Shown in pieces: positions 1 through 43,225 of a stretch of 43,225 nucleotides of DNA. Location: NCBI GenBank assembly GCA_017651515.1, contig JAGCCU010000010.1, forward strand, positions 1-43,225, in the 5' to 3' direction. Numbering within the stretch: position 1 is the first letter of the stretch; each line of letters starts with the position of its first letter. Origin of the DNA: Muribaculaceae bacterium (lineage in GTDB: Bacteria; Bacteroidota; Bacteroidia; Bacteroidales; Muribaculaceae). A program made the translations under genes and the position numbers. Under the pieces are notes generated by a model. It worked only from the letters and a program-made list of their open reading frames with translations. It had not been told where the DNA came from and ran no database searches.

Positions 1-1
1 A

Positions 2-349
2 AATTCACCACGCCAAGCCGACTACATCATGTGCCAGGGAACTATTACCTACCGTATGGCACCTGTTCTCAAGCGACTTTATGAGCAGATGGCTGAACCC
101 AAATATGTCATTGCATGTGGTGCATGCACAGTGAGCGGCGGCCCATTTAAGAATAGCTATTGCGTAGTCAAGGGTATCGATGAGATTATACCGGTGGATG
201 TTTATCTGCCAGGATGTCCTCCACGTCCCGAATCCATGTTCTATGCACTCATGCAACTTCAACGAAAAATTAAAGTCACCAAATTCTTCGGTGGCGCCAA
301 TCGCAAAGAAAAACTCACCTATCAGCCCGAAGAGGCTAAAGCCGAGTAA
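2..349 (+). CDS. nuoB: NADH-quinone oxidoreductase subunit B (3' part; 5' end outside the window)
   Basis: NuoB carries the terminal [4Fe-4S] cluster N2 of complex I and passes electrons to quinone at the interface with NuoD. The reading frame is open from base 2, upstream of the first internal ATG at 29, so the gene begins outside the window. Visible family signatures are SPRQADYI, the [12 protein letters not shown] segment, a cysteine in the ACGACT stretch and the PGCPPRPE motif, whose cysteine ligates N2; the two adjacent N-terminal cysteines would lie upstream. A charged C-terminal tail ends the protein. It is followed 42 bases later by nuoCD. Identification is secure; only completeness is unknown. 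Confidence 0.95.
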
Positions 350-391
350 CCAAAGGAATATTCACTAAAACGAGCATATACATTATTATAT

Positions 392-2041
392 ATGGCAGAC
401 TTACAAGAACAATTAGGCAAGCTTTGCCCCGAAGCTCAAATCGACACAACTGGCGAATGGCCGTTGCTGACCATAGAGAATACCAAATGGCATGACACTG
501 CCAAATTGCTAAAAGAGCAACTACACTTTGACCAGCTCATGGCTTTGGTAGGTTTGGACTGGGGTGACAAGTTAGGGGTTATGTATTACCTCACCAATAC
601 CCAGTCGGGCGACATAATTCACATCAAGGTTGAAGCAGAGAACAGAGACAAACCATATATTTATAGTATCAGCGACCTTTGGGCGGTGGCAAATTATCAA
701 GAACGTGAAGCCTATGACTTCTACGGCATCATTTTCGTCAACCACCCCGACATGCGTCGCTTTTTCTTACGCAACGACTGGGTCGGTCACCCGCTTCGCA
801 AAGACTATGACGCAAATCCAGAGTTGAACCCTATTCGCCTTGAGGATGAGACCAATGAGGATTACACTTGCCGCTACGTGGAAAACGAAGAAGGCAAGAT
901 TGAGAAAATAGAAGGCAAGGTATTCGATGACGATGAATACGTGATCAACTTCGGTCCACAGCATCCTTCTACCCACGGTGTGATGCGCTACCGCGTATCG
1001 CTTGACGGTGAGATTGTCAAGAAGGTGGATGTGGTGAGCGGATACATTCATCGCGGTATCGAGAAGATGTGCGAAAGCCTCACCTATCCCCAGACTCTAC
1101 TTTATCCTGAACGAATGGACTACATGGCGGCCCATATCAACCGCCACTGCCTGTGCCTATGCATTGAAAAAGCCATGGGCATTGAAGTGCCTCACCGTGC
1201 AGAGTTGATACGCCTGATGATGGACGAACTCATGCGTCTTTCTTCTCACTTGCTCAGCTACGGATGTCTCACCATGGACCAAGGTGCCACAACCGCATTC
1301 TTCTATGCTTTCCGTGACCGCGAGCTCATTTACGACATTTTCGATCGCACTTGTGGCGCTCGCATGTCAATGAGCTACTCAACCATAGGCGGTGTCGTAG
1401 CCGACGTTCATCCCGACTTCATCAAAGATGTTCGTCACGCGTGCGATGTGATTGAGAAAAACCTCAAGGAGTATCACCAATTATTTACCGGTAACGTAAT
1501 TGCACGCAATCGCATGATAGGCGTCGGACTTCTGAGTAAAGAAGATGCCATTAACTATAGTATTACCGGTCCTAGCGGACGTGCTAGCGGATGCCATTGT
1601 GACGTTCGCAAGACTCACCCCTACTCTCTTTACGACGAATTTGAATTTGATGAGGTAGTACGTGAAGAGGGTGACAGCATGGCGCGTTACATGGTTCGTA
1701 TGGACGAGATGGTGCAGTGCATAAAGATCCTTCGCCAAGCCTGCGACAAGCTTGAACAAGAAGGCGAACAGGGCGAATACATTGCCAAGGTGCCAAAGAT
1801 GATAAAACTCCCTGCGGGACATTGGTATCAGCAAGTTGAGGCCAGCCGTGGCGCTTTCGGTGTATATATTGAAAGTGACGGCGACAGTAAGCCCTTCCAG
1901 AAACCCACCCGCATGCACTTCCAGACACCATGTTTCAACCTGATTGGCGTGGTGGATCTGACCTGTCGTGACAACATGATTGCCGACCTTATAACCATTA
2001 CGGCATCAATCGACTTTGTGATACCCGACATTGACAGATAA
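392..2041 (+). CDS. nuoCD: Fused NADH-quinone oxidoreductase subunit C/D
   Basis: One 549-residue protein joins NuoC (about residues 30-145) to NuoD (about 180-549). The NuoC half shows the EREAYDFYGIIF signature and the GHPLRKDY motif. The NuoD half starts near the conserved GPQHPSTHG (residues 188-196), which contains the histidine that lines the quinone site, followed by YIHRGIEK and ERMDYMAAH with the quinone-site tyrosine. It ends in the usual IDFVIPDIDR. NuoCD bridges the peripheral and membrane arms of complex I on the cytoplasmic side. The linker at about 150-180 is rich in Glu and Asp. There is no Shine-Dalgarno, which is normal for Bacteroidota. The C/D fusion is known in several bacterial groups including Bacteroidales. 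Confidence 0.97.
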   Translation: MADLQEQLGKLCPEAQIDTTGEWPLLTIENTKWHDTAKLLKEQLHFDQLMALVGLDWGDKLGVMYYLTNTQSGDIIHIKVEAENRDKPYIYSISDLWAVANYQEREAYDFYGIIFVNHPDMRRFFLRNDWVGHPLRKDYDANPELNPIRLEDETNEDYTCRYVENEEGKIEKIEGKVFDDDEYVINFGPQHPSTHGVMRYRVSLDGEIVKKVDVVSGYIHRGIEKMCESLTYPQTLLYPERMDYMAAHINRHCLCLCIEKAMGIEVPHRAELIRLMMDELMRLSSHLLSYGCLTMDQGATTAFFYAFRDRELIYDIFDRTCGARMSMSYSTIGGVVADVHPDFIKDVRHACDVIEKNLKEYHQLFTGNVIARNRMIGVGLLSKEDAINYSITGPSGRASGCHCDVRKTHPYSLYDEFEFDEVVREEGDSMARYMVRMDEMVQCIKILRQACDKLEQEGEQGEYIAKVPKMIKLPAGHWYQQVEASRGAFGVYIESDGDSKPFQKPTRMHFQTPCFNLIGVVDLTCRDNMIADLITITASIDFVIPDIDR

Positions 2042-2095
2042 TGTTGCATTACCGAGATGAATTAATTTTGAAATAAACTGTAATTCAATAATAAT

Positions 2096-3172
2096 ATGTT
2101 TGACTTTTCTACAGTCGCCAACTGGCTCGATGAGTTGCTAAAAAGCGTTATGCCTTCGTGGCTGGCAATCACAACCGAGTGCATATTAGTGGCAATTTTC
2201 CTGCTCGCAGCCTATTCCATTATAGCAATGATTTACATCATGTATGAGCGTTGGGTATGCGGTTGGATTCAGTGTCGTCGTGGTCCTATTCGTGTGGGAC
2301 CTGCCGGCTCGTTGCAGATTTTTGCCGATGTTGTAAAAATACTCTCCAAGGAAATTATCACCCTGTGGAGTACCGATAAGTTCTTGTTCTTCTTGGCTCC
2401 ATTCTTGGTGGTGCTGGCATCAGTCCTCACTTTTGCCTGTCTGCCATGGGGCAAGGGATTGCAGTTTATTGATTTCAATATCGGTGTATTCTTCATCATT
2501 GCAGTTTCATCAATAGGTGTATTAGGCATCCTGCTTGCAGGTTGGTCGAGTAATAGCAAATATACCCTTATCGGCGCTATGCGATCAGGCGCGCAGATGA
2601 TAAGCTATGAACTGTCGGTAGGCATATCCATTCTTACCATCGTATGCCTTGCAGGAACGATGAGCATCACTGGCATTGTTGAAGCCCAATCTGATGGATG
2701 GTTCTTATTCAAGGGGCATCTACCGGCAATCATTGCTTTCATTATATATATCGTTGCCGCGAATGCCGAAAACAACCGCGGCCCATTCGACCTTCCTGAA
2801 GCTGAACATGAACTCACTGCAGGTTACCATACAGAGTATTCCGGTATTCACTATGGATTGTTCTATCTAGCTGAATACCTGAACCTCTTCGTGGTTAGCG
2901 GAATAGCATCATTGTTGTTCCTGGGTGGCTGGATGCCACTGCACATTCCCGGATGGGAAAGTTTTAACACCGTCATGGACTATATTCCTAGTACAATATG
3001 GTTCCTTGGTAAAGCATTCTTCATGACATTCATTTTCATGTGGATTCGCTGGTCATTTCCTCGTGTCCGTATCGACCAGATGCTTGCTCTGGAATGGCGT
3101 TACCTCATGCCCATAGGACTTGTAAACCTTGTAGTTATGGCAATAGTGGTTACTCAGGGTTGGCACTTTTAA
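2096..3172 (+). CDS. nuoH: NADH-quinone oxidoreductase subunit H
   Basis: NuoH is the membrane subunit that contacts NuoB, NuoD and NuoI and forms the quinone chamber of complex I. At 358 residues it has the usual family length and about eight hydrophobic helices. Diagnostic segments are RRGPIRVGPAGSLQIFAD, the KEIITLWSTDK loop and the acidic loop NNRGPFDLPEAEHELTAGYH with conserved Glu residues. The end is hydrophobic and close to the next gene, atpD, 42 bases later. In other Bacteroidales nuo operons nuoI normally follows nuoH; here eight atp genes come first. Start ATG at 2096 is the first in frame and fits the family N-terminus. Confidence 0.96.
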   Translation: MFDFSTVANWLDELLKSVMPSWLAITTECILVAIFLLAAYSIIAMIYIMYERWVCGWIQCRRGPIRVGPAGSLQIFADVVKILSKEIITLWSTDKFLFFLAPFLVVLASVLTFACLPWGKGLQFIDFNIGVFFIIAVSSIGVLGILLAGWSSNSKYTLIGAMRSGAQMISYELSVGISILTIVCLAGTMSITGIVEAQSDGWFLFKGHLPAIIAFIIYIVAANAENNRGPFDLPEAEHELTAGYHTEYSGIHYGLFYLAEYLNLFVVSGIASLLFLGGWMPLHIPGWESFNTVMDYIPSTIWFLGKAFFMTFIFMWIRWSFPRVRIDQMLALEWRYLMPIGLVNLVVMAIVVTQGWHF

Positions 3173-3190
3173 TTAAATAGAAAACATTAA

Positions 3191-4720
<1,530 letters not shown>

Positions 4721-4769
4721 TGACAAAAGTTAAAGTGCATAAACCGTCACTATATAAATTTGAATATTA

Positions 4770-5006
4770 ATGACACTCAAGATTATATCGGCTCAACAAA
4801 TTGAATATGAAGGCGAAGTCACATCAGTGACGTTGCCAGGAGCATTGGGCATGTTTCAAGTCCTGAATAATCACGCCGCGCTCATCGCTGCTCTTACAAC
4901 TGGCAAGGTGACATACGTCACCAGCGACAACCAGACCGCAGAGCAGACAATAGAAGGTGGCATAGCTGATATTAAGGATAATGTAGTGAGTGTATGCATT
5001 TATTAA
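4770..5006 (+). CDS. atpC: F1Fo ATP synthase subunit epsilon (short form)
   Basis: The 78-residue protein matches only the N-terminal beta-sandwich domain of epsilon. It contains the GEVTSVTLPGALGMFQVLNNHAAL-type region (with the LPGALGMF and LNNHA cores) and ends soon after GGIADIKDNVVSVC. The C-terminal two-helix domain, which brakes ATP hydrolysis in E. coli and Bacillus, is absent. Short epsilon subunits are usual in Bacteroidota, so this is a lineage trait rather than a truncation; there is no in-frame continuation. The gene lies 49 bases after atpD and only 4 bases before the likely ATG of atpB, which suggests translational coupling. Confidence 0.93.
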   Translation: MTLKIISAQQIEYEGEVTSVTLPGALGMFQVLNNHAALIAALTTGKVTYVTSDNQTAEQTIEGGIADIKDNVVSVCIY

Positions 5007-5010
5007 TATT

Positions 5011-6072
5011 ATGAGGAAAGTTTTATCAGCAATTATCGCTCTAGTGATTGTCGCATTAATGGCCTTTGGTTATTATCGAGCGGCAAGTCACCATCATGGC
5101 TCTGGTGAAGTAAATCCCAAAGAAATCATCTATGAGCATCTGGGTGATGCCTATGGCTGGGAGATACCTTTCGCTCATGACGTACGCATACCTCTACCTG
5201 TCATTGTCAAGGGCAATGATGGCTGGCATTGCTTTATGAGCAATAAGGTGACTGGCGGCGAGACCTATGAAGGTTTTAAAATAGACCATGGCGGTGAACA
5301 TAACGGCAAAATAGTTCAAATTGTTGATGGTGGCAAAGAGGTAAGGCCATTGGATTTTTCAATCACCAAGAACGTTGCAGCAATATTCGTTGCAGCACTC
5401 ATCGTGATATTAATGGTGTTCAGTATTCGCAACTGGTATAAAAAACATGGCATGAAGGCTCCCAGGAAAGGAACGGCGTTTCTGGAACTCATTGTAGATT
5501 ATGTCTACTACGATACCATACGCCCTATAATGGGAAAAGACGCACCCAAATACGCGCCTTACCTCCTTACGGTATTCTTCTTTATACTGACCATGAACCT
5601 GATGGGCCTGATTGTCATATTCCCAGGTGGAGCAAATCTGACCGGCAACCTCGCTGTAACAATGGTTCTTGCCTTAATCACGTTCTTTATTATCAACCTT
5701 ACTGGCACAAAAGAATACTGGAAAGAGATACTCTGGCCCGACGTGCCCATGGCACTAAAGTGTCCCGTGCCCATGATGCCATTTATTGAAATACTCGGCA
5801 TGTTTACCAAGCCTATAGCTCTGATGATTCGTCTCTTTGCCAACATGATGGGTGGACACATGGTAGTGCTCGTGCTTATGCTGCTCATATTCATATTCAC
5901 AAGCATGTTTGGAGCCATTGTTGGAGGTGCAACAACTGTTTTCTCTCTTGCATTTGCCCTGTTCATGCTTGCACTTGACACACTGGTAAGTTTCATTCAA
6001 GCTTATGTATTTACCATACTGTCGACTATCTTTATCTCTATGTCTCACGTAGAGCCACATCATCACGAATAA
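5011..6072 (+). CDS. atpB: F1Fo ATP synthase subunit a, with extended N-terminus
   Basis: Subunit a forms the proton half-channels next to the c-ring. The essential arginine is Arg274 in the IRLFANMMGGHM motif, and a glutamine-containing helix near the C-terminus (VSFIQAYVF) supplies the second conserved region. A GTG at 4990 is in frame and overlaps atpC, but ATG 5011 gives MRKVLSAIIALVIVALMAF, which is a good signal-type helix, so 5011 is preferred (353 residues). Residues about 25-120 form a hydrophilic, His/Gly/Asp-rich segment before the canonical membrane core. Many Bacteroidota subunits a share such an extension. No atpI-like gene is found between atpC and atpB. The C-terminus is histidine-rich (HVEPHHHE). 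Confidence 0.95.
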   Translation: MRKVLSAIIALVIVALMAFGYYRAASHHHGSGEVNPKEIIYEHLGDAYGWEIPFAHDVRIPLPVIVKGNDGWHCFMSNKVTGGETYEGFKIDHGGEHNGKIVQIVDGGKEVRPLDFSITKNVAAIFVAALIVILMVFSIRNWYKKHGMKAPRKGTAFLELIVDYVYYDTIRPIMGKDAPKYAPYLLTVFFFILTMNLMGLIVIFPGGANLTGNLAVTMVLALITFFIINLTGTKEYWKEILWPDVPMALKCPVPMMPFIEILGMFTKPIALMIRLFANMMGGHMVVLVLMLLIFIFTSMFGAIVGGATTVFSLAFALFMLALDTLVSFIQAYVFTILSTIFISMSHVEPHHHE

Positions 6073-6126
6073 AGAATTAGATAACAACGAAATAATTAAC
6101 AACACAATAACAATTAAAAACTTTAG

Positions 6127-6372
<246 letters not shown>

Positions 6373-6392
6373 TTTAACTCAACTTTGAGATA

Positions 6393-6890
6393 ATGGAACT
6401 TTTCACGCCTGAATTTGGCTTAGTCTTCTGGATGTTTATAGCATTTGCATGCCTATATTTCATCCTGGCAAAATATGCATGGCCTTATATCATTAAGAGC
6501 ATGGAAGAACGTGCAGACCTAATTGATAAAGGTGTTGCTTATGCACAAGAGGCTAAGGCACAATTAGACAATGCTAAGGCAGAAGCCGACAAAGTCATTG
6601 CCGAAGCACACCAGCAACAGGCAGAAATACTTCGTGAAGCCTCTAAACTGAAGAATCAGATTATCGAAGATGCCAAGGGCGAGGCTGCCATTGAAGCAAA
6701 GAAAGTTTCTCAAGCCGCTCAGGTGTCGATTGAACAAGCTCGCAAGGAAAGCGAAAAACAACTTAGGCAAGAAGTGGGTGAAATTGCCCTTCAGATTGCA
6801 GAAAAAGTACTTCGCAAGAATGTTAGCAATGATTCGGCACAGCGAGAGTTGGTTGATCAATATCTGAGTGAGGTTGAGACTAATAACTAA
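6393..6890 (+). CDS. atpF: F1Fo ATP synthase subunit b
   Basis: The 165-residue protein has one N-terminal membrane helix (about residues 8-27, ending at KYAWPYI) followed by a long charged Ala/Glu/Lys/Gln helix that forms the peripheral stalk. The pattern AQEAKAQLDNAKAEADKVI is typical of the dimerising coiled-coil region. Its C-terminal part, VGEIALQIAEKVLRKNV, matches the delta-binding end of b subunits. There is a single b gene and no b' paralogue in the operon, so a homodimer is expected. It starts 20 bases after atpE and ends 6 bases before atpH. Confidence 0.95.
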   Translation: MELFTPEFGLVFWMFIAFACLYFILAKYAWPYIIKSMEERADLIDKGVAYAQEAKAQLDNAKAEADKVIAEAHQQQAEILREASKLKNQIIEDAKGEAAIEAKKVSQAAQVSIEQARKESEKQLRQEVGEIALQIAEKVLRKNVSNDSAQRELVDQYLSEVETNN

Positions 6891-6896
6891 TGCTAT

Positions 6897-7436
6897 ATGA
6901 ATGACGGACTGATTCCTAAACGGTATGCCAAGGCGCTTTATAAGCTAGCCAAGGAAAATGGTGACACGCAGGAAATCTATGAACTGCTGAAAACCATGAG
7001 TCGCGGCCTTAAAGGCCTTGACGACGTGAAGCGTGTCATGCTGAACCCAAAGATTCCAAATGAAGACAAGGGAAAGGTAATGATGCAGGTGATTGGCGCA
7101 CAACCAGGCAGCTCGCTCGACAAATTCATATTGCTGGTGATTAAAAATAACAGAACCGAGCTATTGCGAAAAATCGCACTTTCTTATGTAAACATCTATC
7201 GAGAGGAACACAATATTGCCAAATTAGAAATCACTACGGCAACACAGCTTCCTCAAGAAAAGATTGACAACATCGTGGCTGTTGTCAAGCAACACCTTGG
7301 TGACTTGACATATGAGATTGAGCACAAAATCGACCCAGAACTCATAGGAGGTTTTACTGTCAAGGTTGGCGATACCCTGCTCAATGCCTCGGTGAAGAAT
7401 GAACTAAATCAATTGCGTTTAAAACTAATAAGTTAA
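6897..7436 (+). CDS. atpH: F1Fo ATP synthase subunit delta
   Basis: The 179-residue protein connects the top of F1 to the b stalk. The start PKRYAKALYKLAKENG is the typical delta (OSCP) N-terminal motif. The second half contains KLEITTATQLPQEKIDNIV, and near the C-terminus PELIGGFTVKVGDTLLNASV is the conserved delta signature with GG and D residues. It lies between atpF and atpA with gaps of 6 and 3 bases, so coupled translation is likely. Confidence 0.95.
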   Translation: MNDGLIPKRYAKALYKLAKENGDTQEIYELLKTMSRGLKGLDDVKRVMLNPKIPNEDKGKVMMQVIGAQPGSSLDKFILLVIKNNRTELLRKIALSYVNIYREEHNIAKLEITTATQLPQEKIDNIVAVVKQHLGDLTYEIEHKIDPELIGGFTVKVGDTLLNASVKNELNQLRLKLIS

Positions 7437-7439
7437 CTA

Positions 7440-9017
7440 ATGATTAACCCAAGCGAAATTTCCGATATACTGAAACAGCAACTCAGTGACATTGAACGTA
7501 ATGTATCGTTTGAGGAAGTTGGCACAGTACTTGAGGTTGGCGATGGTGTAGCACACGTTTACGGTCTGAGCAACGTTGAGGCAAACGAGCTAGTGAAGTT
7601 TGAAAACGGTGTGACTGGTGTTGCAATGAACCTTGAGGAGAGTGACGTGGGTGTTATACTTCTCAATGAGGTTGACTCCATTTCTGAAAACATGAAAGTG
7701 AGTCGCACTGGTGAGATCGCTTCTATTGAAGTGGGTGAAGGATTGCTGGGTCGTGTTATCAACGTACTGGCAGAACCCATCGACGGTAAGGGAAGCATCG
7801 ACGGCGAGCGCATTCGTCTGCCTCTCGAAAGAAAAGCACCAGGCGTAATATTCCGCCAACCAGTGAACCAACCTCTTCAGACCGGATTAAAAGCAATCGA
7901 CTCGATGATTCCTATCGGTCGTGGTCAGCGTGAGCTCATTATCGGTGACCGACAAATTGGTAAAACTGCCATTGCTATCGACACTATAATTAACCAGAAA
8001 TCGGCCTACGAAGCAGGAAAGCCAGTATATTGTATATATGTTGCTATCGGCCAGAAAGCCTCAACAGTAGCTGCCTTGGTCAACAAACTCAACGAGGAAG
8101 GCGCTATGCCCTACACAATTGTAGTGGCTGCTACTGCTGCCGACTCGGCTTCGATGCGCTATTATGCACCATTTGCAGGTGCTGCTATTGGCGAGTATTT
8201 CCGTGACACTGGTCGCGATGCTCTGGTAATTTACGATGACCTGTCAAAGCACGCCGTGGCTTATCGTGAAATCTCTCTGATCCTTAAACGGCCTTCAGGA
8301 CGTGAGGCTTATCCAGGTGATATTTTCTACCTTCATAGCCGTCTGCTTGAAAGAGCTGCTAAGATAAATGAGAATCAAGATGTGGCTTCGGTGATGAACG
8401 ATCTTCCTGATGTGCTCAAACCATTGGTAAAAGGAGGTGGTTCTCTTACAGCATTGCCCATTATTGAGACTCAGGCTGGTGACGTGAGTGCATATATTCC
8501 AACCAACGTCATTTCTATCACCGATGGTCAGATTTACCTTGAAACTGCGCTTTTCAATGCAGGTATTCGCCCAGCTGTAAACGTGGGTATCTCGGTGAGC
8601 CGTGTCGGTGGTAACGCACAGATTAAGTGCATGAAAAAAGTGGCTGGCACTCTGAAGATTGCACAGGCTCAGTATCGCGAGCTCGAAGCATTCACCAAGT
8701 TTGGTGGTGACATCGACCCAGTGACTGCACGAACAATCGACACCGGTCGTAAAAATGAGCGTTTGCTCGTTCAGGCGCAATATGAGCCCATGCCTGTAGA
8801 AGAACAAGTTGCCATCATCTATTGTGGTGTAAACGGTCTTCTTCAACGAGTCCCTCTTGATCAAGTGGACGACTTTGAGAAACTATTTATCCAGTATCTC
8901 AAAGCCAAACATCAGAACGACGTACTCGATGTACTTCGCTCAGGCAAAATTGATGACGATGTAATGGCTAAACTCAAAGCTGCTGCCCAGGAGATTGCCG
9001 GCAAATATACAGCTTGA
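7440..9017 (+). CDS. atpA: F1Fo ATP synthase subunit alpha
   Basis: The 525-residue alpha subunit binds non-catalytic nucleotide and alternates with beta in F1. The Walker A sequence GDRQIGKT lies at residues 169-176. Other landmarks are the N-terminal [20 protein letters not shown] beta barrel segment, the [16 protein letters not shown] motif, and the [11 protein letters not shown] signature in the C-terminal half, which includes the arginine finger region. Length and ends match the family. The start ATG at 7440 follows the atpH stop by 3 bases. Confidence 0.98.
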
Positions 9018-9043
9018 TGAATTCTATTAATCGGTTTTGATTT

Positions 9044-9928
9044 ATGTCAACACTACGTGAACTGAAAAGCCGCATTGGTTCAGTTGCCTCGACACAAAAG
9101 ACTACGAGCGCAATGAAGATGATATCCTCTGCCAAGATGCGTAAAGCTACCGGGGGATTGCAACGCCTGTCGCCATATCGTGATATGGTACAGCGTGTGA
9201 TAAGCCATCTTCTGGTCACCGACCAGGAGTTTTCCTCCCCCCTCATTGCTCAACGTGAAGTGAATCGTATTGCATTGCTCACTTTTGGCAGTGATGATGG
9301 GTTATGCGGCGCATTCAACATCAATATTTTCAAACAACTGCTTGTCACCATAGGTGATGTGCAGAAGGCATTTGGTAAAGACGTTGAAATCACGATCATT
9401 CCCATAGGCAAAAAGCTCACAAAGGCATCAAACAAGCTCAAAAACGACAATATAAAAGTTGAGGCCACTTCACTGAACACAAGAAGTGACTATGACCAAC
9501 TGCACGAGTTTACTCAACAGCTTAGACATCGTTTCCTTGATGGGGAGTTTGACCGTATTGATGTGCTATACATGCATTTCATTTCTACAAGTCGCCAACG
9601 CTTCTCCAGGGAGCAGTTGCTTCCTGTGAGATACGAAGCTCTTGTCGATCAGGTTGATGCAAAAACGGCAGCACAACCTTGTTTGTTTGAGCCTGATGCC
9701 AATACAATATTTAACAGCGTATTACCTTTACACATGAGAGCAATGATGCAAGAGGTATTCACTGAAAGTGCTGCCAGCGAGCAGGCAGCACGCGTTATGG
9801 CAATGCAGACAGCCAGCGACAATGCAAAGGAACTGCTTGATGAGTTGAACTTGGAATACAACAAGTTGCGTCAGCAAAGTATTACGACCGAGTTGCTTGA
9901 CATCTTGGGTGGACAAGTACAACGGTAG
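9044..9928 (+). CDS. atpG: F1Fo ATP synthase subunit gamma
   Basis: The 294-residue central shaft protein begins with STLRELKSRIGSVASTQKTT and MISSAKMRKA, the conserved N-terminal helix. It ends with an Arg- and Leu-rich helix containing NKLRQQSITTELLDILGG, the conserved C-terminal helix; the two would form the coiled coil inside the alpha-beta hexamer. The middle, with SDDGLCGAFN, is the Rossmann-like domain. This is the last atp gene. The next gene, nuoI, starts 50 bases later after a small hairpin at 9934-9947, so atpG marks the right-hand boundary of the ATP synthase block within the nuo operon. Confidence 0.96.
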   Translation: MSTLRELKSRIGSVASTQKTTSAMKMISSAKMRKATGGLQRLSPYRDMVQRVISHLLVTDQEFSSPLIAQREVNRIALLTFGSDDGLCGAFNINIFKQLLVTIGDVQKAFGKDVEITIIPIGKKLTKASNKLKNDNIKVEATSLNTRSDYDQLHEFTQQLRHRFLDGEFDRIDVLYMHFISTSRQRFSREQLLPVRYEALVDQVDAKTAAQPCLFEPDANTIFNSVLPLHMRAMMQEVFTESAASEQAARVMAMQTASDNAKELLDELNLEYNKLRQQSITTELLDILGGQVQR

Positions 9929-9933
9929 TATTA

Positions 9934-9947
9934 GCCGAATTATCGGC
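9934..9947 (+). other. Small hairpin at the atpG-nuoI junction
   Basis: GCCGA at 9934-9938 pairs with TCGGC at 9943-9947 around the loop ATTA. It begins 5 bases after the atpG stop and is followed by an AT-rich stretch but not by a clean T run. It may be a weak attenuator, a processing site or a stabilising 3' end of the atp part of a shared transcript. The pairing is seen directly; the function is inferred. Confidence 0.45.
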
Positions 9948-9978
9948 ATAAAATTTGATTTTAATAATATAGAATAAA

Positions 9979-10638
9979 ATGAGCATTAAGGAGTATTTCG
10001 TTTCTCTTTTTAAAGGCATCTATAGCCTAATTAAGGGTATGGAGGTGACAGGCAAAGAGCTTGTGACTCCAAAAGTAACTGAACAGTACCCCGAAAATCG
10101 GGCTACCCTGCAAATACCAGAACGCTTCAGGGCAACACTGCAATTCATTTACGATGAGCAAGGCAACCACAAGTGTATTGGCTGCCGTAGTTGCGAACGT
10201 AATTGCCCCAATGGGACAATTCACATCGACACCCGCATGGTGGACTTGCCCAATGGCAAGAAAAAAATGAAACTTGACAAGTATACCTACGACTTGGGAA
10301 GTTGCACTTTCTGCGGGCTCTGCGTTCAGTCTTGTCCGACGTCAGCGATCGAATTCAGTAATGATTTCGAGCAGGCCGTGTTCCGTCGCGACACTTTGGT
10401 AAAGCAGCTTAATTATTTACCTGAAAAGGACGAACCTGCTCCTGAAGCATCTGCACCTAAAAAAGAAGAGGTGAAACCTGAAACTAATGCCGAAAAGCCA
10501 GAAGACAAAAAAGCCCCAACTGAAGCCAAGGCTGAAGCTGCTGGTGCCGACTCCCCCAAGAAGACTCAGAGTGATGATACGGCAATCGGCACCGATGAGG
10601 TTACACAAGTCGTAAAAAACGAAAATAAAGAAGAATAA
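9979..10638 (+). CDS. nuoI: NADH-quinone oxidoreductase subunit I with long charged tail
   Basis: NuoI carries the two [4Fe-4S] clusters N6a and N6b leading to N2. Two ferredoxin motifs are complete: Cys66, 69, 72, 76 (CIGCRSCERNCP) and Cys109, 112, 115, 119 (CTFCGLCVQSCP). An N-terminal amphipathic helix (residues 5-20) fits membrane contact. Residues about 150-219 form a tail of Ala, Glu, Lys, Pro, Asp and Thr with no predicted fold, making this protein (219 residues) longer than the roughly 160-180 residues common in the family. The gene restarts the nuo series after the atp block. As no nuoE, F or G is seen nearby, the chain to which NuoI connects is probably fed by ferredoxin or flavodoxin. 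Confidence 0.95.
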   Translation: MSIKEYFVSLFKGIYSLIKGMEVTGKELVTPKVTEQYPENRATLQIPERFRATLQFIYDEQGNHKCIGCRSCERNCPNGTIHIDTRMVDLPNGKKKMKLDKYTYDLGSCTFCGLCVQSCPTSAIEFSNDFEQAVFRRDTLVKQLNYLPEKDEPAPEASAPKKEEVKPETNAEKPEDKKAPTEAKAEAAGADSPKKTQSDDTAIGTDEVTQVVKNENKEE

Positions 10639-10642
10639 TCTT

Positions 10643-11158
10643 ATGGAATCACTAGGAAACATCATTATGTATTTCGTGATTGCACTGGCAATCATAGTGT
10701 TTTCGGTGCTGACGGTCACTACTCGCAAGATTCTGCGCTCGGCCACTTACTTGCTCTTTACGCTCTTTGCCACTGCCGCGCTGTACTTCCAGCTCGACTA
10801 TGCATTTCTGGGCGCGGTGCAAATTGCTGTCTATGCGGGAGGTATCGTTGTATTATTTGTATTCTCGATTCTGCTCACACAAAAACCCGGTGAAGATGCA
10901 GCTCCACTATCTTCTCATCGCAAGTGGCTCGGCATAATCACTGCTGTTGCCGGTGTAGCAGTCTGCGGATGCGCTGTTTTCTCGTATGCCCAGTTCTGCG
11001 GGCAACTGATGCCTGATATGGCTGCGCCAAGCATCGAGAACATCGGAAAATTCCTGCTCAGCACTGATAAGTTAGGATACCTTCTGCCTTTTGAGGCTGT
11101 AAGTGTTCTGTTGTTAGCATGTATAATTGGAGGTGTGGTTATAGCCCGTCGCCGTTAA
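10643..11158 (+). CDS. nuoJ: NADH-quinone oxidoreductase subunit J
   Basis: This 171-residue membrane protein has five hydrophobic helices. The conserved segment is FLGAVQIAVYAGGIVVLFVF, where the pi-bulge helix of NuoJ lies; this helix is central to coupling quinone reduction to proton pumping. It starts 4 bases after the nuoI stop and ends 17 bases before the nuoK start. The C-terminus is short and basic (ARRR), consistent with a cytoplasmic end. Confidence 0.95.
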   Translation: MESLGNIIMYFVIALAIIVFSVLTVTTRKILRSATYLLFTLFATAALYFQLDYAFLGAVQIAVYAGGIVVLFVFSILLTQKPGEDAAPLSSHRKWLGIITAVAGVAVCGCAVFSYAQFCGQLMPDMAAPSIENIGKFLLSTDKLGYLLPFEAVSVLLLACIIGGVVIARRR

Positions 11159-11161
11159 ATG

Positions 11162-11169
11162 AAAGGAGA
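11162..11169 (+). promoter_or_regulatory. Strong Shine-Dalgarno before nuoK
   Basis: The run AAAGGAGA lies 6 bases before the nuoK ATG at 11176. It is unusual for this window, where most starts have no such site, and it settles the start: the reading frame is open further upstream to 11119, inside nuoJ, but ATG 11176 has both the ribosome site and the family N-terminus. Confidence 0.7.
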
Positions 11170-11175
11170 TTAATT

Positions 11176-11487
11176 ATGAATTTGACACTTTTAATGTATC
11201 TCATTCCCAGTCTGATAATGTTCGGCTGTGGCGTTTACGGCTTTCTCACCCGTAAGAATATGATTGCCATCATGATATCGCTTGAGCTCATGCTCAATTC
11301 CATAGATATCAATTTTGTAGTGTTTAACCGATATTTGTTCCCAGGTCAGATGGAGGGAATGTTCTTCACTCTGTTCGCAATAGCCATTGCTGCAGCTGAA
11401 ACAGCACTTGCCCTTGCCATCATCATCAATGTTTTCCGCATTGCTAAGGACGTGGATATTAACAAGATCAATAAACTGAAATTTTAA
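11176..11487 (+). CDS. nuoK: NADH-quinone oxidoreductase subunit K
   Basis: The 103-residue, three-helix antiporter-like subunit has the two membrane glutamates needed for proton translocation: one in MISLELMLNSI and one in AIAAAETALALAI. The chosen start ATG 11176 gives MNLTLLMYLIPSLIMFGCGV, matching the family, whereas the longer open frame runs back into nuoJ. A strong Shine-Dalgarno precedes it. The C-terminal tail (DVDINKINKLKF) is hydrophilic. nuoL follows after 5 bases. Confidence 0.95.
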   Translation: MNLTLLMYLIPSLIMFGCGVYGFLTRKNMIAIMISLELMLNSIDINFVVFNRYLFPGQMEGMFFTLFAIAIAAAETALALAIIINVFRIAKDVDINKINKLKF

Positions 11488-11492
11488 CGACT

Positions 11493-13484
11493 ATGCCACT
11501 AAGTTATACAATAGCAGTTATTGCCATCCCTTTGATAATGTTCTTGTTTCTGGGACTGTCAGGAGTGAAAATGGGAAAGAAAACCACAGGCATAATCGGA
11601 GTTATCGCCATGCTGATAACAACAATTCTTGCCTATGGGGTTGCTCTTACCTACTTCTTCGGCTCCAGTGAAGGACAAATTGTTGATGGCGTACGCAAAG
11701 CCGTGACAGTATTCAATCCCGACTGGCTGACATTCAGCGACACGCTCGTTGTGAGAATGGGCATCATGCTTGACCCTATAGCGGCAATGATGCTTATCGT
11801 TATAACCACCGTCTCGCTTATGGTGCATCTCTACAGTCTTGGCTATATGTGCGACCACCATGGCAACGCTGAAAAAGGATTTCAACGCTACTATGCCTTC
11901 CTTGCCCTGTTTACGTTCTCAATGCTCGGACTGGTAGTCGCTACCAATCTATTCCAGATTTTCATCTTCTTTGAGATGGTGGGTGTCTCGTCTTATCTGC
12001 TCATCGGTTTCTACTATACCACCCCTGCAGCCAATCACGCAAACAAGAAAGCATTCATCGTCACACGTCTTGCCGACCTGTTTTTCCTTATCGGTATTCT
12101 CATTCTGAGTTTCTATACACAGACGTTCGATTTCTTCAGCAACAACGTGAATGGCATAATCGGTATGCTTGACGATCCACAGGCATCGTTGGCACAGGCA
12201 GGAACAACGACGTTCATGGGTTGTTCGGCGATGGCATGGGCTCTGACATTCATTTTCATCGGCGGTGCTGGCAAGAGTGCCATGTATCCATTGCACATCT
12301 GGCTTCCTGACGCCATGGAAGGTCCCACCCCAGTATCTGCTCTCATCCATGCTGCTACGATGGTGGTAGCCGGAGTTTTTCTGGTTGCACGACTGTTCCC
12401 GATGTACGTGTTGGTACAGGGGACAATGGACATCATCTGTGTGGTGGGTGCGTTCACTGCATTCTATGCTGCGGCCATCGCTTGTGTACAAAGCGACATC
12501 AAACGAGCTCTGGCATTCTCCACAATTTCACAGATTGCCTTCATGATGACTTCACTGGCTGTTTCCAGTGCCGACGGACAGCTAATCGAAATACATGGAG
12601 GTTACGGGCTCGGATTCATGGCTTCAATGTTCCACCTGTTCACACATGCAATGTTCAAGGCGTTGCTCTTCCTCTGTGCTGGTGCAATCATTCACGCTGT
12701 ACACAGTAATGAGAATGACAAAATGCACGGTCTGCACAAATACATGCCTATAACAAGCATTGCATTCCTCATTGGGTGTCTGGCGATTGCAGGTATTCCT
12801 CCATTCGCCGGATTCTGGAGTAAGGATGAAATCCTTGTTGCTGCTTATGAAAAAGGCATCGGCTGGGGCATCTGGATGACGATGGTAGCTGGTATGACCG
12901 CATTCTACATGTTCCGAATCTACTTCCTCATCTTCCACTGGAAGAAACACGAAGTACACACCGAGCACGAACCTGCCGACCAGCCTTGGACCATGACATT
13001 GCCGCTCATCATTTTAGCAGCCATCTCAATAGTAGCAGGATTTGTGCCAGCTGCCAAGCTTGTCACTTGGGATGGCACACCACTTCACACCCAGCTCAAT
13101 TGGACCATTGCTGGCACGAGCGTTCTGATTGCTTGCATTGGCATTGGTCTAGCTTATAAGATGTATTATAAAGAAAATGACCTGCCCGAACGAATGGCAA
13201 ACAGTTGCCGAGGTTTATGGACTGCTGCATACAAACGCTTCTACATGGACGAACTGTACCAGTTCATCACTCACAAGGTGATTTTCCAAGGCATCTGCAA
13301 ACCTATAGCAAAGTTTGACCGTGCCATCATTGATGGATTCTTCAACATGCTTGCCGAAGTTACTAACCGCACAAGTTTCGGCATTCGCAAGATGCAGTCG
13401 GGCTCTATTCAGGGTTATGTGTATTTCTACCTCATTGGTGTGCTACTGCTAGCAGTGATCACCATGGCATGTGTTCTCTTGTAG
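11493..13484 (+). CDS. nuoL: NADH-quinone oxidoreductase subunit L
   Basis: This 663-residue protein is the distal Mrp-type antiporter subunit of the membrane arm. The signature FFEMVGVSSYLLIGFYY contains the conserved glutamate, GGAGKSAMYPLHIWLPDAMEGPTP-type sequence (seen here as GKSAMYPLHIWLPDAMEGP) holds the conserved lysine, and LIHAATMVVAGVF follows. The C-terminal 120 residues carry an amphipathic lateral helix and a last membrane helix, as in full-length NuoL. It lies between nuoK and nuoM with gaps of 5 and 27 bases. Confidence 0.97.
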   Translation: MPLSYTIAVIAIPLIMFLFLGLSGVKMGKKTTGIIGVIAMLITTILAYGVALTYFFGSSEGQIVDGVRKAVTVFNPDWLTFSDTLVVRMGIMLDPIAAMMLIVITTVSLMVHLYSLGYMCDHHGNAEKGFQRYYAFLALFTFSMLGLVVATNLFQIFIFFEMVGVSSYLLIGFYYTTPAANHANKKAFIVTRLADLFFLIGILILSFYTQTFDFFSNNVNGIIGMLDDPQASLAQAGTTTFMGCSAMAWALTFIFIGGAGKSAMYPLHIWLPDAMEGPTPVSALIHAATMVVAGVFLVARLFPMYVLVQGTMDIICVVGAFTAFYAAAIACVQSDIKRALAFSTISQIAFMMTSLAVSSADGQLIEIHGGYGLGFMASMFHLFTHAMFKALLFLCAGAIIHAVHSNENDKMHGLHKYMPITSIAFLIGCLAIAGIPPFAGFWSKDEILVAAYEKGIGWGIWMTMVAGMTAFYMFRIYFLIFHWKKHEVHTEHEPADQPWTMTLPLIILAAISIVAGFVPAAKLVTWDGTPLHTQLNWTIAGTSVLIACIGIGLAYKMYYKENDLPERMANSCRGLWTAAYKRFYMDELYQFITHKVIFQGICKPIAKFDRAIIDGFFNMLAEVTNRTSFGIRKMQSGSIQGYVYFYLIGVLLLAVITMACVLL

Positions 13485-13511
13485 ATTCATAACTTGTAAA
13501 AATAATAGATT

Positions 13512-15047
13512 ATGGAAATATTTAATAATATACTGATTTATTTTGTAATCGTTCCATTGCTCACCATATTAGGGCTTGCATTCTGCTCCAATAGGGGTAT
13601 AGGTGCAGTCAGAGCAGTGGCAGTAGCAGGAGCCACGGTGCTGATGGCACTTGCCGGCTACTTGGTTTACTTGTTTTTACAAGCTCGTGGAGCTGGCGAT
13701 ACCAGCGAGATGATTCTGTGCAGCGAAGTGACATGGTATGCACCACTGAACATTAAGCTCGCCCTTGGCGTGGATGGTGTCAGTGTGGTTATGATTCTGC
13801 TTTCTGCATTCATTGTCTTTGCCGGAGTATTTGCTTCATGGAAAATGGATCCGCTGCCAAAGCAATTTTTCCTTTGGTTCTTCCTCTTGTCGACTGGTGT
13901 ATTCGGTTTCTTCATCTCAATTGACCTCTTCACCATGTTCATGTTCTATGAGGTTGCACTCATCCCCATGTACCTGCTCATTGGCGTATGGGGTAGCGGA
14001 AACAAGAACTATAGTGCCATGAAGCTCACCTTGATGCTGATGGGTGGTTCTGCGTTCCTGATGCTTGGCATTATTGGTATCTACTTCCACTCTAGTGCTG
14101 ACGGACAATGGACTATGAATATCCTTGAAATTGCCAAGAATGATGCTATCCCCCACTCCTGGCAGATGTGGCTCTTCCCGCTTACATTCATTGGCTTTGG
14201 TGTGCTTGGAGCAATGTTCCCGTTCCACACATGGTCGCCCGATGGTCATGCATCAGCGCCTACGGCGGTCTCAATGCTACATGCCGGCGTGCTTATGAAG
14301 TTGGGAGGCTATGGTTGCTTCCGCATTGCCATTTATCTGATGCCGTTTGCTGCCAACGAGCTTGGATGGATTTTCCTCACACTCACTGGCATCAGTATCG
14401 TCTATGGTGCATTTAGCGCATGTGTTCAGACCGACCTCAAGTATATCAACGCTTATTCTTCGGTCAGTCACTGCGGTATGGTACTTTTCGCAGTGCTGAT
14501 GTTCAATACTACAGCAATGACCGGTGCCGTCCTGCAGATGCTTTCACACGGCTTGATGACAGCATTGTTCTTTGCATTGATCGGTATGATTTATGGACGC
14601 ACACACACGCGCGACATTCGCGACATGGGTGGCCTAATGCACATTATGCCATATCTGGGTGTAGGATATGTTCTGGCTGGTCTCGCTTCGCTGGGATTGC
14701 CAGGACTGAGCGGTTTCGTAGCCGAGATGACTATCTTTGTTGGTTCTTACATGCACACCGATATCTTCCATCGAGTGCTGACCATTGCTGCTACCTGCTC
14801 AATCGTCATCACCGCAGTTTATATCCTGCGTGTAGTTGCGAAGTTACTCTTTGGTGACGTGCAGAATGAGCACCACCGAGAGCTCACCGACGCCAGCTGG
14901 GAAGAACGCTTGTCAACCGCAACGCTTATTATAGCAGTGGCAATAATCGGTTGCTTCCCCAACTTCTTCGTAAATATTATCAGCGACAGCTTCCTGCCCA
15001 TCGTGGGAGCTCTCGAAAACGCAGCCCATGCTGCTGGTGTGATGTAA
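13512..15047 (+). CDS. nuoM: NADH-quinone oxidoreductase subunit M
   Basis: The 511-residue antiporter-like subunit has about 14 hydrophobic segments. Diagnostic motifs are FMFYEVALIPMYLLIGVWG with the conserved glutamate, MFPFHTWSPDGHASAPTAVS in the lysine/histidine helix region, and SYSSVSHCGMV-like INAYSSVSHCGM. It is complete and ends 36 bases before nuoN. It forms the middle proton channel of the membrane arm. Confidence 0.97.
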   Translation: MEIFNNILIYFVIVPLLTILGLAFCSNRGIGAVRAVAVAGATVLMALAGYLVYLFLQARGAGDTSEMILCSEVTWYAPLNIKLALGVDGVSVVMILLSAFIVFAGVFASWKMDPLPKQFFLWFFLLSTGVFGFFISIDLFTMFMFYEVALIPMYLLIGVWGSGNKNYSAMKLTLMLMGGSAFLMLGIIGIYFHSSADGQWTMNILEIAKNDAIPHSWQMWLFPLTFIGFGVLGAMFPFHTWSPDGHASAPTAVSMLHAGVLMKLGGYGCFRIAIYLMPFAANELGWIFLTLTGISIVYGAFSACVQTDLKYINAYSSVSHCGMVLFAVLMFNTTAMTGAVLQMLSHGLMTALFFALIGMIYGRTHTRDIRDMGGLMHIMPYLGVGYVLAGLASLGLPGLSGFVAEMTIFVGSYMHTDIFHRVLTIAATCSIVITAVYILRVVAKLLFGDVQNEHHRELTDASWEERLSTATLIIAVAIIGCFPNFFVNIISDSFLPIVGALENAAHAAGVM

Positions 15048-15083
15048 TGTAAAAGTGTTGAATCATTTGAAAAAGAAATTGAT

Positions 15084-16550
15084 ATGGATTATTCTCAATT
15101 TTTAATGATGCCGCAAGAAATTGGACTTTTGATAGTATTCTTGTTAGTGTTCATTTACGACACTTTTATGCCCGCCAGGGCGCAACGGTTCTTGCCCATT
15201 TTCACCACCATACTGTTTGCCATCTACACAGCTTTCAGCTTTATTCCGTGCCAAATGGGGGAACTCTTCGGTGGAATGATGGAAACCAACCCTGCCACAT
15301 GGGTAATGAAGTGCATCCTCAACATAGGCGTGTTTATCGTGTTTCTACAAGCCATAAAGTGGACCAATGAAGACTTCGTGAGTGTTCGACGTGGAGAATT
15401 CTACGAGTTGATACTTCTCACGTTGTTTGGAATGTTCCTCATGATATCGTCACGACACTTCCTGCTATTTGTCATTGGACTAGAGACTGCGTCGCTCCCC
15501 ATTGCTGCTCTCACTGCATTTGAGAAACGCCACTACGAGAGCCATGAAGCTGCTGCAAAGTATATCTTCACAGCAATCTTCTCAAGCGCAATTTTCATGC
15601 TTGGCATCTCGTTTGTCTATGGTATGAGCGGTTCTCTTTATTTCAACGATATTGCCAATGCCCTCTCGCTTATCAGTAGCAAAAGCATATTACTCTTTGT
15701 AGCAGTGGCATTTGTGATAGCAGGTGTGGGATTCAAGCTGTCGCTTGTTCCATTCCACCAATGGACTGCCGACGTTTATCAAGGCGCGCCCACTGCTGTT
15801 ACCAGCTACCTTTCCGTTATAAGCAAGGGTGCCGCAGCATTTGCGTTCTTAATTATTCTCGTTCAGGTGTTCGGTTCTGCCTATCACCAGGTATGGGAAT
15901 GGATGTTGTACGCTATAATCATCCTTACCATTACCATTGGCAACTTGTTTGCAATTCGCCAGCACAACCTGAAGCGCTTCCTTGCGTTCTCATCAATCTC
16001 TCAGGCTGGCTACATCATGCTTGGTGTGATTGCAGCAAGCACTGTTGGCATGGCGTCAATGATTTACTACATTCTGGTTTACATTTTCTCCAATCTGGCC
16101 GCCTTCGGTGTAATTGCCGCTATTGAACGCCAGACTGGCAAAGTAACCATGGACGACTACAACGGATTGTTTAAAACCAATCCTTGGATGGCATTTACCA
16201 TGATGCTTGCCATGTTCTCACTTGGTGGTATTCCTCCATTTGCTGGTTTCTTCAGCAAGTTCTTCATCTTTGTAGGTGCTGCCAGTACAGGAAGTGTGGC
16301 AATCTATGTATTGGTTTTCATTGCATTGGTTAATACCATCATATCGCTCTACTACTATCTGCTCGTGGTAAAGGCAATGTTCATCCGTCAAGATGAATGT
16401 GCTATCCCCTACATTGACAGTCACTGGACCGAGGAACTGGGTATGACAATCTCCGTTATGGGCATTATTGCTGTCGGTATTGCCAGCAATGTCTATACGT
16501 TCATGTCTCAAATCAGCGACAGCGTGATCCACATCTTCCACCTGATTTGA
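15084..16550 (+). CDS. nuoN: NADH-quinone oxidoreductase subunit N
   Basis: The 488-residue protein is the third antiporter-like subunit. It contains LFVIGLETASLPIAALTAF with the conserved glutamate, FKLSLVPFHQWTADVYQGAP with the conserved lysine, and FLAFSSISQAGYIMLGV. It is the last gene of the nuo-atp series and is followed by a strong terminator at 16577-16610. No nuoE, nuoF or nuoG follows, so the encoded complex would have subunits B, CD, H, I-N (with A expected upstream of the window) and no NADH-binding module here. Confidence 0.97.
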   Translation: MDYSQFLMMPQEIGLLIVFLLVFIYDTFMPARAQRFLPIFTTILFAIYTAFSFIPCQMGELFGGMMETNPATWVMKCILNIGVFIVFLQAIKWTNEDFVSVRRGEFYELILLTLFGMFLMISSRHFLLFVIGLETASLPIAALTAFEKRHYESHEAAAKYIFTAIFSSAIFMLGISFVYGMSGSLYFNDIANALSLISSKSILLFVAVAFVIAGVGFKLSLVPFHQWTADVYQGAPTAVTSYLSVISKGAAAFAFLIILVQVFGSAYHQVWEWMLYAIIILTITIGNLFAIRQHNLKRFLAFSSISQAGYIMLGVIAASTVGMASMIYYILVYIFSNLAAFGVIAAIERQTGKVTMDDYNGLFKTNPWMAFTMMLAMFSLGGIPPFAGFFSKFFIFVGAASTGSVAIYVLVFIALVNTIISLYYYLLVVKAMFIRQDECAIPYIDSHWTEELGMTISVMGIIAVGIASNVYTFMSQISDSVIHIFHLI

Positions 16551-16576
16551 TAACTAGGGAACTTTTATATTCAGTC

Positions 16577-16610
16577 AAACGGCTGGGGCAGCATATGTCC
16601 CAGCCGTTTT
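16577..16610 (+). terminator. Rho-independent terminator of the nuo-atp operon
   Basis: A perfect 11-bp stem pairs 16577-16587 (AAACGGCTGGG) with 16599-16609 (CCCAGCCGTTT) around an 11-base loop; the right arm runs into four T residues. It begins 26 bases after the nuoN stop, so it ends the long operon. Confidence 0.9.
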
Positions 16611-16824
16611 CATTCATCCAAACAATGACTGTAAACGCTTTTCCAAATCTATTTACAACCCGAAATTGTGTCATTAAAACAAGATTGCATGAATCAGTTT
16701 AAATTCAACGCAATATTCAGGAAATTGGTTGCAGTTTTATCCAAAACAATAGGTTTATAATTAAAAATTGTTAAGGCTTTGCGTTTTTCTATCAAAAAAT
16801 TTTTCTCATATTTTAATAGCATAT
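16611..16824. other. AT-rich intergenic stretch, no gene seen
   Basis: This part of the 666-base gap between nuoN and the next protein gene has no supportable coding frame and no clear structure. Its last 25 bases lead into the promoter of the RNA described next. Confidence 0.6.
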
Positions 16825-16832
16825 TATATTTG
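16800..16832 (+). promoter_or_regulatory. Bacteroidota-type promoter of the structured RNA
   Basis: TATATTTG at 16825-16832 is an exact TAnnTTTG -7 element. Twenty bases upstream, at 16800-16804, is a run of five T followed by C, a weak match to the TTTG -33 element. Transcription would start near 16838. Confidence 0.6.
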
Positions 16833-16933
16833 CATCGGTTTTCATGGTATTAGTTTTAATGGTACAGAAAACCCAGACGTTGTGAAACGTTTGCGAGTTT
16901 TCTACATATCAAGGTTTATGTTAATGGTATTAG

Positions 16934-17085
16934 AAGGTTAATTTTGCGAGTAAGCGAGGACAATGGAACTTGTTCCAATTGTCGAGCGAGAGCAAATTCA
17001 ACGAAAGTTATATGCGAGAACGCGAAGATGACAATGGACCTGTTCCGATACCAAGCGAAAGCAAATTAAACTAAGGTTAATTAGT
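16934..17085 (+). repeat. Tandem repeat of about 70 nt inside the candidate RNA
   Basis: Unit 1 spans 16934-17003 and unit 2 spans 17004-17072; a partial third begins at 17073. Each starts with AAGGTTA or AAAGTTA and continues through GCGAG, GACAATGGA, a CTGTTCC or CTTGTTCC core, AGCGAGAGC or AGCGAAAGC and AAATT. The spacing between unit starts is 70 and 69. The units differ at many positions, so the duplication is old or kept by selection on structure. Confidence 0.7.
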
Positions 17086-17090
17086 TAAGC

Positions 17091-17122
17091 AATCCCCGAC
17101 GTTGATGTCGAGGATTTTTTTT
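17091..17122 (+). terminator. Terminator of the structured RNA
   Basis: AATCCCCGAC at 17091-17100 pairs with GTCGAGGATT at 17107-17116 with a single C-A mismatch, loop GTTGAT, followed by a run of T ending at 17122. It is oriented for plus-strand transcription. Confidence 0.85.
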
Positions 17123-17154
17123 GAACTATACCCATGACCAAATTTAAAGACAAT

Positions 17155-17189
17155 AAAAACAGTGCTCCGCAATATTGCGAAGCACCGTT
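17155..17189 (-). terminator. Terminator of the exported TPR gene (minus strand)
   Basis: 17162-17171 pairs with 17176-17185; read on the minus strand it is a 10-bp stem with one G-U pair and the loop ATAT, extended by three outer pairs after a mismatch. The minus strand then reads GTTTTTA. It lies 28 bases beyond the stop of the TPR gene and faces the terminator of the RNA, so the two units are insulated from each other. Confidence 0.85.
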
Positions 17190-17216
17190 AAAGTGTTTAT
17201 AGTAACTGAATGATAA

Positions 17217-18356
17217 TTACTTCAAGCCCATCTGCTCGTACTTGTAATCGATATCTTCAATCAGACGCTGAGCTCCACTGGCCTTTTCAGGATCAAGCTC
17301 GGCAGCTTTCTTCAGATATGGAAGTGCAGTCTCATAAATAGGTTTCAGCTTCGGAATCATCTGAGATGTTGTGGCATCAGGATTGTCGATGATGATTTTG
17401 CTGGCCTGATTGTAGTACATACGACCCAGGTTATAGTTTGCATCGGCATTGTTAGGATCAAGTTCCACAGCCTTCTGATAGAAAGGCAGAGCATCATCAG
17501 TACCTATTTCCTGCTCAACTACAAAACCCTTCATGTCGTAAAGAACCGAGTTGTTGGGAGAAATAGCAATTGCTTCGTCAATAAATTTGTTGGCAGCGAC
17601 GAAGTCCTTGGCGTCAACATTGTTTTGTACGACATTGGCAAGTGCCGAAGCCTGATAGAGGTCAACATTATTCTCATTGTAGCCACCGGCAACGGCTGCA
17701 GTCAGATTCTTGTAGGAGTTCTCAAAATCCTTGGTGTAGTACTGGGCAAATCCCTGAAAGAATTTTGTCATGGCAAAATCCTCGGGAGAGAGTGAAATGC
17801 CTGCGCTCTTGGCAAAGTCCTTGTCAATCAAGTTGAAGAAGTTGTCATAGGCAGCGGCAGCCTCGGCATACTTCTGCTCATTGATGCAGTCACCAGCAAA
17901 CGCGTAGGCGTCGTTGATGTGGCCTGAGAGCAACGCATTGATATCCTTCGAATACTTTGTCTTGACCTTTACATGACCGTTACTGTCTAGTTTAAAAGAG
18001 CCATCCTTGTTGGTTTCTTTCACGCTGTCGAGAGGAAGAGCAGTCTGCAGATAGTTGAAACCGTCCATGAGCACCTTGCCCATCTGAACAGCATCTACTT
18101 CCTGACCAAGCTGCTTATGAGCCTGCATCTGATCAAACAGCCCGAAAGCTGCCTTTCCAGCCACGAACCAGGTCTGTGCGTCCTTTATCGACTCAGGATT
18201 GTTCAAAGCCGGCTGAATAGCCTCAAGTGCACCCTGCAGCTCTTCAATCTTATTGGAGCCAGCCGCCTTTGCAACTTCCTTCACTAAGCTCATCTGAGCC
18301 ATTGCGCTTGATGCCATCATCGATGCACATGCAAGCAGAAGAAACATTTTTTTCAT
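17217..18356 (-). CDS. Exported tetratricopeptide-repeat protein
   Basis: The 379-residue protein begins with a signal peptide (MKKMFLLLACASMMASSAMA, cut before about residue 21). No lipobox is apparent, so a periplasmic location is likely. The C-terminal third has clear TPR units, for example around DALPFYQKAVELDPNNADA and YLKKAAELDPEKASG. The middle is helical with repeated phrases such as KYAEAAAAYDNFF. TPRs mediate protein contacts; no catalytic motif is visible and the partner is unknown. It lies downstream of gyrA on the same strand, 129 bases away, with a strong terminator at its end. Similar proteins are common in Bacteroidales. Role in the cell: not known. Confidence 0.85.
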   Translation of the reverse strand: MKKMFLLLACASMMASSAMAQMSLVKEVAKAAGSNKIEELQGALEAIQPALNNPESIKDAQTWFVAGKAAFGLFDQMQAHKQLGQEVDAVQMGKVLMDGFNYLQTALPLDSVKETNKDGSFKLDSNGHVKVKTKYSKDINALLSGHINDAYAFAGDCINEQKYAEAAAAYDNFFNLIDKDFAKSAGISLSPEDFAMTKFFQGFAQYYTKDFENSYKNLTAAVAGGYNENNVDLYQASALANVVQNNVDAKDFVAANKFIDEAIAISPNNSVLYDMKGFVVEQEIGTDDALPFYQKAVELDPNNADANYNLGRMYYNQASKIIIDNPDATTSQMIPKLKPIYETALPYLKKAAELDPEKASGAQRLIEDIDYKYEQMGLK

Positions 18357-18407
18357 TTTAAATTTTTAGTTTAATGAATTGTTATGATATTATTCTATTT
18401 ATTTCAC

Positions 18408-18476
18408 AATGCAGTGTTTAATCGCCATTTAGATTGAATTTTGTAAAATAGGTTTAATTTGGGCAATCACTGCATT
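18408..18476 (-). other. Long bulged stem between gyrA and the TPR gene
   Basis: On the minus strand AATGCAGTG (18476-18468) pairs with CACTGCATT (18416-18408), then after a 4-base bulge ATTGCC pairs with GGCGAT (one G-U). This makes a 15-bp bulged stem with an AT-rich loop of about 35 bases. It begins 10 bases after the gyrA stop and has no T run. It may be a 3'-end structure of gyrA mRNA or a leader element of the TPR gene. Confidence 0.5.
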
Positions 18477-18485
18477 AGCTGTTAT

Positions 18486-21047
18486 TTATTCATTCTCGGG
18501 TTGTTCGGGCTGAGAAGATTCATTGTCAATCACGTCAACATCCTCAACAACAGGCACATCCTGAACATTGAATGCATCGCTCACGCTTTCCTCATCGGTA
18601 ACTTCCGGCTCGGTGTCAACCTTGCATACTGAAGCGATGGTATCGTTCTTGCGCTCAAGGTTAATCAGGCGCACGCCCTGAGTAGCTCGACCCATCACGC
18701 GGAGCGAACTCACTTTCAGACGGATTGTGATACCACTCTTGTTGATAATCACAAGGTCGTTGTCATCGCTCACGTTGCGAATGGCGATAAGCTTTCCGGT
18801 CTTCTCAGTGATGTTCATTGTCTTTACACCCTTTGCACCACGGTTAGTAACGCGGTAGTCTTCAAGCTTACTGCGCTTGCCCATACCTTGCTCGCTGACA
18901 ACCAGTACGTCTTGAGTGGTATTGGCCTTCATGCACACCATGCCCACGACTTCGTCACCGTCATTATCGAGAGTCATGCCTCGCACGCCGGTGGCTGTAC
19001 GGCCCATGGCGCGAACCTTGTTCTCATCGAAGCGGATGGCGCGACCATTGCGGTTAGCGAGTATAATCTCGCTGTTGCCTTCAGTCAGCACGGCAGCGAT
19101 GAGCTGGTCGTCTTCATTGATGTTCAAGGCACGAACGCCTGTCTGACGTGGACGAGAGAATTCACTCAGACAAGTACGTTTCACAATGCCGTTCTTGGTG
19201 GCAAACATGATATAGTGTGACTTGTTATATTCTGGATCAAGCAACTTAGTGGCTCGCACGAAGGCAAATATTCTGTTTTCAGGACCCAGATTAAGCAGAT
19301 TCTGTATCGCACGGCCCTTGCTGTTCTTGGAGCCTTCAGGAATCTGGAACACGCGCAGCCAATAGCAACGTCCAAGGGCGGTGAAGAACAGCATATAGTT
19401 GTGATTGGTGGCTTCATATATATATTCTATGAAGTCCTCATCGCGCGTATCGCTGCCCTTAGCCCCCACTCCACCGCGTGCCTGAGTGCGATATTCGCTC
19501 AGTGGGGTGCGCTTGATATAACCGAAGTGAGAAATGGTGATGATCATCGGGTCATCGCTGTAGAAGTCCTCTGCATTCATCTCCTCGTCATTCGGATTTA
19601 TCTGAGTGCGACGCTCGTCGCCGAATTTTTCCTTGACCTCAAGCAGCTCGTCTTCTATCACCTTGCGACAGACAGCTGGGTCATTAAGTATCGAATTCAG
19701 ATAAGCTATGGTTTTTTCCAGTTCTTCCAATTCTTCGTGAAGCTTATGCTGTTCAAGGTCGGTGAGCTGGCGCAGGCGCATCTCTACGATGGCGCGGGTC
19801 TGCAGCTCATCCAGGTTGAACCTTTCGCCAAGTCGCTTGCATGCCTCATCGGTCGATTTGCTCGACTTGATTATTGCAATCACTTCATCGATGTTGTCGC
19901 TGGCGACAATCAGTCCGCGCACGATATGAGCGCGGTCTTCTGCCTTCTTGAGCTGATAGCGCGTGCGGCGGATAACCACCTCATGTCGATGCTCAAGGAA
20001 GTTCTCCAGCAGTTCCTTAAGGTTGACCGTCTTGGGCCGTCCTTTCACCAGACACACGTTGTTGACGCTGAACGACGACTGCAGCTCTGTCATCTTGTAG
20101 AGCTTGTTCAGGATTACGTTCGCATTGAAGTCACGCTTCACGTCAACCACGATGCGCATGCCGTGACGGTCGCTCTCATCGTTGACGTCATGGATGCCTT
20201 CAATCTTCTTCTCCTCCACTAAACGTGCTATGCTCTCGATGAGCTCACGCTTGTTCACGTTGTAGGGAATCTCGTTGACCACGATGCGGTCGTGGTCCTT
20301 CTCGCTCTCAATCTCTGCCTTGGCGCGAACCACTATGCGGCCACGGCCGGTCTCGAAGGCGTCCTTCACGCCCTGATAGCCGTAGATAATGCCACCTGTC
20401 GGGAAATCAGGAGCCTTGATGTATTGCATCAAGTCGCTCACTTCCATCTCCGGGTTCTCAAGCAATGCAACACAACCGTCAATACATTCGCCCAGGTTGT
20501 GTGGAGGCATGTTGGTTGCCATGCCAACGGCTATACCCGACGCACCGTTCACCAGCAGGTTCGGGAAACGGGTTGGCAACACCTCGGGTTCTTCGAGCGT
20601 GTTGTCGAAGTTGGGAACGAAATCCACCGTATCCTCATCCAGGTCACTCATCATGAGCTCACCCATCTTTGCCAGGCGCGCCTCGGTATAACGCATTGCA
20701 GCAGGACTGTCGCCATCGACCGAGCCTAGGTTTCCCTGGCCGTCAACTAGCGGGTAACGCATCACCCAATCCTGGGCAAGACGCACCATTGCGAAATAAA
20801 CCGAAGAATCGCCGTGAGGATGGTACTTACCAAGAACTTCACCCACGATACGAGCCGACTTCTTCGTCGGCTGATTCGAGAAGTTCCTCAATTTTGCCAT
20901 ACCGAAAAGAACGCGCCTGTGCACTGGCTTGAAGCCGTCACGCACGTCCGGCAACGCTCGCGAAACAATGACCGACATCGAATAGTTGATGTAGCTGGTC
21001 CGCATTTCGTTTTCGATATTGATCTCTAAAATGCGATCACTATTCAT
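18486..21047 (-). CDS. gyrA: DNA gyrase subunit A
   Basis: GyrA cuts and rejoins DNA during ATP-driven negative supercoiling. The catalytic tyrosine is Tyr120 in AAMRYTEARL (E. coli Tyr122). The quinolone region reads GKYHPHGDSSVYFAMV: Ser81 corresponds to E. coli Ser83 and Phe85 to Asp87. The C-terminal beta-pinwheel has the GyrA box at 522-528 as QARGGVG, the form that distinguishes gyrase from ParC. The protein has 853 residues and ends with an acidic tail rich in Glu, Asp and Val, as in other bacterial GyrA. Its start ATG at 21047 is followed by NSDRILEINIENEM, normal for the family, and a promoter lies about 100 bases upstream. Confidence 0.97.
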   Translation of the reverse strand: MNSDRILEINIENEMRTSYINYSMSVIVSRALPDVRDGFKPVHRRVLFGMAKLRNFSNQPTKKSARIVGEVLGKYHPHGDSSVYFAMVRLAQDWVMRYPLVDGQGNLGSVDGDSPAAMRYTEARLAKMGELMMSDLDEDTVDFVPNFDNTLEEPEVLPTRFPNLLVNGASGIAVGMATNMPPHNLGECIDGCVALLENPEMEVSDLMQYIKAPDFPTGGIIYGYQGVKDAFETGRGRIVVRAKAEIESEKDHDRIVVNEIPYNVNKRELIESIARLVEEKKIEGIHDVNDESDRHGMRIVVDVKRDFNANVILNKLYKMTELQSSFSVNNVCLVKGRPKTVNLKELLENFLEHRHEVVIRRTRYQLKKAEDRAHIVRGLIVASDNIDEVIAIIKSSKSTDEACKRLGERFNLDELQTRAIVEMRLRQLTDLEQHKLHEELEELEKTIAYLNSILNDPAVCRKVIEDELLEVKEKFGDERRTQINPNDEEMNAEDFYSDDPMIITISHFGYIKRTPLSEYRTQARGGVGAKGSDTRDEDFIEYIYEATNHNYMLFFTALGRCYWLRVFQIPEGSKNSKGRAIQNLLNLGPENRIFAFVRATKLLDPEYNKSHYIMFATKNGIVKRTCLSEFSRPRQTGVRALNINEDDQLIAAVLTEGNSEIILANRNGRAIRFDENKVRAMGRTATGVRGMTLDNDGDEVVGMVCMKANTTQDVLVVSEQGMGKRSKLEDYRVTNRGAKGVKTMNITEKTGKLIAIRNVSDDNDLVIINKSGITIRLKVSSLRVMGRATQGVRLINLERKNDTIASVCKVDTEPEVTDEESVSDAFNVQDVPVVEDVDVIDNESSQPEQPENE

Positions 21048-21143
21048 TTATTTAAATATTAAAATTGTACTAATACAGACACCGCACCGCAGGCTAAAAT
21101 GCGCCCCAGCTGGAACAAATGCCCATTTCGTTCAAATTACTTA

Positions 21144-21174
21144 CAAAGTTAGCAATTTTTTCGCAAATGGCAAT
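21144..21174 (-). promoter_or_regulatory. Promoter of gyrA
   Basis: On the minus strand TAACTTTG (21151-21144) is an exact TAnnTTTG element. ATTG at 21174-21171 lies 19 bases further upstream in the -33 place. Transcription would begin near 21138, giving a leader of about 90 bases. Confidence 0.65.
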
Positions 21175-21282
21175 GTTACTCTTTACTATATATATTAAAT
21201 TTATAGTTAATTATTTCGCGCACGCGCGCAAGACAAGTCACAAAAACCTTACACCCACCTATTCCTTTTTAATTTGTGGTTG

Positions 21283-21383
21283 TGTCGCCACCTACGGGGC
21301 TAAGATTGGAGAGTCTTTACAAAAGCAGGGGCTGCGCTGTCGCTGGCCCCTGCCTATATTCTGTCGCCCTTCAGGGCTATATT
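21283..21383. repeat. Cluster of short REP-like repeats and a hairpin
   Basis: Three related segments start at 21283, 21338 and 21362 with TGTCGC, continue with a C/G-rich core that is partly palindromic (for example GCCCTTCAGGGC) and end in CTA plus A/T. Between the first two, GCAGGGGC at 21325-21332 pairs with GCCCCTGC at 21346-21353. Downstream, TTTACTCG-type words are repeated at about 21408-21437. No gene is seen from 21048 to 21437. Confidence 0.5.
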
Positions 21384-21437
21384 ACTTGTTACTTGTAGCT
21401 AAATGCTTGTTTACTCGTTTACTCGTTAACTTGTTTA

Positions 21438-21764
21438 CTATAATTTCAAGATAATATTAATCATCGCGTTCACGTCTTCCACATCGATGTATCCGTTGCC
21501 GTCCATGTCGCCGTTGCCGGGATAGTCATTGATGGTCTTCAGTTTAAGGATGATGTTGATGGCAGCATTCACGTCTTCAACATCTATCATGTTGTTACCG
21601 TCAAGGTCGCCAAGCAGCCCGCCAGGCTTACTGATAGTGGATTGAGTAGCGATATTGCCATCAGCATCCCACAGGATTCCATCATTGTAATAGCCTCCTG
21701 TTGGTTCGGTGATTGCCAAACCATCCTCCAAGACAAAACTATCAAAGTTGCGTGGCTGACAGTC
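21438..21764 (-). pseudogene. Remnant of a secreted protein ending in a dockerin-like domain
   Basis: The open frame begins after a TAA at 21765-21767 and has only a TTG (21731) as a possible start, without a signal peptide. The last 60 residues are two copies of a calcium-binding dockerin type I-like motif, GDLDGNNMIDVEDVNAAINI and GDMDGNGYIDVEDVNAMINI, each with DxDGNxxID. The segment before them (LAITEPTGGYYNDGILWDAD) looks like the end of a larger extracellular domain. Full proteins of this type in Bacteroidales are long secreted or surface proteins. Here the main body is missing, so this is best read as the 3' remnant of a deleted gene. A short expressed protein is a less likely alternative. 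Confidence 0.6.
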
Positions 21765-21767
21765 TTA

Positions 21768-22059
21768 AGTGAAGTGAATTGTGTCTCATAAGCGTATCGT
21801 TTTATTTGGTTATACATAAAAGAATGCCTGCGATGGCTCATCGTCGCAGACGAGGTAATTATGAATTATAAGTTTTTGCAAAAATACTTTTTTACTTTCC
21901 AAAAATGAAAGCAAAAAACAGATAAATTTGGTTTTTCGTTCGGGTTGAATAAATTCCTCACGCTCGATAATGATAATAAATTCTTATTATTCTCGCTAAA
22001 TCGGGATTTTGCACTAATGTTGGATAAATTAGGCTGCGCCTCTGAAAAATACAAACAAG
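21768..22059. other. AT-rich gene-free stretch with an orphan hairpin
   Basis: No coding frame is supported. CTGCGATG at 21828-21835 pairs with CGTCGCAG at 21842-21849 (8 bp, one G-U); read on the minus strand it is followed by GCATTCTTTTATG, so it resembles a terminator for a minus-strand gene that is no longer there. TTTGGTTTTTCG at 21927-21938 exactly repeats the -33 region of the next promoter. Confidence 0.5.
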
Positions 22060-22091
22060 TTTGGTTTTTCGCTCGCCTTGCACTAATTTTG
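22060..22091 (+). promoter_or_regulatory. Promoter of the thioesterase-hydrolase pair
   Basis: TTTG at 22060-22063, a 20-base spacer and TAATTTTG at 22084-22091 match both consensus elements exactly. The predicted start near 22098 leaves a leader of only about 9 bases before ATG 22107. Confidence 0.8.
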
Positions 22092-22106
22092 CAAAAACAA
22101 AAGAAA

Positions 22107-22475
22107 ATGACCAGCGAAGTGTCTTATACGAGTGTCGTGACTGTTACCGAAGCCAATACGGCCCAAGCAATGAGTTCGGGCGACCTGCCGGTATTTGCCA
22201 CGCCAGCCTTGGCGGCAGTAATGGAAAATGCCGCCATGCTCGCCGCGCGACAGCTATGCGACAAAGGACAAACTACGGTAGGCTCCAGCATCGAGGTGAA
22301 GCATCTGTCGCCATCGCCCATAGGGGCGACCGTCTTTGCCACCGCCACACTCACCGGGCAGGAAGGGCGACGGCTGACATTCGACATCGTTGCCAAGGAC
22401 AACGACAAGACCATAGGCACTGCCGTTCACTCACGATACATTGTAAACATTGAAAGATTCATGAACAAACTATAA
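22107..22475 (+). CDS. FlK-like hotdog thioesterase
   Basis: The 122-residue protein resembles the fluoroacetyl-CoA thioesterase FlK family. Residues that make up the FlK active site (Thr42, Glu50, His76 in the Streptomyces enzyme) are present as Thr32 (LPVFATPAL), Glu40 (AVMENAA) and His66 (IEVKHLSP), with identical spacing. It probably hydrolyses an acyl-CoA in the cytoplasm; the true substrate is unknown, and fluoroacetate itself is unlikely. The frame stays open upstream to 21945, but ATG 22107 follows the promoter directly and gives the family N-terminus. The next gene, a secreted serine hydrolase, starts 9 bases after the stop, so the two are probably one operon. Confidence 0.85.
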   Translation: MTSEVSYTSVVTVTEANTAQAMSSGDLPVFATPALAAVMENAAMLAARQLCDKGQTTVGSSIEVKHLSPSPIGATVFATATLTGQEGRRLTFDIVAKDNDKTIGTAVHSRYIVNIERFMNKL

Positions 22476-22484
22476 GAAACAAAT

Positions 22485-23630
22485 ATGAAAACCCTGCTCA
22501 CAGCAATGACAATCATCACCGCCGCCGTGTCTCCGATCACGAATGTGGCTGCCGCCACTGGCGTGCAAGACCTTAAAGAATTTGATTCTCAAGTAAACGA
22601 AATCTTCCAGCAAGTGTATTCCGACCCGTCACAGCCTGGTGCAGGCGTCATCATCCTCAAGGACTGGAAACCGGTGGTAAAACACTTCTACGGCATGGCA
22701 AACCTCGATACCGGTGAGCCTATTACCGACAAGACCAACTTCTGCATAGCTTCGGTTTCCAAGCAGTTTGCCGCCATAGCATTGCTGCAGCTTGCCGAGA
22801 AAGGCATCATCTCCCTCAACGATCCGTTGAGCAAGTTCTTCCCCGAATTCCAAGCGCCGTTCTTCAAGGACATCACGCTGCACAACATCCTAAGCCACAC
22901 TTCGGGCATTCCCGATGCCCGCGTGCGCAGCAGCCGCGAGTTCGTGCTCTTCTCCACCGACGTGGAATCGGTGGGATACATGAAGACTCTGGATTACCTT
23001 AACTTCATCCCAGGCTCGCAATATGAATACGTTAACCCCACCTACCAGCTCATTTACCAGATCGTTGAACGTGCCACAGGTACGCCCTTCGAGACTTACA
23101 TGCACAAGAACATATTCGGAAAGGCCGGAATGAAGCACACACAATACTTCGAGCCCGACCGAAACATTACTCACCTGGCTCACGGCTATGGCTGGGATGA
23201 GAAGCTGAACCGCTACACCGAATATGACTATGGTGAGGAGACTTTCTTTGCCACCAAAGCCGACGGCGCCCTATACACGTCGCTCTCCGACTTCATAAAA
23301 TGGGAAAAGGCTCTGGCGCATCTCAAGGTGTGGAACGCTGCCTCGCGCATGATGGCATACACCCCCAAGATCACCATTCCTGCCGATGCCGAATATGGCT
23401 ATCAGCCCTACACAGGATATGGCTACGGCTTCTTCATCCAGCATGAGCCCGGGCGCTGCCCCATCGTCTATCACACAGGCGACAACGGCGGCTTCACCAT
23501 CTATGCCGGAAAGATACCTGCCCACAACGTCGTTTTCCTGTTCTTCTCAACGAGAAACGACATTGACCGCATGAAAATGGTCAATGCCGTTTATGACAAG
23601 ATGGAACCTCTGGGCTGGTTGAAACCCTAA
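22485..23630 (+). CDS. Secreted serine beta-lactamase-like hydrolase
   Basis: The 381-residue protein has a signal peptide (about residues 1-24, ending in VAAA) and the class C beta-lactamase/DD-peptidase fold. Catalytic motifs are Ser90-Val-Ser-Lys93 (SxxK), Tyr182-Val-Asn184 (YxN) and His330-Thr-Gly332 in the place of the KTG box, followed by DNGGF. Members act as esterases, DD-peptidases or D-aminopeptidases; a true beta-lactamase cannot be told from sequence alone, and the HTG box is more common in esterase- or peptidase-like members. It follows the thioesterase gene by 9 bases. Its stop codon overlaps that of the convergent PspC gene. Confidence 0.88.
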   Translation: MKTLLTAMTIITAAVSPITNVAAATGVQDLKEFDSQVNEIFQQVYSDPSQPGAGVIILKDWKPVVKHFYGMANLDTGEPITDKTNFCIASVSKQFAAIALLQLAEKGIISLNDPLSKFFPEFQAPFFKDITLHNILSHTSGIPDARVRSSREFVLFSTDVESVGYMKTLDYLNFIPGSQYEYVNPTYQLIYQIVERATGTPFETYMHKNIFGKAGMKHTQYFEPDRNITHLAHGYGWDEKLNRYTEYDYGEETFFATKADGALYTSLSDFIKWEKALAHLKVWNAASRMMAYTPKITIPADAEYGYQPYTGYGYGFFIQHEPGRCPIVYHTGDNGGFTIYAGKIPAHNVVFLFFSTRNDIDRMKMVNAVYDKMEPLGWLKP

Positions 23631-23815
23631 GCCTTGGGCATTATAAACCACAATATAAGATAGAGCAGAACACCCGGAAAGCCCGTCGTGAACACGGTGA
23701 GCAATGCGTAGGCTATGCGCACCAGCGTAGGATCAAGGCCAAAGTAGTCGGCCAGTCCACCGCACACACCGCCTATCGTGCGGTCATGCGAAAGTGTAAG
23801 CTTTTTTGTAGTCAT
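23627..23815 (-). CDS. PspC-domain small membrane protein
   Basis: The 62-residue protein is a complete PspC domain: a basic N-terminus (KKLTLSHDR), the GGVCGGLADYFGLDPTLVR signature, and a hydrophobic helix at about residues 34-60 ending in ILWFIMPKA. PspC proteins sit in the inner membrane and in Enterobacteria help sense envelope stress; in Bacteroidota short stand-alone forms are common and their role is not defined. Its stop (23627-23629) overlaps the stop of the convergent hydrolase gene by two bases, and no terminator separates them. Confidence 0.9.
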   Translation of the reverse strand: MTTKKLTLSHDRTIGGVCGGLADYFGLDPTLVRIAYALLTVFTTGFPGVLLYLILWFIMPKA

Positions 23816-23961
23816 AGTTGTAAGTTTTTATTCGGTTCTCTAGCTTGCAAATAGTGTGCCAATTTGTCACCACCTTTTTCCATCATACACACCCGTATGC
23901 TGCCTGCAGTCATGTTTCGCATGATTTTTGCACTTAAGCTACTTGACAGCCCTATATTATT

Positions 23962-26154
23962 ATGGAAATTAAAGAGATTCACGAAGCAAACAGAAATATT
24001 CACCGTCTACTTGACAATGCCCGCGTCAACGAAGCTTTCAGTGCATTAGACCCACTCATACAAACCAATAATGACTGGGCCATGCGGGAACAGATCGAGC
24101 AACTGCGCATTTCCTACCAATTCATGCTCAAATACATGCAGCAGGGCATCGACGACCCGAAGCGCAACGACGTCTATAACGACATCGTCAACAAGCTCTA
24201 TACCATAACCGACGGCGTCACATTATCCTTGCTGGAACCCGTGAGCAATGAAATCATCGCCACACGACGACGCGAACTGAAAGACACTACACTCAGCAGC
24301 ATCGTTGAGAAGCAGAAATCCGAGATAAACAAGTTCAGTCTTCTCACATCAGTTCCCGAGACACAACACGACGCACAAGCCATTGCCACGGTCATCAAGC
24401 AACGTGAAATACACGAAACAGCTATATTCAATAAAGTATGGTCATCATTTCCCATGAATGCTGATGACGCAACGCTTATAACCTCACTGATTGCAGACGA
24501 GGACTACCCTACGCATTCTAAATGCCTCATCACATCGGCGCTGTTTCTGGGAATGATGTGCTATTATGACGAAAGAAAACTGCAACTGTTGATGGACATC
24601 TATACTTCAGCAACATCGGTTCAGGTTCAGCTCCGGGCTCTCATCTCGGTACTGCTGGCTGTCAAGGTGCACCAAGAAAGAGTCGTGAAATCGGTTGCCC
24701 TTGTGCCACACACCAAAGCAATGATAGATGAGCCGCATTTTACCGACGACATGGCAATCATCCAGTTTCAGCTCGCACGCTCAAGAAATACCGAGAACAT
24801 TTCCCGACGCGTGAAAGAGGAGCTGATGCCCGACATCATGAAACTGAATCCAAACATTCTCAAGATTAGAGACGACATCACCGAGATTGCTGATCTGGAA
24901 GCAAATCCAGAATGGCAGGAAATGCTCGAAAACAGCGGAATTGCAAAGAAAATGGAAGAACTAAATGAATTGCAGCTTGAAGGCAGCGATGTGTTTATCT
25001 CTACTTTCTCGCGACTGAAGACATTCCCGTTCTTTCAGACACTCTCCAACTGGTTCCTGCCATTCCATGAAAACTGCTCTGCCATTCATGGTGAATTTGC
25101 CGGTGATGAAGCGCCGCTGTTGATGGTTGTCACAAAGGCTCCGTTCTTGTGCAACAGTGACCGATATTCGTTTGCTCTTTCGCTGAGCAGCATGCCGTTC
25201 AGCCAGCGACAGTTGCTGCTCAATCAGGTAAAAGCGCAAGTTGAACAAGTGGGTGAAATGCAAAAAACCGAACTTCCTGACGACAAACAAGAACGAGAAC
25301 GTCAGGCAAACATGTATGTTCAGGACCTGTATCGCTTTTTTAAGCTGTTCTCGCGCCGCAGGGAGTTTATGGCGGCATTTGACTGCGATATGGACTTCAC
25401 GCAGCTGCCACTTATTGGAGATGCAGCCATATCTTCAAGCACAATAACCCTAGTCGCTGAGTTCTATCTGAAAAATGAGTTTTACAACGATGCTTTAAAA
25501 TACTACGGCTACCTGCTCGACAACACGCAGGATGCCAATCCTCTCATATATCAGAAAATGGGGTTCTGCTATCAGAGCTTGAGAAAGACTGACGATGCAA
25601 TCGAGTATTACCGCCGGTACGAGCTTGCTGATGACAACAATCTGTGGACTCTACGCCATCTGGCTGCATGCTATAGAGAAAACAAAGAATATGACAAAGC
25701 CATCGAATACTATAAGAAGATTGAAGCAGCCAAGCCCGACAACGTAGCTAACATCATCAACATGGGTCATTGCAGGCTTGAACAAGGTGACATAGAAGAG
25801 GCAATGAAGATTTATTTCAAAGCCGACCTAATGGACGAATCCAATCACCGTGCACGCAGGCCAGTTGCCTGGTGCTCTTTCCTATTGGGAAACGATGAAC
25901 GCAGCCTGGCATACTATGACCGTATAATCGATGACGATAAGCCCACGGCACAGGACTATCTCAATCGAGGACATGTTCTGCTGGCAATGAAGAAATCTCC
26001 TGAAGCCATCGACAGCTACCGACAGGCATTGAAACTCATGAACGGTAATGTCAATGAACTGCGAAAAGCCATGCTGAATGACGGCGAGGCTCTGCAGTCA
26101 CGAGGCATTGCCATTGCCGACCTGCCTCTCCTTATCGATGCAATCACACTGTAG
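23962..26154 (+). CDS. Large cytoplasmic TPR protein
   Basis: The 730-residue protein has no signal peptide or membrane helix. Residues about 1-480 are mainly helical with no recognised domain; residues about 490-715 contain consecutive TPR units, such as DALKYYGYLLDNTQDANP, DDAIEYYRRYELADDN, YDKAIEYYKKIEAAKPDN and SPEAIDSYRQALKLM. Comparable proteins occur in Bacteroidales as conserved hypothetical TPR proteins. It probably acts as a scaffold, but no partner is evident. A near-match -7 element, GATTTTTG, lies at 23923-23930, without a clear -33 box. The gene stands alone and ends at a strong shared terminator. Confidence 0.85.
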   Translation: MEIKEIHEANRNIHRLLDNARVNEAFSALDPLIQTNNDWAMREQIEQLRISYQFMLKYMQQGIDDPKRNDVYNDIVNKLYTITDGVTLSLLEPVSNEIIATRRRELKDTTLSSIVEKQKSEINKFSLLTSVPETQHDAQAIATVIKQREIHETAIFNKVWSSFPMNADDATLITSLIADEDYPTHSKCLITSALFLGMMCYYDERKLQLLMDIYTSATSVQVQLRALISVLLAVKVHQERVVKSVALVPHTKAMIDEPHFTDDMAIIQFQLARSRNTENISRRVKEELMPDIMKLNPNILKIRDDITEIADLEANPEWQEMLENSGIAKKMEELNELQLEGSDVFISTFSRLKTFPFFQTLSNWFLPFHENCSAIHGEFAGDEAPLLMVVTKAPFLCNSDRYSFALSLSSMPFSQRQLLLNQVKAQVEQVGEMQKTELPDDKQERERQANMYVQDLYRFFKLFSRRREFMAAFDCDMDFTQLPLIGDAAISSSTITLVAEFYLKNEFYNDALKYYGYLLDNTQDANPLIYQKMGFCYQSLRKTDDAIEYYRRYELADDNNLWTLRHLAACYRENKEYDKAIEYYKKIEAAKPDNVANIINMGHCRLEQGDIEEAMKIYFKADLMDESNHRARRPVAWCSFLLGNDERSLAYYDRIIDDDKPTAQDYLNRGHVLLAMKKSPEAIDSYRQALKLMNGNVNELRKAMLNDGEALQSRGIAIADLPLLIDAITL

Positions 26155-26173
26155 AAGAGAATTACAAAGCAAA

Positions 26174-26210
26174 AGAAACACGGCAACAAAAGATGCCGTG
26201 TTTTTCTTTA
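26174..26210. terminator. Bidirectional terminator between convergent genes
   Basis: AAACACGGCA at 26176-26185 pairs perfectly with TGCCGTGTTT at 26194-26203 around an 8-base loop. T-rich sequence follows on the plus strand (TTTTTC), and the A-rich left flank gives TTTCTTTTG on the minus strand, so it can serve both the TPR gene and the HU-SPOR gene. Confidence 0.88.
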
Positions 26211-26226
26211 TATATTTATCCGAAAA

Positions 26227-27162
26227 TCAGTTTAAAACCCACGCCTGATAGCCACGTGGTAGTCTCGACATGAAACTGTAAAGACGAGATGGCTGGTAAC
26301 TACGGGCCACATACACCTGATAATACTTACCATTATGCATAACCTGAGCATGCGGTGCCATATCGGGATGGGCGGCCAGATACTCATTCACCTGTTTGGG
26401 GTTATTGAGCGATGCAATCACAAGGAAACAACTGCCTCCCTCATCAAGCAGAAGATTTGAACTCTGCTGTGCAACAGCTTGAGCAGTTCCCGTTTTTGCA
26501 CTTTCTGGCAAAGCTACCGCTAATTCGGCTGTTTCTTCTGCTTCTATAACCTGATGCTTTGGTCCTTTCACCTCGGTATTAAGACCGGCAAATGCATGAT
26601 TGTTTCGATTGACGATAATAGGGGTAGTTAGCAGGATACTTAAAACCAATAGCACGGCAACAGAGGCTGCCGTACGAATTGCCTTGCGTGCCCACCAGCC
26701 TTTTTCGACAATAATAGCGCCTTCATTTTCGTTGTCCAATTCATCCAACGTGACAAACGGCACATTGCGCAGACCAAAGTACTGGTCGTTGCCCATTTCA
26801 CGGTCAAATGGCACAAATTCAGCATTGTTTCCGCCTACTCTCTTGAAATATCCCAGACGGCCTAAGCTCAATTCACCATTAGCAGCCAACTGACGGCTAT
26901 AAATGGCTACATTCTGCTCAATGAAACGGACTGCCTGATCATAAGAAATTCCTTCACGACGAACCAGAGACTGAGCCAGCATCCCGTCATTATGATTCAC
27001 CGAAGCGTTAAAGCCCAACCTGCGTTTAGGACAAGTTAAAGCCTTTGCTTTCGAATCATAGACAGAATCGGTATATTGCGCCACGAGTGCACCCCACCCT
27101 GGGATAATAACGCAATCGTGATGCATCATCAGATATTCTATATGTTCGTTGAGTGAAATCAT
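26227..27162 (-). CDS. Membrane protein with HU-like (CCDC81-type) and SPOR domains
   Basis: Residues about 1-125 resemble the bacterial CCDC81-type HU domains, with LNEHIEYLMMHHDCVIIPGWGALV at the start (core HDCVIIPGWGALV) and GRLGYFKRVG later. A membrane helix spans about 163-184, preceded by basic residues. The last 75 residues form a SPOR-like domain (SCFLVIASLNNPKQVNEYL and HNGKYYQVYVARSY), which in other proteins binds denuded glycan strands. The architecture HU-helix-SPOR is known in Bacteroidota and predicted to link the inside of the cell to septal peptidoglycan. Two adjacent ATGs (27165 and 27162) are possible starts; the preceding promoter suggests the leaderless second one (311 residues). 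The function is not established. Confidence 0.88.
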   Translation of the reverse strand: MISLNEHIEYLMMHHDCVIIPGWGALVAQYTDSVYDSKAKALTCPKRRLGFNASVNHNDGMLAQSLVRREGISYDQAVRFIEQNVAIYSRQLAANGELSLGRLGYFKRVGGNNAEFVPFDREMGNDQYFGLRNVPFVTLDELDNENEGAIIVEKGWWARKAIRTAASVAVLLVLSILLTTPIIVNRNNHAFAGLNTEVKGPKHQVIEAEETAELAVALPESAKTGTAQAVAQQSSNLLLDEGGSCFLVIASLNNPKQVNEYLAAHPDMAPHAQVMHNGKYYQVYVARSYQPSRLYSFMSRLPRGYQAWVLN

Positions 27163-27166
27163 CATG

Positions 27167-27198
27167 CAAATATAGCCACAATTATACAAATGGCCAAA
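27167..27198 (-). promoter_or_regulatory. Promoter abutting the HU-SPOR start codon
   Basis: On the minus strand TTTG (27198-27195), 20 bases, then TATATTTG (27174-27167) match the consensus exactly. The -7 element ends 2-5 bases before the ATGs at 27165 and 27162, so a start of transcription 5-7 bases downstream coincides with the start codon. Confidence 0.65.
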
Positions 27199-28128
27199 TT
27201 ATTTTGGCGAAATTTCAAGCATATTTTTAATTATTTCGCCATCAACACCGTGACTCTCTGCCAACTCAATATCACGCCCCATATCTTCGCGGTTATAGCG
27301 CAGTTTGTTGAGCTTTGCCCTGAGAAGATACAGATACCCGTCATCAGGGTCAATCTCAAGAGCTGCCTTGATATCGGCCGAAGCATCGTTGAGACGTTTA
27401 AGGGCCAAATAACAATCAGCACGATTGCCAAGCAGATGAGCATCTACACGAGATTTTATCACCACACTAAGATGCTCTATCGCCCGCTCAAAATCGCCTT
27501 TCTCCTTATATAGGAAGCCCATACCTTCATCGGCAAGTGCAGACGTGGATTTTATTCGCCTAATTTCATTGAACATCGTTTCAGCGCGAGAGAAGTCGCG
27601 TTGTTCAACGGCAATCATTCCCAGGCTGTATCGCGATTCCACATCCTTGTCATCGAGAATTGACACACGCTCATAGTCGGTTACAGCTTGTTCGGTGCGA
27701 CCCAACTGAAGCAACAGTGCTGCTCTGTTGAGCAACAGGGTTACTGCATTCGGTGTAATATCGAGAGCCAGAGTGTAGTTTTTCAACGCTTCATCCAACT
27801 TGCCTTCATATCTCTGAACAGTGGCAAGATTTGACAGCAACATTGAATTTGCCGAATTGCTCGCATCAAAGGCCAACGCCTGTCGCAGCCAATGTTCAGC
27901 AGACGCCCAGTCTTGCTGTTCAATACTAGTCTGAGCAGAATCCAGATAAGTATAATATACAGAGGTTGTATCTAGCTGCACATTAAAGTCTCGCTTGTCG
28001 ACGGGTTGTTCATCAGGGCGCTCGCCCACTGGTATTTTCATATTCTCTTTTCCAATCTGCGTGATGACCTGTGCTCCTGCAATTATCGACACAAAAAGAA
28101 AAGCCAGCGAAAAAATGGTCTTATTCAT
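27199..28128 (-). CDS. Exported TPR protein
   Basis: The 309-residue protein starts at ATG 28128 with a signal peptide (MNKTIFSLAFLFVSIIAGAQ). A TTG at 28140 is also in frame but overlaps the upstream gene and gives a poorer start. From about residue 55 to 300 there are six or seven TPR units, for example LDEALKNYTLALDITPNA, TEQAVTDYERVSILDDKD, FERAIEHLSVVIKSR and LNDASADIKAALEIDPDD. It lies 8 bases after rlmD and 33-36 bases before the HU-SPOR gene. Its role is probably a periplasmic protein scaffold; no enzyme motif is seen. Confidence 0.86.
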   Translation of the reverse strand: MNKTIFSLAFLFVSIIAGAQVITQIGKENMKIPVGERPDEQPVDKRDFNVQLDTTSVYYTYLDSAQTSIEQQDWASAEHWLRQALAFDASNSANSMLLSNLATVQRYEGKLDEALKNYTLALDITPNAVTLLLNRAALLLQLGRTEQAVTDYERVSILDDKDVESRYSLGMIAVEQRDFSRAETMFNEIRRIKSTSALADEGMGFLYKEKGDFERAIEHLSVVIKSRVDAHLLGNRADCYLALKRLNDASADIKAALEIDPDDGYLYLLRAKLNKLRYNREDMGRDIELAESHGVDGEIIKNMLEISPK

Positions 28129-28136
28129 AAATCCAA

Positions 28137-29549
28137 TCAAAAACGACGAGTGAGTTGAACGACATTTTCCACATGATGAGTGTGTGGGAACATGTCCACT
28201 GGCTGAATGGCCGTCACCTTATATTTACTATCAAGCAATGCCAAATCGCGAGCCTGGGTGGCTGGGTTGCAACTCACATATACTATCCGTTGTGGCTCAG
28301 CATTAAGAATCACCTTTATTACATCTTCATGCATCCCGGCACGAGGTGGATCCACTATCATAACCTCAGGTTGACCATGTATCGCAACAAAATCGTCAGT
28401 AAGGATGTCCTTCATGTCACCGGCAAAAAACAGAGTATTTTCTATGCCGTTTACTCGAGAATTCAATTTAGCATCTTCAATGGCTTCGGGCACGTATTCA
28501 ATGCCTATCACTTGGCGTGCCTGGCGAGAAATGAAATTGGCAATCGTTCCTGTTCCAGTATAAAGGTCATAAACAAGTTCATTACCAGTCAACTCAGCAA
28601 AATTCCTAGCCACCTTGTACAGCTCATACGCTTGCATCGAATTTGTTTGATAGAAAGACTTTGGACCTATGCGGAAACGCAGCCCCTCCATTACCTCTTC
28701 GATATAATCACGCCCACTAAAAAGAATTACTTCTTGATCGGTGATTGAGTCGTTAACTTTTAGATTTACCACATACATCAAGCAGGTAATCTGTGGAAAC
28801 TGCTGTGCCAAGGCTGTCATCACATCGTTTATGGCAGTTTGATTTTGCTCGCTGAAAACTACCACCAGCATTATTTCTCCGGTGCTTGCCACCCGAATCA
28901 TCATCATGCGCATAAAGCCGCTTCCAGCCTTTATGTCATAGAATGAATAGCCCTTTTCCAAACAGTATTTTCTCAGGAACAAACGTATTTCATTACAAAT
29001 ATCGTCTTGAAGCCAACAACGTTTGATATCCAGAACCTTGTCAAAGCCACCAGGAATATGGAAACCCAGTGCATTACGGTCTGGAAACTCTTCTCCACTC
29101 GCCAGCTGCTCGCGAGTCAGCCAACATTTGTTGGAAAATGTGAACTCGAGCTTATTACGATATTGGACAGTGTTAGCAGAGCCTAAAATCGGGTTGATGG
29201 GTGGTATCTCCACCTTGGCAATACGCTCCATCGCATCGACAACCTGTTGCTGCTTATATTGCAGCTGCTTATCGTATGGAATATGCTGCCACTTACAACC
29301 GCCACACACTCCGAAATGCTCACATATAGGTTTTACGCGCATTTCACTGGGTTTAACCATACGAATTATCGAAGCTTCTGCAAAGCTGTTCTTTTTGCGG
29401 GTAATCTGAATGTCAACCACATCACCGGGCGCGCCATAAGGCACAAACGTCACCAAGTCATTCCAGCGACCAAGGCTTTTCCCCTCGGCCGCTACGCCTG
29501 TGATCTCGAAATTCTCTACTATGGGTAGTGGTTTTTTCTTTCTGCTCAC
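28137..29549 (-). CDS. rlmD: RlmD/TrmA-family rRNA (uracil-C5) methyltransferase
   Basis: The 470-residue protein has an N-terminal TRAM domain (about residues 8-66), an iron-sulfur cysteine set starting CEHFGVCGGCKW (Cys76, 82, 85, with a fourth near CWLQDDIC) and a SAM-binding Rossmann domain with VYDLYTGTGTIANF. The catalytic nucleophile is Cys427 in SCNPATQARDL. The family methylates C5 of uracil in 23S rRNA (RlmD, U1939 in E. coli); a relative acting on another uracil cannot be excluded. The start is a GTG: an in-frame TGA lies two codons upstream and the next ATG would remove the TRAM domain. It is followed by the TPR gene 8 bases on. Confidence 0.92.
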   Translation of the reverse strand: MSRKKKPLPIVENFEITGVAAEGKSLGRWNDLVTFVPYGAPGDVVDIQITRKKNSFAEASIIRMVKPSEMRVKPICEHFGVCGGCKWQHIPYDKQLQYKQQQVVDAMERIAKVEIPPINPILGSANTVQYRNKLEFTFSNKCWLTREQLASGEEFPDRNALGFHIPGGFDKVLDIKRCWLQDDICNEIRLFLRKYCLEKGYSFYDIKAGSGFMRMMMIRVASTGEIMLVVVFSEQNQTAINDVMTALAQQFPQITCLMYVVNLKVNDSITDQEVILFSGRDYIEEVMEGLRFRIGPKSFYQTNSMQAYELYKVARNFAELTGNELVYDLYTGTGTIANFISRQARQVIGIEYVPEAIEDAKLNSRVNGIENTLFFAGDMKDILTDDFVAIHGQPEVMIVDPPRAGMHEDVIKVILNAEPQRIVYVSCNPATQARDLALLDSKYKVTAIQPVDMFPHTHHVENVVQLTRRF

Positions 29550-29571
29550 CTTTCAAACTGTCTGTTTAATA

Positions 29572-29598
29572 AGTGGCGGCTCATTACAAGTCGCCACT
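29572..29598 (-). other. Hairpin between proS and rlmD
   Basis: AGTGGCG at 29572-29578 pairs with CGCCACT at 29592-29598. It is close behind the proS stop on the minus strand but lacks a T run, so it may be a weak terminator or an mRNA 3'-end stabiliser ahead of rlmD. Confidence 0.45.
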
Positions 29599-29625
29599 CA
29601 ATTATTTCCATATTAAAATACTTTT

Positions 29626-31107
29626 CTAGTAGTTTCGGGCGAAAATCACACGACGGGCACTTGGCTTACCTGTATAAATACACTTGCCCGGCTCGCTATC
29701 GCCATCCATGGGAATGCAACGAATAGTTGCTTTGGTTTCTTCTTTGATTCTCTCTTCAGTTTCGGTTGTGCCGTCCCAGTGGGCAAGAATAAACCCACCC
29801 TTTTCAATTTGCTCTTTGAATTCTTCCCAAGTATCAACCTTGTAAGTCATTTCCTGACGGTGACGAAGAGCCTTGTCATAAATGCCTTGTTGAATCTCAT
29901 CAAGCAAATTCTTCACGTACTCCTCGATCCCTTCAAGTTGAGCTACATGCTTCTCCAAAGTATCACGGCGCATTACTTCAATCGTTCCATTTGCGATATC
30001 ACGGGCTCCGAGCACCAGACGCACTGGCACGCCCTTGAGTTCATAGTCAGCAAACTTGAAGCCTGGGCGCTTGTTGTCGGCATTGTCGTATTTTACCGAG
30101 ATGCCCATCGCACGCAAATTGTTCACGATAGGATCAACGACAGCGTTCACCTCACGCAGTTGGTCATCATTCTTGTAAATAGGAACTATAACTACCTGAA
30201 TTGGAGCCAGACGCGGCGGTAGAACCAGACCGTTGTCGTCACTGTGAGTCATAATCAAAGCGCCCATCAGGCGGGTTGAGACTCCCCATGATGTTGCCCA
30301 CACGTAATCGAGCTGGTTTTCTTTGTTGATGTATTTCACATCAAAAGCCTTTGCGAAGTTCTGTCCAAGGAAGTGCGAAGTGCCGCTCTGGAGGGCCTTG
30401 CCGTCCTGCATCATCGCCTCGATTGTATAGGTCTCAAGTGCGCCGGCAAAGCGCTCGTTGGCGGTTTTTACGCCCTTAACGACCGGCAATGCCATATATT
30501 TCTCAGCAAAATCGGCATATACGTTAAGCATTTCAATGGCTTTATCCTGAGCCTCTTCCTTCGTGGCATGGGCAGTATGGCCTTCTTGCCACAGGAACTC
30601 GGCAGTACGCAGGAACAAGCGCGTGCGCATCTCCCACCTCATCACATTGCACCACTGGTTCACCAGCAGCGGCAGGTCGCGATAAGAGCTAATCCAGTTG
30701 CGATATGTGTTCCATATGATGGTTTCCGATGTCGGACGGATTATCAGTTCTTCCTCAAGTCTTGCTTCTGGATCTACTACCACACCTTTGCCGTCTGGAT
30801 CGTTCATCAGACGATGATGTGTAACCACGGCACATTCCTTTGCAAAACCTTCTACGTGTTCAGCCTCACGGCTAAGAAACGACTTGGGAATCAACAATGG
30901 GAAATAAGCATTCTGAACTCCGGTCTGCTTGAACATCTCATCGAGCTGACGCTGCATCTTTTCCCAAATTGCATAGCCGTAGGGCTTGATGACCATACAG
31001 CCACGAACAGCCGATTGTTCGGCAAGGTCAGCCTTGATTACCAAATCGTTATACCATTGTGAATAATTCTCGCTCCTTTTAGTTAAGTCTTTCAGTTCTG
31101 TTGCCAT
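29626..31107 (-). CDS. proS: Prolyl-tRNA synthetase, archaeal/eukaryotic type
   Basis: ProS charges tRNA-Pro with proline in the cytoplasm. The 493-residue form without the inserted editing domain is the eukaryote-like type found in Bacteroidota and some other bacteria. Class II motifs are visible: [15 protein letters not shown] (motif 2 region follows with [18 protein letters not shown]), [20 protein letters not shown] (motif 3) and the anticodon-binding domain from about 290. The C-terminal domain ends in [18 protein letters not shown], typical of the type. The gene lies 24 bases after the OmpA-like gene on the same strand. Confidence 0.96.
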
Positions 31108-31131
31108 AATATATGGATGTTTTTTCGTTTT

Positions 31132-31752
31132 TTACTTGATTTTACCCTTCTTTGCCTGCTGAAGCATCACCTCTTCGGGAATAAGATATACTTCGAGGCG
31201 ACGATTTCGTTTGCGGTTAGCCATTGAGTTATTATCTACTATCGGGTCAGTATTACCCAATGCATATGGAACCACGAAATCAACGCTGGCATTCTCATCA
31301 AACCAGTCAAACACTGCATTCACGCGATCACGAGTGAGTTTCAGGGTATAATTATCATTACCTGTATTATCACTGTGCATGACAAGCAGCATCTTGTAAA
31401 ATCCAGGGATCTTGAGATACTTGATGAATGGCTTCAAGAGAGTCTGGCCAAGTGATGTGAGCACCGTGTCGTTGGCATTGAAAAGCTGGCTAGCCGGCAA
31501 AGTAACTACTATCACCTCATCGTCACGCATAAGCTCTACATCATAATTGTTCTTTTTAAGCGACACAGCCACATTGTACTGGTAATCCTGAACTCGGTCG
31601 CTCTGTTTTTCGTTGTCGATTTCAGGCAACTCTAAATTGTCGTCAAGCGAAAGTTCATAGATATCAACTTTCTTTTTTCTGGCTTGAGCAAACTCTGGAC
31701 AAAGCATTGCTAATACCAGAACAACGACTGTTATATATTTGAATTTCTTCAT
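31132..31752 (-). CDS. OmpA-like periplasmic protein
   Basis: The 206-residue protein has a signal peptide (about residues 1-24, MKKFKYITVVVLVLAMLCPE...) and a C-terminal OmpA/MotB-type domain (about 80-195). The domain contains MHSDNTGNDNYTLKLTRDR, VNAVFDWF and NRKRNRRLEVYLIP, including the Asp and Arg positions that contact peptidoglycan. There is no beta-barrel region, so it is likely a periplasmic, peptidoglycan-binding protein. It lies 18 bases after a small acidic protein gene and 24 before proS. Confidence 0.88.
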   Translation of the reverse strand: MKKFKYITVVVLVLAMLCPEFAQARKKKVDIYELSLDDNLELPEIDNEKQSDRVQDYQYNVAVSLKKNNYDVELMRDDEVIVVTLPASQLFNANDTVLTSLGQTLLKPFIKYLKIPGFYKMLLVMHSDNTGNDNYTLKLTRDRVNAVFDWFDENASVDFVVPYALGNTDPIVDNNSMANRKRNRRLEVYLIPEEVMLQQAKKGKIK

Positions 31753-31770
31753 ATAATTAAAGCATTTCTA

Positions 31771-32061
31771 TTACTCTTCGTTATTCCAGATATAATCTTC
31801 GTAGGCGAGTTCGGCACGAACTATGGGCAATATCGCATCAAACGAGATATCAAACTCATCATCACGTTTCAGCTGCTTAATTACGTAGGCAGCAATGGAT
31901 TCGGGAGCAAGTTGCTCGTCGGTAGCTTCTTCTCCCACCATCTCATCATATTCAAACATTGTGTCCATGACAAGAACAAGGTCGTCATTGTCACAATCTT
32001 GTATTCCATCCACATTATTCCTGATGAATTCTATTGCTTCGGTTTCGTCAAAATCTTTCAT
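31771..32061 (-). CDS. Small acidic protein of unknown function
   Basis: The 96-residue protein is rich in Asp and Glu with few basic residues (for example NDDLVLVMDTMFEYDEM and LAYEDYIWNNEE). It has no signal peptide, membrane segment or recognised domain. It starts 4 bases after the rimM stop and lies 18 bases before the OmpA-like gene, so it is translated as part of the operon. I recall similar short proteins in Bacteroidales but cannot name a family. Its retention between rimM and an envelope gene supports a real gene. Confidence 0.75.
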   Translation of the reverse strand: MKDFDETEAIEFIRNNVDGIQDCDNDDLVLVMDTMFEYDEMVGEEATDEQLAPESIAAYVIKQLKRDDEFDISFDAILPIVRAELAYEDYIWNNEE

Positions 32062-32065
32062 ATTC

Positions 32066-32596
32066 TTATAATGTCAACAACCCATCGGGTAAATTCATAA
32101 CGATTTTCTTCTCGTTTTCGTGTATTTCTTCCACTAAATCATCCACAGCCGGCACTTGAACAACGTTGCCGTCACTACTTTTAACTTCAAAAAGGACATT
32201 CTCGGTAGTGTCGTCAACATCAATTATCTCCCCTACTTCTCTTCCATCGTCAATCAAGGTGAAACCAATGAAATAATCAAGAGGATAGTCATCGGCTTCA
32301 TTGTCTATCGACAAAGCCTCATATTCCGATTTTAGAACGTAGATATCCTTGTTGACGAGCAGCGATGCCTCGACCTCGTCATTGATACCGTCAATCACAA
32401 GCAACGCAGTCATTGCATTTTTGGCTCTGATGCCATTCATGAAAAACGGCACGAAAATGCCATCAATATCACTTATCAGGCATTTGAAATGCTGCAGCAA
32501 TGACACGTCCAAGTCGAGGGTTGCGGATATTTCACCATTCACGCCATGTGGCTTGTTGTAACGGCCTATGACTATGAGCTGATCGCGGGTGATCAT
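32066..32596 (-). CDS. rimM: Ribosome maturation factor RimM
   Basis: The 176-residue protein assists assembly of the 30S head near S19. The N-terminal domain starts with LIVIGRYNKPHGVNGEIS, the typical RimM motif, and the PRC-barrel follows with YPLDYFIGFTLIDDGREVG and VQVPAVDDLV. Its ATG overlaps the TGA of the DUF4290 gene (ATGA), indicating translational coupling. Length is normal for the family. Confidence 0.95.
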   Translation of the reverse strand: MITRDQLIVIGRYNKPHGVNGEISATLDLDVSLLQHFKCLISDIDGIFVPFFMNGIRAKNAMTALLVIDGINDEVEASLLVNKDIYVLKSEYEALSIDNEADDYPLDYFIGFTLIDDGREVGEIIDVDDTTENVLFEVKSSDGNVVQVPAVDDLVEEIHENEKKIVMNLPDGLLTL

Positions 32597-33183
32597 TTTT
32601 TCTTCTTTTTCTTTCCAGTTCCAGGCTGCTGGGCCACCTGGAACTCATGCAGTGCATGAGTCTCAGGGTTAAGTCGTATAACTCCGTGTGAATAATGAGC
32701 AAGGTCATTGAAAATCTTTGAATCTTCCACCACCTCATTATTGATCTGATAAATGGATTTCTTCATGTGGTTGGCAAGAAGCATCACCAATGCGTCTCGT
32801 TCCTCACCTTCGGGGTACTGGGCTGCACGGTCTATCATTCGCTCAATAATCTTTCCATAGTGGCGATACTTAATCGGCTCCAAATGATACTCAATACGCT
32901 CGGGTTTCGTGTCAAGATTTGAAGGCTCCACTATCTCCACTGGATAATCCACATCGAGCTTGAACTCGCTCATTATGGCAAGGTGATCCCAAAGCTTCTG
33001 CTCATGATTGGCTTCGTCACGTTGCTCAGGCAGCATGTTGTCCATAATGGCAATAATGGTGTGGGCACATCTGTTGCGTTCGTCACGATCCTCTATCGCC
33101 ATGCAGTGCTGAACCATCTGCTGCACGTTCCTGCCGTACTCCGGCAAGATGAGTTTCTTCAATTGCGAATTGTATATCAGCAT
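32593..33183 (-). CDS. DUF4290 family protein
   Basis: The 196-residue protein matches the Bacteroidota family DUF4290 by its start LIYNSQLKKLILPEYGRNVQ, the EDRDERNRCAHTIIAIM segment and YRHYGKIIERMI. The end is a lysine-rich tail (GKKKKKK). The role is unknown; it is cytoplasmic by sequence. It starts 1 base after the tsaB stop and overlaps rimM by 4 bases. In other Bacteroidales I recall this family next to murA and rimM; here rimM is adjacent and no murA lies between. Confidence 0.88.
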   Translation of the reverse strand: MLIYNSQLKKLILPEYGRNVQQMVQHCMAIEDRDERNRCAHTIIAIMDNMLPEQRDEANHEQKLWDHLAIMSEFKLDVDYPVEIVEPSNLDTKPERIEYHLEPIKYRHYGKIIERMIDRAAQYPEGEERDALVMLLANHMKKSIYQINNEVVEDSKIFNDLAHYSHGVIRLNPETHALHEFQVAQQPGTGKKKKKK

Positions 33184-33184
33184 T

Positions 33185-33901
33185 TTATTTAATATCTCTA
33201 TGTAATTCTTCTAACAGTTTGTTTTTAGGCTTGATGGCTTGGAACTCTTTCAGATAAATGGGCGTTGAATAGGCAACATCAATGAAATCAGATTTTCTGA
33301 AAGCACGTTCCGACAGTGCCATCATATCAACAGCAACAGGCTTGATATCGCTAAGAAACGATGCGTTGGCATGCTTGATGACATCACTCGTCTTGGCAGC
33401 CCCATTACCAATGAAAACCACCTTTCCCATATCAAGCTCAGAGCTGAAAGATGCTTCATCTAGAATCATAGCGCAAGGTTCCACGACGGCATCAAGTGCA
33501 GCGTTGTAAACTGCCGTATAGACCTCCATTCTTCGGGCATCAATCATCGGAGCAAACAACACATCTTCGTCATAGAAGTCTCTGAACATTGCGCTAACAG
33601 TTAACAGTTGAAGGGTATTTATTCCAATCAGCGGTAAATTAAGCCCGAAGGCAACACCCTTGGCTTCGCTCAAGCCAATGCGCAAACCAGTATAGGAACC
33701 AGGACCTAGGCTCACCGCTACAGCGTCAAGGTTCAGTTCGCGCGACCGGCAATATACCAAGGCGTCCTGAACATATTTGCTGAGCAGCGTGGAATGTGTC
33801 TGACCATCATAGTTTTCGTGGTGGTCAAGCACCTGGCCGTCGCTCGTCAGTGCAACCGAACACACCTCTGTAGAGGTCTCTATGTTTAATATATTTGCCA
33901 T
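33185..33901 (-). CDS. tsaB: tRNA threonylcarbamoyladenosine biosynthesis protein TsaB
   Basis: TsaB supports TsaD in making t6A37 on ANN-decoding tRNAs. The 238-residue protein starts ILNIETSTEVCSVAL, the ASKHA fold opening, and includes VSLGPGSYTGLRIGLSEAKG, the most conserved family motif. Frame extends to a TTG at 33916, but ATG 33901 gives the family start. It heads the minus-strand run and has a likely promoter at 33921-33928. The next gene, DUF4290, starts 1 base after its stop. Confidence 0.95.
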   Translation of the reverse strand: MANILNIETSTEVCSVALTSDGQVLDHHENYDGQTHSTLLSKYVQDALVYCRSRELNLDAVAVSLGPGSYTGLRIGLSEAKGVAFGLNLPLIGINTLQLLTVSAMFRDFYDEDVLFAPMIDARRMEVYTAVYNAALDAVVEPCAMILDEASFSSELDMGKVVFIGNGAAKTSDVIKHANASFLSDIKPVAVDMMALSERAFRKSDFIDVAYSTPIYLKEFQAIKPKNKLLEELHRDIK

Positions 33902-33920
33902 CCAACGCAAATTCAAACTG

Positions 33921-33928
33921 CAAAATTA
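33921..33928 (-). promoter_or_regulatory. -7 element of the tsaB promoter
   Basis: The minus strand reads TAATTTTG, an exact TAnnTTTG. A -33 element is weak (AATGG about 19 bases upstream). The predicted leader is about 13 bases. Confidence 0.55.
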
Positions 33929-34040
33929 CTAAAAAGTATATACTTAACCATTCTCTATATGGCTATTTCAACTGCTAAATGACGCGAATTATACTTTTTT
34001 TTGTTTTTTTCGGGCTTGTTCTTATCAACGGGAGATGAAA

Positions 34041-34055
34041 AAGCACTAATTTTGC
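34041..34055 (+). promoter_or_regulatory. -7 region of the yicC-gmk-nadD promoter
   Basis: GCACTAATTTTGC at 34043-34055 contains TAATTTTG at 34047-34054, an exact TAnnTTTG. No TTTG is found 19-21 bases upstream. The same 13-base string recurs, with one change at most, before two other genes in the window. Confidence 0.6.
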
Positions 34056-34087
34056 ATTAGAATGCGAAATTGAAAAATGACCATGAT

Positions 34088-34966
34088 ATGATACAATCAA
34101 TGACTGGCTTTGGGAAAGCAACCCTGACGGTGTGCGACAAAAAAATCACCGCCGAGATAAAATCGCTCAACAGCAAGCAGTTGGACCTGTTGGCAAGGGT
34201 TCCCATGCCTTACAGAGAAATTGAACTTGACCTCCGCAATCTGGTGGCGCAGTCGCTGCTGAGAGGCAAAGTTGAGTTAATCGTCACTCGTGAAGACCTT
34301 GCCGACAACACCACCGCATCTATCAATATAGATGCATTGCGAGCCTATAAGGAGCAGATTCAACTAGTGTCTAAAGAACTGGGAATCCCAGAGCCTTCCG
34401 ATTGGTATTCTTCATTGCTGAGGATGCCCGATGCTCTGAAGAATGACCAGTCGTCAAACGATATCTCACAAGAAGAAATCGACGGCGTCAAGGAGGTTGT
34501 TTCCAATACGGTCGATGCTCTCATATCTTTCCGTAAGCAAGAAGGACTTCGCCTGGAGGTTTTTTTCAAAGAGAAGATTCAAGCCATCAATCAGTTGCTT
34601 GATGAAGTACCCAAATATGAGAAGCCACGCATTGATAAAATAAAGCAACGAATACTTGATGCCCTGGCAAAACTCGAAAATATTGAACATGACAAAAACC
34701 GATTTGAGCAAGAGTTGATTTTCTATATCGAGAAACTTGATATCACTGAAGAGAAAATCAGGCTCGAGAACCATCTGAAATACTTTTTGGAAACGCTCGA
34801 CAACGAGCATGGTCAAGGCAAGAAACTGGGCTTCATCAGTCAGGAAATGGGACGAGAAATCAATACTCTCGGTTCGAAAGCCAACCAAGCCGAACTCCAG
34901 AATCTTGTTGTCAAGATGAAAGACCAGTTGGAACAAATCAAGGAACAAGTTCTAAACGTTTTATAA
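34088..34966 (+). CDS. yicC: YicC family endoribonuclease-like protein
   Basis: The 292-residue protein begins MIQSMTGFGKATL, the YicC signature start; the longer frame from TTG 34070 is less likely. It contains EIKSLNSKQLDLLARVP and ends with EINTLGSKANQAEL and a C-terminal coiled segment (MKDQLEQIKEQVLNVL), the DUF1732 part. YicC in E. coli is reported to affect small RNA stability and act as an RNase. It leads a five-gene operon with gmk 11 bases downstream, an order common in Bacteroidales. Confidence 0.93.
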   Translation: MIQSMTGFGKATLTVCDKKITAEIKSLNSKQLDLLARVPMPYREIELDLRNLVAQSLLRGKVELIVTREDLADNTTASINIDALRAYKEQIQLVSKELGIPEPSDWYSSLLRMPDALKNDQSSNDISQEEIDGVKEVVSNTVDALISFRKQEGLRLEVFFKEKIQAINQLLDEVPKYEKPRIDKIKQRILDALAKLENIEHDKNRFEQELIFYIEKLDITEEKIRLENHLKYFLETLDNEHGQGKKLGFISQEMGREINTLGSKANQAELQNLVVKMKDQLEQIKEQVLNVL

Positions 34967-34977
34967 GCCACCACCCA

Positions 34978-35547
34978 ATGAAAACAGGAAAACTAATCAT
35001 TATCTCTGCACCTTCGGGAACAGGAAAATCAACCATCATCAACCGCATAATTGATGACGAGCAATTGCGTCTTGAGTTCTCGATTTCGGCAACTACTCGT
35101 CCACCAAGGACAGGCGAGGAAGACGGCGTCAACTACTACTTCATGACTCCCGAGCAGTTCAGAAAAGAGATTGAAGATGACGCTTTTGCTGAGTATCAGG
35201 AAGTGTATCAAGGCCGATACTACGGTACGCTGAAGCGGGAGATTGAGCGCATCAATGCCAATGGCAAGAACGTCATTCTCGACCTCGACGTACTGGGTGG
35301 AATAAATGTCAAAAACCTGTATGGCGACCATGCCCTGTCAATCTTCATCGCACCACCGAGCATCGACGTGCTCCGCGACAGACTAGTGAACCGCGGAACC
35401 GATTCGATGGAAGACATCGAAAATCGTCTAAACAAGGCTGAGTTCGAAATTGAGCATGGCGTTTATTTTGACGAGAAAGTCATCAACGATGTTCTTGACG
35501 ATGCTGTAGAGCAAGTGAGAAAGCTTATTTTCGACTTCGTTAATTAA
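34978..35547 (+). CDS. gmk: Guanylate kinase
   Basis: The enzyme transfers phosphate from ATP to GMP, giving GDP. The 189-residue protein has the P-loop SAPSGTGKST at about residues 10-19, the GMP-binding segment SATTRPPRTGEEDGVNYYF, and the YYGTLKREIE and DLDVLGG motifs. The length matches the family. It lies 11 bases after yicC and 8 before nadD. Confidence 0.97.
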   Translation: MKTGKLIIISAPSGTGKSTIINRIIDDEQLRLEFSISATTRPPRTGEEDGVNYYFMTPEQFRKEIEDDAFAEYQEVYQGRYYGTLKREIERINANGKNVILDLDVLGGINVKNLYGDHALSIFIAPPSIDVLRDRLVNRGTDSMEDIENRLNKAEFEIEHGVYFDEKVINDVLDDAVEQVRKLIFDFVN

Positions 35548-35555
35548 ATCAGTTT

Positions 35556-36152
35556 ATGGCCAGGAAAATTGGAATCTTCGGTGGATCATTCAACCCAATT
35601 CATGTGGGGCATGCCATTATTGCTAGTGCCATATTGCGGCAACAGCTCATTGACCAGCTCTGGTTTATGGTCACCCCCGAAAATCCGTTCAAGAAAGGCC
35701 AGAACCTCGCACCCGAACATCACAGGCTGTGCATGGCCGAACTGGTGGCACGACGCATTACAGGAGCAGTGACTTCGGCTTTTGAGATGCAGCTACCTCG
35801 CCCCAGCTACACCATCGACACCCTTAATGCCCTACAAAAGCGGTTCCCCGATGATGAGTTTTATCTGATAATCGGCGCTGACAACTGGGCACAGTGGGAC
35901 AAGTGGAAATCACCTTCCGAAATCGTTAGTAAGTATCATGTACTCATTTATCCACGATTAGGTTTCGACGTGACAATTCCCGAAGAATTTCACGACCGGG
36001 TCATGCTCGTCGATGCCCCCATTATCGAAGTGTCTTCAACCGAAATACGGCAATTGATTGCCCAACACCTATCGCCGGCATTCTATGTCACCGACGATGT
36101 GAATAAGTATATAACCGAAAACTCTCTTTACAGAGAACTAGAAGCAAAATGA
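35556..36152 (+). CDS. nadD: Nicotinate-nucleotide adenylyltransferase
   Basis: NadD forms nicotinic acid adenine dinucleotide in NAD synthesis. The 198-residue protein has the nucleotidyltransferase motif GSFNPIHVGH at residues 10-19 and the C-terminal ISSTEIR-type motif as VSSTEIRQLI. The ATP/substrate region FYLIIGADNWAQWDKW is typical of bacterial NadD. It overlaps the next gene by 4 bases (ATGA), indicating coupling. Confidence 0.95.
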   Translation: MARKIGIFGGSFNPIHVGHAIIASAILRQQLIDQLWFMVTPENPFKKGQNLAPEHHRLCMAELVARRITGAVTSAFEMQLPRPSYTIDTLNALQKRFPDDEFYLIIGADNWAQWDKWKSPSEIVSKYHVLIYPRLGFDVTIPEEFHDRVMLVDAPIIEVSSTEIRQLIAQHLSPAFYVTDDVNKYITENSLYRELEAK

Positions 36153-36469
36153 CCGAAGAAAACCGACTTAAAATTATCGAAGACATAGTCGCTATGCTGA
36201 AGACAGTCTTCGACCCCGAAATACCCGTAGATGTCTATAGTCTCGGATTGGTATATAACATCGACCTCACCGATGAGGGCGTTGCCAATATCGACATGAC
36301 TCTCACCGCTCCAAACTGTCCTGCTGCCGACTTCATCTTTGAGGACATCCGACAGAAAGTGGAAAGCGTCGAGGGTGTAACCAGCGCAAACGTCAAGCTG
36401 GTGTTTGAGCCTGAATGGGACATCCGAATGATGACCGACGAAGCGAAACTCGAACTCGGAATGCTCTAA
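36149..36469 (+). CDS. MIP18/PaaD-like (DUF59) iron-sulfur assembly protein
   Basis: The 106-residue protein carries the DUF59 signature: KTVFDPEIPVDVYSLGLVY and TAPNCPAADFI with its conserved cysteine, then FEPEWDIRMMTDEAK. Members (SufT, PaaD, MIP18) help maturation of [Fe-S] proteins. It overlaps nadD by 4 bases and precedes lpxH by 21. SufT-like is my best assignment; a narrower name is not justified. Confidence 0.88.
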   Translation: MTEENRLKIIEDIVAMLKTVFDPEIPVDVYSLGLVYNIDLTDEGVANIDMTLTAPNCPAADFIFEDIRQKVESVEGVTSANVKLVFEPEWDIRMMTDEAKLELGML

Positions 36470-36490
36470 ATCCTCCTAAAACAGCCCCGC

Positions 36491-37255
36491 ATGAAGAAGC
36501 ATTATTTTATCAGCGACCTGCACCTGGGTGCATCATATATAAAAGACTCACGCGCCCATGAAACCCGGGTAATAGGATTTCTCGACACCATCAAGGGCGA
36601 TGCCTCTTCACTTTATCTGCTGGGGGACATTTTAGATTACTGGTTTGAGTATAAGAACGTAGTGCCACAAGGACATGTCAGGTTCTTCGGAAAGCTCGCC
36701 GAGCTCGCTGATGCCGGCGTGAAAATTTACTGGATGACCGGTAACCACGACGTATGGCTCCGCAACTATCTGAAGGAAGAAATCGGACTTACGGTCTATT
36801 ACGGCAATACGACAATTTCTCTCGACGGTCATGAAGTATTCATCTCTCATGGTGACGACGTAGGAAGGCGTTCTTTTGTCTATCGTGTGACCCGAGCATT
36901 GTTCTATAACAAGTTCTGCCAATGGCTTTATGCCGCCATTCACCCTCGCTGGACCACTCAGATTGCTACGGGAATCTCCACACAAAATCGCACATCCAGA
37001 GACTTGGTCAAGGAAGAACAAGCCATAGCCGATGCCGCTCAAGCATTAATCGACTTCACTATCAGCCACTCCGCCCAGCATCCTGAAGTCAAGCACTATA
37101 TTTACGGACATCTGCATCTGGCGAAACAACATGAAATCTCCAATGGCGTACAAATCACCTTCCTCGGCGACTGGATTAGTCAGGACACCTATGCCGTCTT
37201 CGACGGTTATACCTTGCAACAGAAACACTGGAACAACGATTCCACACAACATTGA
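36491..37255 (+). CDS. lpxH: UDP-2,3-diacylglucosamine diphosphatase-like metallophosphoesterase
   Basis: The 254-residue protein has all metal-binding motifs of the calcineurin-like fold: Asp9-Leu-His11 (DLHLG), GDILDYWFE (45-53), GNHD (84-87), SHGD (119-122) and GHLH near residue 210. The fold with the DYWFE extension matches LpxH, which hydrolyses UDP-2,3-diacylglucosamine to lipid X in lipid A synthesis at the inner membrane. It ends the yicC-gmk-nadD operon. A related phosphatase of another substrate is possible. Confidence 0.9.
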   Translation: MKKHYFISDLHLGASYIKDSRAHETRVIGFLDTIKGDASSLYLLGDILDYWFEYKNVVPQGHVRFFGKLAELADAGVKIYWMTGNHDVWLRNYLKEEIGLTVYYGNTTISLDGHEVFISHGDDVGRRSFVYRVTRALFYNKFCQWLYAAIHPRWTTQIATGISTQNRTSRDLVKEEQAIADAAQALIDFTISHSAQHPEVKHYIYGHLHLAKQHEISNGVQITFLGDWISQDTYAVFDGYTLQQKHWNNDSTQH

Positions 37256-37363
37256 TGCAACACCAATCATTGCTATTTTATTAAATTGTTACGAACAATC
37301 CTTAAATAAAGTACAACTATATAGTACAGTAAACACCAAAAATCGGAAAAATCGGTTTTTCTG

Positions 37364-37394
37364 TTGCATATATTGTAGAATAGCACTAACTTTG
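37364..37394 (+). promoter_or_regulatory. Promoter of the unknown exported protein
   Basis: TTG at 37364-37366, 20 bases, then TAACTTTG at 37387-37394 (exact TAnnTTTG). The predicted start near 37401 gives a leader of about 90 bases. In the leader TTAAACGG at 37417-37424 pairs with CCGTTTAA at 37449-37456. Confidence 0.7.
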
Positions 37395-37489
37395 CGATTT
37401 AACGGCAATCCTGGCTTTAAACGGCCAAATGCTAGTTGTGTCCCTGCACCGTTTAAGTCTTGCATATTAATTTTTAAAACCGAAATAAC

Positions 37490-38524
37490 ATGAAGTACTT
37501 ATCAAGAGCATTAGTTGCTATCATTCTGATGTGTCTCATTGCGCCAGCAAAGACCAATGCCGCCGTAAATCTCGAAACGTATGTTAACGGCGATGGATTA
37601 ATACCAGCAAGCCAAGCCAGAGAACTGCTCACCGACGTGCTGCTGCACAACCCCTCGGTACTCGACAAGGTAAAGGTGGAAGTTGCCAATCTGCGCAAAC
37701 GTCCCGACATGAACATTGCATTCGTTTATTTCGGACGCTTGGAGAGCAATATCAACACCGAAATCTACGCCATCACCCTCGACCCTCAGTGGAATGTAAT
37801 CGATGGCGTCTTGCTTGGATATGACGGTGACGCACAACTATTGAAAATTCCATTCGATAACCAAGACCTGACCTACATTCCCAGCTCTGACATAAAATAC
37901 ACCCTCCGCGGCGACTCCATCATCGTCACGCGCAATTACGAATTTGCATCAACGACCGATGGCGGCAATAATTTCCACAAGGAAGGCGCCATCCTCAACC
38001 GATTCTTGATTCGCAAAGACGGCAAAATTGCACAGTTGCAACTTGATGCCATCGCTAATATGACCGAAGGTGACAATGTCCGACCGAGAGAAAGCCGTCA
38101 ACCAAAAACCCACTCTAAAACTGCGGGCGAATTCTTTGGACTGGGAATGAATGTCCTGAACCTGGAACAGACTCCATGCAAGACAAAGCTCAATCCGGAA
38201 TCCATAAACAATCTCGCTAGAGAAATGAAAAACGTGGCAAAAGAAAACGGCCGAAAGACTGGTAATGTCCAAAACGACTGCGTTGCTGAATTTGCTCAAT
38301 GCGTGACGAACATAGGCCTCAGAGACGGGCAAGACCTACTCTCCTGGGTAGCTCGCAACGAAGGCAAGGAAAACATTTCAGAATTCGTATTGAGATGCCT
38401 GAAGCAGAGTGGAATGGATGAAACCGAGTGGTTCACTGCAAAGTTAAAGACCCTGAAAGACAAGAAAGCACGCAAGTGGTGGAAAAAATGGTTCAAGAAA
38501 GAAATGGGGATTGAAGTCAAATAA
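37490..38524 (+). CDS. Exported protein of unknown function
   Basis: The 344-residue protein has a signal peptide (MKYLSRALVAIILMCLIAP...; cut near NAA, about residue 24). The first 180 mature residues look like a mixed alpha/beta domain with repeated acidic phrases (GYDGDAQLLKIPFDNQD). The C-terminal half has cysteines near 223, 265, 271 and 301-304 and ends in a very basic, Trp-rich helix, KKARKWWKKWFKKEMG. I do not recognise the family. The gene stands alone with its own promoter, 52 bases before rfbB. A role in the envelope is only inferred from the signal peptide. Confidence 0.75.
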   Translation: MKYLSRALVAIILMCLIAPAKTNAAVNLETYVNGDGLIPASQARELLTDVLLHNPSVLDKVKVEVANLRKRPDMNIAFVYFGRLESNINTEIYAITLDPQWNVIDGVLLGYDGDAQLLKIPFDNQDLTYIPSSDIKYTLRGDSIIVTRNYEFASTTDGGNNFHKEGAILNRFLIRKDGKIAQLQLDAIANMTEGDNVRPRESRQPKTHSKTAGEFFGLGMNVLNLEQTPCKTKLNPESINNLAREMKNVAKENGRKTGNVQNDCVAEFAQCVTNIGLRDGQDLLSWVARNEGKENISEFVLRCLKQSGMDETEWFTAKLKTLKDKKARKWWKKWFKKEMGIEVK

Positions 38525-38576
38525 AATTTCATTGCTTAATTCATATAACACAGTTTCCAATTGTTTTACATAATTA

Positions 38577-39779
38577 ATGAATATGACTATATATTTAGTT
38601 ACAGGCGCAGCAGGATTCATAGGTTGCAATTTCGTCAAATACATCCTGAACAAACACGACAACATCAAGGTCATTGTGCTTGATGCACTCACCTATGCAG
38701 GCAACATCGCCTCGCTCAAAGAGGAAATCGAGAGCGGCAAGGTAACTTTCATTAAAGGAGATATAAGCGACCATGATCTTGTGTCGAGAATCTTCGAGGA
38801 AAACGACATTGATTTCGTCGTGAACTTTGCTGCCGAAAGCCATGTAGACCGCAGCATTACCAATCCACGACTGTTCCTTGAAACGAACATCCTAGGCACT
38901 CAGAACATGCTTGACTGTGCCCGCGCAGCATGGCTCACCGGAAAGGATGCTCAGGGTAAGTCTATGTACAAGGCCGGTAAGAAGTATCTACAGATTTCAA
39001 CCGATGAAGTGTATGGCTCTCTGGAGAAATCATTCGACACGCCTCACCCCCTTGATGTCACTGATGACATAAAAGGCGTGATCGGCGACCGAAAGGACTT
39101 GAAAACATATGGCGACACATATTTTACCGAACAGACAAACCTGGCTCCTCGGTCTCCATACTCGGCATCAAAAACAAGCGCCGACCTTATCGTACAGGCA
39201 TACCACGAAACTTACGGACTGCCCATCAACATCACACGATGCAGCAACAACTATGGGCCGTATCACTTTCCCGAAAAGCTGATTCCGTTAATCATCAACA
39301 ATATCCTGCAGGGAAAGAAACTTCCTGTGTATGGGAAGGGGGAAAACGTGCGTGACTGGCTATATGTAACCGACCATTGCAAAGGAATTGACATGGTGCT
39401 GCGCAACGGACGTGTTGGAGAAGTCTACAACATCGGCGGTTTTAATGAAGAAAGCAACATCAACATCGTACGAATGGTCATCGACATCATTGCCCGAATC
39501 ATGCGTGAAGAGCCAAAGTATCAAAAACTGCTCTCCTGTCCGTTGGAGGCCATCAATTACGACCTTATCGAGTATGTCACCGACCGCCCTGGACATGACA
39601 TGCGCTATGCCATTAATCCGTCTAAGATTGCCCGGGAATTGGGATGGTATCCCGAAACGCCATTCAGCAAAGGCATTGAACTTACCGTACGCTGGAATCT
39701 TGACAACCAAGACTGGGTGAAGAGCGTAACCAGCGGTGATTATCAGCAATATTATGATGCCATGTACGACAATAGATAA
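38577..39779 (+). CDS. rfbB: dTDP-glucose 4,6-dehydratase
   Basis: RfbB converts dTDP-glucose to dTDP-4-keto-6-deoxyglucose. The 400-residue extended short-chain dehydrogenase has the NAD motif TGAAGFIG near its start, STDEVYGSL, and the catalytic Tyr195-x3-Lys199 (SPYSASK). NNYGPYHFPEKLIPL is the family signature. Two ATGs lie at 38577 and 38583; either is possible. It heads the dTDP-sugar cluster and is 25 bases before rfbA. The product is shared by the rhamnose and the 3-amino-sugar routes; here the latter follows. Confidence 0.96.
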   Translation: MNMTIYLVTGAAGFIGCNFVKYILNKHDNIKVIVLDALTYAGNIASLKEEIESGKVTFIKGDISDHDLVSRIFEENDIDFVVNFAAESHVDRSITNPRLFLETNILGTQNMLDCARAAWLTGKDAQGKSMYKAGKKYLQISTDEVYGSLEKSFDTPHPLDVTDDIKGVIGDRKDLKTYGDTYFTEQTNLAPRSPYSASKTSADLIVQAYHETYGLPINITRCSNNYGPYHFPEKLIPLIINNILQGKKLPVYGKGENVRDWLYVTDHCKGIDMVLRNGRVGEVYNIGGFNEESNINIVRMVIDIIARIMREEPKYQKLLSCPLEAINYDLIEYVTDRPGHDMRYAINPSKIARELGWYPETPFSKGIELTVRWNLDNQDWVKSVTSGDYQQYYDAMYDNR

Positions 39780-39804
39780 TTATTAAATATTTAAAATATA
39801 TATA

Positions 39805-40686
39805 ATGAAAGGTATAGTATTAGCAGGTGGTTCCGGCACCAGACTGTTCCCTGTCACAAAGGGTATTTCCAAGCAACTGATTCCCATCTACGACAAGCCA
39901 ATGGTCTACTACCCTATCTCTGTGCTTATGTTGGCAGGAATACGCGATATACTCATCATATCTACACCGCACGACTTGCCCATGTTCAGACGACTGTTGG
40001 GACCAGGCCATGATATCGGAGTGAATTTTTCTTTTGCCGAACAGCCAAGACCAGAGGGCCTAGCACAAGCATTCATAATAGGAGAAGAATTCATCGGTGA
40101 TGACGATGTATGTCTTGTGCTCGGCGACAACATTTTCTATGGTCAGAGCTTTACCAAGATGTTGATGAATGCCGTCGAAATCACTGCACAACAGCAGTGT
40201 GCCACACTATGGGCTTACGCTGTCAAAGACCCCAATCGGTTTGGAGTCGTAGAGTTTGACGAGCACAATAATGCCATCAGTATTGAAGAAAAGCCAGAAC
40301 ATCCACGCTCAAATTATGCAGTGACAGGCCTTTACTTCTATCCAAACGACGTAGTAAAGGTGGCAAAATCGATAAAGCCATCACCTCGAGGCGAGCTGGA
40401 AATTACAACCGTCAACCAGCAATATCTTTCTCAAGGACGAGTACACGTTCAGACCCTAGGACGTGGATTTGCCTGGCTAGACACTGGAACTGCCGAGAGC
40501 ATGCTTGATGCTTCCAACTTCATTCAGACTATCGAAACAATGCAAGGCGTGCAAGTCGCAGCCCTCGAGGAAATATCTTTCCGTAAAGGATGGATCACGG
40601 CACAACAACTGACCGATTTGGCTATGCCTATGGCCAAAAACCATTATGGCCAATATTTGCTCAATCTGGCTAAAAATGGCATTTGA
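39805..40686 (+). CDS. rfbA: Glucose-1-phosphate thymidylyltransferase
   Basis: RfbA joins glucose-1-phosphate and dTTP to give dTDP-glucose. The 293-residue protein contains [20 protein letters not shown] with the nucleotide-binding GGSGTR, then [11 protein letters not shown], and LGDNIFYG and [18 protein letters not shown]. Length and termini are normal. Its last 11 bases overlap the start of the next gene, so the two are translationally coupled. Confidence 0.97.
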
Positions 40687-41578
40687 CAGACCTCATATCA
40701 TTCAAATACCTAAACTCAGCGACCCTCGAGGAAACCTGTCTTTCCTCGAGAGTGAAAACCATGTACCGTTCATTATCCGACGGGCTTACTGGATTTATGA
40801 TGTGCCTGGAGGCATGTATCGTGACGGACATGCATTCCGCCAACAGCAAGAGGTAATCATTGCACTCAGCGGCAGCTTTGATGTTGTTCTAAATGACGGA
40901 ACCAACGAAGTACGCCACCATATGGCACGGTCATACTATGCCCTTTACGTTCCACCCATGACTTGGCGGAAAATTGATAATTTCTCAACCAATTCAGTTG
41001 TGCTGGTACTATCAAGTGAATTATATGACCCCAATGACTACATCGAAAACTTTGATGAGTATCTGCAACTTCTAAAAAGCCATCAGCTACCAACTGAGAG
41101 TTCTAACAGGCCCCATCCCGACAGATACTCTGTGACCACAAACTTAACTTCGACGGTTGACGACTGCAAGATCATCGAACTTGACAGACATCACCATGCC
41201 AACGGCAATCTCACCGTGGTACAGGATGACACCCCAATTCCTTTCGAAATCAATCGAGCTTATTATATTTACGACATTCCCGGAGGAGAGTCAAGAGGTG
41301 GACACGCACATCGCTCACTTCAACAGCTAATAATTGCAATAAGCGGAAGTTTCGATGTGTTGCTTGATGATGGCAAGAAACAACGCAAAGTGACTCTCAA
41401 CAGGCCGTATCAAGGACTGACAATCGTCCCTGGCATCTGGCGAGTACTGGACAATTTCTCCTCTGGCTCAGTATGCCTGTGTATCGCTTCGCAACACTAT
41501 GATGAGAGCGACTACATTCGCGAGCACAGCGATTTCATGGATTTCCGCAACAATCTAACCACCCATCCCAATGAATAA
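40676..41578 (+). CDS. fdtA: Tandem FdtA/WxcM-like bicupin, probable dTDP-keto-hexose isomerase
   Basis: The 300-residue protein holds two FdtA-like cupins in one chain (about residues 1-135 and 163-295). FdtA converts dTDP-4-keto-6-deoxyglucose to the 3-keto form. Both halves share [12 protein letters not shown] / [22 protein letters not shown] / [10 protein letters not shown] and WRKIDNFS / WRVLDNFS. The second has the catalytic His-Ala-His pair (His210, His212 in GGHAHR); in the first this reads GHAF, so the second histidine is Phe54. Start ATG 40676 gives the family start [19 protein letters not shown]; a longer frame begins in rfbA. It overlaps rfbA by 11 and the aminotransferase by 8 bases. 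FdtA-type product is inferred; QdtA-type activity is possible. Confidence 0.88.
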
Positions 41579-42704
41579 TATCCCATTTCTAGACTTAAAA
41601 CTGGCCAACGAGCCTATAGAAAAAGAACTCATTGAAGCCGCAACAAACGTGATTGCATCGGGACGTTATTTGCATGGAGAACAGACAGAACTCTTAGAAC
41701 GGGAAATCGCTTCAACATGTCAAACAAAGTACTGCGTGGCAGTTAGCAATGGATTGGATGCTCTGAGACTTATACTGAGAGCATATATTGAGTTGGGAAG
41801 ACTTCAATGTCACGACGTTGTAATTGTGCCTGCCAATACGTTCATTGCCTCTGTCCTCGCTATCAGCGACAGCGGGTTGGAACCTATATTGTGTGAACCT
41901 TGTTTCGACACTATGAATCTCGACACCAGGAAAGCAGCATTGCTGACAGAAAAACACAATGCCAAAGCCATCATGCCGGTACACCTTTACGGAACCCCAT
42001 GCTGGGACGACAAACTCGTTTCACTCGCAAAGGAACAAGACCTGCTGATTATTGAGGACAACGCACAGGCTATAGGTGCAAAGGCACAAACTGCTGGAAT
42101 TAACGGAACCTCTACAACCGGCGGACTAGGACATGCCGCAGGAATCAGTTTTTATCCGACCAAGAACCTGGGAGCACTAGGTGATGCCGGTGCCGTAACG
42201 ACCAATGACGAAGAGCTTGCCGCTACAGTACGGGCATTGGCAAACTACGGCAGCGACCGCCGATACCACAACATAATGAAAGGATTCAACTGCCGTATCG
42301 ATGAAATACAGGCAGCAATGCTTCGGGTCAAACTTAGATTTCTAGAACAGGAGAATAGTCGGCGACAGATTATTGCCGAAACCTACAACAATTGCATCAC
42401 ACACCCAGAAGTCATCACGCCAAAAATATTTAAGGAAATGACTCAGGTATGGCATCAATATGTAATTCGCGTTCCACGACGAGACGATTTCATGAGATAC
42501 CTTAAAAACAATGGCATCGGCTGCGACATTCACTATGCTACACCGCCACACCTACAACCGTGTTATCCACACATACAGACCGAGCCTCTGCCCACCGCCG
42601 AGCAACTGGCGGATGAAGTGGTAAGCCTACCAATCGCACATCCAATAACCATTCAGCACGCAACCCATATTGCCGAAGTAATCAATAATTGGGGAACTCA
42701 TTGA
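41571..42704 (+). CDS. fdtB: DegT/DnrJ/EryC1-family aminotransferase, FdtB-like
   Basis: The 377-residue PLP enzyme puts an amino group on the 3-keto sugar made by FdtA, giving dTDP-3-amino-3,6-dideoxyhexose. The PLP lysine is Lys198 in FYPTKNLGALGDAG, with VSNGLDALRLIL, PANTFIASVLAI and IIEDNAQAIGA around the cofactor site and CRIDEIQAAML later. The context after FdtA supports FdtB (Fuc3N) over other members, but the stereochemistry at C4 depends on the FdtA type. No N-acetyltransferase (FdtC) follows in the window. It overlaps the preceding gene by 8 bases. Confidence 0.9.
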   Translation: MNNIPFLDLKLANEPIEKELIEAATNVIASGRYLHGEQTELLEREIASTCQTKYCVAVSNGLDALRLILRAYIELGRLQCHDVVIVPANTFIASVLAISDSGLEPILCEPCFDTMNLDTRKAALLTEKHNAKAIMPVHLYGTPCWDDKLVSLAKEQDLLIIEDNAQAIGAKAQTAGINGTSTTGGLGHAAGISFYPTKNLGALGDAGAVTTNDEELAATVRALANYGSDRRYHNIMKGFNCRIDEIQAAMLRVKLRFLEQENSRRQIIAETYNNCITHPEVITPKIFKEMTQVWHQYVIRVPRRDDFMRYLKNNGIGCDIHYATPPHLQPCYPHIQTEPLPTAEQLADEVVSLPIAHPITIQHATHIAEVINNWGTH

Positions 42705-42978
42705 AATTCAGCCTTTTAGATATTTTCAAAATATCGTTCCCATTTTATATACAAATTAATAATCACTTCATTTTATCTCCATGCATACAAGCACCAATAG
42801 ACAAACTTTTGAGAAAGAACTTAACAAGAAAAAATGACATACTACCATTTAAGATCTATATTCATAAATATGGGCTGTTGGACTCAAACCAACTATCCTT
42901 TCTCACATCATCATATAAAAAGGAAAAAACACTGATAGCTTTTTAAAAAACATTTTTTGAATTTTCTTTTCCAAAAAT
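42705..42978. other. AT-rich intergenic stretch after the sugar cluster
   Basis: No convincing gene is seen. GATATT at 42719-42724 and AATATC at 42730-42735 form a small palindromic hairpin 15 bases past the fdtB stop, without a clean T run. A short open frame here begins at a TTG inside fdtB and has no recognisable features. Confidence 0.5.
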
Positions 42979-43009
42979 TTTGTCAGTTCAAGAATTTGAC
43001 GTAATTTTG
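42979..43009 (+). promoter_or_regulatory. Promoter of the tRNA-Gly genes
   Basis: TTTG at 42979-42982, 19 bases, then TAATTTTG at 43002-43009: both elements are exact. The predicted start near 43016 is 43 bases before the tRNA. Confidence 0.8.
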
Positions 43010-43058
43010 CAGTCGCAATTCATCAGAACATCCGTTTTGATAGCTATTGCACGCGACT

Positions 43059-43131
43059 GCGAAAGTAGCTCAGTTGGTAGAGCGCGACCTTGCCAAGGTC
43101 GAGGTCGCGGGTCCGAGTCCCGTCTTTCGCT
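43059..43131 (+). tRNA. tRNA-Gly (anticodon GCC)
   Basis: The 73-nt cloverleaf is complete. The acceptor stem pairs GCGAAAG (43059-43065) with CTTTCGC (43124-43130), discriminator T. The anticodon stem CGACC/GGTCG closes the loop TTGCCAA with GCC in the middle. The D arm (GCTC...GAGC) and the T arm (GCGGG/CCCGT with one G-U, loop TCCGAGT) are standard. CCA is not encoded. Confidence 0.95.
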
Positions 43132-43158
43132 CAAGTTCATAGAATTAGATGTTTAGGC

Positions 43159-43176
43159 TCATCGCTCAGGCGATGA
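43159..43176 (+). other. Hairpin between the two tRNA-Gly copies
   Basis: TCATCGC at 43159-43165 pairs with GCGATGA at 43170-43176 around TCAG. It has no T run and is probably part of the shared precursor, perhaps a processing signal. Confidence 0.5.
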
Positions 43177-43181
43177 ATGTT

Positions 43182-43225
43182 GCGAAAGTAGCTCAGTTGG
43201 TAGAGCGCGACCTTGCCAAGGTCGA
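43182..43225 (+). tRNA. Second tRNA-Gly (GCC), cut by the window edge
   Basis: The last 44 bases are identical to the first 44 bases of the tRNA-Gly at 43059, through the anticodon loop. The 3' half lies outside the window, so only a tandem copy of the same tRNA can be claimed. Confidence 0.9.

Follow-up and report, generated by a model that had tools for sequence, protein, structure and literature searches.

Why does an ATP synthase operon lie inside the complex I operon of a Muribaculaceae bacterium, and are both machines made from one message? The window analysed here is the whole 43,225-nucleotide contig JAGCCU010000010.1 (assembly GCA_017651515.1). We consider it likely that the block at its start represents, for Muribaculaceae, an energy operon of 18 genes, in which a nesting inherited within one clade is read from a promoter upstream of nuoA. 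The first-pass annotation had set the nesting against the nuo operons of other Bacteroidales, and the contrast is borne out below; F-type ATP synthase genes integrated within the complex I locus were briefly reported in 2016 for S24-7 (‘Ca. Homeothermaceae’, now Muribaculaceae; Ormerod et al. 2016, PMC4936053), so the arrangement has been known for this family since then. The available text of that study describes an F-type ATP synthase in 26 of 30 S24-7 genomes and an 11-subunit complex I without NuoEFG. The window shares with that locus the family and the F-type atp genes within the complex I locus; the same text does not set out the order of the genes or their junctions, analyse promoters or describe the locus in other families. 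Within the open-licence literature we found no report of nesting outside Muribaculaceae, of a single origin or of a missing atpD promoter, and the Prevotella copri texts did not contain ‘ATP synthase’.

The block reads nuoB-CD-H, atpD-C-B-E-F-H-A-G, nuoI-J-K-L-M-N on a single strand (Table 1). The initial reading of this order, with gaps of at most about 57 bases, was borne out: spacers range from −40 to 57 bases, and profile matches assigned 17 of 17 open frames to the expected families, with nuoC, nuoD, nuoI and atpC falling below the curated cut-offs of the best-named TIGR models. The strong terminator proposed for the end of the block was also found, as a hairpin followed by a T tract. All eight F1Fo ATP synthase subunits are present, although AtpC is short and below its cut-off. 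By eye, the ion-site stretch of AtpE reads ALIEGVA, which by a motif rule may indicate a proton-type enzyme. Complex I is represented by subunits B, C, D, H and I-N. No nuoA was found in the genome’s own assembly, where a NuoA plus NuoB query matched only positions 2-334 of the window; its absence follows from the contig start, which cuts into nuoB, the window being the entire contig, and nuoA is present in a close relative (L009). None of the 17 frames of the window operon, from nuoB onward, is nuoE, nuoF or nuoG.

Table 1 Features of the nested nuo/atp block in the window.
Feature	Position	Strand	Profile match or remark
nuoB, 5' part beyond contig start	2..349	+	TIGR01957, E 2.8e-43
nuoCD, C and D fused	392..2041	+	NuoD TIGR01962, E 7.5e-117; NuoC TIGR01961, E 2.2e-31; both below cut-off
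nuoH	2096..3172	+	PRK06076 models, best E 6.4e-99
Junction 1, nuoH/atpD	3173..3208	+	No terminator-grade hairpin, no TAnnTTTG box
atpD, F1 beta; alternative ATG 3215	3209..4720	+	TIGR01039, E 2.4e-232
atpC, short F1 epsilon, 78 aa	4770..5006	+	TIGR01216, E 1.3e-16, 60.8 bits, below 67.25 cut-off
atpB, Fo a subunit; alternative ATG 5011	4990..6072	+	TIGR01131, E 1.1e-35
atpE, Fo c subunit	6130..6372	+	TIGR01260, E 8.4e-15
atpF, Fo b subunit	6393..6890	+	TIGR01144, E 4.2e-29
atpH, F1 delta	6897..7436	+	TIGR01145, E 6.7e-33
atpA, F1 alpha	7440..9017	+	TIGR00962, E 1.6e-222
atpG, F1 gamma	9044..9928	+	TIGR01146, E 1.1e-74
Junction 2, atpG/nuoI	9929..9978	+	Small hairpin, MFE -8.4
nuoI	9979..10638	+	TIGR01971, E 7.6e-30, 103 bits, below 113.05 cut-off
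nuoJ	10643..11158	+	PRK06638 models, best E 2e-23
nuoK; likely start ATG 11176	11119..11487	+	PRK05715 models, best E 1.9e-27
nuoL	11493..13484	+	TIGR01974, E 8.8e-166
nuoM	13512..15047	+	TIGR01972, E 1.2e-124
nuoN	15084..16550	+	TIGR01770, E 1.7e-112
Intrinsic terminator 3' of nuoN	16577..16610	+	Hairpin and T tract

The sequence comes from a draft assembly of 85 contigs with 87% completeness, and the junctions of this metagenome contig might be suspected of being chimeric. The same two junctions recur in relatives’ loci, including G112 and G211 (one contig each) and named records, so we rule out an assembly error as having a negligible probability. By matches read by hand, nuoH and atpD are adjacent in 114 of 119 Muribaculaceae genomes, our own included (58 of the genomes were searched a second time, one by one), which rules out an oddity of one species. 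The five genomes with no visible pair have the genes on separate contigs (G113) or lack an AtpD match (G065, G067, G095) or a NuoH match (G059). The same adjacency occurs in all 29 genomes from four more Bacteroidales families (f22, f28, f60 and f68), with NuoI about 5.1-5.3 kb past AtpD in 26 of them and a contig break or missing match in the other three. Throughout 41 nested loci the recognised gene order is unbroken (41/41), and ten hold all 18 genes. The close spacing holds as well: atpD lies within 200 bases of nuoH in 38 of the 40 nested loci that extend past nuoH (window counted), the remaining two sharing an inserted gene at this point, and atpG lies within 200 bases of nuoI in all 32 loci holding both. 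Going by name labels only, the host belongs to Muribaculaceae: the nearby named nested loci are labelled Muribaculaceae, with one Candidatus Sodaliphilus, and others are labelled Porphyromonadaceae, Prevotellaceae or Bacteroidales.

An arrangement this common could be an old feature of the whole order. It is old in so far as it extends to four families beyond its own, and it does not extend throughout Bacteroidales. In a sample of 75 Bacteroidales genomes read by hand (two from the window’s own family, f1, and one each from 73 others), only both f1 genomes and those of f22, f28, f60 and f68 are nested, five families in all, which rules out an order-wide trait. Another 21 genomes of this sample have an AtpD match on one contig and a NuoH match with 50% identity or more on another, a pattern that in draft assemblies does not prove distance; G168 has AtpD with a NuoH-like match of just 44%, and G158 and G187 have NuoH with no F-type AtpD (beta) match at the threshold used. 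Among the matches listed for a phylum sample of 80 genomes, our own genome is the sole nested one. Elsewhere in Bacteroidales nuoI had been expected to adjoin nuoH, and it directly follows nuoH in all eight non-nested nuo loci fetched. By its locus tags the Bacteroides fragilis nuo operon (BF638R_0850-0841) is likewise ten consecutive genes, without nuoEFG (Ito et al. 2020, PMC7002350); unlike for the nested window, the available text mentions no atp genes inside it. In the same study, deleting nuo did not significantly change NADH:quinone oxidoreductase activity. Barnesiella and Coprobacter are given as the closest characterized genera to S24-7 (PMC4936053, available text), and our guess is that f22, f28, f60 and f68 may include their relatives.

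Mapped onto trees, the nested genomes form one clade with RpoB (99/97), Nuo (100/99) and AtpD (100/100). One ancestral event is thus the simplest history for these sequences, placing the nesting in the ancestor of the five-family clade; with a single origin and a spread over five families, the trait would also be useful for tracing shared ancestry among Bacteroidales. The RpoB tree uses 23 of the 24 loci found; the fragment L103 was left out, and G030 gave no RpoB match. A first AtpD tree of 78 rows contained two odd, very long branches (G230 and G257), probably wrong frames from the longest-frame rule; these were removed, and the final tree is built on a hand-picked subset of 39 rows from the 78. 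All trees are rooted at the midpoint only.

As to the route by which the atp operon reached this place, the nearest non-nested genomes differ by tree. G020 and G015 group with the nested clade in AtpD and are distant in RpoB, while G014 is near in RpoB only. This would fit an atp operon that the clade acquired from elsewhere and that inserted into nuo, as would the long stem branch of nested AtpD (0.4) and the lack of an F-type beta match, at the threshold used, in G158 and G187, two of the closest non-nested neighbours by RpoB. We nevertheless regard such an arrival as improbable: nested AtpD groups with non-nested Bacteroidales, and G152 is near in both AtpD (100/99) and RpoB (100/100). Moreover, the stand-alone atp operon of G020, on a contig separate from its nuo genes, has the identical order atpD-C-B-E-F-H-A-G, and that of G015, a genome with no NuoH match, has the same order plus one extra frame between atpC and atpB; G152 likewise has an extra frame there.

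To locate promoters, we replaced the generic sigma-70 scan, which is of little use for Bacteroidales, with a scan for the Bacteroidales-type TAnnTTTG box within 150 bases upstream of a gene. The box precedes nuoA in 24 of 36 nested loci (opposite-strand control, 4), atpD in none of 39 (control, 3) and nuoI in 2 of 32 (control, 4), and the nuoA upstream region is the only recurrent promoter position of this type in the block. The 12 of 36 nuoA upstream regions with no box within 150 bases count against reading the block as one unit. Two-box promoter-like sites occur in 25/36 nuoA upstream regions; inside 516 kb of block they are roughly equally frequent on the sense strand (11) and the opposite strand (9). 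When up to 250 bases upstream of non-nested atpD are scanned, the top-scoring site ends in TAnnTTTG in 4 of 7 loci (G020, G152, G184 and G018), an uncontrolled count at that search length. At the other end, a strong hairpin follows nuoN in all 11 nested loci reaching that point, with a T tract in eight.

Together, the box at nuoA, its absence at atpD and the terminator 3' of nuoN point to one promoter for both machines. On this pattern, that part of the first-pass proposal gains support, and both are probably made from one message. The nesting might instead be one of place only, with missed promoters driving atp and nuoI-N separately and hairpins 3' of atpG stopping most atp transcripts, so that it would carry little regulatory meaning. 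Other promoter types are invisible to our scan, and a loose two-box scan gives 2 of 39 atpD upstream regions a score of 9 of 10. Spacers between atpG and nuoI fold at or below −8 kcal/mol in 17 of 31 loci, versus 3 of 38 between nuoH and atpD, so some of the RNA may be terminated or cleaved at that point; these hairpins, present in roughly half of the loci, could uncouple the two halves, which would bear on the fixed ratio of pump to synthase that the first-pass annotation considered possible. Comparable folds occur in other spacers (atpD-atpC, 13/29; atpA-atpG, 9/23; nuoB-nuoCD, 9/36), and terminator-like hairpins at nuoH-atpD (2/38 spacers, L010 and L011) also count against one unit, as does the gene inserted after nuoH in L008 and L013. 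Still, separate expression is rather unlikely in our estimation, given that the box is absent from all 39 atpD upstream regions and that the test which detects hairpin and T tract after nuoN in 8/11 loci detects none at atpG-nuoI (0/32).

The 18-gene operon that we favour would have the layout nuoA-B-CD-H-[atpDCBEFHAG]-nuoI-J-K-L-M-N. In the clade ancestor the atp operon would have been placed between nuoH and nuoI and then have lost its own promoter; since then its transcription would have started at the nuoA promoter, along with that of a complex I operon devoid of nuoEFG. The products would be ordinary separate machines linked by the proton gradient, complex I passing electrons to menaquinone and pumping protons, and the F-type synthase drawing on that gradient. 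The nesting would tie the timing and rough amount of both, with finer adjustment left to the translation of each gene and, in certain species, to hairpins 3' of atpG. If co-transcription is true, promoter control could not change complex I independently of ATP synthase in a sizeable group of gut bacteria, which would then be a clean natural setting in which to ask if the pump-to-synthase ratio matters.

What has kept the nesting in place is a further question. Its retention across five families, though most flanking genes differ, argues for constraint since it arose, and does so without identifying the cause. The harmless chance insertion that the first-pass annotation gave as its alternative may have been the origin. 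A quite plausible reading, if somewhat short of even chances, is that the nesting became fixed a single time as a neutral accident and has persisted solely because any later cut would leave one half of complex I promoterless. The single origin in three trees fits such an accident, and after loss of the atp promoter a break moving one half away would be harmful; retention amid differing flanks, for its part, shows constraint and is silent on its cause. Very unlikely, in our judgement, is a functional unit in which a whole clade of gut Bacteroidales keeps its ATP synthase under a promoter shared with a non-NADH complex I, the synthase being made only with the pump, and the gene order may also aid side-by-side assembly of pump and synthase as a physical or spatial unit. 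In keeping with an accident, two relatives tolerate an added gene at the nuoH-atpD junction: L008 has a 2,377-base gap containing a foreign-looking gene, and L013 carries the same gene 3' of nuoH, 98.3% identical to the L008 copy over 1,321 bases.

Over its first 16.6 kb the window, which is a complete contig, carries, on the plus strand, nuoB-CD-H, atpD-C-B-E-F-H-A-G and nuoI-J-K-L-M-N, as assigned by family matches. The full set of eight F-type ATP synthase genes lies between nuoH and nuoI, intergenic gaps run from -40 to 57 bases, and a hairpin with a T tract closes the block, which bears out the gene order, single strand, tight spacing and end terminator read in the first-pass annotation. 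The source genome is a draft (2.49 Mb, 85 contigs, 87% complete); the contig starts inside nuoB, and nuoA had no match anywhere else in this 87% complete assembly. A PF00006 search of the genome gave three matches: atpA and atpD in the window and a third on another contig, in a frame whose size would fit a V/A-type A subunit. No second F-type synthase was found in this genome.

Coordinates of features in the window and in other loci (L, locus; G000:C40, contig of the window's own assembly)
Feature	Location	Strand	Context
Hairpin with T tract	window 16577-16610	+	3' of nuoN
atpG-nuoI spacer	window 9929-9978		contains a small hairpin
tRNA-Gly gene and second tRNA match	window 43059-43225		second match truncated by contig end
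Inserted 716-aa frame	L008:11139-13289		between nuoH and atpD
Same inserted gene	L013:2349-3607		3' of nuoH
Broken atpD frame	L020:6105-6926		odd ~110-base stretch close to contig end, a possible assembly fault
Third ATP-synt_ab match	G000:C40:30966-31583 (L003)		in 687-aa frame

Since Ormerod et al. (2016; PMC4936053) reported an ATP synthase integrated in the complex I locus of Muribaculaceae, the nested arrangement is already known. What we add is its reach into four more families, its apparent single origin, the absent atpD promoter, a variable hairpin and a shared insert, none of which turned up in print in our searches of an open-licence library. The two junctions that the first-pass annotation had proposed to look for in relatives recur widely. 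By manual reading, nuoH and atpD are adjacent in 11 of 12 same-genus genomes and atpG and nuoI in 10, the misses being contig breaks or unfound genes. Across the family sample, nuoH and atpD stand together (same contig within about 160 bases, or a single alignment; manual reading) in 114/119 genomes, own counted; the exceptions (genomes G113, G065, G067, G095 and G059) lack one gene or have the pair on separate contigs. Near named loci are Muribaculaceae metagenome genomes, including one Candidatus Sodaliphilus, and others are labelled, for example, Porphyromonadaceae or Prevotellaceae. In the order sample the nuoH-atpD junction appears in four further Bacteroidales families, and searches within these families gave it in all 29 genomes (f22, 9/9; f60, 5/5; f68, 7/7; f28, 8/8), with NuoI 5.1-5.3 kb past AtpD in 26 of them. 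Of the other genomes in the order sample, 21 have nuoH and atpD on separate contigs, and NuoH was found without AtpD in two. A phylum sample of 80 genomes held no further nested case among the matches listed. In at least four genomes of another family of the phylum, f88 (G258:C56, G278:C48, G297:C20, G301:C4), an AtpD match and a NuoH-like match (44-45% identity) sit on opposite strands, roughly 9-12 kb apart; these genes are neighbours, not nested.

Besides the window, our comparison of nested loci drew on 10 that we fetched from five families and 30 named loci, two of which (L010 and L039) come from one genome, making 41 in all. The order of recognised genes is unbroken in all 41, and 10 contain all 18 genes. 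The distance from nuoH to atpD is below 200 bases in 38 of the 40 loci extending past nuoH, and that from atpG to nuoI in 32/32. The sole interruption of the nuoH-atpD junction observed is a foreign-looking gene in L008 with, as read by eye, leucine-rich-like repeats and a dockerin-like tail. Because the same gene (98.3% identity across 1,321 bases) stands 3' of nuoH in L013 as well, the insert is real and the junction tolerates insertion. Among 179 frames flanking 11 nested loci, 21 cluster with another nested family and 9 with a non-nested locus; the surroundings thus mostly differ while the nuo/atp block holds.

The 10 nested genomes form a single clade in an RpoB tree of 23 genomes (support 99/97), and 11 nested rows do so in the concatenated NuoB+H+I+K tree (19 rows; 100/99) and the AtpD tree (39 rows; 100/100). 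The simplest reading is one nesting event followed by vertical descent. Within the clade, f22 groups with the window's own family in all three trees; AtpD pairs genome G156 with G196, and RpoB pairs G196 with G188 and G211. The group nearest to nested AtpD comprises G015, G020, G152 and G148 (100/99); G020 and G015 are distant, if weakly placed, in the RpoB tree but near in AtpD, and G020 is also near in the Nuo tree. Genome G014 is close to the nested clade by RpoB but not by Nuo or AtpD, and the placing of its AtpD elsewhere suggests replacement. Since its loci (L078, L079), in which nuoC and nuoD are split, have the atp order B-E-F-H-A-G-D-C and divergent nuo genes, and since two near relatives of the clade, G158 and G187, have a nuo operon and no F-type AtpD match at E 1e-30, the ATP synthase has also been lost or replaced nearby. 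The nested atp block is likely the clade's own old operon. Past nuoN, both nested G188 (L044) and non-nested G152 (L064) carry genes that by eye are polyferredoxin-like and DUF362-like, which weakly suggests that the block occupies the old nuo site, with atp having moved into nuo.

Bacteroidales promoters have the consensus TAnnTTTG at -7 with TTTG near -33 (PMC7366714). In the 150 bases upstream of nuoA, TAnnTTTG is present in 24/36 loci; the corresponding figures are 0/39 for atpD and 2/32 for nuoI, and opposite-strand controls gave 4, 3 and 4 hits, respectively. Two-box sites are found in 25 of 36 nuoA upstream regions (250 bases), and inside the blocks (516 kb) they are about equally frequent on the sense (11) and opposite (9) strands, one sense site falling at the atpD start in G188. 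Of seven non-nested loci, four have TAnnTTTG at the end of their best site in the 250 bases preceding atpD. A strong hairpin follows nuoN in 11/11 nested loci, with a T tract in eight; T-tract hairpins occur in 2/38 nuoH-atpD spacers, 0/32 atpG-nuoI spacers and none of the others. As predicted from sequence, the nested locus probably has one promoter, eighteen genes and one terminator, such that a single promoter on the nuoA side would drive all eighteen genes to the terminator past nuoN. A caveat to this reading lies between atpG and nuoI, where hairpins could trim transcripts or end them past atpG, decoupling the two halves of the block. Folds of -8 kcal/mol or below are predicted for 17/31 atpG-nuoI spacers vs 3/38 for nuoH-atpD, spacer lengths being unequal between junctions; folded members also occur at atpD-atpC (13/29), atpA-atpG (9/23) and nuoB-nuoCD (9/36). 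The atpG-nuoI hairpins vary in sequence between species, some being long near-perfect palindromes, and other loci have none; those of G196 and L032 look by eye like weak terminators, yet fail the fixed test.

Applying a motif rule to its sequence by eye, we take the c subunit of the window's synthase to be probably of the proton type. The most likely role of the arrangement is an ordinary proton circuit in which pump and synthase are produced jointly, and none of our results points to physical coupling between them. The nuo operon lacks nuoEFG. For a similar operon in B. fragilis, one study reports that NADH:quinone oxidoreductase activity showed no statistically significant change upon deletion, and describes the electron donor as unknown (PMC7002350). 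The DUF362-like and polyferredoxin-like genes downstream of nuoN in G188 and G152 may offer a clue to what donates electrons to this NuoEFG-less complex I.
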